A stretch of DNA of 64,000 nt, taken from the NCBI RefSeq assembly GCF_021917145.1, contig NC_061068.1:11319210-11383209 (forward strand), read 5' to 3'. Each line of letters begins with the position of its first letter. The first letter of the stretch is position 1. Made by a program: the position numbers and the translations under genes. The notes beneath the pieces were generated by a model that saw nothing but the letters and a program-made list of their open reading frames with translations, had not been told where the DNA came from and did no database searches. This DNA is from Hypomesus transpacificus (taxonomy: Eukaryota; Chordata; Actinopteri; Osmeriformes; Osmeridae). This document shows positions 1-64,000 of the stretch, one piece after another.

Positions 1-695
1 CTACTGCTGTCCATATGTCTGGGGGTGAGGAACAAGCGGAGAGAGAACCAGAGGGCCAGGGACGCGGTGGTGCTGGGCACCCCATATGTGGACCGCGTAG
101 CTGGGGAGCCGGCGGAGTAAGTACTGCCTCTCTCATACTCTCTAGATTTGTAGGCAGTCAAATTCGACCTTCTGGTCAAACAAGTTTGAATGAGATATTT
201 TGCTATTGGCTCATGCTGAGAATAGTTCCTGTGTGTGTGTGATTTGTTGTCTTCAGAGCAGCGCAGCCAGTCCCGGCCTACGACGTGCCCAGCTATGAGG
301 ACGCTGTGGGCAGCGGCCAGTACCCCATCCGCCAGAGCAACCTGCGCAACAGTACCTCCCAGCTGCCGTCTTACGAGGACCTCATCAGTGCTGTGGAAGC
401 AGAGGGGGAGGGGCCCATCTCCAAGCCTGCCGGGGAGGCCACCACCACCCCAGCCGCTTCAGACTCCACCCCCCAGCCCGCCCCCGACCCTGCCGCAGCC
501 AATCCGCCCAGCCGCCGCAGCAGCAGCAGCCGGGCCAGTAAGATATTGCGCCCCCTGCGGGTCCGGAGGATAAAGTCGGAGAAGCTTCACCTGAAGGACT
601 TCCGGCTCAACATTCGCAGCCCATCACAGGCTCGGGTCACCATCGAACCCATCACCCCTCCGCCGCAGTACGACGACAAGATGCCTGAACTCTGA
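1..695 (+). CDS. tmem51: Transmembrane protein 51 (3' part, two exons)
   Basis: This is the C-terminal part of TMEM51, a small membrane protein of poorly defined role; the gene begins before the window. Coding exons are 1-116 (donor GT at 117) and 257-695 (acceptor AG at 255-256), joined through a split GAA codon, giving about 184 residues of a family usually near 250. The first residues, LLLSICLGVRNKRR, are the end of the second membrane helix and its basic stop-transfer. The cytoplasmic tail carries two P-S-Y-E motifs, the family signature VRRIKSEKLHLKDFR, and a proline-rich end with TPPPQYDD before the stop at 693-695. The PPxY-like motif suggests WW-domain binding, which is inference. Identity rests on the signature and tail motifs and is strong; which teleost paralogue (a or b) cannot be decided. 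Confidence 0.93.
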
Positions 696-980
696 GAGTG
701 CCCTGTGGTGCAAGGAATAACTTCTCCTGTGAAAAGACACTCCTGTGATAGTATAACGCTGCTGAGAAATGGCACTTTAGACACACGACTGTATCTGATG
801 GACTCCGAAGCCTGCTGCAGTAGTAGTGTTCTGTAACGGACTGGAACTGGGTCTGGTGCCACAGACGGGTGTCTTAAAACCACAGACGTTAAAATGGCTG
901 TGAATCCAACAGCCAAACTAGTCTCAATTTGTTTTTAGTATTTTCCACCGTACATGTATCTTTGTTTCTTTTTTTGTCAA

Positions 981-986
981 AATAAA
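981..986 (+). terminator. Poly(A) signal of tmem51
   Basis: A canonical AATAAA lies 286 bases after the tmem51 stop codon, followed by a T/G-rich stretch. No competing signal lies nearer the stop, so the 3' UTR is probably about 300 bases. Confidence 0.7.
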
Positions 987-2054
987 TCTGTGTTGGTCAA
1001 GTTTCAAGATCCTTTATTGGGATAACTATGTTCTGGTGACATTGGCATGGGATGGGACTTGGGAAATAGAATGACTGTAAAATGTATTTACCAACCATTT
1101 TTAAATGTAACTATGCAGAAAAATCACTTTTTAGTTAACTATACATATAAGCTTACTCGCGGTGTTGAATGTCAAAAATGGTCTTAATTTCACTGTTTAT
1201 TGCTAAAGTCGTGGTCTCCTAGCAGAAACAGAATTCCTTTCTAGATGCTCTGCTGTATGTTTGATAGTCACATGAGACTATATAAGTCAGCATAAGGGAG
1301 CCCATCTTTAAAAGTAGTGTCAAAACGGGTGACATAAAGGAGATAGGTGATAGATTTAGCTATAATAAGCTATAATCCAGTGGTGACCTTGATTAATGTG
1401 ATTTTATTTGAATGGGTAGGCTATGCAGGTTGTTTAGAACGTCACAATGTCAATAGAATTCAGAAGTCATTTTATTTATTGTGAATATTGTTTTTATTGA
1501 CTAACACTACTGTATTAACACCAAACAACTGCAAATTGTGGATTTTAGGGGATGTAGTATTGTAATTAGTGAATGCAATTGTATTTATCTGTTTTTTAGA
1601 AAGAGCAGGGTAGGTACTTGGTTATGTTGCTGGTGGAAGATGTGGATGATGGAAGGTGTTGATGGTAAGGTGATTGTGTATTGTTGTTTTTATGTATTTA
1701 TTATAAACAGAATACAATTATGCAGTTGACTTTGATCATGAAAATCAATCTTGCAGATGCACTCACCAACAAGTACCATCAAGTAATGTTGAATGACTAC
1801 TTCATGTCTAAATGCCAAAAACATCAATTCATACATAGGCCTACATGTTAGCTAACATTGGATCAGGATTATTTATATTGAAATGAAGATTAAAAAACCA
1901 TATAGGATTATAGGTTAAACTAATGGGCCAATGAGCCAGTACCTGTCACAAATGGCAAATAAACAAAACTATAACATACACACTTGACGTTCTAATACAT
2001 AGTCTACACTGTTCAAATGTAGCCATACATAGGTCACTGGAGTATACACAGAGG

Positions 2055-2056
<2 letters not shown>
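987..2056. other. Intergenic DNA between tmem51 and ski
   Basis: About 1.1 kb of A/T-rich DNA without a supported exon. The open frames in it are short and show no family resemblance. It probably holds the tmem51 downstream flank and distal ski regulatory DNA, but nothing specific could be identified. Confidence 0.5.

Positions 2057-2130
<74 letters not shown>
2057..2130. repeat. (GA)n microsatellite
   Basis: An almost pure GA dinucleotide tract of about 74 bases, about 1.1 kb upstream of the ski start codon. Confidence 0.95.
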
Positions 2131-2131
<1 letters not shown>

Positions 2132-2659
2132 GTGGGGAGTGAAATCTAGCATCCTCTAGTGGTGCAGGACATTTCTTTCATGATTAGGAAATCAATGAGG
2201 TCCATAAGGGAACGTCTTCTACATTTTCTCCAGTGAATTGAAGTAGCCTAGGCTAAACAGTAATCGATGTTTTTGATCAAATAAAATGGTTGCCTTCAAA
2301 AATCTTCATCCTGTTGTGTAGGCTAAAGAGGAATTTTGAAACAGCGAATGTATAAATTACTCCATTGAGTTGGTTGATTGAATAGGGTTAGGGTGAAGTA
2401 CTTCAAATATGTACGTTTTTTCTAAATGAGGTCAAACTCCACCCTTCTTCCCAGTCAGTCTTTTTCAGCTTCTTTTTTAAGGATCAGACATTTTCTGAGC
2501 TCTGTAGCCAGACAGCTTTTCTACTGTGGCGGCTTTTGCAGCTGCCATGTAGCAGGGGGAGGGACAGTTCACGGAACAGCCAGCCCAGGGAGTCAGTCAC
2601 ATTCCTGGCTGGGATTCAATGACTTGTACCAGACACAAACAAACAGAGGGCGAGAGCGA

Positions 2660-2777
<118 letters not shown>

Positions 2778-3034
2778 AAGTGAGTGAGCTTCACACATTT
2801 GGTCTGAGTGAGCGAGCGAGAGACAGACAGACAGACACAGAGAAAGAGAGAGACCGCCAGACTGCGCAGACGAGGCATAATTCAGGTTGTATCCTAAGCT
2901 GTCTACTGCAGTGGAAAGCATTGATACCTACAACACTAATTTAATTTTATTCGATTTTGGTAGGCTTCTTTCTGTGAACTAGAAGGTTTGTTCGAGTGTG
3001 TGCTTAGAACTCGAATCAACAATTTTTCTTTTAA

Positions 3035-3109
3035 ATGGATGATCTTTCGGTGAGAGCCGTATCAAGTGACATGGAGAGTCGCCGCATTGGACTTATCTTT
3101 TATTTCTGA
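3035..3109 (+). promoter_or_regulatory. Upstream ORF in the presumed ski 5' leader
   Basis: An ATG at 3035 opens a 24-codon frame that ends in TGA at 3107-3109, 76 bases before the ski ATG and in a different frame from it. If the ski leader starts upstream of 3035, this uORF would be translated first and could lower SKI output. Transcript start is unknown, so the role is inferred. Confidence 0.45.
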
Positions 3110-3185
3110 TACAGCTGAAGACAACCTTAAACCACAAACACAAGGTTTAACCCGTGAATTTAAACTCGTATCTAGTATTCAAAAC

Positions 3186-4387
3186 ATGGAGGCAACTTCA
3201 AGCTTTCAGCCTCACCCCGGACTTCAACAAACTCTAAAGCAGTTTCATTTGAGTTCCATGAACTCCCTTGGTGGACCGGCGGCATTCTCAGCTCGATGGC
3301 CACAGGATATCCTCTTCAACAAAGATGGCAAAACCGCCGAGATGATGCTCACCATGCCGGCCCATACACCCCCGGTAATGCCCGGGCCGCTTTTCATTCC
3401 GTCCGACCGTTCCACCGAACGCTGCGAAACTGTCCTAGAACGCGAACCTATTTCGTGTTTCGTGGTCGGTGGAGAGAAACGGCTGTGTCTCCCGCAAATC
3501 CTCAACAGCGTCCTACGGGATTTCTCCCTCCAGCAGATCAATTCGGTGTGCGATGACCTGCATATTTACTGCTCCCGGTGCACCGCGGACCAGCTGGAGA
3601 TACTAAAAGTAGTGGGCATACTACCCTTCTCTGCCCCGTCATGCGGACTCATAACACAGACGGACGCTGAGCGTCTCTGCAACGCGCTTATCTACGGTGG
3701 TACCTATCCTCCTTATTGTAACAAGGAGCTCTCCGGCTCTCTTGAGTTGGAGCGCACAGAGAAAAGCTTCAAAGTGTATCACGAGTGTTTTGGACGTTGT
3801 AAAGGCGTATTCGTCCCGGAGCTGTATAACAGCCCCATTGCCGCCTGTATCCAGTGTATTGACTGCAGACTCATGTTCCCGACCCAAAAGTTCGTGGTCC
3901 ACAGCCACAAAAGATTGGAAAATCGAACCTGTCACTGGGGGTTCGACTCGGCGAACTGGCGCGCATACGTCCTCCTTGACCAAGACTACACGGCAAAAGA
4001 TGAGAAGGCTCACCTGGAGCAGGTCCTTAAAGACATCAAAGAAAAGTTTAACGCTGCCAGCAAGTTCTCCAATAAGCATTGCAGGGTGAGTGAAAAAGAC
4101 AAAAAAAAAAAAATTAACCCATTGTGGAGAATACAAATGTATTTGAACTTATTTAAGACAAGGTAAGACTTAATTGATCATCATGTGGGGAAACGTATTT
4201 CATAACACACAACTATCCCTACCTACATCTATAGGCTTTCAAACATTCTAAATCACCAGACTGACCTTACTGTAACATTACTCTTGACTGAGGCCCCCAA
4301 TATTTTTACCACTGGTTTTAGTTTACATTAACTGTAGAAGTTACAGTACCTCCAACAATCACCTCACACCATCTACCCATACACACA

Positions 4388-4435
<48 letters not shown>

Positions 4436-7400
4436 GACACACACCCTCAGGGTTACCCAAGGGCATCTGCATATGATAAATGGAGCCTCTGGGATATGTT
4501 TTATTAGTGTCAGACAAGGGAGGAGTCAGGGTAGGATTCATGATGAGGCCACAAGGTGGGCCGGGGGATAAGGATTGAATGAGCTTTGGCCTATCAAGAT
4601 GGGTATGAGTAGGGGGTTGTGGCTGGTCAGAGGAGGGTAGGATGTGTGTCTGTGTGTCGGTCCAGGGCTCCATGTGTGGGTCCGAGGCGTTGGGGGGGGG
4701 GGGGACAAATGAGCAGGAAGTGGCTGGTGGTCTGTCAGCCAGAGGCTGCTGAGTGGAGCTCTGTGGATGTCTGTGGATCCCCACAGAGGAGAGCTGGGGT
4801 CTGGACTCAGGACTCCGCCCAGGAAATCCAGCAGGAATGCTGAGGAAATTGTGGGGATTTGAGTGTGCCACTGGAAAGGATTTAAAGTGCACCTTGCCCA
4901 AAGTATGTGTGGGTTCGAAAATCCCCACCGCCGGTGACAGATATATCGCTTCTGCGTTTAACATTCTCAAAAATGTCGATGTGTGCGTGTCGACAGTTAG
5001 CCTTTCAGCGTGTGCATTATGATATACAGTATGTACAGTTTAAACAGACAAGAGAGCGTGTGTGTGCGTGTGTGCGTGTGTGTTTATGTCTGCCTGCTGT
5101 GGTTCAATATTAGTGGTGTCCCAGTTAGCAGACAGGCCCGATCCCAAGGGACACGCACACCCCAGTCCTCCCATACATCAATCTGACAGGGGCAGCCGCT
5201 GAAAGGCCGGGCGTTACTGCTAGAAGCCTGCCTTGGCTCCCTTTACCCATGAAACAACAACTCAATGTTATCACCCTGCATCAGACGCGCACCCACACAC
5301 ACTCATGTCAGACCAGGGTGTTTTATTAATCACACACACACACACACCTCCTCCAGCTTACTCAGACCTCTTAGTAAGTGTATGAGGGCTTGTTTGCAGT
5401 TTTGAGAGAACTTCTGTATTCTGTATCCGACATTCTGTAACTGAGCTTGACCTACACTTCTGTAATCATTCTTAACTCATTTGGGATTTACTCCTCAAGA
5501 TAATCCCCGGATGCCAAAATGTTGGCACGCTATTTGAGATATAAAATGTTTCCCATGCTGTGATTGTTTTGGTCACAGACACCGTCAGTCACGTCAGTTG
5601 TTTTCTCCAGCTTCCTCCTCTAGCTACGCAGCAGATCAGGAGGGTCAGAGGGGGACGATGACACCATTGTGTCTGTTGTGTATGCAGCGGGGTGTTTGGT
5701 CACTTGGCCATTAGGCTGTGTGCAGATGGGTGGGGGATGGGGGGGGGGGGGAGGGGGGATGGTCTGAAGACTCCTATTCATGAGGCTTGGGTCCCTGAGA
5801 GCCCTCAGAGCCGGGGCCTTGACATGGGTTGTCAAAGGGGCCCTGACCCTTGACCCCTCTCTCCAAAGACACTGACCTCGCTCCAGCACCCACCCACCCC
5901 CACCCCCAAGTCTTTTCACACCGTCCAATCAGATGGCCTTGTCTCTTGCCCATTGACCAGATGGCTGTCTGATAAAAAGAAATCCTTCTGACACAGAGAA
6001 TATTAAAAAATTACCTCAGTCATAGATTCTACATTCATCATCCTCTACAACATGAAGCTAAGAAATACTCTAAAGTCCTTCGACTTGCTACAGTTAATAC
6101 TTTTCCTTATCTCTATATACACTTCATTTGCAATATCAAATGAATACACGAACATCGTTGACTTAAAAATATCGTTATGGTCGGATTTTCTTTTCCCCCA
6201 ATTATAAAAACCAATTTAAAAGATTAGTGTAGCAACGGCACAAAAAGGTGAATTTTCCCATCAATGAATGTTGAATGGTTCTGAGCATTAGTGGCGATAA
6301 TTCTTGGGGAGGCCAGAGCACTGAGATCAATCTTGTGACTGAGTGGAGCAGGCGAAGGGGCCTCAGGAGGCCTTTCTTAATGGAAGGGATATTAAACCTG
6401 TTCATGTGAGGCCAATTTATGGCCATCTCTCATTCTTTTGTTCACCTCTCTCCATCAAATTAGCCCCAAACCTGCGACCAAACCTACAGAATGTGTCCGA
6501 GAGTGAGGTTCGGATGGACTCTATGTCTCTATGTGCCCATTTGTAAGCAACGATGTGTTTCTTCATACATGACTCTGTACGACTATGTCAAGTCAGGATT
6601 GTGTGCGGTTGTGTGTGTTTGTGATTGTATTTTTATGGGACGTGTGCATTTGTAGTCTGTTTGTGTGTGTGTGTGTGCTGGTTGCATCTGATTGTGTGCT
6701 CGCGGTAAACTGTATGTGCATGTGAGTGGGGCTGTATAATGCCTTGATCAGCTGTGCTGGGAGATTAAAATGAGCTCACTGCACGATTTCTATTCCCATC
6801 TGTCTGCTGACCTCCAGGATGCATCGAGGGCCCTCAGACCCTGGCCTGGCCTGGTTTAGCATGACCCAGACGGGCCAGAACCGTCCTGGTCAATCCTGTC
6901 TGCCCTACATCTGCCTAGCCCCACCTGAACTGATCCTCTCCTCCCGCCGTCTCTCTTGTACTCGTTCCTTGACCTCCAGAGCCACGAGACAGTCTCATCC
7001 CTGACCTCTAATGATGGGTCATCACAACCACCCACAATATCTATCACGGTGGAGAATATAGTATTGGGATAGCTTCTATATCGAGCAGACTTCCTTTGGA
7101 GCTCATGTCTCTATGGTTCTGTTTCTCTCAGCTTGTCTACAGTCTCCACCAGCCGGAACCATCGACAGACTTTCCTCTCATCTGCTGCCTCATTGTCAGA
7201 GGAGGGGGAGGTGTGTGTGTGTGTGTGTCAGCCAGCTCTCTGGAGTGGTGCCCCCCATTCTCCCAGAGCTGACCCCATGTTAAAGAGTGTCAGCTGGAGG
7301 CCCGTGGGGTGTGATGCGTGTTAAGGACCTGCCGCCTCCATTGTGACGGAGGCTGCCTTTCACCGGGCGCACAAGGCAGCCACGGCTCTTTGTCTAGGTG

Positions 7401-10400
7401 GCGTTTCTGTCGGGGAGGTCCTCGATCGGGCGGCAGGAGGTTTGCCGTGTCAGCCGCAGTCTGTCGGGGAGACGCGTGGTGTATGTCCGACCGGAATTGA
7501 TGGAGACTGCTGTACAGACAAAATGTAGGCCTAGTACTGTGTGGTCTTTTAACAGTCCCGCTCAAGAGCGAATTTGACAATTTTCCCACCAAACTTGACC
7601 ATGTTGTAAGAACGTCCTCTGTCCAGCGTTCCAAATTAGGCCTGAAGGGGAGACATTGAAGAACGTTGGTCTCCTTGCGACTGTTACTGTAGCTATTGGA
7701 CCTACTTACTGACTATATAACAAATGAAGTGTGGGCAGATTCCTATTATAGCGAGAGAGTCAGAGAGAGAGAGAGAGAGATGTGGGTGATGACGAGTGAT
7801 GAGAAGAGGAGGAAGAGGAGGAGGAGAGGAGCTCAGCCTGTACAACAGATGTCTGGATCTGTTCGTTTTTTTATTTCCTCGTCATCATCATCATCCACTC
7901 CTCTTCAATCATCTCGTGATTACAAACTCTGTTAGGAGAGTCAATTCATCCATCTGCTGTGGAGAGAGGGAGAAAAAAAGACAGTGAGAGAGACAGACAA
8001 ACAGAGAGAGAGAGGAAATTCTGGAATCTGCATCTGCTCCTGGTTGACTGGATGGTTGGTTGGTTAGCTGGCTGGCTGGTTGGATGACTGGATGGTTGGT
8101 TGGTTAGCTGGCTGGCTGGTTGGATGACTGGATGGTTGGTTGGCTGGTGGGCAGGGGCGTATCTAGAGATTTTCATTCGGGGGGGCAGAAGGAAGTTGTT
8201 GGGTGGCCTCCTGGAGGCGAATCAAAACCCAAAGTAGGGGGGTACAGTACTCCCTACGGTAAATGAGTAAGCTATAACATTGTCGTAAAAATTCAACACT
8301 AATTTTAATATTATTTATTGAAATGTTCTGTAATGTACAAATACTATTTTTCCATGGGAAGATTGGGGTGGCAGGTATTTTTTATTGGGGTGGCAGCTGC
8401 CACCCCTTGCCACCCCTTAGATCCGCCACTGCTGGTGGGCCAGCTGGAGGAATAAGCTCCCTGCTCTTGAAGGGTTAAGCTGACTGCTAATCCTACAGCA
8501 CTCCTGGAATGCGGAGTCCTGTCTGTCTCGGTTCACAACAAAATGGAGGCAGTGACGTCCCAGTGACAGATCTGAGGAGCGCTCTCCGACAGCCTCGTCC
8601 ACCTTCCCCACTCAGCCTCTCTCCACTTCCACTTCCGTCCAGCCGTGTGTGTGTGTCATCACACACAAACAAACACACACGCACCACCCCTCTGTAGTAA
8701 ACTACTAGAGCAGTTTAACAGTCCTACGAAAGAGAAGTGGTGGAAGGAAGCAGCTAGGAGCTCCTCCAGAGGCGTGGCGTGACCAATCGGCGCTCTGCTT
8801 GTGCCTGCACCCCGCCCACCAGCCCAGCGGCCCACCAGCCACCTCCAGAGCTATGCGGGGGGATTAGGCGTCACTGCTTAAGTACAGCACACTGCTGGGG
8901 GGGGGGGGGGGGGGGGGGGGACTCGTGAATGAATGTTTTAGTGATTTACCACCGCCATGCTCACCAAGATGTGCAACCTATATGGGAGAGATTAATTGGA
9001 ACAGATACATTTGCAACTCGCCTGAGTTTAGTCTTCAGACCGAGGAGGAAGGAGAGTTTGCTTTCTCTGACGGACATTATGCTGCATAATGACATTTTAG
9101 GCTAGAAGCTTTTGTGTGTGTGTGTGTGTGAGTATGTGTGTGTGGAGTGAGAGAGGGAGGGGAGGATTGAGGGCTGTCTGTGAGCAAGCGAGGAGGCTAG
9201 CAGGCTGGAGTCTCTCCCTTGCTTCTGTGATTGGAGGGAGACTGTGGTTGCTAAGCAGAGCTGCTCTCTCTGTGCTAAATAAGAACTTGATGCTCTCTGG
9301 CTGGTGGGCTGAGTGGAGCATGCCAGAGCTGCACACACCACACGCACACACCACACACACACACACCACACACACACATACAGACCTTCTCACACAGTGC
9401 AGGCCTCTTCCATTACAGGGATAGACCTCATGCTCTTTCAACCTCCAGGGACCAAGGGTACTCCAACCCCCCTCCTCTGTTTACATGTCCTCCTCCCTCC
9501 CTCCCTCCCCCTCCCTCCCCCTCCCTCCCTTCCCCTGCCACCTCCACTTCCTCCTTCTCCTCCTCCACTACCACACAGCAGGCATACAGAGCTGGCCCAT
9601 ACTCCACAAAGCTGTCATAGTCATTCAGGCTCACACACCTACACACACACACACACACACACAGACACACGATAGAGTTCTCCAGCACAGTGGGTGCAAA
9701 GGCGAGTGTGTCACTGTAGAGGGACGAGCCATTGCCCACCATCCATCTGTAGTTTGAAAACCCAGAGTGAGAGAGAAAGAGAGTGAGAGTGGGAGAGAGA
9801 GAGAGAGACGAAAGAAAGGGGGCGCGAGTGACAATGATGTCAGCACGACCTCATACCCAGCAGCCTCTGTTCCCCCACTCAGGAAGAGAGGGACGGGAGT
9901 ATCCTCTCTAGCTCCCCTCTCATCCTCTCCCTGGCCTGCTGGGGCGGTTCATCACCTGCTCAGCCTCAGTGGCCAGAGAAGCACACGTCTCCTAGAGCCG
10001 TTGGCTCTTTGCTCACGTTTCCTTCTTGACAGACACCACCACCTTGCTTCCCCTGGTGGTGTGTCTCAGTCTGCTGGCTAGCGCAGCCCCCAGGTCATAG
10101 CTCTGGGTCAGCCTTTTGTGTGCTGGCGAGTAACCGCGGCGACAGCTCTCTCCGTGCTCCAGAAAAGGGGTCATGTCGCGTTTCAGTTACCCCGTAGCCA
10201 ATGAATTGTGCACAGCTGTCGTCGGGGTTCTGTGTGGACTCGTCTGTTTAGTCCTCCGGTCCTTCTGCGTTGGTCACGGTCCGCCCGCCCTCCGCCCCCT
10301 CCATCCGCAGCCCCCTCCAGCCCTCCGCCCCCTCCGCCCCCTCCGCCCCCTCCATCCCCAGCCCCCTCCAACCCCAGCCCTGCGATGCTTCCCCTCCTTC

Positions 10401-10556
10401 ACCCAGAAGCCCCTTTTTCTCTCTTTTGTTCTTCCTGTTTGTCACAGGAAGTGGTCCTAATGTGGAGGGTCTGATGTACGGCTACAGGCGTGTAACTCCT
10501 GATTACCACCACAGCCGGGACTCTGTCTCTCTACCATAATCTCCACACACACAAAG

Positions 10557-10653
<97 letters not shown>

Positions 10654-13600
10654 GACAGGGGGAAGCATGGCTCACATGTGCTGGTGAAGTGTCTTTCCAT
10701 TCTCCATCTCTCCCCTCTCCCCCTCTCTTTCTCTCTCTCTCTCGCTCCCACCTCTTGGAATAGAAACAGAGGGACCCCTAACATAGCTGTTCTCTGCACT
10801 GCCTGCCCAATAGCGTTCCCTACACCCTATCTCAGCCTAACCCACCCTGGCACGGACCAGCCTGGCCTGCTTAAAGCCTGTGGCACAGACAACCTCTCCA
10901 GCCTGCCTGCCTGCCAGTAAGTCTGCCAACCAGCCGACAGTCAGCCAGCCAGCCAGCCAGTCAGCGGCCACAGACACAGACACCCCTCCCCTCCCTAACT
11001 CTGAGACAGCACGCAGGCTTGCCCTTCATCTCTTCTGAGGAGCCTATTCTGAGCCCCCGGTGTCTCAAGGCAGGCAATGGGCCAGCGTGAGGGGAGAGGT
11101 CAGCATACACACACACACACATCATCTTAAAACACCCCAAGCTGCTTTGCAGATTATCTCCGTAAACTGGGTAAGCCTCCTCTCCTTTTGGCACCAGAGA
11201 CTTAATCCAGTCCACCGTTGAGAACGACTGGGAGGCTAATTGGGCATCTGGTGTGCGTCGGTCACAGGGCAGCCAGTGAACCTGACCTCTGGAGGAGAAT
11301 CAGCCACGACAGTCGGGGGCCGTGATAGGCTAGACCGTCCCTTGGCTAGGACACCTGGTCACAGGTCAGAGGAAGACAAAGACGACCTCAGTTTTCCAGA
11401 ATTTGATGAGAGAAACTGTATACCGAGCATCAGAATCGAATTTGATCGTTCGAGCATTTCAGTTGCTGTACGGCGTTCCCTGGGGAGGGGCGGTGTATGT
11501 GTGTGTGTGTAAGCGTACGTGTGTGTGGGGAGGTGTACCGGGGTACTTTGTCAGGAGGACTCGTCCCTCACAAAGACGCCGTCTCGGCTCTTCCATATTC
11601 AATTGGTCCCCCTTTCAGCCGCTCCACTGTACACGCGGCCGCAGCCAGAATGAGCCCCTCCAGAAGGATTAGCTGGCCCGCCATCAGCCCGCCTGCCTCA
11701 TCACGCCGCCTTTGTTGTGGTGCAGACTCGCCCTAAATGGGATGAAGGCTCTCAGCCGGACACAGTGGGTGGAAGTTGCTTTGTGTGGTCGACAGGTGCA
11801 GGTGGAGAGCGCAGTGAAAGCTGTCTTGGATGTGTGTGTGTGTGTCTGGGGGCTTGGGGGGGAGGGAGGGGGCTGCATTCTGTGTGAGCGTGTTTGCCAG
11901 GCAGGTATGAAGAAGTGTGTGTGTGTGTGTGTGTGTGTGTGACCGGGCCAACAGGTTATGCCCTCCCTGCAGCTGAGAGTGCTGTTGAGATAGACCAGGA
12001 AACTCTGGAACTCGGGGGGCCCTCAATCACACATCTCCTCAGGGGTTTACAGTCAATTCTTCAGGCGAACGGCCCCTCCCCCTGCCCCGTCTCTGTCTCT
12101 CTCTCTCTTTCTCTCCTAACTCACATCTGGTGAGCAGTGCTAGCTAGCTCCCCTGTCATCTTTTACTGCATTGAGGTCATTTCCACCCTGTGGCTTGAGT
12201 GAAAACATATGAGTTCTGGGTTCTGCTGGGCTTGAGGTGGGGATAGGTATAGACCAACACAGACATGAAGCCAATCAGCAGCTGCAAAAACAGCCATGAC
12301 CAAACATCCACAGGAAAGACCAAATCATTCACATGCTGGATCTCTGTGGCAGAACATCTTCATTTCCTAGGTATTTCTGTTAGCAGGTAGTCTACTTGTA
12401 TGTTTCAACATGGATACATACCTGCTTGGCCTGATGTCATTTGATTACTTTCCAGTATCAGTTTTTAACTGTGGTTTCTGCATCACTGCTCAAGTCTGGT
12501 ATCTGTTGCAGTTGGATCTAGGTTTTTAAAAACAAACGTTTGAAAACAAAGATTTGCTGCCTGAGATGTGTGAGCAAAGAGGTAGCCAAGCATGGTTACG
12601 ACAGAGGGATGGGTGGATGTAGGGAGAGAGGGATGGGTGGATGTAGGGAGAGAGGGATGGGTGGATGTAGGGAGAGAGGGATGGGTGGATGTAGGGAGAG
12701 AGGGATGGGTGGATGTAGGGAGAGAGGGATGGGTGGATGTAGGGAGAGAGGGATGGGTGGATGTAGGGAGAGAGGGATGGGTGGATGTAGGGAAAGAGGG
12801 ATGGGTGGATGTAGGGAGAGAGGGATGGGTGGATGTAGGGAGAGAGGGATGGGTGGATGTAGGGAGAGAGGGATGGGTGGATGTAGGGAAAGAGGGATGC
12901 ATGTTGTTTGGGTCGCCCCTGGAGAGGAGTGCATCCCATCCAAGACTGCAGCAGACTGCCCCGGATCCAAATTGAGGGCAGCTCTCTACTGTACTCTACT
13001 CGACGCTACTGTACTGTGTCCTCATTTTGTCTGCAGCAGCCTAGCCCCGTTCCACTCCCTGCTACCTTTGTTCTCACACTTGGCTGGGACGTGGCGAGTG
13101 CGAGGACAGGTGCTGAGGCTGCACTTAGCTTGGCTGCCTGCAGTGGCTCTCCTCCTCTCGCCGCTCTGGAGGAACATATTGTTGCCCACCCCGTCGGGGT
13201 GTGTGCGTGTGCACGCGTGGGCATGTGTTAGTGTCGGCGTGTGGGATGGTGGCTCTTGGAATTCAGCTCCTTTACAAGATGAATCCCACACATGTTAAGC
13301 TCTGTTTTCCCCTCGAAACTCCAACTTAACATGTTTAACCGGCGTACAGTCTGTAGCTGGATGAGCCCTTGCAATAAAACCTGGAGATTGTTTGTGTATT
13401 GACCAAATGCCAAGTCAGCCAACTGCTGTGTGTGTCTTTGTGTGTGAGTGTGTGTGTGTGTGAGAGAGAGAGTGAGAGGCCTCCAACCTAGGTCTGGGAT
13501 TGAGGCTAGCAAGCCGCAGCAGAGTGGCTGGAGACAGTAAACTTTTATCACTCTAAATAGCCTCCAGTAACAGCTAGCCTAATGGCCGAGCCAGCCAGGG

Positions 13601-14260
13601 CAGGGGGTTGCCCAGAGGTCAGGTTGAATTGCAGGACATAAACGTTGGTTTCCGACCGGTAGAACAAATAAAGGAGAGAGGAGAGAGGAAGGGCTATCGG
13701 AGGTGAGCCGGGGGCAGTGGTGAAGGGAGGTGGGGTGGTTGTTATTCGAAGAACAGATGATCACTTTAATTGATTAGCAATAAAGGGAAGCCATTGATTG
13801 AACCTGCCCCTTCTCTTTTGAGAGGATCCTTGGCCTTTTGACCCCCTTACTACAGTCAGACAGTACCACTCAACCTTCTTATCAACACAGTTAGAGCTCA
13901 GCAGCTTTTAGCTTTTAGTTTCTTGCTTCATACGGCAGTTTGTTGATGCCAGACACCAGGAGACTGAAAGGATTCTGGCTTACTGGGCGCTACATTCTGC
14001 AATTGCTTATCAGGGGCTTTTATCAGTATCAAATATGCCCCTGTTTCTCAATTTCCTCATTAACTAGTCCCTCCGATGACTCTGGTTCTTGTCTGGCTGC
14101 CGTGTGCTGGCAGGAGGGAGTGTTTGTTTTAGGTGAGCTCAGCTCTGGAACAGGACCTGGCCAAACGAAGTGCGAGTGACGAGGGCCAGACCGCGGTCTC
14201 CAGGCCCGACCTGAGAGGAGACTCACACCACAGAGCGGCTTGTTTCGTTTCCCAGTGTCT

Positions 14261-14295
<35 letters not shown>

Positions 14296-15985
14296 GGAGA
14301 GGGGGGGGGGGGGGGGGGAGGGGGGTGTATTCACACCCAAAGGCACGCAATATAAAACCCTCCCTTATAAAGTGGTACCTGGGTGGGGGTTAGAGAGAGC
14401 CCCCCCCCACCTCCCCCTCACCTCTCTGCGTATAGCCTGACCTGTGTGNNNNNNNNNNNNNNNNNNNNNNNNNNNNNNNNNNNNNNNNNNNNNNNNNNNN
14501 NNNNNNNNNNNNNNNNNNNNNNNNNNNNNNNNNNNNNNNNNNNNNNNNNNNNNNNNNNNNNNNNNNNNNNNNNNNNNNNNNNNNNNNNNNNNNNNNNNNN
14601 NNNNNNNNNNNNNNNNNNNNNNNNNNNNNNNNNNNNNNNNNNNNNNNNNNNNNNNNNNNNNNNNNNNNNNNNNNNNNNNNNNNNNNNNNNNNNNNNNNNN
14701 NNNNNNNNNNNNNNNNNNNNNNNNNNNNNNNNNNNNNNNNNNNNNNNNNNNNNNNNNNNNNNNNNNNNNNNNNNNNNNNNNNNNNNNNNNNNNNNNNNNN
14801 NNNNNNNNNNNNNNNNNNNNNNNNNNNNNNNNNNNNNNNNNNNNNNNNNNNNNNNNNNNNNNNNNNNNNNNNNNNNNNNNNNNNNNNNNNNNNNNNNNNN
14901 NNNNNNNNNNNNNNNNNNNNNNNNNNNNNNNNNNNNNNNNNNNNNNNNTGGCGGCGTAAACACCGATGATTCAATGGCTCAGTGTTGTTTGGGTATGTGT
15001 CACCCTCGCCAAGCTCCCTGTGCTCTGTTGAGTAAGAGGCAGATGTCTGGGATTCAGAAGGCTAGGTCTAGTCCTCGCCATCCCAGGAAGAATATCTTGT
15101 AAAGTGCATGTGTGTATGTGTGTGTGTGTGTGTGAAAGTGTGAGTCCGTTTGTGCGTTTCATCGTTAAACGCCACACTCACGGAATCCTACACGCATGGA
15201 AAGAAAGGCCGTTCTCCAGGAGATGTTTGAGCGATGACAAGAGGAGATCATCTTGAGGTGCTTCCTGTATTGTGCTGACCCCTGGTCTGGATGTCCTGGC
15301 TGAAGACCATCTGTCTAGGCTGAGGGAGGCTGGAGGTGGAGGCCAGGGGACTGGAGACTCGAGGCTGTTAGCTGGATGTAGACTGGAGTCTGGCAGACTG
15401 GACTCTGGAGGCTGGGATACGGATGGAGGTTCAGAGGCTAGGCTGGGTGATGGAGGCTGGGATGCAGATGGAGGTTCAGAGGCTAGGCTGGACTCTGGAG
15501 GCTGGGATGCAGATGGAGGTTCAGAGGCTAGGCTGGACTCTGGAGGCTGGGATGCAGATGGAGGTTCAGAGGCTAGGCTGGACTCTGGAGGCTGGGATGC
15601 AGATGGAGGTTCAGAGGCTAGGCTGGACTCTGGAGGCTGGGATGCGGATGGAGGTTCAGAGGCTAGGCTGGGGGATGGAGGCTGGAAGCTGTGCTGCTTA
15701 TTGGTTTTCCAAAGCAGTGCTGGGGTTCTGGTTTCACCATGCTTGTCTGGCCTGCTGACTCTGGTACTGATACCTCCCATAGAGACTTGGTGAGCTGGGG
15801 CCCAGCCTGCAGACAGCCCAGATAGGTTAACCCCTTCAAGCCGGTCTCCTCGCCCTGGCCACGGCTTCATCTGAGATCATTCTTCAGGATGGTTCGTTGT
15901 TCCCTCCTCTGCCCCTCCTCTCTCTCTTCTTCACTCCATCTCTTTTTTCTTCTTCTATGTTTATGATGATGAGATTACCTGTATT

Positions 15986-16081
<96 letters not shown>

Positions 16082-19000
16082 TCTCTCTCTCGTTCTCTCT
16101 TTCGTCTTCTCACAATATCCAAGGTGTGTGTCCCCCCTTCCTCCCGTCTTCGAGCGATGGAAAAGAGAAAGTCACCAGCGCGGGATGTTGTGTCAGGCGA
16201 GTTTGGAGGCGCCTTGACCTCTCTCTCTACCTCGTCTGTCTGGGGTTGGGTTTCGCGACCCCGGCCTGCATTCTCCCGAGGAGCAAAGTGCTGACAGCAG
16301 AAGAATGAGAGCGTGTTTGCCAGGCACACCAATGTAGGTTTCTGTCACTCAACCCTGTTACATTTTTTATGGTTTCCTTTCGACGTCCCGGGTCCAGCTG
16401 CTTGGACTCCGCTGGTCTGTCAGCGGCACGCCGCTCGTCTCTCGCTGAGGGACGTTTGCTCTCGATTCTTTGCTCGTTTTTCGTGTTTTTTTGGGAATTC
16501 CAGGTGTCAATTGTCTGGAGAACTGTTGTTGTGCTCTCTCGCCTCAGTCGTGGTATTTTTCAAAAAGAGCTTTGAGATCAGACTGGTTGACTTTCTCAAC
16601 GAGACGTCCTGTACCAGGTAGACCACGGCCGTTCCCAACAGTCTCCGGCATTGTCTTGTTTGTGGAGTGAAGAGGGTTGCGAATCCAGTCGCTATTAATT
16701 AGCGTGATAGAGCTCTGTAAAATGTCCTGAACAATAACGCACATTCCTGATTACTGAAGGGACGCACAGATTGTAGTGTTGGCGTACCCAAGAGCGGTGG
16801 CCGTCGTTTGAGGTCGCCCTTATTAGGTTTATTGGATTGTCCCTGGCGATTATCATAAGAATGGCATCAAAAACAGTTTCATGGCCAAGACCGCAGATTG
16901 CACTTGACAACCCCCTTCCCCTGCTGTGTAGAGAACAGCATCAATGACTCCCCCCGCCCCCACCCCCCCCCACCCACCACCACCACGACCACCCCCACCC
17001 CCCCAGATGCTGTGCTGCAGTGGAAGAATCCGGCCCTAGAAGCTCTGAAAGCCTCTTCGCGTATCTGCGTTTGTCCCTCGCTTCCCTCGTCGCGGCGAGC
17101 CTCGCAGGAAAGAAGAAAGAAAGGAAGAAAGAAAGAGGAAGCAGAAAGACAGAGAGGATCCTTCCAGTGAGAGGGTGGAAAGAACCGCCTCCGGCCCTTT
17201 GCTCTCCGTCTCCACTGCCTTCACTGCAGTGATTAAGAGGAGAAAAATGTGTGAGCGCGCGTTTGCGTGTGTGTGTGTCTCTTTAAGAGCGCTCGGCCTG
17301 TCTGCAGTATGCATCAGTCCCGCTGAGCGCCCACAGACACGAGCAGACTGGGAGAACGAGGGAAGGGAGGAGAGGAGAGGAAAAGGGAAGCGGAGAGGGG
17401 AGGAGCGTGGGCCCGAGAGGAGGGAGCGCAGGAAGCAGCCGAGAACAGCCCCAGTCTGGGCCCCCAGCCTCCTGGCTAGACTGCTGAAAGTTATTATTGA
17501 GTTCCTGCGCCGGGCCTCCCCTCCCTGTGGCAGACGACCAGAAAAAGAGGGCGAGAGAGAGAGGGAGAGAAGGAGAGAGAGAGGGAGAGGGCCACAGAGC
17601 CAGCGAGTGAGAGATTTGGAAGCGAACCATGCCCCAGTGCTATGACCTTACATGCATCAAGTAAAAGGATAATTGAGCTTGATTCCATGTTTTGCCTACG
17701 CACACACCACACACACCACACACACACACCACACACACACGCACCACACACACACACACACACCACACGCACCACACACATGTATCTTCCAGCTGTCTCA
17801 GAGAGCAGCTGAAAAACCCGGGGCTGCGTCGTGTGGTCTTGAGTTACACTTCAGCAGACGCGCACCGTGTTCTCAGGAACAGTCCTAACTAGTCAAGACA
17901 AGAGGAACACAGGGGTTGTCTGCTCACCAATCAGCACACGGCTCGCTAAATCCTCTGCCGGCGTGCTAAGTGATGAGCATGATTCAGAGACGGGTGGGAG
18001 GGCGAGAGGAGGAGGAGGAGGAGGAGGTAGAAGGCTTACAGAAGAGAAATGCTACCATATTTCTACTCCGCCTTCCCCCCCAACACAGTGCATTATAGTC
18101 TTAGGGATTTGAAAAGGTGGCATCGAACGGAATTGGACTAGAATCCACCGTTTGTTCATTTATCGTCCTCGAACAAAACGATGTGGGCATGAGATGAAAC
18201 CAACCAGCAAATTCCCATTTCTTTTCTTCTAATAAGCCTGTCATAAAAAAGGGGAACCATTTCCCGGCGGCGGTACAAACCGACTCCACTCCTCGTCAAG
18301 CTGTGCCGACTCGGTGCCCTCTGTAGCCCTCCTGTACAACAGGCCCGACGCTGGAGAGGGGGGGGGTGATTGTGCCGTGGAGACCCTCGGTGTCCATCTG
18401 TGGTCAGCGCTGAGCGCTCCGCCGGGTAGGGTCAAGGGGATTTGCTGCTAGAGAGAGGCCAGGGGAGGCTATGGGGATTACATGATCACACCAGGCTCTG
18501 TCCTCAGGCCTGCCTGGCTGCTTGCCTGTCTGTCTGCTTCTCTGTCTGCCTGCCTGCCTGCCTGTCAGACGGCCCGCCTTCATCCGCTTCTGCATTGGGG
18601 TCAACAAAGTGCCAGAGCGGGAGAGAGAGACAGCCAGAGATGGGATATATAACCCGTTTATATAACCCATTGACGTGTTTGTGTGTTGTGCCGTGCTCTG
18701 GGCTACCCTAAGCTAGGCGGTCTGTCTCTAACGGTCCACGTTCCCCCTAGGGTCAGCATTATCTGTCATGTCAGTCCAGCCCGCAACCAGCCCTGTTCCA
18801 CGAGCCCTGCGCTCTCCTTCATTCTGCTCTCCTCTTCTCTACTCTGATCAATGGGATGCGGTCCACCTCCTTGGGACAAACAGCCATCCATCTCTCTGGT
18901 CTGCACCTGTGGCACAGCGGGAGATAAGACCTCCCCTCCCCTCAGGGTACTCGACACCCGGGCCAGGGCACCACATGTGCACGGAGTTATTTCAACATGT

Positions 19001-22000
19001 GTCTGCATTCATGCTCCATGCGCTCATCCAGTCGGCCTCTGCAGGAGATCTGTCTCAGTCTGAGGAAGTGGGGAGGATAGGAGAACCTTGGCCCCTGAGA
19101 TGTTCAGTTCTGGTCGTTGAGTCAACGCCGAGTCACGCTCCACTGTTGTGGCGTTGCTATGGTGAGAAACTCCGAAGAATTCCGAAGAACCCCTATAAAA
19201 CCATCCAGAAAGGGAAAGAAACGGCTTCCAGCTCGTCTCAGGGTCACGGAGCAGAGGGAGAGCTGCTCTGGCTTCAGCCGGCGCTGCCTAGCTCCGTGTT
19301 CCCTCCCTCCACCCTCCCTCCCTCCTCCACCGTCCCCCACCCTCCCTCCTCCCTCCATTTTAAAGCTGCCCCCCCCCCCTCTATTTTTGGAGGCTGGGGA
19401 GACCAGGCCCTCTCACCCAAATCTCCCACGTAAGCAGATAAGTTTTCCTGTGAATAGAAAAGAGGAGGAGGAGGAGGAAAAGGAAAGCCAAAATGTTGAA
19501 GGCTGGAATGTAGGATCTGAAGAGCGGATGTTGTGGGTGTTTTTATCTCGTGTTTCCCTCACGGGGGATGTCGTGAACAAGTGCAAACAAGTAAAATGCT
19601 GTTTGATCTCCAGTCGAATATTACGTACAGAAAGAGGCCGACTGGAAAGGTGAGAGAGAGAGAAAGAGAGAGAGAATCTATTCCTGCTGGTCCATCATGG
19701 AGGAGTGACATAAGTGATTGTTAAACCGGAAGCAGTTTGGAAGATTTCTCGGCAGTTTCTTTGTAACTGAGAGCAGAAATCCACTCTTTTTCTCCCCAGT
19801 GATTTAATTCTGTTCAGGCACATGCTAGGGCTTCTTAGTGCTTTTAGCAAAGGTTCTCTGTTTTCCTAATGCTTCCTCTCATTCTGAATGAAGCCATTAG
19901 CACTTCTACCCACCACCACATTGTCCCACCCCAAACGGAACTCAGGGTCTAGTGGTTTTACATGAGAAGACTAATACTCTGGGGTGTACTCTCACACGTA
20001 TGCACGCCAAATCAAACACACACACACAGAGACAGGCCCACCAGCACCAACATCCTTTAGTGTCAAAACATACAAACCAAGGGATTCATCGGTGCTAAAG
20101 GGAATGAGCCGTGTTAGCATCAGCGCTGATTACAGGTAGTTGTGTATTTAGTGCATGTTAGCCTATCTGCCAGGCCTAGTCTGCCTGGGGAGTCTGCTTT
20201 GGAGCAGAGACAGAGGAGTTAGAACGACCATCTATAAAAACACCCGTGGATTTATCACCTCGCTGCAGCTAGTGACCTCCCCTGCCAGTTCCCAGGACAG
20301 ACACTGTGTCAGTGACGTGACATCACAGGGGACACCGGGCACTGACCCTAACTTCACCTCAGCTTTATGGGCCCCCCCCCCCCACCCTCATCTCCCCCTC
20401 CCTCCCCCCTGCCCCCTCACACACCTCGTAACCTCTCCCTGGTATTCATCCCTTTTTCAAACCTGCCACCTGCCCCCACCCCCACTGAAGCCCCTCACCC
20501 TCACCCCCCCCCCCCCCCCCGCCCTCGCCAAGCCCGTCTGTTTGCAAGCATGTGGTCGTGTGTCTCAGTTGACCAGGCCCGGCCAGCGCGGGGGTCAGCT
20601 GACCAGGTGGGCCAGCGGCTACCCTCTCCCCCTGCCCTCACTCGGCTCACCCGCCGTGTGCCTGGGCTCTGTTGACGACCAAGAATGATTCCTTTCATCC
20701 AATCGTCGCTCTTAGTAAACTTGTAAGACAGGATCTGCTTGGCTGACGGCCACGTCAATCCCACTGTCTCCATGGGCCAGGGCTAGATGCAGTGGATGTG
20801 TGATACCACAGTGTGTGTGTGATTTAACGGTGTTTACATGTGTGCGTTGGTGATATTTTGGTCTGTGTGTGTGTGATAGCATGGTTTGTGTACTCGGAGG
20901 CGATACTGTTTGGGTTGCTGAGAGGTTATCCAGTGACGATACTGTTTGGGTTGCTGAGAGGTTATCCAGTGACGATACTGTTTGGGTTGCTGAGAGGTTA
21001 TCCAGTGACGATACTGTTTGGGTTGCTGAGAGGTTATCCAGTGACGATACTGTTTGGGTTGCTGAGAGGTTATCCAGTGACGATACTGTTTGGGTTGCTG
21101 AGAGGTTATCCAGTGACGATACTGTTTGGGTTGCTGAGAGGTTATCCAGTGACATTTAAATCGTCTTTCAGCCTTCTTGGCTGGGGCATTAGCACTAATC
21201 TGTGGGATTTCAACGGAGGGAGACTTACTGTCTCATGAAGCAGTGGGCTAACAGCTACAGCAGGCCAACAGCCATTGGCTAATCTGAAATGGACTTGCTG
21301 GCGGCCGACATAATGCAGACGAGCAGACGGATGAAAACGAGGGGTCTTAATATGGTCGATGTGTCCTCCCTCTCCCCGTCTCTCTCTCGCTCTCCCTCCC
21401 TCCATCTCTCGCTTTCTCCCTCTCCTCCTCTTTCTGTCTCTCCCCCCCCCCCCCCCCCCTCTGTCTCTCACCTTCACACCCTTCGGCCTCCTGCTTAGCT
21501 CTGCAGCTGCTCCCTCATTGCAACTGTGCTAAATGTGAATAGGAGCAGAAAAAGACATTGTGTGGTTGGCGTGCATGTGTGGTTAGCGTGTATGTATGAG
21601 TATGCTTGTGTGTGTGTGTGAGCATGTGTATGTCTATGCCCGTCTTTGCGTGTTGGTACTGTGTGGCCTAATTGGCTATATGGAAGGCTGTACATCCCAC
21701 ATATAGACCACACAGCCCAGCTTGGCCGTCCATACAACTGGCCAATTCCACCAGAGCCGCTTAGGCGCTTCCCTAAAAGCACCCTGAGAACGTGGCGGTA
21801 CGGCTGCCTAAATATACACGCCTCTCAGACGCACACACGCAGTCTCATGTCCGGAGATAGGTGCAGGCACGCTCGCGGTAATAACGTGTAATCTGGAGGC
21901 TGGTATTTGTGGGTTTGCGGTTCTTAGTGGATGGGTCACACCTCCACACAGCCTGCCCCTCCACATCCCCTCGGTGAGATCATGGTCTGTTTACATCCCC

Positions 22001-25000
22001 TCATGCCCGCTACTCCGGCCCTCTTTATGGGTCAGAAAACCTGATAGAAAACGTGGCCATGTGATGTTTTAGTGGCTACATTGGCCCTCAATTGAATGTG
22101 CTCCCTCCGCTCAGTGTTAACAGTCCGTTGCTCTGTCTCACCTCGCCCGGGAGAGAGATACGAGGACTGTCGGATCGACACAGATGACAACATGAACAAC
22201 CATATCTGTGCATCGGCCTTCACATGGCTCTTGTAACCCCGCACAACTCACTCTGTCGATGAACCTCTTTGCTATGGATGCACAGCCCTCTGACAGAGGA
22301 CGAGATCAGATGGGATTGATCGTGAGGGAAATCCACGAGGTAAGAGTCAGATGCAGAGGCAGCTGTGTGTTGCTACTGTTGTAGCGGCCACATCTATGCA
22401 GCAGACGTGGTTCAGTTTCCTCGTTGTGGTGGGGGAGGCGTGTGGAGGGAGAGCTGTGGGATGTGCTACAGTATTCATAGCCCATCCCCTGATCTCAGGC
22501 TAAAGGTGACATGTCGGGGGAAAGGCTCTGACGCTCCCTGCTCCATGAGAACAGACCTGCTCAGCCCAGACTTCTATCTCAATCCCAAAGACAATTAGGA
22601 CAATCCAATCAACCTTGCTTTGCGTTAAGACTGTTCGCGTGGCAGGCCAGACCATCCCAGACCAGACCAGACCACTGTTACTATGGCTCTGGGGTTGAAC
22701 TCCAGAGGCTCATCGTCTCAGTGTATTCTCCCTCACTGTAACGGTCTTCCAGTGGCGGCCATTTTGAAGGGCGGCCATTTTAACGATGCATAAAAAGGGA
22801 TGCTTCGGGTTGAGGAAAGACTGTTAGGATACTGGTCAGCTCAGCCAAGCATGGGTGAAGTCATACAGGTTTTAGATAAACAAACGAGGGATCATTGAAG
22901 CAAACTTGCGAGGCCACAGCCTGCTCTATCCCCCTCCCCCTTTGCCACCCTAGCCCACTTCCCACTGATGCTGGTAGCCTTGGACTGAGCATGGCCAGTT
23001 GGTATGTGCATGTGTGTGTGTGTGTGTGTGTGTGTGTGCCCTTGAGTGAGACAGTGTCCTGCCAAGCACACTCAGAGTTGGGGAATACACTCTCGAGCTT
23101 TATCGCAGGGGAAGGAGTCTGAAACGTGAAACTGTTGTGTCTCGTTGCCGGGGCACTTTTGGGAACGCCACGCCATCCAGCATGCAGTGGTATTGTGTGA
23201 CGGTTGCCTGGGGAAACTCGGCCAGGGACGACTATTTTGGTCTCGCTGGCAGCCGTGGGCCAGCTTGGTGGGGAGGAGGCCTCTTGTGCCAGCGTGCAGA
23301 GGAGTGGGAGAGTTCAGCGCACTCAAAGCTGGCCGACGCGAGGAAGTAAACATGCTCTTCACCCGCTCCATTGTGCTAGGCCTAACCTGACCAGAATATG
23401 ATCCATGGTATGACAGTAGCATGACCGTAATATGACCGGTTGTGTTAGGGTGAGGGGTGTCTGTTCTGGTCGTGGTTGCACACGGCCCCTTTGCCCTGAA
23501 TGACCGTGTCATTACAGGAGTGTCATTCCAGGAGAAAGCATGTCAGCTTTCAGCCTCCGTGTAGCCCCGCCCTGTTTAGCCCCCGGCTCCACTTTGAAAC
23601 CTTCCCTCATTACGGGGCTCCTTAGAGAGCCGTCACACAATAGCGGCGAGTTGAAAAGGGCAACGCATGAATGGGCTAAGTCTCTTTTAAGAGGAGCCTG
23701 TACTTGGCCTTCAAGCAGACATTCCTCCAGCTCCGAGCTTCCTCCTCTGTGGTCCCCGCTGATCACTCCCCTTCCCCCACCCCACCCCTTCCAGACCCGC
23801 CCCCTTGCCCCCCGCCCCTTCCAGACCCGCCCCCTCGCCCTCGCCCCCGCCCCCTTCTCACTCCGAAACTCCGTTCCCACAGGGGCCCCAGCCAAAGCAA
23901 ACTTTTAAGAGGAAGTCTCCTTCCCTCTCCCTGATTTTCAACCCCTCACTCTTTCCTTCCCTCTCTTTCCTCCCTTCTCCTTCTCTCCTCCAGTAAACTG
24001 AATCAGCCAGAAGCAGGTTTCTAGACAGTGAGGGCTCTATCCTGTGCCCAGCAGGCACGAGACCGGCAGTGTATAGTGTGGGGGTCAGTGTTTTGTATGT
24101 GCGCGTATCCGTGCATGCTCATGTAAGTGTTTGTGTGTGTGTGTGTTTGGCTGTGTGTGAGAAGGAGCGTGTTATGTCTGGTGTGGTGAGGAGGGAAGTG
24201 TCTGTGGCTCCGGTGGGGCTGCTCTCCGCTGAGCTCCCTGTCAGATTGAGCTAGCAGCTCCCTTGTGGTGTCTGGGAGGCCCCGCTCTCCCACTCTGTTT
24301 TGTCTTTGGGCCTCAGTTTTCCTGTAGCTCCAAACCTCAGGGCAGAAATAGCACACACATACAGTCAAACACATTGACACACAAAGTCAAACACATACGT
24401 ACACACACACAGACCCACTCACTCACAGACAGCCTTTGTTGGGAAAACGACAACCATATCAGTAATTACAGACTCGGATTTCACCGTTTGGCAGTTTGTC
24501 GAAAAACCACTGGTAAAACAGGTGAGAGATTAACGAGGATGTGCGTGTGTGTGTGTGTGTCAGAGAGTGTGTGTGTGTTGTGTGAGCGATGTGTCAGCTG
24601 GAGGTCTAGGCTAGTGTCTCTTAAGAGGAAACCTCGCTAGACATCCTGCCTCGGTGTGAGTCTGTGTGAGTGTGCATCTGCAGTGTGTGAATAAGAGTGT
24701 GTGTGTGTGTGTGTGTGGGGACTTGAGCAGTGATGTGTGTGAGTCAGAGAGACATAAGAGGAGTGTCCAGACAACCACAGTCATGCCAGATGCACTTAGG
24801 CCTTGTGATAACACAACTGCTGTCTGATTATAGCTTTATGAGCCAAGCTCCGGCAGACCCAGCCAAATGAGAGGGTAGGGTTATATGACGCGACCCAAGC
24901 AGAAGTTTCTAGAACGGAGGTTCTCTGTTATGTTGTGTCAGACCTGACTCACACCTCCACCCCTGGTGCCAGAACCACAGGCAGACAGACAGGTAGACAC

Positions 25001-25683
25001 ACGTACACACACACACACACACACTCTCAGAGACATACACACACAGACAGCTTTCAGCTTATCTCTCAGTGAGAACTGCCAAACATGATTCATTAACAGC
25101 CAAGCTGCCAGTCATCACCCAACAATCTGTCTTCCACACCTCCAGGTGAACCTCTTCAAACTATGCTGCTGAGCAAAGCCCACTTCTCCATTCAGTCTCT
25201 CCCCGTGGCTGTGCGCACAGTGTAGTGCAGGTGGCAGCGTACAGTGAGTAACCCTTTCCGTGCAGGAGAGGGGAGATAGGGAGGGGAGTCGTGGAGTGTT
25301 TGGGATTCCTGAAGGGAGACTGTCATAGAAGTCAGGTCTGGGCAGGTCTCTCCCAGCGCCCAGGTAAACACAGCCCCATCCTGACAGGTTGAGGCTAGGG
25401 GGCTCAGTTACTGTCTCGCCACAGGGGCCTCTCTCTCTCTCACACATACGCACACACACACACACACACACTTCCTGGATATGACTTGGGCCACTGAGTG
25501 TGTGTGTGTAAGGAGGGGGGGGCGTTAAACGGAGACATGTAGTCTCTCCTGACTCCACCACCATCAGCAGAGCGGAGAGGGAAACATTTTGTGAGTTAAT
25601 GCCCTGTATTGAGGTTAGCTTCACCCCAAAACGTCTGTCCGAGTTTAGAGCTCTCAGCTTCCTTCTTTCTGTCTCTCTCTCCT

Positions 25684-25777
<94 letters not shown>

Positions 25778-25784
25778 TCTCCCT

Positions 25785-25822
<38 letters not shown>

Positions 25823-28800
25823 GTGTGTACCTGATGGCGCCTCCTAAAGCTGGCAGGTCCATGTGTAGCCTTGCTGGCTGCCATCCAGACCAGCTAGCGT
25901 CCAGACACACACGCACACACACACACACACACACGCACACACAGAGACAGACAGACAGACAGACAGACATATCACTTGAACTCTTGTCTGGCTCTCTCAA
26001 TTTGTCCGTCTCCCAGCCTGGTTTTCCTGGCACAGCGTGGGGGTGAATGACGGGCACAGTGTGGTCACCACCCAGTGGTCTCTGCTGTGTTTAGAGATAA
26101 TGGCAGAGGGATGATGTCAAGTACACCATGTAGGGGGTTAAACAGACATTTCTTCGATCGAAATACATACTGTGTGATATAGACCGTTTGACTCATATTG
26201 TTGATGTGTACTATTCCTGTAAATGTTTCGTGGTAGGACATCATATTTACTTTCCATCTCTTCTCTTCACAGACCCACAGCCCGGCTCCAGCTAAGAAGT
26301 CCAAGCTGGACAAGCTGCTTTCTCCCTTAGCCGACAACGAGAGACAGCACGACTGGTTACAATCTCTGACAAAGTCTGCCAGCAAGGTTTGTGTCTCATG
26401 TTCTTTCTGCAAGTGTGTGAAACCTGATTTGTGGAACTTCAAGGTCACGGGGGTCCTTGACAGGAGGGTCTTTGTCCTCGGCCAAGTTCTGGGACCTTGT
26501 ACACCCCCGTCATGTCAGCTCACCTTCGCTTCGCGGGGAGAAACGTTGTAGTTAGTGAAGGAATGACATTGATTCGGAATTGGACTGTTTACTAAGCTGC
26601 CCTTCAGTCTCGGTGAATGAGCTGTTCTTGGTTTTTCAGGATGTGAAACAAGCCCAGCTGAAACAGAGAGGCTCTGCCTTCCGGCCCTGGTCTCCCTCCT
26701 CCGAGAGGAACAAAACCACCAATCACAGTGAAGCTAAGCGGTAAGGGGCTGTCTCGCAAAACCATTACAGAATTAATTTTGATCCCCCCAAACCTCACCT
26801 TACTTCACCTATGCCATGGCAGTTTGTTGCTACATAAGTGAACCTCCCTTTTCAAAAAAGCTCCTGTTTGTTTTAAGGGGACAACTGAAAGTCTCATTTG
26901 TTGGCCTCCATAGATCCAGCCAGCAGATCAGCCAGGAGAGCTGTGTGGTTCCCAACATAGCGCTAGCTCCTCTGGCCAGCCCCCTCCTCAGAGAGGACCA
27001 GACCATGGGGACCCAGACCAGAGACAGGGAGAAGGACACCCCTTCCAGCTCCAGAGCACCAGAGCCACCGGTCCCCAAACCTGTTCTCCCTCCACCAGCC
27101 AACGCGGTGGAAGAGGACATGGAGATGGACGATGATGGGGACATCGACGTGGACGACTGTGAGGATTGTGAGTAGGACACCCACTAGACTGCTTCCTTTA
27201 ATAACACAGAAAAGCAACGTCACAAACTTGACCCCAAACTCTAACCTTCCATCCAATGGAGCAAGCAGAAACACAGAAATGCAGTCTAAGCCTGACATGA
27301 TGACCGTCTCTATTGCAGCCTCTAGCAGAGATAGCAGGATCACTTTAAAAGAACGGCTTAACACAACTGAATGGGTTGACGAGCCGAAGAGATAGGTCTC
27401 GTCCTGTGTTAGGCTGCCATCTGGTGGCTGGTTTTAGTATCACAGGAAAAAGAGAGATATTGTTCTTTACCTTGACTTAAATCAATCCATATTGACTCCT
27501 ATATCATTACCTATGTTATTCCTCTCTCTGTCTGTCTCACAGGCCCAGTATCCATCCCCTCCTTGACCTCATCTCTCCCAGCCTGCAACAGTGTGAGCCA
27601 GACCCCAGCTCTGCCCCTGCCCCAGAAGCCCCCAGGCAGCATGAGGCCCTCGGAGGGCCCCGGCCCGGCCTGGCTGCCTGGGGCCCCCTGCCCGGAGCTG
27701 GAGGCCCTGAGACAGAGCCTGTATGGGGGCCTGGACTCCCAGGAGGCCAGGGAGAAGTTCCTGCAGGAGGTGATGAAGATGAAGCTGAAGCAGGAGGAGA
27801 AGCTGGCTGCAGCCCTGCAGGCCAAGCGCAGCCTCCAGCAGGTACGCACACGGAGCACACAGGAGCACATCGTGGACAGGCACACAAGCTTTCATACGTA
27901 GAAAGAACCACTTTGACACCGGTGTTTGACAGTGACACTGTGTTGTGGTGGAATTCACTCATCATTGAAAGTCGGAGGTCAGAGGAATCTGTTTATTCTT
28001 CCATTAAGGAGGAGCAGTTCTAAAACAGTACCAAAATGATGTCTGGAATAGAAGGGCTCTCTGAGCATGATATTGTCTGAGCACTCTTTGAACCAGTTAG
28101 TTCCTGACAGTTACATGATCAGTTCAAAAGCTCATGTCTATCGAAAGAGGAACTCCGTAATATGCAAGGAAGAAAAAAGGAAGATGTTCAACACTAGAGA
28201 CAGAGTTTAAGACAAGAAAGAGGAACTTGGGTCCTCAGAATCTCTGGGGTGTGGGCAAAACAACCAGGGTCAAACAGTCACATTTGTTAGCTGTTTGGTC
28301 AGTAAGCGGAAACTTGAGCAATACTGTCTTTGGCCAAAAGGTTATTCTAGTGTTTTCACTGTTTACATCTACATTTATTCATTTAGCAGATGCCTATTAT
28401 CCAAAGTGACTTCCAAGAGACAGCTTTACAAAAGTGCATAGGTCACTGATCATAACACCGAGATAGCCCCAAACATTGCGGGTAGCCAAATATGAAGCAT
28501 ACATTGTGAAAAACCAAAAGAAGTGCCAAAGGGAAGAACCATAAGAACATGTAATTAAACAAGTTACAATTAAACAACATGAACCTCAAAAAAGTGCAAG
28601 AGTGTACCTGTAGAAAAGCAAGCAACAGTGAAAATATTTCACAGCAAGTACAATCATTTTTAATCAATTACAGCTAACCAACAAGAGCAACACGTCTCTT
28701 AGTAAGAGTCATTGTGATCCTGGAGGAAACTAACATCATGTCCAGCAAATCCATCCTAGGTACAATTGTATTCCCGGAACAAGGGTGTCAACTGTTGAGA

Positions 28801-29544
28801 CAACTTATATATTAGATGTGGTACACAGCAAGTTAGCCATTTAAGTTTGCCTATGGCTAGCTAGCAAGCACTTAGGCCAACTTTCAAAACTGGAAAGTTT
28901 GTCATGACCACGACTCCCTTTTTGCTGTCACCCTTGTGACCCTGCTTTGTCCCTGTCCCCTCCAGGAGCTGGAGTTTGTGCGCGTGGCCAAGAAGGGCCG
29001 CCTGCGCGAGGCGGTGGAGGCCAAGCGTGGCCTGAGGAAGGAGATCGAGCGCCTGCGGGCCGAGTGGGAGAGGAAGACCCAGGAGGCGGAGGAGTCCCGC
29101 ACGCGGCTGAAGCGAGAGCTGGAGAAGGAGAGGCAACAGCGCGTCTGCGACCGTGGCTGCGAGGCCGAGCGCCTGCGAGTCAAGTACTCCTCTCAGGTGA
29201 GCAGGGTCGTTACGGGGAAAAACGCTAGCCAAAGTGACGTCTTCCCCCCCGCGCGTTCCTCTGCATGTGTGTGTGTGGCCCCCCTCTCACCGTGGCCGTG
29301 TGTTCCCGGTGCTCTGCAGATGGAGGAGCTGCAGGTGCTGTTGCAGAGGGCCGAGGTGGACCGCGAGCAGCTGAGGGAGGAACTGCAGCAGGAGCGGGAG
29401 GCCCGGCAGAGCCTGGAGAGGATGGTGAAGGAGCTGCAGGCACAGCTGGAGCTGCAGAAGGCCGACGACAGCCAGGACAGACAGGACTCCCACACAGACA
29501 CGCTCAGACTTACCCAACCACAGCACACCAACGGAGTTTCCTAA
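3186..29544 (+). CDS. ski: SKI proto-oncogene, SMAD co-repressor
   Basis: SKI is a nuclear co-repressor that binds SMAD2/3/4 and N-CoR/HDAC complexes and damps TGF-beta/BMP signalling. Coding exons are 3186-4085, 26273-26386, 26640-26740, 26914-27167, 27543-27841, 28966-29196 and 29320-29544; all join in frame to 707 codons (human about 728). The start [17 protein letters not shown] begins the R-SMAD-binding/degron segment (residues 7-38), which matches the mutation-prone N-terminus of the human protein. The Dachshund-homology domain follows at about residues 80-185. The zinc-containing SMAD4-binding region with [12 protein letters not shown] lies near 247-265. Residues from about 515 onward form a long heptad coiled coil for SKI/SnoL dimerisation, including a LEFVRVAKK block. 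The frame is open upstream to an ATG at 3066, so a 40-residue extension is possible, but the 3186 start matches the family. Intron 1 is about 22 kb and contains the assembly gap. Confidence 0.96.
4380..4432. repeat. (CA)n microsatellite
   Basis: An ACACAC array of about 53 bases with one early ACAT interruption, in ski intron 1. Confidence 0.95.
8040..8150. repeat. 40-bp minisatellite of TTGG/CTGG motifs
   Basis: About 2.7 copies of a 40-bp unit built from GGTT, GGAT and GGCT tetranucleotides. It directly abuts the left target-site duplication of the hAT MITE at 8152, so the transposon landed in or beside this array. Confidence 0.85.
8152..8431. mobile_element. Nonautonomous hAT-type DNA transposon (MITE), 280 bp
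   Basis: Ends are imperfect terminal inverted repeats: CAGGGGCGTATCTAG on the left and the complement of CAGTGGCGGATCTAA on the right (12 of 15 match). The element is flanked by a perfect 8-bp direct repeat, CTGGTGGG, at 8144-8151 and 8432-8439. An 8-bp duplication with CAG...CTG ends is the hAT superfamily hallmark. The interior has no coding capacity and contains GGGTGGCAG/CTGCCACCCC palindromic segments. It lies in ski intron 1. Confidence 0.88.
8897..8920. repeat. 24-base G homopolymer
   Basis: An uninterrupted run of 24 G. Such runs are prone to length errors in sequencing and can form G-quadruplexes. Confidence 0.9.
10557..10646. repeat. (CT)n microsatellite
   Basis: A nearly pure CT array of about 90 bases in ski intron 1. 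Confidence 0.95.
12604..12897. repeat. 24-bp minisatellite, about 12 copies
   Basis: A head-to-tail array of a 24-base unit (GGATGGGTGGATGTAGGGAG plus four purines). The copies are nearly identical; two carry a G-to-A change (GGAAAGA instead of GGAGAGA). Because 24 is divisible by three, all frames lacking a stop in the unit stay open, which creates spurious ORFs on both strands. Confidence 0.95.
12898..14261. other. ski intron 1, segment before the G-rich tract
   Basis: Unique-looking non-coding sequence with a short TG array near 13439-13462 and a purine-rich stretch near 13670-13730. A homeodomain-type AT-rich cluster (TTTAATTGATTAGCAATAAA) lies at about 13764-13783. No exon could be supported. 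Confidence 0.45.
14262..14328. repeat. G-rich homopolymeric tract beside the assembly gap
   Basis: Runs of 33 and 18 G separated by a short TGGAGA, then another G run, followed by a C tract at about 14400-14408. It lies about 120 bases before the N run and probably caused the sequencing break. Confidence 0.9.
14449..14948. other. Assembly gap (500 N)
   Basis: Exactly 500 N. A round number usually means a placeholder of unknown true size. Open frames across it are artefacts. Confidence 1.
15401..15685. repeat. 45-bp minisatellite, six copies plus a partial
   Basis: Six tandem copies of a 45-base unit beginning GACTCTGGAGGCTGGGAT, then a partial seventh. Unit two and the partial copy replace GACTCT by GGTGAT or GGGGAT. 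The length is divisible by three, so long S/P-rich or G/D-rich frames stay open on both strands; these are not judged to be genes. Confidence 0.95.
15990..16092. repeat. (CT)n microsatellite
   Basis: A CT dinucleotide array of about 100 bases with one CTAT interruption, in ski intron 1. Confidence 0.95.
16093..20900. other. ski intron 1, central segment
   Basis: Non-coding. It includes C-rich and polypurine stretches (16940-17010, 17100-17160, 17350-17440, 17545-17600), CA arrays at 17699-17780, and C homopolymers near 19370 and 20371-20381 and 20507-20520. The block 16680-16910 is repeat-free and includes an ATTAATTAG homeodomain-type site, making it a candidate conserved element. No exon could be supported. 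Confidence 0.45.
20901..21152. repeat. 36-bp minisatellite, seven copies
   Basis: Seven almost identical tandem copies of a 36-base unit (GATACTGTTTGGGTTGCTGA followed by GAGGTTATCCAGTGAC). There are no spacers between units, so this is a minisatellite and not a CRISPR-like array. Confidence 0.95.
21153..26272. other. ski intron 1, distal segment
   Basis: Non-coding. Contains a C homopolymer at 21441-21459, TG arrays at 21607-21620 and 23009-23038, C-rich repeats at 23780-23870, CA/TG arrays near 24130, 24545, 24700, 25008 and 25450, and the CT array at 25670-25822. It ends at the exon 2 acceptor (AG at 26271-26272). No exon or RNA gene could be supported. Confidence 0.5.
25670..25822. repeat. 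Long (CT)n array
   Basis: About 150 bases of CT dinucleotides with scattered CCCT interruptions, about 450 bases before ski exon 2. Confidence 0.95.
28365..28500. repeat. SINE-like repeat fragment in ski intron 5
   Basis: The start (ACATTTATTCATTTAGCAGA, then TATCCAAAGTGACTT) shares the conserved tail block also seen in the SINEs at 34355 and 54119. It has no tRNA-like head and continues into a segment reading AAAAGTGCATAGGTCACTGATC. It is probably an old dispersed repeat fragment; the outer boundary is uncertain. Confidence 0.55.
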
Positions 29545-30643
29545 TGCTGTGGACCACGCAGAACCGTTTTTGCCGGGCTCTCCAGAGACAGACGGTACTG
29601 TAGTGGCTGCAGGACACACTGCATTATTTGCAGCTCCTGTTAAGGGGAAATAATTCAGCAAAAAATACCCAATAATTTCAAGAGGATGGTTTCGTGTTTT
29701 GTATTAGTAAAGTTGGAAGATCTTGTTATGATGAAAATTGACATTATTATGATAATATATGAACTTTAACTGGAACTGGAAAGTGGTCTGGTTGAGCATG
29801 AGAGCTAGCTGCAATCCCATGAGAAAGACATCTTCCTGAAAGACAACACTCCTCTCCTGACTCCCCTGATGCTGGATAAGGACTTTATTTTGGTATATAA
29901 GCTATTTAAAGATGTACAACTATAGCTCCATAATGTTACTTGAATATTTAGGGAACAGAAGTACAGAACAGTAGGGGGCGACACCTCCACAGAATCTCGG
30001 TACACACTTCAACGGTAATATATTATATACATTTACAGACGACTGGAAAGCACACCACCAAGGTTTTCCACTTTGTCACTGACTCAATCAGTTTGCTTCT
30101 TGAACATGTTGTGGAGATTTAAAAGGAAATGTTGCATGATTAGCAGGGTACCAGGTACTCACATCAGCACATCCATGTAAACCCTATAGGCATGCAGCTT
30201 TCTCTCAACCCTCCAGATCTGTTTCAGCTGACGGAAGCCGAAAGTATCTGGGGACACTATCTTTATATTCTCATCTTGAATATTGTATGGAAGTGTAACT
30301 TTTTACTATGATGCCCACAGCCTCCTTTTGTTTTAAAATCAGACGTGTATGAAACCAAACCATGTCATAAATATTGTGTTGCCGGTGAATCTAATGTTGT
30401 GTATAGAACAACTATGATAATGGCTGTCTTCTTGTTGAATTGCGGTATTTCAGATTTTCTATTGAATACTGTAAAATAATTTATATTCCAAAATAATTTG
30501 CTGCCTGTAAACCCGTAAGCATTTTTTGTTTCTGATTTGTAGGGCTCTTAAATCAACATATGCTTTATATGAACAACATTTCTACATATATACAAAATAT
30601 GAATATATATTTTTTTACTTAAGAAAAGGAATTGCACTTTTAA

Positions 30644-30649
30644 AATAAA
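30644..30649 (+). terminator. Candidate poly(A) signal of ski
   Basis: AATAAA about 1.1 kb after the ski stop codon in A/T-rich sequence typical of a long vertebrate 3' UTR. I did not see a canonical AATAAA between the stop and this site. Confidence 0.5.
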
Positions 30650-32092
30650 GACAAATTGCATTGTGCATTTTACTCCCAATTGCTTTGTTAAAATTACAAC
30701 AGAACATGAACGACATTTAACAACTATTTTGTTAGTTCTGTTTTGTCAGTTCTATTTTGTAAATACAATTGTGATATTGTAAATAATAAGAAAGTTTGCT
30801 TGCTTTACACTTTAATTCTATTATGAGTAATAGTTTTGATCTTACTTGAAACCAAAAGAAAATGTATATTTGTGATTATGATATAATTGATGGATTATTG
30901 CACCCTTGATCATCGCTTAAAATCAATGGGCTGAATGGAAGTAATGAATGATTGGTAAAACATAGAGAAGAGACAAGTTATCGGTCATTATTTTAAACAA
31001 TATAGGTGATCATTTTGAGAAAGACACCATTACTATTATAGTCATCCTTTCCATATATGTTTCTTCCTTCTGATGGGAGCTACAAGAGATGTTGATGGAT
31101 TGCGGATGTATCTACTTAAACCCAGACCAAAATTATCAAATGAGATCATTATATATTTGAGTACCTACCCCTCTACTGGCTTTCCAGACCCAAGTAGGAA
31201 AGCTAGGACATCTCCTGGTCTTCAACCTTTGGTGCTCACAAATATTTTAGAAAAACATACTTACATGTCTTATTATTATGTCCCCACTGAACATATGTTG
31301 GATACAATGTAATGGGAATATGCATTGCATTCGTTAATACTGTTAATAATAGTTTTGGAAGTGGGGTTTTATTTTGCCGTTTGTTTCGATGTTTTCTTTT
31401 TCCTTGGAAAACCTCTATGATATCCATTAAAATCAAATCAACCATTTGTATGAGGGTGTTTTCTTTCGTACTTTCTTTGTATGTTTTTATGAGTCTGTAC
31501 TCAAAAGAGCGACATTTTGCTATACAGATCAGATCACTGATCATGTGGTGCTGAAAGTTTCCAACAATACACGTGAAGACTAATCAGCAATTTCCTTTTG
31601 CAAGATCATGACTTGAAAATGTATTAGCAATTAGGCGGCCAATTTTTCGATCCGTTATGCCACACCAAGACTGGGTAAGAATCGTCCAAAAAGAGAGCAC
31701 TTTGTTTTTTCTGATTCGTTCGCCACCCGCTCTGCTCTCTTACTAGCACAACTGCAAGTGCAAGTTTGAGAACAAATGAATCGCAAGGGTTGCAAGTCAA
31801 GGCGTTCAGATTTGTCCCTTCCTGATGCTACAGTGAAGTTTCAGTGACACATTTGCGAGGTTGTAAGCACCCAGGTGTGGTTGTGGAAAATGGACTGAAG
31901 TGAAACATTGAAAAATATACATATATAGGCTTAGCCTATGTGAACCTATATTTAATAGTAATGTTGGATTACACGTTTGCAGTTGTCGTATTTATTCAAA
32001 TATCAATATAAACGTTTTTTAACGTGTTTCAGTGACTTCACGTACAGAACATGGTAGCCTATCAATTTAAGTTGAGATTTGTGTTCCACAAG
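30650..32092. other. Intergenic DNA between ski and plch2
   Basis: A/T-rich sequence without supported exons; open frames are short and unlike known families. It may include further ski 3' UTR. No repeat family was recognised in it. Confidence 0.5.
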
Positions 32093-32477
32093 ACGTTGAC
32101 AAGGAACATTTTTAGTGAGAAACTGAAGGGTTCAATTTAAGTGGCCACTATAAGTTGAACCCTGCTGTTCCTCACTCAATGTTATTGGAAAGGAAAAAAG
32201 GTGCAGTGGTTTAACTTTTTTCAGAGCTGTTTATCTGGACAAAATGGCCGTGTACAGAAGGCTGACATTTTGTCCAGATATAGTATCAAATGAATGGCCG
32301 TGTCTAAAAGGCTGACATTCATTTTATACTATATCTGGACAAAATGTCAGCCTTCTGGACACTTGATATTGGTCTGGAAAAAAAATGGGGAACAGTGCAC
32401 CTTTTTCTTTCCTTTCCAAAAACGTTGAGAAGGAACATTTTGATTGAGGAACAGAAGGGTTATATTTAAGAGGCCAC
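32093..32477. mobile_element. Multi-hairpin foldback element (MITE-like)
   Basis: A compact set of nested repeats. Direct repeats of about 56 bases with roughly 80% match lie at 32093-32148 and 32422-32477 (ACGTTGA.AAGGAACATTTT ... GGCCAC). Between them, AACCCTGCTGTTCCTCAC near 32158 is mirrored in inverse by the sequence near 32445-32462. The core is an inverted repeat with 37-base arms at 32250-32286 and 32326-32362 and one mismatch. There is no coding capacity. The superfamily could not be assigned and no target-site duplication was recognised. Confidence 0.7.
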
Positions 32478-33069
32478 ATGTGGGCAGTCAGTCTTCAACT
32501 CAAGTCATTACACTGCCCCCATCTCTCTGTCTATTCCCCGACCCACTCTCTTTCCTTCCAGAGCTTATTAGTAGCGGAAAAATCCCTCTGTAAATGCAAG
32601 GCTGCAGCCTCCACTCAGGATTACAGCTTGAAGAAGATTTAGGACTGACACGTGTTCCAGACTCCTCCTGTCTTCTCTCACTCAATTACAAACACTGAGG
32701 ACCAATGGCCGCTTAATGAAGAACACTCTACATGGAACTGGAATGGCGACCTAACGGATTGAGAGTCAATGAAACAACAAGTACATGTGTTTCCATTGTC
32801 CTTTCTTGGTTTATGCCTGTGGACATGAACACATTGAGAAAGTGGATTCAAAGTGTCTGGCGAGGCTGCTGTGGGACATGGTAGTCTTCTGAAGACCGAC
32901 CGGATCGACTCTTTCTCCCTGCGTTATGTGAACGGTCCTCTGGAGTGCTGACTGTGATTTGGAGCCAGGTAGTACTTAATGAGGGCGAGGAAGAGAGGCG
33001 CTGGACCACGGGGCAGGCAGTGACATGAGCAGCTCCCAGCAAGGGGGGACTTAAACCAGCCGAGCAGGG

Positions 33070-36000
33070 ATGAACACCCCTCCAAACATGGCACCTCTGT
33101 CTTCAGGGCTGAGCGTCACCGCCCCAAGGGGACCCCTGTCCCCCACCACCAAGAGCTCCTTCCCCTCCCTCAACTCCCTGGCCCCGGGGATGTTTTCCCC
33201 CTCTCTGTCCAGGGGCACCCCCAGCTCAGGGAGGAGAGCTTCCAGCCCCTTCAGGAGCCCCAGCCCGTCCATCATGACCTCCCCCAAGCTGTGGCAGAAG
33301 ACCTCCATCTCCAGGCTGGCAGAGGAGTTCTTCTGGATTGGGGGGAGTATAGTGGCTCAGCCCAAATGGAGACTGGGTCAGACCGGTAAGAAGTTATTGT
33401 GAAGTTGTTATTGAGCTGCACTGTCACGTTCTTCATGTTCATCTTAGTTTGGTGAAATGAATTCAATAGACAGAAATACTGTTTTGTTTACATGTAAACA
33501 TGACCTACCGAGCATGTGTAATGTGCTCATGTGATTATGACCTATGATGCAGATCTTATTTATAGACCTACCCTACTGGTAAGCCAAACATATTTGTGCT
33601 TTCCACATATATTGTTTACGTGAAAGTGGCATGGAGTGTGTGTGTGTGAGTAGGTAATAGGCGACAGTAGACCATCACTGAAGATTAGACTGAACGATGC
33701 AGACTTGAGTGAGTCACATGTCTCAAATTCAGATTACATCCAGAGGTTACCTGCCGTGCTCCCTATTTGACCACTCCTTCTCCAACTATCGCACCCATGT
33801 GGTCAGGCATGCGTGACATCAAAGAATCACGAAACACATTCCAGACAAAATGAACACATTTTCGCAAATTAAAGGGTTTGTTGAATCATTGACAACTTCA
33901 TTTGAAAGTTGTACAGTATGGTAAGAAAGAAAATCCTATTTTTTCTAAAGCTCACTCACCATGTTAGTATTTTCAGCCAGTTATACGGTTCAGATGGTCG
34001 AGTGTCTGGCCTAGACACTGTAAAAACAGGTGCCTGATGATGTCAAATTCTGTGTGTGTTTTCTGCAGTGGAGAGGTGTATGTGTACCATGCAAACAGGC
34101 ACCCAGATGACAAAGTTAAAAGGAAAGAAGAAGGGTCTGGTGCGCTACTTCTACCTGGACGAGCACAAGTCCTGCATCCGCTGGAGGCCCTCCAGGAAGC
34201 ATGACAAAGCCAAAAGTCAGTAAACAAATGGAGAGGATAGATAAGCTACTCCGGCACCCTGCCATTTCCATTAACTGGTGGAGTCCTAAACGTATACATT
34301 TGAATTCTAGGTCTTTTCTAAAAAGGTTTCCACAAATTTGTACAAATTCTAGATTTACATTTAGTCATTTAGCAGACGCTCTTATCCAGAACGACTTACA
34401 GTAAGTACAGGGACATTGCCCCCGAGGCAAGTAGGGTGAAGTGCCTTGCCCAAGGATACAATATAATTTTGCATGGCGGGGAATCAATCCGGCAACCTTC
34501 TGATTACTAGCCAGACTCCATCACCGCTCAGCCATCTGACTCCCCTAGATACAGTAGCTGATGAATTGATCTGTTTGGACTCTTCTCCTGTCCAGTAACT
34601 ATCGACTCCATCCATGAGGTGTGCGAGGGGAAGAAGTCGGAGATCTTCCAGCGTTATGCAGACAGCCGCTTTGATCCCAACTGCTGCCTCAGTATTTACC
34701 ATGGCAGCCACGTGGAGTCCCTGGACCTGGTCACCACCAGTGGGGACGAGGCGCGTACCTGGATCACCGGTCTTAAGTACCTAATGGCGGGCATCAGTGA
34801 CGAGGACAGTCTGGCCAGGAGGCAGCGTGTCCGGGACCAATATCCTTCAAATCCTAGGGGATTTTATGGTCACATAAAGTATTAAAAGCCTATGACATAT
34901 AAATACATGACATGGCAACACATTCCATTAAGGTTGGGCTTCCCAGTGGTAAGTGGATGTGGCACAACAGGGGTAAGTGGATTTTTGGTACACAACCTTT
35001 AACTGCCTGTTTCCAACTGCCACATAAACCCACCCCTGAATTTTACTGTAGGTTTTGCTATGTCAATCCATGGTAGTTACTGTAACTTTAGTGTCAAGAG
35101 TTTCCAGTTACATGACTTCAGTAATGGACTGCTCTGTGTTGTGAGGGATGTATTGTGCGATAGCATAGATGAATGCCTTGGTCTGACAGGGTAATGGTCA
35201 TCATTCAACCTTGACAGTCAGATCACATGGCTCCAGCAGACATTCTCAGAGGCTGACAAGAATGGAGATGGAACCCTGAGCATTGGAGAGGTCCTGCACC
35301 TTCTCCACAAACTGAATGTCAACCTGCCCAAGGAGAAGGTCAGGGAGATGTTTACGGTGAGCTTCAGTTCATATGGTCATCATAGTCTAAGGAGCTGGTC
35401 TGTGTTCCTGGAACTGGTACCCGGAATTTGTATCATATAATATATCATGCAAATATATTAAATAAAGATATTATATTCAGATTGGGTGGATTGGCGTTCC
35501 CCCTTATTAACAGTGAAGTTAAAAGCAAACCGATATTGTTAGTGTCCTATAATTCTGGTATTAAAAGAAAAGCAAAAAGGCTCACAAAAGTGTACAAGTC
35601 AAAGAGGGTAAGCAATCATGCTCTTACAACCTGATCTCCAATCATCCCTGCTTAGGGTTACAGATGCCCTGTCTTGTCTGTGTTTTAGTGACATACCTTG
35701 GTAGAGGACAGGTTAGTTGAGAAGAAGGGGAGGAGGGAGAGAGAGAAGAGCTGCTGAAGCAGTCAGACCATATGCTCAGGCCTGAACAGATGGCAGAGGT
35801 TGTAATACTGCACTGAACTTGTTCAGCACAGAGCTTCCCTCTGCCTAATCCATGCTAATGCACCACACAACATGGGCTCCATTGCCTAAGCTGCTGCTAT
35901 GTGGTACAGATATCCAGAACGATGACCGTTAACACTGTCAGTTGTCTTTCTTTGTTTTGTTATGTTTTTAAGGTAACATGGTACACCTAACTAAACGTGC

Positions 36001-39000
36001 GCTGTATGATTAGTGGCATCATAATATGCATAAACAGGGAAAATAATGTTGCATCAAAAATGAAACAGTTTACATTATAAACTGAAAATTAGGAAATAAT
36101 GTATTGAGACACTTTTTAGTTGTATTAAATCATATGTATTCTATACTAGGAGGCAGACACGGATGACAACCAGGGTTCTTTAGCGTTTGAGGAGTTCTGC
36201 AACTTCTATAAGATGATGTCCACTCGCAGAGACCTCCATCTCATCATGATCTCCTACAGCAACCAAAAAGAGTACATGGACCTCAATGACCTGGCACGCT
36301 TCCTGGAGAATGAACAGAAGGTGGGTGCTGCACAAAGGAAAGTGAAGAAAAAGGGACCTTTAGGACAAAGGCCTTTATGTGTTTGTTAGCTGTGCCTCAT
36401 GTCAGTACAATAAGTCTTGCAATGTAACATCTTTTATTTACATTTTCTCTCTGAGCTGATAGTTATGAGAAAGGGATTCAACAAAAGACACCAAACATAC
36501 AAAGGTCAATGATTGAGAATTTGAATGATTGTCTGACCCTTCTGTTCACTAGATGGTCAACGTCACCCGGGAACACTGTCTGGAAATAGTGGTCCAGTTT
36601 GAGCCCTGTCCTGAGCATCTTCAACACAAGGTCCTGGGGATTGATGGTACCTAATATACAAACAACTACTAACTATTATTCCCTTTGTTATCCAATCAGT
36701 GTCATCATTACACCAGACCTTGTAGTATCATCGTCACAATCCATAAATGGAAACCAAAAGGAAACGACAAAAAGTGACCTTCTTGTGTTCAACCTGCTCC
36801 AGGGTTCACCAACTATATGCGGAGTCCAGCAGGAGATATCTTCAACCCAAACCACTACCATGTGAACCAGGATATGACCCAGCCTCTGACCAACTATTTC
36901 ATCTCCTCCTCACACAACACGTACCTGACAGGGGACCAGTTCCTGTCCCAGTCCAGGGTGGACATGTATGCCTACGTCCTCCAGGCTGGCTGCCGCTGTG
37001 TGGAGGGTAAGCTCCAGTGGAACTGCAGTTCTTCTGTGACCGCACAAACTGCGTTTTACATACAAACACTTTGCACCTTGATTGCACTGGTTTGTTCCTG
37101 GTTGGTCTCCTTTTTTTTGCCAAGACAGATAAGTGATGGACTCTCCTTCTTTCACTTCCTTTTCTTTTCCTTTATCTTTCTCGGTCAGTGGACTGCTGGG
37201 ATGGCCCTGATGGGGAACCCATAGTCTACCATGGTTACACACTAACATCTAAGATCCTCTTCAGAGATGTCATCGAAACCATCAACAAATATGCCTTTAC
37301 AAAGAATCAGTGAGTCATTGGAACGTTAGCATTGATCATAGCCCTGAAGTGAAAATCAAATGTCTCTATCATATCAGAGTTAGTCGTAGTGGGTTAGGCC
37401 TCTGTGTCTGAGAAGCAGAACCCAAATAACCTGCCGACCTCCCCCAGGTACCCAGTCATCCTGTCTATAGAGAACCACTGCACAGTGCCACAGCAGAAGA
37501 AGATGGCCCAGTACCTGAAGGAGGTGCTGCAGGACAAGGTGGACCTGACTTCCGTCAACATGAACGAGTTCAGAAAACTGCCCTCCCCCGAGACCCTGAA
37601 AGGAAAAGTCCTGGTGAAGGTGATGCAATAGACTTGCAGGATGTAGAAGTAAATGGTTTGAACTTCACCTCGGTCAGAGACGTTTGATTTTACTCAGGTT
37701 TAACCAGCAATTGTGATGTCCATTATTCTAAAGGGAAAGAAGCTTCCAGCTAACCTAGATGCTGAAGCAGAGGAAGGGGATGTATCGGATGAAGACAGTG
37801 CAGAGGAGGAGGATGAGGAGGAGGAGGAGGACATACAGGCAAATACAGTAAGACATTTACCAGAGCTTGACATGAAGGTTGAGGTTTTTTAGGGGGTGTA
37901 CCACTCAGGTAAGTGAATATGATCACTTGTCCAGACAAGTTCACAAATGTACAGGTGATTTGGCCATAAACATATGCCCTTTGTTACAAAAAAAAACAAG
38001 AACAAAATCATGTTGGATGCAAAAACTGACAAAAGCTGTGGGCTTTTCTGGTGTGAATACCTTTATATCCCCCAAGACCTCTAGAGAGCAAATGTAAGAC
38101 ATCGTGCAGCCACCCCTTCGGAGTCTAACAGAATGCCAAATGTGACAACCAAGAGGGAATTCCGAACTGTTGTATGTTTCAGGATGGGAAAGACGCCACC
38201 ACAGAAGCTGAAGCAAAAAAGAAGAAGAACTTCAGCAGGTCCTTAATGGGCAGCTTCAGGCGTAAGGTGAGTCGTCTATGTCTCCAAAACCACCGTGGGT
38301 TTGTGTCCTGAGGGTTTGCCTAAACCTCCCTCTAGCTCCCCCTCTGTGTCGGAGGCTGCGGTCCAGCAGGAGCTGACAGTAGGCTCTTGTTTCAGAGGAA
38401 AAAGAAATTGAAAGTAAAGAAGAGGCTGATGCCTGACGGAGATGTTGACCAAGAGTGCCACGGCAGGGAACGGACGCAGATTGTCTACTACACCAAGTAA
38501 ACCCACCACTCACCTACTTCTGCTCAGTGACCACCTTCAGCGTCCAGGTCTTTAAACACCTCTCTGGCTCGTTCCCTAACAAATGGTTGTCTGCTTCTAC
38601 CAGGAAGAGGAAGACCATGAGGCTGTCCCGGGCCCTGTCTGACCTGGTCAAATACACCAAGTCTGTCCGTGTCCACGACATTGAGACACAAGGTAAGAGG
38701 GAGCGACAGTGTCCTCTCTTAGAACAGTCACAGAGACCCCCCCCCCATGTCCCCAGTCCCTGTAGAGTGCACTCATGTATACGTGACCCTCTTCTTCCTG
38801 ACCGGCAGCGTACATGACCAGCTGGCAGGTGTCGTCCTTAAACGAGAGCATCGTCAACCAGATCATGCAGCTGAAGCCCGCCCAGCTGGTCCGCTTCAAC
38901 CAGCGGCAGCTCCTGAGAGTCTACCCCTCCAACTACCGCGTGGACTCCAGCAACTTCAACCCTCAGCCTTTCTGGAACTCAGGATGCCATATGGGTAAGG

Positions 39001-42000
39001 CACAAGGAGGAGAACCAGATGGAAAACGTTGTGAAAACCATTTGGACATGTTAGCATGTGCTGTGAAGCAATGCTCCACCGGGTGTACTTCAGAAAGGTC
39101 ATCAAACACAATGCGAGTCTTTGTTAATGCTTTTGAGCAGAGAGATACAAACTAGCTTAACCCTACCTTATTCAGTACCTCTGGGCCTCCGGTCAGTGTC
39201 TTCCTCTTTGGTATTAGCGCACAGTGTAAGAATAATCCGAATCTTTGACTCTGGCAGTGGTGAGTATGCAGCTGGAACAAAGTGTGCTGGACCTGGTCCA
39301 CATCTTGTGATAACCATTCTAGTGGTTACACTGAACAATAGTGCATACAGGTCTCTACAGCTTATCCACAGCTGCCACCACTGAGTTGGATACAAGTTGA
39401 TCGCAGAAAGACAGTCCTTGTGCCCCAGGTATTTTCAAAGCAGTCGCCAGTACTTTTCAATTTTGACTGTCGTGTCATGTCATCTGCACAACTAAGTTTT
39501 ATCATTCTGTCATTGTTCATTTGTATTACAAATGTCACTATAACATATATTGCCACTGTTATTGTAAGACTTTCACTAGCAGTGACAAAAATGATGATTC
39601 AGTATTTATCCAAAATAGCTGTCTGTGTGGGACAGACCTGCAGGCTCTGGTGCTCATGGTTGAACACTTGCCACTGAAGTTTTCCAAAAAGTGTTTATAT
39701 CATAGATGTTCTGTCATTACCTTTTCAGTTGCGTTGAATTACCAAACCGAAGGCCGCATGCTTGAACTGAACAGAGCCAAGTTTGCCAACAATGGTAACT
39801 GTGGATACAATCTCAAGCCCAAGTGCATGTGTAAAGGTTGGTACTCTTATGAGGATGATAACGTAGCATAGCATGATTGGGGCCTTTGGAAGGACCTTTT
39901 AACCATGCATTATCAGTCTGTGACTTTGTCTATGAGCCGATGGGAGCCTGAAATTGAAGATGAGTGGTTCAAAGCCTTGAAGGGGAGATTCAACACACCA
40001 GGATCTCTGTCATAGAATAGGGTCATGGGTATATAGCTGTTTATGGCTCCTGTGTGCTGTCTCTGTCCAGGTGCCTTTAACCCCATGATGGAGGACCCGC
40101 TTCAAGGCCAGAGGAAGACCCAGCTGGTGCTGAAGATCATCAGTGGGCAGCAGCTTCCTAAACCCCAAGACTCCATGATGGGGGACAGAGGGGAGGTGAG
40201 ATGTGTGATGAGGAGGAGGATGTTGATGAGAAGTCTATGCTGGATGGATCATGGAATCTTCTCTTGCTGCTCTAGATCATTGATCCATTTGTGGAGGTGG
40301 AGATCATTGGTCTGCCCATCGACTGCTTTAAAGAACAGACCAGAGTTGTGGATGATAATGGTGAGCACGGAAAAACCTCTTCAGAGTACACATTCAATGG
40401 AATCACCCCAATATACATTATTGCTTACGTAACGGCTTTTAAAATGTACTCCACGCTATGCCATCCATTGAGCTGGGCTACATATCTGTGTTCTGCTTAA
40501 GGGTTCAACCCCATGTGGGAGGAGACCCTGGTCTTCACGGTGCACATGCCCCAGATCGCCTTGGTCCGTTTTGAGGTGTGGGATCACGACTCGATAGGAC
40601 GAGATTTCATTGGACAGCGGACCATCGCTTTCAGCAGCATGATGCCAGGTGACTGGAGAGATGATACGATTGGCCAGAAGCTTGTGCTAATCACATGTCG
40701 AATTTGAATGTATTATATTATATCAATGTCTTTTATTGTGTTTACTTTTTATTTTACTGCGAGTGAGTACATTTGCTGAGTAATTCATGTGGATCTTTAT
40801 CTCCTTTCGAAGGTTATCGCCACATTTATCTGGAGGGAATCAAGGAGGCATCTATCTTTGTCCACGTGGCTGTGAATGACCTCACAGGAAAGGTAGAGGC
40901 TTCTCACTTATTTCTATATCCAGTTGCTCTCCGTAATATCTTATACACACTATTGATAACTTGACTCACTATTCCATTGGAGCTTTTGTAACCGAGTGTC
41001 CCTAGTAAGGACAATGCTTAAAGACACAATTGGTATAGAGACAGCATGCAAACTCTCAAGTCATTCATTTCATATGGGTCACCGATGTTCTGTTTTCAGT
41101 GCGTTACTTAATCACAGCTTGTGTGTTTTGTTTTGTAGGTCAAGTCAACTAATGCTGTGAAAGGACTGATCAAAAAGGCCACCAAACACACCAAGGGCCA
41201 CAAGAAGCAGCAGGCGTCCCTGGACTTCTCCACACACTCCTCGGAAGAGGGGCGCGGGGTCCGCTTTCCCAAAGACCTGGACTCCTTCTCCCAGGACAGC
41301 AGGAACTGCAGCATGTCCTCCAGGGCACTGCCGCCTGCGTTCAGGGCCTCCCTCCACCAGGGGGCGATGAGTGAGCCAGTGAAGCGCTCTCACAGGGTTC
41401 AGATTAAGGACTCTCTAGAGAAGAGGAGGGGCATTCTCAGGATATCCACCTCCTCCAACCCTTGGGAGGCCACCGCCCACTGCATTAAAGAGGGCAGCAC
41501 AGATCTGGAGAACTCGTCTCAGTCCTCCTCTCAGGTCGACAGTCCACGGATTCAGGCGAGATGCCCGGAGCCAGGGCTTCAGCCTCGGACTCCACCGTCG
41601 CAGCGGTCACACCAGGACAGCCCTGGGTCAGATCAGGTGTTTGAGTGGCCCGAGCCAGCACAGACTGAGGAGTTCAAAGATGGAGAACAGACAGAGCAGC
41701 CTTGGGACTCTACTGGGACAATGTCTGTTTCAGCTGTGTTAGAGGTCCTGAGTAGGCCTGAACCTGAGCCACAGCCTCCTTCCCTGCCCCAGGTCCAGCC
41801 CCAATCACAGCCCCAGGTCCAGCCACACCACCAGCCCCAATCACAGCCCCAGGTCCAGCCACAACACCAGCCCCAGTCCTACCCTCCATCACAGCCCGAG
41901 CCCCTATCAGACCACAAGCTCCAACCAGAGTGCCAGGCCCAGCAACCCAAACCTAAATCCATCCCCCAGCCCCTGGTAGCACCGTCCTCTCCACTCCGGG

Positions 42001-42508
42001 TCCGACGGACTCTGCAGACGCCCCCCACCCAGCAGCCCCCCACCCCCATACGGAGGACGGCCCGCTCGCGAAGCTGTCCCCGTAAACAGCCTGCCTCGCC
42101 CCTCACCCCCGCAGCCAATCGCAGGTACGCCGGCCACTGGCAGGGCCCTCCCCCACAAACCCTCCCCCACGGTGGCCACGCCAAGCAGGTGAAGCCCCTA
42201 CCCAACGGACTGGGTCTGTCTGACAGCGAGTCCAGCAGCGCGGGCAGCATGGAGAGCCTGGAGCTCCTGCCCTCCCGTGTGCCGTTCGACGGGGCCAGGG
42301 GGGACGGCACCCTGCAGAGGCAGATGAACGCCATGTTCGACGAGAAGATGATGGAGATCCGCAGCAAATCGCCGCTCTTTTTCAATGGTGAGATATCGCG
42401 ACCGTCCCAGTGGAAGCCTGAGTTGGTGACCGTGTGAAACGGTCGGGGGGTTGAAAACTGTAATGATGTCTGATGCCGTCTGTCTTTGCAGATCGCTCCA
42501 CCTTGTAA
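33070..42508 (+). CDS. plch2: Phospholipase C eta-2
   Basis: PLC-eta2 hydrolyses PIP2 to IP3 and diacylglycerol and responds strongly to calcium, mainly in neurons. The 21 coding exons are 33070-33385, 34069-34215, 34596-34839, 35227-35356, 36150-36320, 36553-36646, 36803-37006, 37189-37309, 37448-37619, 37734-37847, 38183-38266, 38396-38496, 38604-38692, 38809-38994, 39729-39836, 40071-40195, 40276-40360, 40502-40648, 40813-40892, 41139-42387 and 42492-42508. They total 3,984 bases in frame (1,327 residues). Domains in order: PH (about 107-215), EF hands (DKNGDG at 246-251), X box with SSHNTYL (catalytic His405) and His450, an acidic linker, Y box (about 640-760) and C2 (about 775-905). The tail is Ser/Pro-rich and ends RSTL, a possible PDZ ligand. 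Intron 3 is AT-AC. PLCH2 fits better than PLCH1 by the linker and the neighbouring ski. Confidence 0.95.
34355..34544 (-). mobile_element. tRNA-derived SINE in plch2 intron 2
   Basis: Read on the minus strand, it starts with a tRNA-like head (GGAGTCAGATGGCTGAGCGG, then an AGTAATCAGAAGGTTGCCGG B-box region) and ends in the tail motif AGAGCGTCTGCTAAATGACT. It is flanked by a 6-bp direct repeat, CTAGAT, at 34349-34354 and 34545-34550. The family looks tRNA-Leu-like; the name was not assigned. It fills half of a 380-base intron and ends about 50 bases from the exon 3 acceptor. Confidence 0.85.
34840..35226 (+). other. U12-type AT-AC intron in plch2
   Basis: The intron starts ATATCCTT, the minor-spliceosome 5' splice site consensus, and ends CAC. 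A branch-site match, ACCTTGAC, lies about 13 bases before the end, as expected for U12 introns. Splicing CA|A restores a Gln codon followed by the family Trp (RDQ|WLQQTF). No GT-AG alternative gives the conserved protein. PLC genes are among the families reported to carry U12 introns. Confidence 0.92.
41790..41890 (+). repeat. Coding Q/P minisatellite in plch2 exon 20
   Basis: Within the C-terminal tail the units CCAGCCCCAATCACAGCCCC and CAGGTCCAGCC recur, encoding repeated PQSQPQVQP-type peptides. Length is probably polymorphic. Confidence 0.85.
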
Positions 42509-43283
42509 TGAGCAGGCAGTCCACAGAGCGCAGGGGCTGGGTGACGCCTCGTAGACCCAGCTAGGATGGAGGAACCTCAGACGCACAGTACAGTACATTA
42601 CTGTTTACAGTCAAATTACTGTCATCACATATTGTATATATTTTTTTAAAGCTATTTTGAAGGAAGTAGTAACATGTTTTAATCAATGTGCAATTGTGGC
42701 CATTGTAGACAAATCAAGACAATACAAGGGTATCATTAGGTTGTTTTTTATTCTTTTGACAATGTGCCGTACAGTTTACAGCCACATACTCTGGTGTTTC
42801 TGTTTATACATGTGATCTGTAATGACCAAAACGAGTGAACCAAAGAATTTACTGTTTCAGTTACTGTTCAAATAGTGTGATGCCAATTGTTCAAAAGTAG
42901 GTCAATGTACAATGTCAATTTATATGATGTGAAACCGAATACCCAACACAAAACTAAAACTCTGTTAAAAATGTTTTTTAGTATTTAACTCACATCTAAT
43001 TCAGCACTGAAAATTGTATCAGTAACCATTCACATGGTTCTCATTCAAATGCTCTTCTACATGTTTTCCTTTGAACAAACTGTAGTATTGTTAATTGACA
43101 AAAACATAATATTTAGTATGTTATGGACTCATCATCTAAGCGACAAAACCATTAAATTCTTTTTGACGTATTTCCATTTTCTGTTGCAAGACTCATGTCA
43201 TTTTCACTTGGTTAGCTCTAAACAAATTACAGCATGTTTTACAATGAAATACAAGAGCACTATTTTGCAGCCACATCCCAATG

Positions 43284-43289
43284 AATAAA
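43284..43289 (+). terminator. Candidate poly(A) signal of plch2
   Basis: AATAAA about 780 bases after the plch2 stop, in A/T-rich sequence. Confidence 0.5.
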
Positions 43290-43870
43290 CTCTTAATGTC
43301 CATCACTCAAAGAAGGTCAGCAATTCTTGGTGAAATCCCAGTTAAGGATATATTTTGAAAGATCACTATAATTCAGAATGAGTTATCATAGACTTGATTC
43401 AGTTGTACACCGGCACAATCAACCCCCAGGTCTATCTATGCTGAATAGGAAAACATCCAAGTGCATGTCTCATGTTAGTATGTTTATATGGAGGTGAGTG
43501 AGTGTGTGGTGTGTGTGTGGTGTGTAGTGTGTGCGTGGTGTGTGTGGTAAGCGTGGTGTGCGTGTGGTGTGTGTGGTGAGCGTGGTGTGTGTGCGTGGCC
43601 TCTCAAGCCTTGTCCTCCTGGCTCCTGTTCACATTGCTGCTCCTCAGACGCTGACTCAGTTCATCAGACAAAACAATACAGCAGGACTTCTGTGGAAAAG
43701 ACAAGATTCAGAAACAAGAGTCTTAGAGCGCATAGTGTTTTTGTTGAGTGAACTCTGTGTATGTCATTTAAACTGTAAGTAGCCAGTTTGTTCCGTTCGC
43801 GGGTTGAGCAGAACAAGATCTAGTAGTTTTGGGTTCTTAGTGACGTAGCGACAACAGGTGTTGCACCGAA

Positions 43871-43973
43871 AGCTGTGACCCATCAGAAGCTGTGACCCAT
43901 CAGAAACTGTGACCCATCAGAAGCTGTGACCGCAGAGGCAGGGCTGTGATGCGGTCACAGCTTCTGATGGGTC
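43871..43973. repeat. 17-bp tandem repeat ending in a perfect 23-bp inverted repeat
   Basis: Three full copies and a partial copy of AGCTGTGACCCATCAGA span 43871-43931. The last copy is the left arm (43911-43933) of a perfect inverted repeat whose right arm is 43951-43973, with a 17-base loop. It lies between the convergent ends of plch2 and the receptor gene. Confidence 0.93.
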
Positions 43974-44280
43974 AAAGCAGAGCCCGTCTTGAGAGCCTGT
44001 CCACTCCCTATAAGCCCCATTGTACCGAATTTGGTTGCAGTTCCACCAGAGTTCCACTAGGGGTGATCGCCAGCATGAGGCAATGAGTGGAAAATTCTAT
44101 GGAGTCTATGGAGCTAGACGGCAAAATTAGTCTCTTCGCCTGATTGTCTGTGAGAAATCTCAGATTTGATTGTAGTTTTTGCAAGCTCAACATGGATTAT
44201 ACGTCCGAGTTTCATGTCATTAACTGTTTAGCGCTCGAGGTTACAGTTACATTTCTAAATTGGAGTCAGATATTGACGAG

Positions 44281-47200
44281 TCAATCTCCCTGAACATCTA
44301 ACCAAATAGTTTCACAGCCAGAGACAAACGCAGGCGTCCCTGGCATTACACATACAGTACATGTGTGCCAGCATGTGGCTCGTACCCTCTGCTCCCCAGC
44401 ACTGCTCCGGGTCTTGGAGGTGAGCTCCAGGAGAGCCAGCAGGACCCCCAGCCCCAGGCCCAGGCCCAGAATCAGGAACATCCCCTTGAGGCTGTGGGGA
44501 TGCAGGGCCGAGGCTTTGGCCGTGTCGGTCACACAGCTGCTGGCCCACCACTTACTGCGCAGGTAGGCCAACTCCCCAGCCTCACTCAGCTGGAGGATGG
44601 CCACACTCAGGTTCTTTAGTAAGGGAGAGCCTGGAGGAGGACACAAACAAGGATTTATTGACCTGATTTCATTTCCATTCCTGTACACTCGTACATAAAT
44701 GAAGTCAGTATACAATAACTAAGAGAAACCGAAGAGCAAATCGAGTAGAAACGGGTGTTATTTGAATTTCTTAACGACCCATAACGACCCATTCATTTGA
44801 ATCAGGTGTATTAGAGCCCTGAGGACCAGGGTTGGGAACCACTGCCATAGACAGCGGGCTCACCTAGCGTGGCTGCGATGCTGTAGCCCCTCATCCCGAT
44901 GACCTCGTGGGCTCGCACAAGGTCACAGTGGCGGGCCACCGCCAGGTCAAGGGAGACAGACTCCCCAATAAAGGCAAAGTTGCCCTCCCTGGCTCGCCGG
45001 ACACCCTCGTCCATTGATGAGACAAAACTCTTGCTTCTCTCCATGTGCTCGTAGATCCTGCGGTAGGCTGGATTGTTTGAGTTCTACAGAAGACGGAGCA
45101 AAACAAAAAAGAGGAGAACCGTCAAACCAGAGGAGCAAAGTACGAGTCGACTCTTATAAGCATGAGGGGGCCATAAGTGAGTAGGGGGAGATGGGGGGGG
45201 GAGGGGAAAGGGTTCCCTCACCTTGAAGAAGGCTAGTGTCGAGGAACCAGCCAGGGTCCCAAACTCAATCGCTTCCTGGTTGGCCAAGTCCTCAAACCCT
45301 TTCACCGACAGGGAGGTGGAGTCAGAGGACTGGGAGGAGCTCAGGTTGGAGAAGTAGCAGGCCAGGAGCACGAGAGCAAACAGCCACCAGGTGCAGCAGA
45401 TGACCCGCCCTGACAGAGCCTTAGGGTGGGGCCCGGCACCTGAACATCATCACAGAGAACTGAACATCATCACAGAGAACTGAACATCATCACAGAGAAC
45501 TGAACATCAGCGCACCACTGTCTACTACTGAAACATTCAAAGGAAAGCACTGAAAACCAAGAAATAAAACTTATTATTATATATATAATATATATTATTA
45601 ATATATATATATATTATATATATTAAAAATATATATAAATAATACCTAATTAACCCCAATTAACTTTCGGAACTGTCAAACTATAAACAACATTTCTTTC
45701 TTAACAAAAGAGCATCATCTGTAGATTTTTTTTTCCGGAGTTTGTTCTGTTCCTCAACGACACAAGCTAGGACAATACCTCTGGCCTAATTGGACCATTT
45801 AAGCCCCTCCCCCCCCCATGATCAAGGAATTAACAGACCTGACGGTGGTGATATTCAATGAAAGCCTTGCAAAAGCATGAACATCATCTCATATCAGAAT
45901 CATTTGAAGATAGTTGAGACCTTGTAAGGTGAGGGCTCCAGCAGTGTACCACAGGCTGTGCAGCAGGGTGAAGCTGTTCTCCTCTGTCTGGGGCTGGCTC
46001 CATTCACATGGGCTCAGTCTGGTCACACACCCACCAACCAGAAAAGTTTCAACACATTAATTTATGTCTTCAATCATAAAATGACCCCCTTGTCTAATAA
46101 AACATGAATTTGGATCACAAGCTCAGACGAGATGGATAGAACCAGACAAACCAACGCCCCACCTGGCTACAATGAAGATGCAGGCAGAGGTTCCCAGGTA
46201 GGCCAGGAGAATGCCCCCCCAGGTCTCTGCTGAGAAAGGACTCAGGAAGTCAAAGAAGCCGGCCTCCTCCACGATATCCTTCTTCAGCAGAATGCTGATT
46301 CCTGTCTGCATGAATGGCTTGGTCATGGCCACAGCCTTCTCCCTCGCCGCGGTCAGGGTCAGGGGAGCGATAGCCAGGTCCGCTTCCTGCAGGGACATTA
46401 TACAAATATGGATACCACAAACACAAACACACACCAAGATGACGTCTTAGCAGCCCTGGCTGACCATTTCGAATCACACAATCTGTCAGAATACAACCAA
46501 AACGATTCTGGCTGACTAGGTAGTAGGTACAAATGCAAAATGGGGTCCTGAAGTGCGTTCTCACCCCTCTCACCACCTCTCCGATCATGCCGTTCCAGTC
46601 GCCATTGTCATCCTGACGCCCGTAGTTGTTGTCCTTCACCAGGTGAACGCTGTATTTGAAGCCGAGCTTCTTGGAGAGCTCCGACAGCAGGTCCATGCAG
46701 TAGCCCTCCAGCTGGGAGCCTTTGGACATGGTGTATGGGTCTTGCTGTAGGAGGAGACATCCCGAGGCTTTATTGTCTGGTCATCCTTTTTCGATTTGTT
46801 CTTAATGCATTTTGCGGGATAAATTACACGCTTGAGGATTGATATGCTATTACCTTAATGGTTGTGATCTTCAACTCTGATCTCACTAAGGAGGAAAAAG
46901 AGGTTGCAGTGGAATTGAGAGTTAACATCGGAACGCTAAAGGTCACTTGATAACAGCATGGATTCATTCAGCCTTCCCTTGTGTAATTGGTCTTTCATTT
47001 ACACAAATCAATTACACTACTTCTTTGCAATGGAGCTGATCGGTGTAACAATTCTAATAAGCTATGGATGGATCCAGTGAGGACTAGCAGCCACTGCTAA
47101 TGATGCTTTAGCCTTTTGTCTCCTGTGACACTGAGACTTTGTCAAAGTGTCTTTCCGGACTTCTTGCTGGCTCGACATCACTGAGTCGCTGACGTTGTTC

Positions 47201-48220
47201 TTTTCTGGGCAGGAATGCCCTTCCATATTTAGCAGGGGAGAATCAAAGGGGCCTTTGTGCGGTGCTGTGACCATCCCCAGAGTCACTGACCCCTCCACAG
47301 ATAGAGAGGTGAACGTGGGGGTGCATTGACTATGCCCCCCCCAGCCACCATTCTGGTTTCCGGTATCCTAGCGATCTGGCCGCTCTCCTTTCTCCCAGTT
47401 GAAAGTGCTCCATTACAACACCCCCAGTCTATAAACAGCCACAGACCACTGGAGTGGGGATCCAAATCATGACAAAGCCGTGGCGCTGTGGGGTATGGAG
47501 GGCAGTCAGAGAGTATCTAAAGCCTTGATTCAGGCTAGGCCCTCTGGGCCACAGCCATGCCACAGGGGTGATCTTGACACCCATTGGATCCTCCTATTCA
47601 GGATGTGACACGCATACAAGCTCTTCAGGGACCTGTCACTTTTTTTCCCATCTCTCAAACACAGGCCTTCTTGTTTGTTGCTTTGAATTGATTTATTACC
47701 ATTTTTGTCTGCATGTCAGCTGGCTTGCTTCCTTTTCTATCAGACGAGGTGGTGCTGTGTGCCAGGCAGGATGTAGCCCATAGCACCCCTGGAGCCCCTG
47801 GCTTTGAAGCCATGCCCAGCTGACAGTTTCCCCCATTTCTGACACCACGGGCCCAAGACATGTCACCACATCCAGCAGTGAAGACATGAGGAGTCTGGCA
47901 GAGACTTGACTAGCTAACTGTCAATTTGCCACCACAGAAACACAACAAGTGCTTTGAATGGTCAAACTGTTTAAGTATCGACCATTAACAACTAATGATT
48001 TCTCATATTACTCCGTTTTCATCTAGGATATCTCTCCCATGCCAAGAGCGCTGTTCGACCTTTTGACAGTGGCACAAATAATTTTTCTCCATAAAAGGGT
48101 AAATGTATAGGGTAAATCTTAACTCAGAACAGAGTAGACATTTGACTTACCTGCAGTGCAGGTCCCAAAGTTCAGAAGATGCACCATGGTGCACAGGATG
48201 AACCCTAAAAGCATCCTCAT
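44281..48220 (-). CDS. Kainate-binding-protein-like ionotropic glutamate receptor
   Basis: A short membrane glutamate receptor of the kainate-binding protein class (fish, frog, chick), which lacks the amino-terminal domain of ordinary subunits. Coding exons, 5' to 3': 48220-48151, 46885-46854, 46744-46565, 46386-46163, 46018-45921, 45439-45222, 45083-44864, 44630-44281; total 463 codons, close to the class size. Residues 1-23 form a signal peptide. S1 holds TIKQDPYTM and the ligand residues Pro102, Thr104 and Arg109; S2 holds Ser268-Thr269 and Glu315, so glutamate-site residues are intact. M1 is about 146-168, and the pore loop has Gln201 at the Q/R site (GALTLQGAGPHPKAL). M3 is about 213-234 and M4 about 397-418. 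The usual SYTANLAAF gate motif at the M3 end is replaced by CYFSNLSSS. Such proteins bind kainate strongly but mostly do not form channels alone. The exon 5 donor (GTCTCA) is weak. Confidence 0.9.
45441..45509. repeat. 20-bp tandem repeat at a splice acceptor
   Basis: Three full copies and a partial copy of TGAACATCATCACAGAGAAC abut receptor exon 6 (starting at 45439 on the minus strand). On the coding strand every copy carries the acceptor-like TGATGTTCAG, so the true acceptor has been copied upstream. Confidence 0.92.
45571..45655. repeat. (TA)n-rich low-complexity tract
   Basis: Nearly pure A/T sequence with TATATA runs in receptor intron 5, self-complementary over much of its length. Confidence 0.85.
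46886..48150. other. Intron 1 of the receptor gene
   Basis: About 1.26 kb between the signal-peptide exon and the first S1 exon. No repeat or exon was recognised. The 5' side (48236-48520) probably holds a 5' UTR intron and a non-coding first exon: there is an acceptor-like TTATGCAG just before 48236 and a donor-like GTAAAG near 48400 on the minus strand. Confidence 0.45.
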
Positions 48221-48642
48221 ACTGACACCTCTGATCCTGCATAACGTACAAACATAAATACACAAGACAAAACATAAGCAAATACCACCGTATCCCCAAC
48301 AACCAAAACTAAAACAATACCTATGAAGAAACATTTAATAGCATAGCTTCAGTTTTTTTCCCAGGTGGACATTTAGTAAAAATGGAAAGTTCTTTACCTG
48401 ACAGTTTTCCTTGTTGTACAGTGAGACTGCTGAGTGGACGACTTCTGTGGAAGACTGACTTCAATGAGCCAGACTTGGTCATCAGTGGATTACAAGTACT
48501 CATCGCAGGAAATAGGGGCTGCTGAAACAGCCAATCGATTTGTGTGGGTGGAGAGTGTAGATCGCGTATAAAATGTGGGTGGGGGACAAGGGGGCTGTAG
48601 GGTGGAACATAAGATCAACTTGGAAACAGAACCATTTAAGAC

Positions 48643-48648
48643 TTTATT
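48643..48648 (-). terminator. Candidate poly(A) signal of kctd6
   Basis: AATAAA on the minus strand about 1.2 kb after the kctd6 stop. Another copy lies at 48899-48904, and an ATTAAA variant lies at 49506-49511 inside the MITE. Which is used cannot be told from sequence. Confidence 0.4.
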
Positions 48649-49416
48649 TTAAATAGGGATAGATGAAGTTACACATTGGACCTACTTTGAGGAGTCAGAT
48701 ACAATGCATTATCAGGATAAGGCTATGCTGTTCTCAGTATTAGTCCCTGAATGGTCCTATACAAGTTGTTTACAAGGACAAAAACAATGAGTCCGACCGA
48801 TATGTATTACAGTTGAGTTGAACATATGTTACACAGTATTTCACCTTAAACATCAGTCCAGCACTTCACAACCATTCACAGGAAACATTGATTTTATATT
48901 TATTTAAATTACTTATTGGCCTATCAACTGATATAGAACTCTATGGACTGACAAAGAGAATGTAATCCTACTAGAAACATTGGTTTACAGCCATACTGTG
49001 TTTTGAGCTTAACATATTTTACCCAATAAAGAGAGAAATCTTTACACTACACACTTAATAAATGTTTTGGACTTAATTCTTGTTCTTCGTAATTTGATGA
49101 AAGGGAAAATAGTATAATTTCAGCCCTTAAGGGATTTAGAAGGGAAAAAAAGGCATTCAATAATTACTGTACGTGTAATAATCATTATCATCACGTACCA
49201 CATGCAGTCAAGTTCAAGCTAGGACCCACTTGTTGAAGGTCAAATTGACACTATGTTCCAATTCCCACGGAAAACCTGTCAGTGATCATAGAAATATCCA
49301 GTATGGTACATATTTCCCCATGAAAGAGTTTTCACCACACTGATTAGTTCTCCTACATCTAAACTGTAGAGGTATAGAATGTTATTTGGGTATTGGCACT
49401 ACTACTACAATGACAC

Positions 49417-49710
49417 CAGGGTTTCCCGCAGCACTTTGCAGTTAAGGCGGCCACCTAAGCAACACACGCCTGCCGCCTTAACTACGTTGTAAAACATTTT
49501 TTAATTTTAATGAGCAATATCTGCCGTGTTACTCCTGTTTTCTCCCCTCCATTCCAAACCGTGACAAACACCAGTCTCCCTTCTCTGCAGAACGCATTGG
49601 AGGAAAAACGCATTGGAGGAAAAACGCATTGGAGGAAAAACGTCCCCCGCGCTCCGCCGGCAAACCCCACCCTCCCACCTTAACCAACACATTTTCTGCG
49701 GGAAACCCTG
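49417..49710. mobile_element. hAT-like MITE in the kctd6 3' region, 294 bp
   Basis: Perfect 15-bp terminal inverted repeats: CAGGGTTTCCCGCAG at 49417-49431 and CTGCGGGAAACCCTG at 49696-49710. A 7-bp direct repeat, ATGACAC, flanks it at 49410-49416 and 49711-49717 (hAT elements normally give 8 bp). Inside are three copies of a 16-base unit, CGCATTGGAGGAAAAA, at 49593-49640. There is no coding capacity. It lies 113 bases downstream of the kctd6 stop, probably inside the 3' UTR. Confidence 0.85.
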
Positions 49711-49822
49711 ATGACACGTAGACATAGTACATGTGTGTGCCAGACAGGTGTATTTGAACGTCTGAGGCATGCGTGTGTGTCCCAGCTGTTTGTGTCCCCC
49801 CGACACTAATCGGTCAGCCAGT

Positions 49823-50704
49823 CTAGTCGTCCACCTTGCGCGCCAGCCGACAGAACGTCCAGTGGTGCTCCACGGTGTTCTCGTTGGCCCGCTCGCTCAT
49901 GTGGTGCACGCGCGTGTTTCTGATGGTGAAGCCCTGCTTGGAGATGTACTCCACCAGGTGCACCCTCAGAGACACCTCCTGGTGGTAGTCGCACGGCCCG
50001 AAGGTGAAGGACACCTGGAAGTCCCTGGTGTCCATCATGTGTTTGTTCCACTTGGTGAAGCTGTTGGAAATCCCCTCCAGAAGAGCGTGCACCTTGGTGG
50101 TGATGGTGACCTGGGTGATGATCACCGCCACGGGGTTGGAGTACTTGGATAGCTTGCGGGTGCTGGAGAGCTCCACCACCTCTTCGAAGGTGTCTAAAGG
50201 GTAGAGGGGCTTGGTGTCCCCCAGACACTGGATAAGAGGCTCGATCTGGTAGAAGTCGGCCTCTTTGCGGAGAAGCTCCATTTCCTTGAAGTCGAAGGGC
50301 AACGTCAGCTCGGAGGTGCGGAGAAAGTTGAGTACGTAGCGGAAGAGTGGGCCGTCTCGGTCGATGAAGTAGTGTCCCTTGGCGTCCCTGGTGGTGGGGA
50401 AGTCTCCACGGAACATGGCACCCAGCATGGAATCAGGGTAGCGCTGTAGGGTTGACAGGGACGTGGTGTACAAACAGCCTCCCACGTTCAGCATTACTGG
50501 ATCAGTCATCTGCACAACAGGGGTTTACACTGGGTTTTTAGGGATATACGTGAAACCAAAACTACCATCCCAAAGACTAAAAGATGGTCGGTCACAGTAA
50601 AATGTATTTGATATGGAGTTTAGTAAAAGGAGCTGTTCACAGTATTTGGTTGTGAACATCCTCTGGTTGAGACTCACCATATATCGCCAGTCTCCATTCT
50701 CCAT
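49823..50704 (-). CDS. kctd6: BTB/POZ protein KCTD6
   Basis: KCTD6 is a cytoplasmic BTB adaptor for the CUL3 ubiquitin ligase; reported substrates include HDAC1 in Hedgehog signalling and small ankyrin-1. Coding exons are 50704-50678 (MENGDWRYM, donor GTGAGT) and 50509-49823 (acceptor GTTGTGCAG), total 237 residues, equal to the human length. The BTB/T1 fold begins at MTDPVMLNVGG, followed by the RYPDSMLGAMF and FIDRDGPLFRYVLNFLR blocks typical of the family. The C-terminal domain ends FCRLARKVDD. The short first coding exon confirms the start, since an ATG also opens exon 2. It lies next to pdhb, as in human. Paralogue suffix not assigned; KCTD21 is the next-best family match but the sequence favours KCTD6. 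Confidence 0.96.
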
Positions 50705-52082
50705 TTGAAATATTGCACAGGTCACCCCTCTTTCGACAGAGGATGGTTTCTATGACACCGAACACTTTTCACGCGGTCATATGCAACCGCAATGTCACTC
50801 GCCCCAGGCCAGTGTAACGCTGCAACGCATTCTGCAGAAACTAATCAGCGAACACACATTAGAAAACAGATGTCCAACTGTCCTTATATCACCACCGGCG
50901 ATCAAATGTAGCAATTTCCTTGTTCCCTATCACAGCTAGAGTTAAATAATTGAATAAAGCATTTCTACAGTTGTTTGTAGCAAGCCATGTTTCCCTTGTG
51001 TTGTGTAGCAATGTACTTTGCTAGCACGCCACAATAAATATTATGAATCGTTAAGTCATTAATGCACTGATTCGATTAGACTACCGTTTGTTTGAAGGCT
51101 CGGCTCTGGCAAGCTTGGTAGCTAGCTAGCGGACTTGCTAACATTATTAGCTCAGACAGACAGTGCTCCCTGCTGCAGTACCTGTGCGTGGTGTTGCATG
51201 TGTTTATCCAGTTTTCTGTGAAGTTCTCTAATCACCTGAGATTAACTCAAGAGCAACCTATCTATCCGTTCTAAACATAGTTAATAATATTTGTTAGCTA
51301 CTAGTAATATCAATATTCCAAGATTGACGCGCATAGGTAGCTTAATAAAACGCTTTGACAATAAAGACTGTTTAGTTGGGTGAAGCAAGCCTGATTTTGG
51401 AATCTAATTTCCGGTTGATTTCACATTCAAAATAAAGGTCGCAAAACGCAGAACACTGACGCTTGAACAACACAACAAAACACCATTGAGGATACATAAT
51501 TTTCACCTGTCACAATTGTAAGACTGCTGGAGTTAAAATAGTGAAGCAGGGAATATTGCCTTTGTGTCCCTTAAACATTGTGTGAAATGGATTCAGGAAA
51601 CTGAGAGTAATAAGACAATTTACTACATTTACTTACTTGTGAACCAAAATGACAGTTTGTCTCTGGACTAATGACGTCTAGTCATCCTAATACAAAAAAA
51701 GAAATACTTTGCCCTGCCCAAATTTCTTTGCACTGCACATATGGTAATGATCAAAGCCATTGAAAAATAAGTTTCCTTCTCAATGGCTCTGGTTATGATT
51801 GGGTAAGATAGGTGTTTTTTTGTTTGTAGTTTTTTTTACGTTTTTATACGGCGTATTTCAAGTCATGCTTTTATTTTGAAGGCAAGTTTGCAATATTTTA
51901 GCATAAAAATGTCAGTGGATTTATTTCGCTAGTATTCCTTCTGCTATGCGCATATATTTTTCTCTTCGTCCAGTTTGAACCTAGTCTGTATAATTTAAGG
52001 AGTTGGATTAAGATATTTAATCGATGTTCCATGACAAAAATGGAAATTAATACACATTTCGATATAAAGATAAAATGGGAAG
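50705..52082. other. Upstream region of kctd6 and gap to pdhb
   Basis: Contains the presumed kctd6 promoter and 5' UTR (about 50705-51250) and A/T-rich spacer DNA downstream of pdhb. No exon, RNA gene or repeat family was recognised. Confidence 0.45.
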
Positions 52083-52088
52083 TTTATT
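52083..52088 (-). terminator. Candidate poly(A) signal of pdhb
   Basis: AATAAA on the minus strand about 300 bases after the pdhb stop. Confidence 0.55.
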
Positions 52089-52390
52089 TCTGTAACAGAG
52101 CCATTTACAGCAACAATATACATAGGATTGTTACAATACCGGCTATAATAAATAATTTCCCACAATAATCCATTCATTGGGCTTTTTATGTTTGGGTTTA
52201 TGATATCTACTATACAAAGCCACTGATTTCACTGTCTGATGAACCAATCCTTCGACAGTTGGAAGTATTTTTTAACCTTTCATCTAAGAATCAGAAATTA
52301 AATGAATATACTTCCTGGTATGTCGTTATGGACAGCAAAGCATAAAAATGTAAGGAAACTGAGTGAAAACATGGATACAGTATGACAACA

Positions 52391-55358
52391 TTAAACATTC
52401 AGTGTCTTTTTCACTGAAAAGATGATGTCTTTAATCTGGGGAACGCTGTTGTCTTCCAGAATCTTAGCGTAGGGCATTGGGATGTCTACACCGGTCACTC
52501 GAGTGGCAGGTGCATCCAAGTAGTTAAAAGCGGGACCTGCAATAAATGGGATGGTAAAAATGTAAGATCAGATTCAAAGATTTTACTGCTACCATTTAAG
52601 GCAGTGTATAGAACATACAGTCAACACCTTATTCCATTAACAATGTATGGACGATGCCTTACATTCAAACCATTTGCATCACCTACAGTTGCATCAACAG
52701 GCAATAGTCAAATCACTTACCCTCCATGACCTTGGCGCAAATCTCAGCTCCTACTCCAAACTGTGGCCATCCGCCCTCCACCGTCACCAGATGGTTGGTC
52801 TTCATCACACTCGCCTCAATGGTCTCAACATCCAGAGGTCTGATGGTGCGCAGGTTTATGACCTACAGTTGGAAAAGTTGTGTTTTCATTCATTCTACTA
52901 ATTTCATATTTCTAATGTTACTGAGGATGACGATGATGATAGCAATGCATCTGTCTTACCTCACATTCAATCCCGTCTTTGGCCAAGACGACAGCAGCGT
53001 CCAGACAGTGACTAACATACCGGGAATGTGTCACGAGACTAACGTGAGTACCTGCAACAAACAGCATGGATAAATAGACAAACTGTCCAGGATAATAACT
53101 CAAAATTGAATATGTAAGTCTTGGCAACTAACGAGAATGGATAAGTAATAAGAGTTTGAGCATCAGACAAGTTTGAAAATGTATTGCTTTCTTTTTTCCC
53201 CTCACCCTGTCTTTCAACCTTGGCTTTTCCGATGGGAATGGTAAAGTCCTTGGACTGGGCCTCCTCAGACATTTCAAATGCAACTCCATACATCAGCTCA
53301 TTTTCCAGAAAGACCACTGGACAAAACATTCAGAGACGATAGAGTTTGATTTGATTTCTCACCATGGAAACAACGTGAATGTCTTAATCATATCAAACAA
53401 ATCCGGTCCCATCTTCCTATGAGCAGTTCAACTGGCAATTTCTCAACCGCTCACGGTTTATAACTACTTAGAAAAAACATTCTAACCGGGATTGTCATCT
53501 CTGATGGCTGCTTTGAGGAGACCCTTGGCATCTTCAGCGTTCCATGGACTCACTACCTTGAGGCCAGGACAGTGGCCATACCAGGCTGCGAAGCACTGGG
53601 AATGCTGGGCAGCCACACCCGCAGATGCACCGTTAGGCCCCCGGAACACGATGGGGACAGACTGACGGCCGGCCGACATGTAGTAGGTCTTAGCTGCAGA
53701 GTTGATGACTTGGTCGATGGCTTGCATAGAGAAATTAAAGGTCATGAACTCGCAGATTGGCCTCAGTCCTGCCTGGAAATAGAAAAAGGACAAGCTTTTT
53801 TTCACTCCAACAACAGAACAGATGGGTCACATGGAGGAGCAACATCCTTGTGTCTGTGAGTGACTTACCATTGCAGCCCCGACTGCAATACCAGTGAACC
53901 CCATCTGCAGGGAGGATGTCAGACAGTTAGTGACAACAAACCAAACAAAGCATTACAGTGGCAAATCTAGCAGCAGCCATTTTCTTTTACCTCTGTGATA
54001 GGCGTGTCGATGATGCGTTTGTCTCCATACTTCTTCCAAAGCCCCCTGCTCACCTGTGAGTTCACAGTTCAGGGATGTTATCAGTTACGGATGTTATCAG
54101 TTAGTTAGTTAGTTGGACGGGAGTCAGATGGCTGAGTGGTGAGGGAGTCGGGCTAGTAATCAGAAGGTTGCCGGATCGATTCCCTGCCCCGCCAATATGA
54201 CGTTGTGTCCTTGGGCAAGGCACTTCACCCTACTTGCCTCGGGGGGAATGTCCCTGTACTTACTGTAAGTCGCTCTGGATAAGAGCGTCTGCTAAATGAC
54301 TAAATGTAAATGTAGTTACAGTTTGTTAACCCACGTCATAAATAACACCGATAAGGACACATTTTACGTACAACTGGAATTATATGAAAAATGAAACCCT
54401 ATCCTAATTTATGAATATCTACAGAACTAACCCTGCTAAAATCACATGCTCAGATGCAGTCATTTGTTACCGAGTACACAATCACATCCAATATAAGTCA
54501 GAAAGTGTCAATCAATGTTATTCTCTCACCTTGTAGGCACCGTCATACTGTGCCACTTCCTCCCCCAGCAGGAAGACTCTCTCATCCCGCTCCAGCTCCT
54601 CATCCATGGCCTGGTTAAGAGCATCTCTGACTGTTACCTGAGTTAGACAAGAAGATGAACACCATTCACATCTTCATGTCATAACTAATATTGACATGAA
54701 CATAAATGTATCTTATGTTTATTAATCTACGTCATCTACTCCGGCAGTGGAATGTCCTGCTACCCTCGCTATCGTTGTTTATCTACAAGAACTGATGCAA
54801 AGCCCAAGCTTCATGAATTCAACAAAATAAAGATGAGTCTATCAACTTAAAAGACATCCCAAGTCTCCCGGAAGTTCCAGGAACTTCCCTGAAATGAGTC
54901 TCTGCAGGTTGGGATGTCTGACTTAAGTTAAACGCGGCACAGCCAACTACAGATGTATTGTCTGTCCTGACCGGACTGAAACGATTAGACAGCCCGGTTG
55001 GCCAACCACAATGGCGACATCGTTGAATTTATGTTTAAGTACATACTATCCTACCAGAAATACACTGTCACACTGTCATCGCTTCTTAACATTTTCAGTC
55101 AGTATGAATTTTATAGTTTTGAAGGTTAGCACTCTAACTAGCTTTAAGCTACATCTTCACATTGGAAAGCCACCTGCACTGAAGCCGGTGACGTTTTGTG
55201 GAACTCCCTGCGCAGGACAACCGATACGGCATTCTGTAGAATACAAAAGAAAGGCACATGTCAACATGTAATCACCACAAGCTATACACATTTTAATGTT
55301 TTAAAATAAATCTGATGCATACCCTCCCTGAGCGCAGAAAACACCTCAACGACGCCAT
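52391..55358 (-). CDS. pdhb: Pyruvate dehydrogenase E1 subunit beta, mitochondrial
   Basis: The beta subunit of the alpha2-beta2 E1 enzyme that uses thiamine diphosphate to decarboxylate pyruvate in the mitochondrial matrix. Ten coding exons, 5' to 3': 55358-55323, 55233-55174, 54637-54530, 54053-53991, 53904-53869, 53772-53487, 53316-53206, 53051-52960, 52862-52721, 52536-52391. They sum to 1,080 bases, 359 residues, the same as human. The first two exons encode an Arg/Ser-rich targeting peptide ([12 protein letters not shown]...). The mature chain starts about [18 protein letters not shown] and contains [15 protein letters not shown], the [20 protein letters not shown] block, [18 protein letters not shown], and [10 protein letters not shown] near the C-terminus. 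No key segment is missing. A SINE sits in intron 3. Identity is essentially certain. Confidence 0.98.
54119..54312 (+). mobile_element. tRNA-derived SINE in pdhb intron 3
   Basis: The head GGAGTCAGATGGCTGAGTGG carries an A-box-like motif and GGTTGCCGGATCGATTCCC a B-box, as in tRNA-Leu-derived SINEs. The body contains CCTTGGGCAAGGCACTTCAC, and the tail reads AGAGCGTCTGCTAAATGACT then AAATGTAAATGTA. It is the same family as the copy at 34355 in opposite window orientation. Target-site duplication was not clear. Confidence 0.88.
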
Positions 55359-57319
55359 TTTTGTCCTGTCCTCTGATACAGAATTCGAGTGTCTGTGTCG
55401 GATCGTGATTTGGTCCAATCAAAGTTAACGTTAGTGTGGTGTGGGGGGTGTTTTTTTTCTAGAGAACCAATTGGAACGCTCTGCGATGGAGGACGCGGAA
55501 GAGCTGTCAAAATCCAAGGGCAAGCAAGCCAGCGTCTGTCTTAATACATTAATAAAGAATTTGAAATGTATTTGATTTGTCAACTACATTTTTAGGTGAG
55601 TCACAAAAGCCAAAAAAAATCAATAAAAATGCTGTCTGATTACATTTACTTTAATATCTTGCCCTACCTAAATATATCTGGCAAGTCAATCCTTTAAAAA
55701 AGGCAGAAACCATGTCAGATGTTGTCATTCCATTCCAATGGTGAGAGGAGATGCATGCAAAGGACAAAATACCATTCCAAAGCCACACATTTCAATCCAG
55801 TATTTTTAATAAAATAAGTATAATTGGACAAGGTGAGAAATATTGGTTTTCCTCTTGCAGTATAGAACATATAAAGCCAAAAAGTAACGCAGCAAATGGC
55901 AATGGATGGATTTATGTGCCTGCCAAAAATGATTGGAAAAATATTTCACTTTCCACCTAAAGTGCATCTTCAACTCCACTCTGAGCTATTTATACACAAC
56001 TCTTTGCTGCCATGTTATAGTTTATACCCCAGTTTTCTCCAAAACAATGAGTTGAGAAGCACGCATAAAACAAAAAGTATTCACCCATGTGCCAACATCG
56101 GTAAACTATGCATTTTCAACACAGTTCCATCCAATTAGTAGTTTCTGCAGATTGGTCGTGATGGAACAGGTTTGATATCCCACCCATCAAAAGTCTGCTC
56201 ATAATTGAAATATTTGATTTATGCAAATCAATAATAACTGCCTTTCACTGAAAAATACAGTTCAGTCACTCACCAGTTTTCAAAAACTGAGAGTAAATAT
56301 ATTCTGTTTAAACGCTCATTCATAAAATACATATTAAACCAGGCAAAATATGCTGATAGTACATAATATTGTGCAAATAAACCAAATACAGATGTCTCAA
56401 AAATAAAACACAGGTTTTCTACCATTACTCTCACTTGCAACAACACAAGTATACATGTAATCAAGCCATTGTGAGTGTACAAAACTTAGTATGTGGACAT
56501 TTTACACAGTAATGCAGATTGTAATTTTGCTTTTTAAACTCCCAAGAAACTCTTCCTCCAATGCCTGATACAGTGGTAGAGTTGTTAACAATGTCAAATC
56601 ATGCCATTAGCAGACATTGAAGCCTATTTTCGTAAATAGGATAACTCACTACAAATTATCCCTGTATATTACTCACAATTATCTAAGTCCAGCATCATTC
56701 TCAACCCAAAAGGTAAAGTGCTGCCAAGTAATGGCCCATAACATTGCCTGTGTATGTTATGAAGTCATTTGTGTGAACGTTTCACAAAGAAATTATAACA
56801 CAATCTTCCAGTTATTCTCATTCCTAATTTAAGTCAACATCAAGGGTTGGAGAACTGGTCTTCGGTGTGATCATGACAACTCTGCTAATATCTTTAGGCA
56901 CATAGATACATTTGGCACACTGTCAACCCAACAGTCTTCTGAGTGCAGAACCCCAATGCTTGAAACACAAGCAGGATAGCATGTTGAAAATCAAACAGTC
57001 CCACTCAAATTCATGTAGAAGTTCTTGCAGTCGTATTGCGAAAGTAGAAGCGATGTGTAAGCAAACCGCATCCCGACAAGTCAGATTCTTCTGTAAACCA
57101 GTGTGTCCTGTCGTCACCAACTTCCTCACATTTTGCGAGTAACATTCAAGTCAATGCATGGGAAGGATGTTGATCACAAAACATCTACTTCAAACATGGA
57201 CAGTTGTCCAAGGAGTTCCTCTTCCAGAAGTTAGCGTAAACAATCCAAACCTGCCTACCTGAGACCAGGCCATTTAAGATCCAGTCCCTTGCTTCATTCT
57301 ACATTTGAGAGGGAATAAC
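55359..57319. other. Region between pdhb start and pxk end
   Basis: The first 200 bases are the presumed pdhb promoter. The rest is A/T-rich and probably includes a long pxk 3' UTR. Open frames are short and without family resemblance; a 29-codon frame at 55484 was rejected. No repeat family was recognised. Confidence 0.45.
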
Positions 57320-57325
57320 TTTATT
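57320..57325 (-). terminator. Candidate proximal poly(A) signal of pxk
   Basis: AATAAA on the minus strand 74 bases after the pxk stop. Longer 3' UTR forms are possible. Confidence 0.4.
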
Positions 57326-57398
57326 ATCAAAAATAAAATGTTTTAAACCAAACTGAAATCAATTTGAAACCCGGACATTTTCTCCAAAGTGGTACTTA

Positions 57399-60300
57399 TT
57401 AAATGTGGGGGGTACTGCGATCGCAGGTCTCAGCCCTCTTCAGTTTTCCTTTGCTGAAAGTCTGGATGGAGCTAAGCAAAGCGGTGCGGGTCACTCCATT
57501 AGTAGACGGTGGGGGGTTGACGGACTGGCCTGGGTCACTGGCCGGGGGCGGGGCCGGGGGCGGAGGAGGCGGGGGTGGTGGAGAGACTCCTGCATGGATA
57601 GAACACAACTGTCAGACACTATAGTCTATGTCAGTATATTTACAGTCCATTCAACCAGCCTGTGAAGAACTACCCATTTAACCTCACTGTGGTAGATCCT
57701 ACAGCAGGCAGTGCCACAGTAGTGAATAATATATAATCCTATAATGACATTTCAATACTCTTACATCGGTTTGACCAAATGTTCTGGCTAAAACCCTTAT
57801 TATTTAGCTATTTTTTTTTAATAAACACACACATAACCATGACATAGACATCACAATCTACAATGAAAACGGAATAGCCTAAATCCACAGGGATTTAGGA
57901 TTCAGTTATATGTGACAGCTGTTGAGACACAATTGCTCGAAGGTGGGTGACAGAAGGGAAGGTTTTTTCATAGAATCATTGCAGATTGTGACATTTTAAA
58001 GTTGTATACACCCTTTTCAAAGCAAGCAAAGCCAAAACAGAACGATGACAAGATGAAAATTGGCTTCCTCCATGGTATTCGTGCTTAAAAGAATAGTTGT
58101 CACTGATGTTAGTAAAGAAGAATGGAGAACGATTTGTGATATATTTCTTATACAGCAAATGAAAAGCTTGACCTTGAGAAAACAATAACAAATGGACTGC
58201 AGACTGGCATGCAGAGCTGCTTTGACAGTGTACCAGGCAAAAGAAACTTGCTGCAAACTAGGGTATACCACAGCTTTAAAAATGAGAGGAATCATTTATT
58301 TAATTTACTTTACCCAACATGTTCAAAATGGGGCATGCTCTACTTGGAAGACAGCACAGGGAGGAAAAGAGAGAGGTAGATGAGGGTTATTGTTCATTTG
58401 ACATTCAGCAGTACAATCAATCATATCGTCAAAACGACCAACTTCAACAGTATGGAGAGACACTTCGTGGAGAGGAATAGGAATGAGAAGAAACTTGAAA
58501 TGGATGGAATAAGACACACAGTAACGACATCACCTACATTATAAACAGCTCATGTTAAGACACCGGCTATTAATAGAATATCTGCTCAGACTCATGTATG
58601 TACTTTAGACTATAAGGGCACAAAAACATGCATCCTTTTGATCAAAAAACCCTGGTGACACATTTAGTAACATTGTATCCTTGTCATATCCTTGATCATA
58701 TATTTTATGGACTTACAGACATCTAGTGTAATAAAGGGGAGTAGAGGTTATAGTTGTTTGCTCCTGTGCCAGTTTACGAGTGTTCTGTCTCTTTTTGACC
58801 ACAAGGGGGAGCACATTAACCACAACTCCAACCAGAGCCAACACAAACAGTTCCCATTGAAAGAGAGCTGCTCGTCAGCTCAAACACTCAATAAGCATCC
58901 ATCATGTGCTGAGCCAGCATTCTCACAGGGATTGGTTTTGATTGGTTTTGTCTAGTGACTGAATACGATTCAATAAAGCATTAGGTTGTACAGTACAGCA
59001 GTAGCCGGGCTGAAAGGGGTGTGTGTGTGTGGATGTGGGGGGGGGGGTTATAGGTCAAAACGGACGGAAGCATCTAGAGCACCAACCTGAGGTGGATGGG
59101 GGTGTTGGGGAGGATGGAGACGTGGGTGGGGAGCTGGCTCCTGAACCTGGAGGGCAGGGGGAGGGGAGGGAGAAAGCTGTAGGCTAAACTACTAATAAGC
59201 ACACATACATGGGCTCTAATATTGGAGAATATATGATATATACAGTACCAAACTTTTGACTGGTACTGTATATGTATTTTTTTTTATAGAAAAATTATTA
59301 ACCATAGAACCAACATACCGGAGTTGTTGTTATATTTTACAGTCAGGTCCTCCTCGTTTTCATAGGTTGACTGCCTGGACTTCTGCAAGTAGATTAGTGA
59401 TATAATTCTGCTAGCTACAACAGCCATATCAGCACACTCATAAGGCCAGACAGTTCTGTAACAATGTAGGTCTTTTAGTCATTTAGAATGTCATTAACTA
59501 TAATCAGTATCAATACAACAATTCAACGTCATCGGGACAGATTTGGCCAGCAGGAGGGCAGACACAATGGGGCCAAGAAGGCCAAACAGATTAAAGCTTC
59601 AGAACTCTCTCTCACTGCTCTCTGTCTCACACTGCTCTCTCTCACACTGCTCTCTCACACTGTTCTCTCTTACTGCTCTCTCACACTGCTCTCTCTCACA
59701 CTGCTCTCTCACACTGCTCTCTCTCACTGCTCTCTCACACACTGCTCTCTCTCTCACTGCTCTCTCACACTGCTCTCTCTCTCACTGCTCTCTCTCACAC
59801 TGCTCTCTCTCACTGCTCTCTCTCACACTGCTCTCTCTCACTGCTCTCTCTCACACTGCTCTCTCTCACTGCTCTCTCTCACTGCTCTCTCACACTACTC
59901 TCTCACACTACTCTCTCACACTACTCTCTCTCACTGCTCTCTCTCACTGCTCTCTCTCACACTGCTCTCTCACACTTCACTCTCACACTGCTCTCTCTCA
60001 CACTGCTCTCTCACACTGCTCTCTCTCACACTGCTCTCACACACTACTCTCACACACTGCTCTCACACACTGCTCTCACACACTGCTCTCACACACTGCT
60101 CTCACACACTGCTCTCTCTCACTCTCGCACCCTCTCTCACTTTCTCTCTCACTCCCTCTCACTCTCTCTCGCTTAATCTCTATCACACTCTCTCTCTCAC
60201 GGTTAAGAGGCTTCTCTACCTTTCTGGCCAGGATCTTCCTCTTCTTCTTCTCCTCCTCTGATCCATGGTGGGACTGTGCTCGCGTCAACCTCCTGTGCTG

Positions 60301-63300
60301 ATGGATCTGAGGAACACATCACAACCACGACCACCATCCACCATAACAATCATTAACAGTTGGATATGGCAGACTTGAGATTTGGAACACACTCCCAAGA
60401 CACATTCCCACAAAAGATACACCGACTGAAATGAAAACCTGTCAGACCAACCATTTTCTGCTCCTCTTGAAGTCGCTTCTCGAAGCCTTCTCGGGCGGTC
60501 TTCAGTGCATCTTTTAACTTGGTGGGGATCTGCATTGAAGGATGACAGTGTTGGTGACTGAAATAGCTTTCTTAAAAGTTAAGTAAAGCTTTATACCTAG
60601 ACAGAATGAAACAAATACATTCGACCGGTAGGATGTTCGTGTATTTAATATGGAAGCATCCAAGTCAGGTGACACACACACACCTTGAACTGGAGCTTCT
60701 CTGAGTGGTACAGGAGCACGTCACTGAACAGCCTGCAAGCACCAGAAGACACATTGTCATAAAACGACATATCAATTCTGATCCTGGTTGGGTAATATCC
60801 ATAACAGCTGGTCACAGTGGTGATCCTGGTCATGAGATCGCTTACGTGTAACCCTTAAATTCATTATTATATAAACCAGAGAGGGGGGGGGGGGGGAATT
60901 AAGTTATACATGTACCAATAAAGACATGGAAATCCTTCTATGTAACATAAGCCAGTGTTTCTCATGGGGGGTGGAAGAGAACATCAAGGTCACTGCTATG
61001 AAAGCAGAATCGAATCCCAAAGAGGGATGGGGCTGCCCTTCATTCTTCCTGAAAGTTTGCCTTTCAAGTTTTCCGCCAGCGGACAGAAACAAAGAACCAC
61101 ACAAAGGACATAGTACTCGTGTAGCATACTGGGTGTTCTGAATGAGGGCTGATTTGAGCTCACGGTGTCTGGAGTAGTTGCGCAAGAGTGGGCATCCCGG
61201 TCTTGCAGGCCTCAGTAGACAGGATGGATTGCAACACGGAGACTGGAGGCAGAGGGGGGGGGGGGGAATACAAAGAAATGAATGAATCCTTCCGAGAATT
61301 GTCAACTGATACTGTATCGCACAGTATATTTGCAGGCCTTCACGTTTTCACATTTGAACGGCCAGCTAGAAAGACATGCAGTACATTATACTGATGTAGT
61401 ATTTTCAGCCATTAATATCAGCAGTCACTGCAAGGTTCTGTTGCCTGGTGTGTAAAGTGTCTTATTACCATACTATATGACTCAAGTCATAGGCACATAC
61501 CCACTGAGGTGGAAGGTGCCGGTGGGTACTGGTCCACAGGCACCGTGTCCGGAGGGCTGCCGTACGTCATTTCATACAGTAAGTGACCAAACGAGTAGAC
61601 GTCGATGCTCTCTACGGTCTGAAGTCATACACACACACAGGCTTGGTTATGAAGTCAAGAGAAAGAAAAAAATCCAACGCGTCTTGTAAAATGTGTGCAT
61701 GACTAGGGTTCAACGTCCTACAGACTGTGTGCATGCGTGTCGCTGGTTCTTACGTTGATTTTCCTGAACTGGGCTATGTAGGGCCGGTAGTAGGACGGCA
61801 GGCCCAGAAGGCTGTTCTCTATGTCCAGCAGCTTGCAGGTGTTGTCCTCCAACACCACGTTGGAGGCATGGAGATGGCCATACTGGAAGCCCTTATCATG
61901 GAGAAACTTCAGGACCTGCATTTGACACAAACAAAAACATAGTAGGATTATGAGATGACGTCCCCTCTTACAAAGTCCCTTACGCGCCTGGAAAGAGTCT
62001 GCGGAAAGGCAATGATACTCTTTGTATTTTTTTTATTAATGGTGGTCGTTGATCGAGGTAGACAGCCAGGTCCTCAGTGTACTCTTTGGTGTCACACCAA
62101 ACACAGACTCGTGGAATCATTTGACTGGTCAGAGAGTAGGGTTGCCTCAAGCTTTATCCTATACCAATCCATTCTTGTTGCCATGCCTGAGAGGGCGTGC
62201 AAGTAGAGCATGCTACTGAGACAGCAGGGGGGAAGGAGGCCAAGCCCACATGGGAATGAGAAACGATGCGGGGCCCACCTCCAGAACCTGGCGCCCGTAG
62301 AGCCGGATCTGCTGCAGCTCCAGGCCCTGGGTCTTCTTGGGGTTGCAGTACTTCTTTATGAAGGGCTCTTTGGGCTTCACCTGAGGAAGGGACACACGGA
62401 CACATCAAACACCCCTCACGCCACACTCTGTGTGTCACATACAAGTGGCATTTGTCTTTAGAACACGCACACAAGAAAAAAAGACGATTGTTGATCGCGA
62501 GCACGAGCTGTTAAAGCGTCCATGGAGGATGTGCACATTCCAAGTCAAACTAACTGGAGATGGACTCAGTCTGTGTAATTAGACGCCTCACGTAACAACC
62601 ATCCTTTGCTGACTAGACAGTAAAACGAAGCATGTCAGCTATATTAACACCTGTCGACAACATGCAAGAGGAAATTATGCATTAACTGAAAACCTTGCCT
62701 GGTATATTGTTGAAACACAGGTCAAGGAGAGGCAGTGTGGTTACCTTGCATATGTGGTCTCTCAGAGTGCCTTTCTCACTGAACAGCCTGATGAGCAGTG
62801 CCGAGGACTCACTGGTGTTGGCAAACGTCACTGGGTAGATGTACGGGTTCTAGAAAGGACAGACAAGATCACAACTATGAGATCGGGCCCCCATTCCATG
62901 ACAAATATTTCACTTCCATCTCAGTTTGGATGCTCTCCGTCAACCTTCAAGCCATGTCTGGCCATTCGGTTAGGTGTATCAGTTTGAATTTAAACGCATT
63001 TTAACCATCGGAGAATGTGAACTGACAGCAGCTCATTCAGGACACAAATAATCTCATTGTGGTCGGAGCGTTACGATGTTTTGTATCTGTGGGGCGATGG
63101 AGCAGTCATGGGACCCTGGGGTTTTTTTCCACCCTGTTTCACTCACACATTAATCAGCTGCTTGAGGGTGAATTCAAGGGAGAGGCCTGAGAGAGGCTGA
63201 AGGCACGGAACCAGCCAATAAACACAACAGTGATTTTATACTGGTAGTTAGGGCTGACTTAAACTATAAATATAGGCTACAGTGCGGTGTACTGGGAGAA

Positions 63301-63851
63301 GAGTGGTAGAGTGGTAGAAACAAGTGTCTTAGCAGATCAGAGATCGTCAGTGGAAGAACATACATTGGGAAACTGAGAGATGGTTGTTTAGTAGACTGTA
63401 ATCCCCCGCACCCCTCACCCCCTCCCCCTGGAACTAAGAAGGAATGCAACAGATCAGATTATTCTGTCTCACGGGGGGTGTGGGGTGTGGTGGTGGCGGC
63501 TGTGTTGTTCATCTTCACGTTTGTGATCGATGATATCGACTACACCAAAATCATGTATGTGAACAGTTATGAGGGCTGGTTCGAGTGTTCCTGAATGAAG
63601 AGGGTACGCACAGCCAGTGTTGGGAGCAGCTTCATTGTAGACTGAAGGTCTTTGTCTGACAGGAATTTATCTGGACCCAGGTCAACCTATGAGACAGGGC
63701 GAAATAAAACCACACAATTAGACTGTCCGAACGCTAATCGCAAGCTGTGGAACGTCAAGAAATGACTTGACACTTACCCAACTCAATACTTGTCGTTCCT
63801 TTGGTAGATCTTTGTTTTTTATCAGGAAATATTTCTTTCGTATCCTCCATC
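57399..63851 (-). CDS. pxk: PX domain-containing pseudokinase PXK (3' part, 13 exons)
   Basis: PXK is an endosomal PX-domain protein with a degenerate kinase fold, involved in receptor trafficking. The N-terminal PX domain lies beyond the window. Exons, 5' to 3': 63851-63778, 63686-63612, 62849-62745, 62380-62279, 61915-61754, 61618-61501, 61242-61164, 60732-60684, 60529-60452, 60306-60220, 59382-59319, 59146-59087, 57589-57399; all join in frame to 413 residues of a protein near 578. The first segment is GWRIRKKYFLIKNKDLPKER. Kinase motifs are altered: SSALLIRLF lacks the ATP-binding Lys, YGHLHASN replaces the HRD loop, and LLDIENSLLG replaces DFG. Then come a basic, coiled segment (EEEKKKRKILARK), a Ser/Pro and polyproline stretch, and a WH2-like actin-binding motif (ALLSSIQTFSKGKLKRAET). 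The donor of the 63612 exon (GTGCGT) is weaker than the others. Confidence 0.95.
59600..60195. repeat. CTCTCTCACACTG minisatellite in a pxk intron
   Basis: Almost 600 bases built from CTCTCTCACACTG, CTCTCACTG and CTCACACACTG variants of one motif, grading into CT/CTCA simple sequence near 60120-60195. It fills most of the intron between the exons at 60220 and 59382 and leaves stop-free frames with no coding value. Confidence 0.95.
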
Positions 63852-64000
63852 CTGCATACATAAACACTTTGTTATACGTAGACAGCTTGGCTGACAAACA
63901 TGTGCATGTAGACAATAGTCTGGCAAAGATACATAACATTAATTTACCCTGTCACACTCATTAAATCAAATCAAGGTAAAGACTTGACCTCCTTACTAAT

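Follow-up and report, generated by a model that had tools for sequence, protein, structure and literature searches.

The closest described system for the intron analyzed here is the AT-AC subtype of U12-type introns, which makes up about 22-24% of the minor introns of human and mouse (PMC6717393). In a review, an optimum branch distance of 11-13 nt is given, and mixed AT-AG or GT-AC ends are described as disfavoured (PMC3584512). Intron 3 of plch2, the subject of this study, is like this subtype in its donor, its branch site, its branch distance, its AC end and the lack of an evident pyrimidine tract. The sole departure noticed is that both leading T residues of the TTCCTTRAC consensus are absent from its branch site.

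Minor introns have also been counted in phospholipase C (PLC) genes, 60% of which are listed as minor-intron genes (PMC6865273). That passage concerns the gene family studied here; PLCH2 is not among the genes it mentions, and intron positions are missing from it. Among the papers covered by the literature search, none linked PLCH2 or PLCH1 with the minor-intron terms used, and a search for PLCB, PLCD, PLCG or PLCH with U12 yielded, to judge from titles and abstracts, no pertinent paper in the 15 of 111 matches listed. The human PLCH2 gene is presumably entered in the minor-intron databases. That PLC genes can carry minor introns is established, and the AT-AC intron of plch2 is a further, well-supported case.

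The plch2 gene and the signals of its third intron

The window, meaning the whole 64-kb stretch of DNA that was analyzed, occupies 11319210-11383209 of contig C9 in a 437-Mb genome and contains plch2 (phospholipase C eta-2), labelled eta2b where it has to be distinguished from an eta-2a copy. The features needed below are as follows, with positions counted from the first base of the window.

33070-42508, + strand: plch2 coding region, 21 exons, 1327 aa (model hand-built from splice sites and homology)
34596-34839, + strand: exon 3, end of the PH domain, terminating ..CGG GAC CA in phase 2 (gene model, Pfam)
34840-35226, + strand: intron 3, AT-AC, U12-type, 387 nt, phase 2 (sequence, gene model, paralogues)
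34840-34848, + strand: 5′ splice site ATATCCTTC, 8/9 to RTATCCTTT, with C at +5 (consensus match)
35207-35215, + strand: branch site AACCTTGAC, 7/9 to TTCCTTRAC (consensus match)
35225-35226, + strand: 3′ terminal AC (sequence, gene model)
35227-35356, + strand: exon 4, in which the EF-hands begin, with Trp237, opening A TGG CTC (gene model, Pfam)

The reading frame of the model is open throughout, and its introns comprise 19 of the GT-AG type and one AT-AC intron, intron 3. The protein is up to 83% identical to public fish eta-2 proteins (909 residues submitted), and its named nearest relatives are from bony fish. Pfam domains were found in the order PH_12 (107-218), EF-hand_7 (236-300), EF-hand_like (298-383), X (392-536), Y (644-757) and C2 (778-879). 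The presence of PH, EF-hand, X, Y and C2 domains together with eta-2 nearest relatives identifies plch2 as a phospholipase C eta. A 36-base tandem repeat at 41786-41876, within exon 20, encodes a Gln-Pro-rich part of the PLCH2 tail, and a UnaL2-type LINE 3′ element (Rfam RF00436) is located at 34359-34412 on the - strand, in intron 2; 428 bases separate it from the AT-AC intron downstream.

In terms of its surroundings, plch2 lies downstream of, and in the same orientation as, what we take to be a SKI-like gene (3186 to about 29544, + strand). Frames on the - strand presumably belong to an ionotropic glutamate receptor (44400-48200), a BTB/KCTD protein (49823-50515) and a pyruvate dehydrogenase E1 beta (53482-53805), which they resemble. 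A second UnaL2-type LINE 3′ element (RF00436) is present at 54252-54305 on the + strand. In a long array of 13/28-base tandem repeats at 59605-60200, two frames stay open for about 250 codons, which is probably due to the repetition only.

An earlier note on this DNA had placed an AT-AC intron at the PH/EF-hand junction of plch2, with a minor-spliceosome consensus at its 5′ end, AC rather than AG at its 3′ end and a branch site at the appropriate distance. The observed intron is confirmed and its coordinates are exact to the base: in the hand-built model exon 3 ends at 34839, the intron opens with ATATCCTTCA at 34840, and the junction formed is 34839/35227. The domain assignment is also correct, because the PH_12 match stops at residue 218 and that of EF-hand_7 begins at residue 236, so that the intron lies between the PH domain and the EF-hands. 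It divides the codon of Gln236 (CA/A, where the slash marks the boundary) directly ahead of Trp237, and its removal joins these two residues. Only two other cut points, at +1 and +2, are equivalent, and neither is GT-AG.

The signals are likewise as the note described them. The donor matches RTATCCTTT at 8/9 positions, compared to 2-5/9 for the remaining 19 plch2 introns, and the intron closes with ATCAC at 35226. It contains ACCTTGAC, of which CCTTGAC occupies 35209-35215, and a distance of 12 nt separates the branch A at 35214 from the final base of the intron. Judged by eye, the stretch before the 3′ splice site, GTCATCATTCAACCTTGACAGTCAGATCAC, has no pyrimidine tract. The branch 9-mer alone is not discriminating, because introns 7, 12 and 19 contain matches of 7, 8 and 7 of 9, but these are positioned 24-34 nt from the intron end. 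The donor octamer by itself is also of little weight, since the 437-Mb genome contains ATATCCTT 14,736 times and the same pattern in reverse 10,038 times. In the window, with both strands counted, there are 4 occurrences of ATATCCTT (3.1e-5 per position) and 19 of CCTTRAC (1.5e-4 per position). From these window frequencies, and allowing for three equivalent cut points and 13 branch positions, our own arithmetic gives a joint chance of about 2e-7 for donor and branch site at a junction whose place homology had already determined.

The genome search identified one full-length U12 snRNA gene, which scored 128.9 bits (cut-off 53) and has the branch-pairing sequence GUAAGGA. We infer that intron 3 is spliced by the minor spliceosome. 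From established minor-splicing biology, U11/U12 would recognise the donor and the branch site together; the donor ATATCCTT would be read first by U11, which would then be replaced by U6atac, U12 would pair with ACCTTGAC, and cleavage would take place at the AT and AC ends. The major spliceosome could instead remove an intron with these ends, as reported for human SCN4A intron 21, and AT-AC introns of this class do exist (PMC2831892). Those in sodium channel genes carry G at +5 according to the same passage, whereas intron 3 and five sister introns in eta and delta genes have C at +5 and CCTTRAC-like branch sites, and removal by the major spliceosome is therefore very improbable. All the signals of a U12-type AT-AC intron are present within positions 34840-35226, and it is nearly certain that the prediction is right by which the minor spliceosome removes these bases and so brings Gln236 and Trp237 together.

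Alternative junctions and public gene models

Candidate junctions joining exon 3 to exon 4 were listed as GT/GC-AG, AT-AC/AG and GT-AG/AC pairs, with a minimum spacing of 60 nt. None of the 1815 GT/GC-AG pairs gave the conserved product, while a single one of the 1899 AT-AC/AG pairs did, namely 34840/35226; this was the sole pair to do so in any of the classes listed. Cutting as AT-AG at 34840/35217 would preserve the frame (RDHQITW) and was rejected since the AG of this pair sits 3 nt past the branch A.

Homologous proteins were collected in two lists. The first consisted of the best 120 of 5358, from a scoring that covered the 7983 candidates sharing most words; the second consisted of the best 120 of 1489, of which 118 were new, and was drawn to longer, full-length models. 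Gln-Trp was found in an ungapped stretch in 92/120 of the first list and not in the other 28. In the second list it was found in 116/118, across fish, reptiles, birds, amphibians and coelacanth, and 2/118 depart. The statement that the splice restores a conserved Gln-Trp was thus upheld among these best-120 lists. Seven 'lgn' contigs of 5.5-6.3 kb (P0011, P0024, P0025, P0148, P0155, P0178 and P0210) encode the whole protein with Gln-Trp joined cleanly, and these are taken as transcripts of other species because such lengths could not accommodate a gene of this structure, which in the window extends over 9.4 kb.

A GT-AG intron might be used at this place instead, for example with the donor at 34829 (CGT/GTCCGG) and an acceptor at 35236 or 35239. 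These pairs keep the reading frame open, and some public models look like such a choice, as they end ..TFSEAD without Trp-Leu (P0014, P0016, P0082, P0090, P0108 and P0116). The same pairs remove the conserved RDQWL, however, against the ungapped Gln-Trp of the listed homologues and the failure of every GT/GC-AG pair in the enumeration to give the conserved product, and use of a GT-AG intron has hardly any probability left. The AT-AC junction at 34840/35226 is the reading retained.

The public models were also counted for errors, as it had been claimed that standard gene finders go wrong at such an intron. By a stricter rule applied to the first list, 24/120 models are aberrant at the intron 3 junction, compared to 15/1680 at 14 other conserved junctions, rates that hold for the listed eta-2 proteins only. 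Fisher's test gives p 6.6e-20, which is a guide only because the proteins share ancestry and the control omits five junctions. The omitted ones, dropped after the run, are junctions 10, 11, 12, 19 and 20 (aberrant in 111, 26, 15, 91 and 120 of 120); they fall within the X-Y linker or the tail, regions of variable length. With model errors at the junction counted in this way, the warning about gene finders now stands with numbers behind it: there is a clean, quantifiable annotation failure, affecting one fifth of the 120 eta-2 models listed as nearest, compared to less than 1 in 100 at the control junctions.

The form of the errors could be read in part from the proteins. RDQYP, which fits translation of CA plus the donor RTAYCC as codons, is present in 11/120 models and RDQYL in 1/120. 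The sequences ..TWLQQ or ..TWIQQ, which fit translation of the AC acceptor as codons, are present in 16/120, and RDQYP and TW occur together in three models (P0042, P0064 and P0078). The TW tally, like that of MW, was made by eye from printed sequence rows. Three fish models of the first list (P0055, P0067 and P0074) read ..CMWLQQ or ..FMWLQQ ahead of the EF-hand; this corresponds to ATG TGG and implies that their intron ends in AT instead of AC, which would make it AT-AT. Among the non-canonical minor introns of animals, AT-AT is ranked second in frequency (PMC10639083).

The homologous codon in sister PLC genes

The genome was searched with the residues around the junction, giving 66 matches, from which 16 PLC loci and one extension were fetched. 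The codon before the conserved Trp was readable in 10/16 of the loci (L043 and L047-L051 were not readable there). Loci were labelled delta or gamma according to how closely they resemble the solved chains of delta-1 (1djg) and gamma-1, and the PLCL label is our own assignment. The introns read at this codon are listed below.

eta2a L039: CCA/ATATCCTTCA..CAC, 935 nt, AT-AC, U12-like
delta L041: ATATCTTTAC..TCCTTGAC..CAC (inner stretch also given as GTCCTTGAC), 290 nt, AT-AC, U12-like
delta L044: ATATCCTTAC..TCCTTAAC..CAC (inner stretch also given as ATCCTTAAC), 1305 nt, AT-AC, U12-like
delta L042: GTATCCATTT..TTCTTTGAC..CAG, 136 nt, GT-AG, U12-like
delta L040: GTATCCTCCT..CCCTTAAG..CAG (inner stretch also given as TCCCTTAAG), 162 nt, GT-AG, U12-like
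gamma L046/L056: GAG/GTACAACACA, ending TTCCAG, 157 nt, GT-AG, U2-like, same codon
gamma L052: GAG/GTACACACAG, ending TTCCAG, 211 nt, GT-AG, U2-like, same codon

In each of the five eta and delta sisters that could be read, codon and phase are those of intron 3 and the intron is U12-like, with AT-AC ends in three and GT-AG ends in two. The two gamma introns match the U12 donor at 3 and 4 of 9 positions and the U12 branch site at 5/9 or fewer. Counting that of the window, eight introns were read at the homologous codon and all are in phase 2. The intron is absent from this codon in 3/3 PLCL-like loci (L045, L053 and L054), and no plch1 was recognised in the search with junction-flanking residues. 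The comparison with other PLC genes that the earlier note had suggested therefore bears out a U12-like intron for the eta and delta genes (5/5), but not for the gamma genes, where both introns at the same codon are U2-like (2/2).

The eta2a locus was 95.6% identical over 183 residues to the closest eta-2a protein compared. In its branch site, TCCTTAGC, 18 nt separate the A from the AC end, and the site is weaker than those of the other sisters. With this deviant branch site, the eta2a intron (L039 1660-1700) may be weakly spliced.

Intron retention and the history of the intron

The consequences of failed splicing were computed from the gene model. Retention of intron 3 would bring the following stop codon into frame.

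34883-34885, + strand: in-frame TAA if intron 3 is retained (translation)

The predicted retention product has 250 aa, 14 of them from the intron, and consists of the PH part without the catalytic part; skipping of exon 3 or exon 4 shifts the frame. A slow minor intron could act as a regulated switch, in which retention lowers enzyme output and could yield the 250-residue PH-only protein. The early stop after 14 intron-read residues would fit this, as would the report that the minor introns retained in zrsr2-mutant zebrafish appeared shorter (median 451 bp) than the non-retained ones (PMC9501576), intron 3 being 387 nt. Transcript decay is nevertheless the ordinary expectation, since the stop at 34883 is upstream of 17 later junctions, and a regulated switch is considered unlikely. 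It would be compatible with removal of intron 3 by the minor spliceosome, which remains the main reading.

In the passage cited for subtype switching and U12-to-U2 conversion, a pathway is proposed in which AT-AC U12 introns become GT-AG and then U2 introns (PMC2831892). AT-AC, GT-AG U12-like, U2-like and absent states are also found at one codon here, but among paralogues of one genome rather than among orthologues across species. The intron would be old and would predate the split between the eta and delta genes. Its AT-AC ends would have been retained in eta2b, eta2a and two delta genes, with a switch to GT-AG, still U12-like, in two other delta genes; the same ancient intron would now be U2-type in two gamma genes and missing from the PLCL-like genes.

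Position -1 is G in both U2-like gamma introns and A in all six U12-like introns, the codon at the intron being AG/N (Arg/Ser) in the gamma genes and CA/N (Gln/His) in the U12 forms. A later study proposed that G at -1 favours conversion and tied this to phase 0 (PMC7367187); in the PLC genes the pattern is found with a phase-2 intron, in contrast to the phase 0 of that model as given in the cited passage. The -1 G pattern is a lead and no test, because two genes are set against six and all are related by descent. The reverse direction, with a U12 origin in the ancestor of the eta and delta genes, is possible. Our tentative proposal, held with somewhat less than even confidence, is that one ancient PLC intron survives within a single genome at every stage of the proposed change from minor to major, the converted gamma introns having the -1 G that the -1 G model predicts. 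This codon, for which eleven related genes of a single genome show four outcomes, is useful for testing how minor introns change into major introns.
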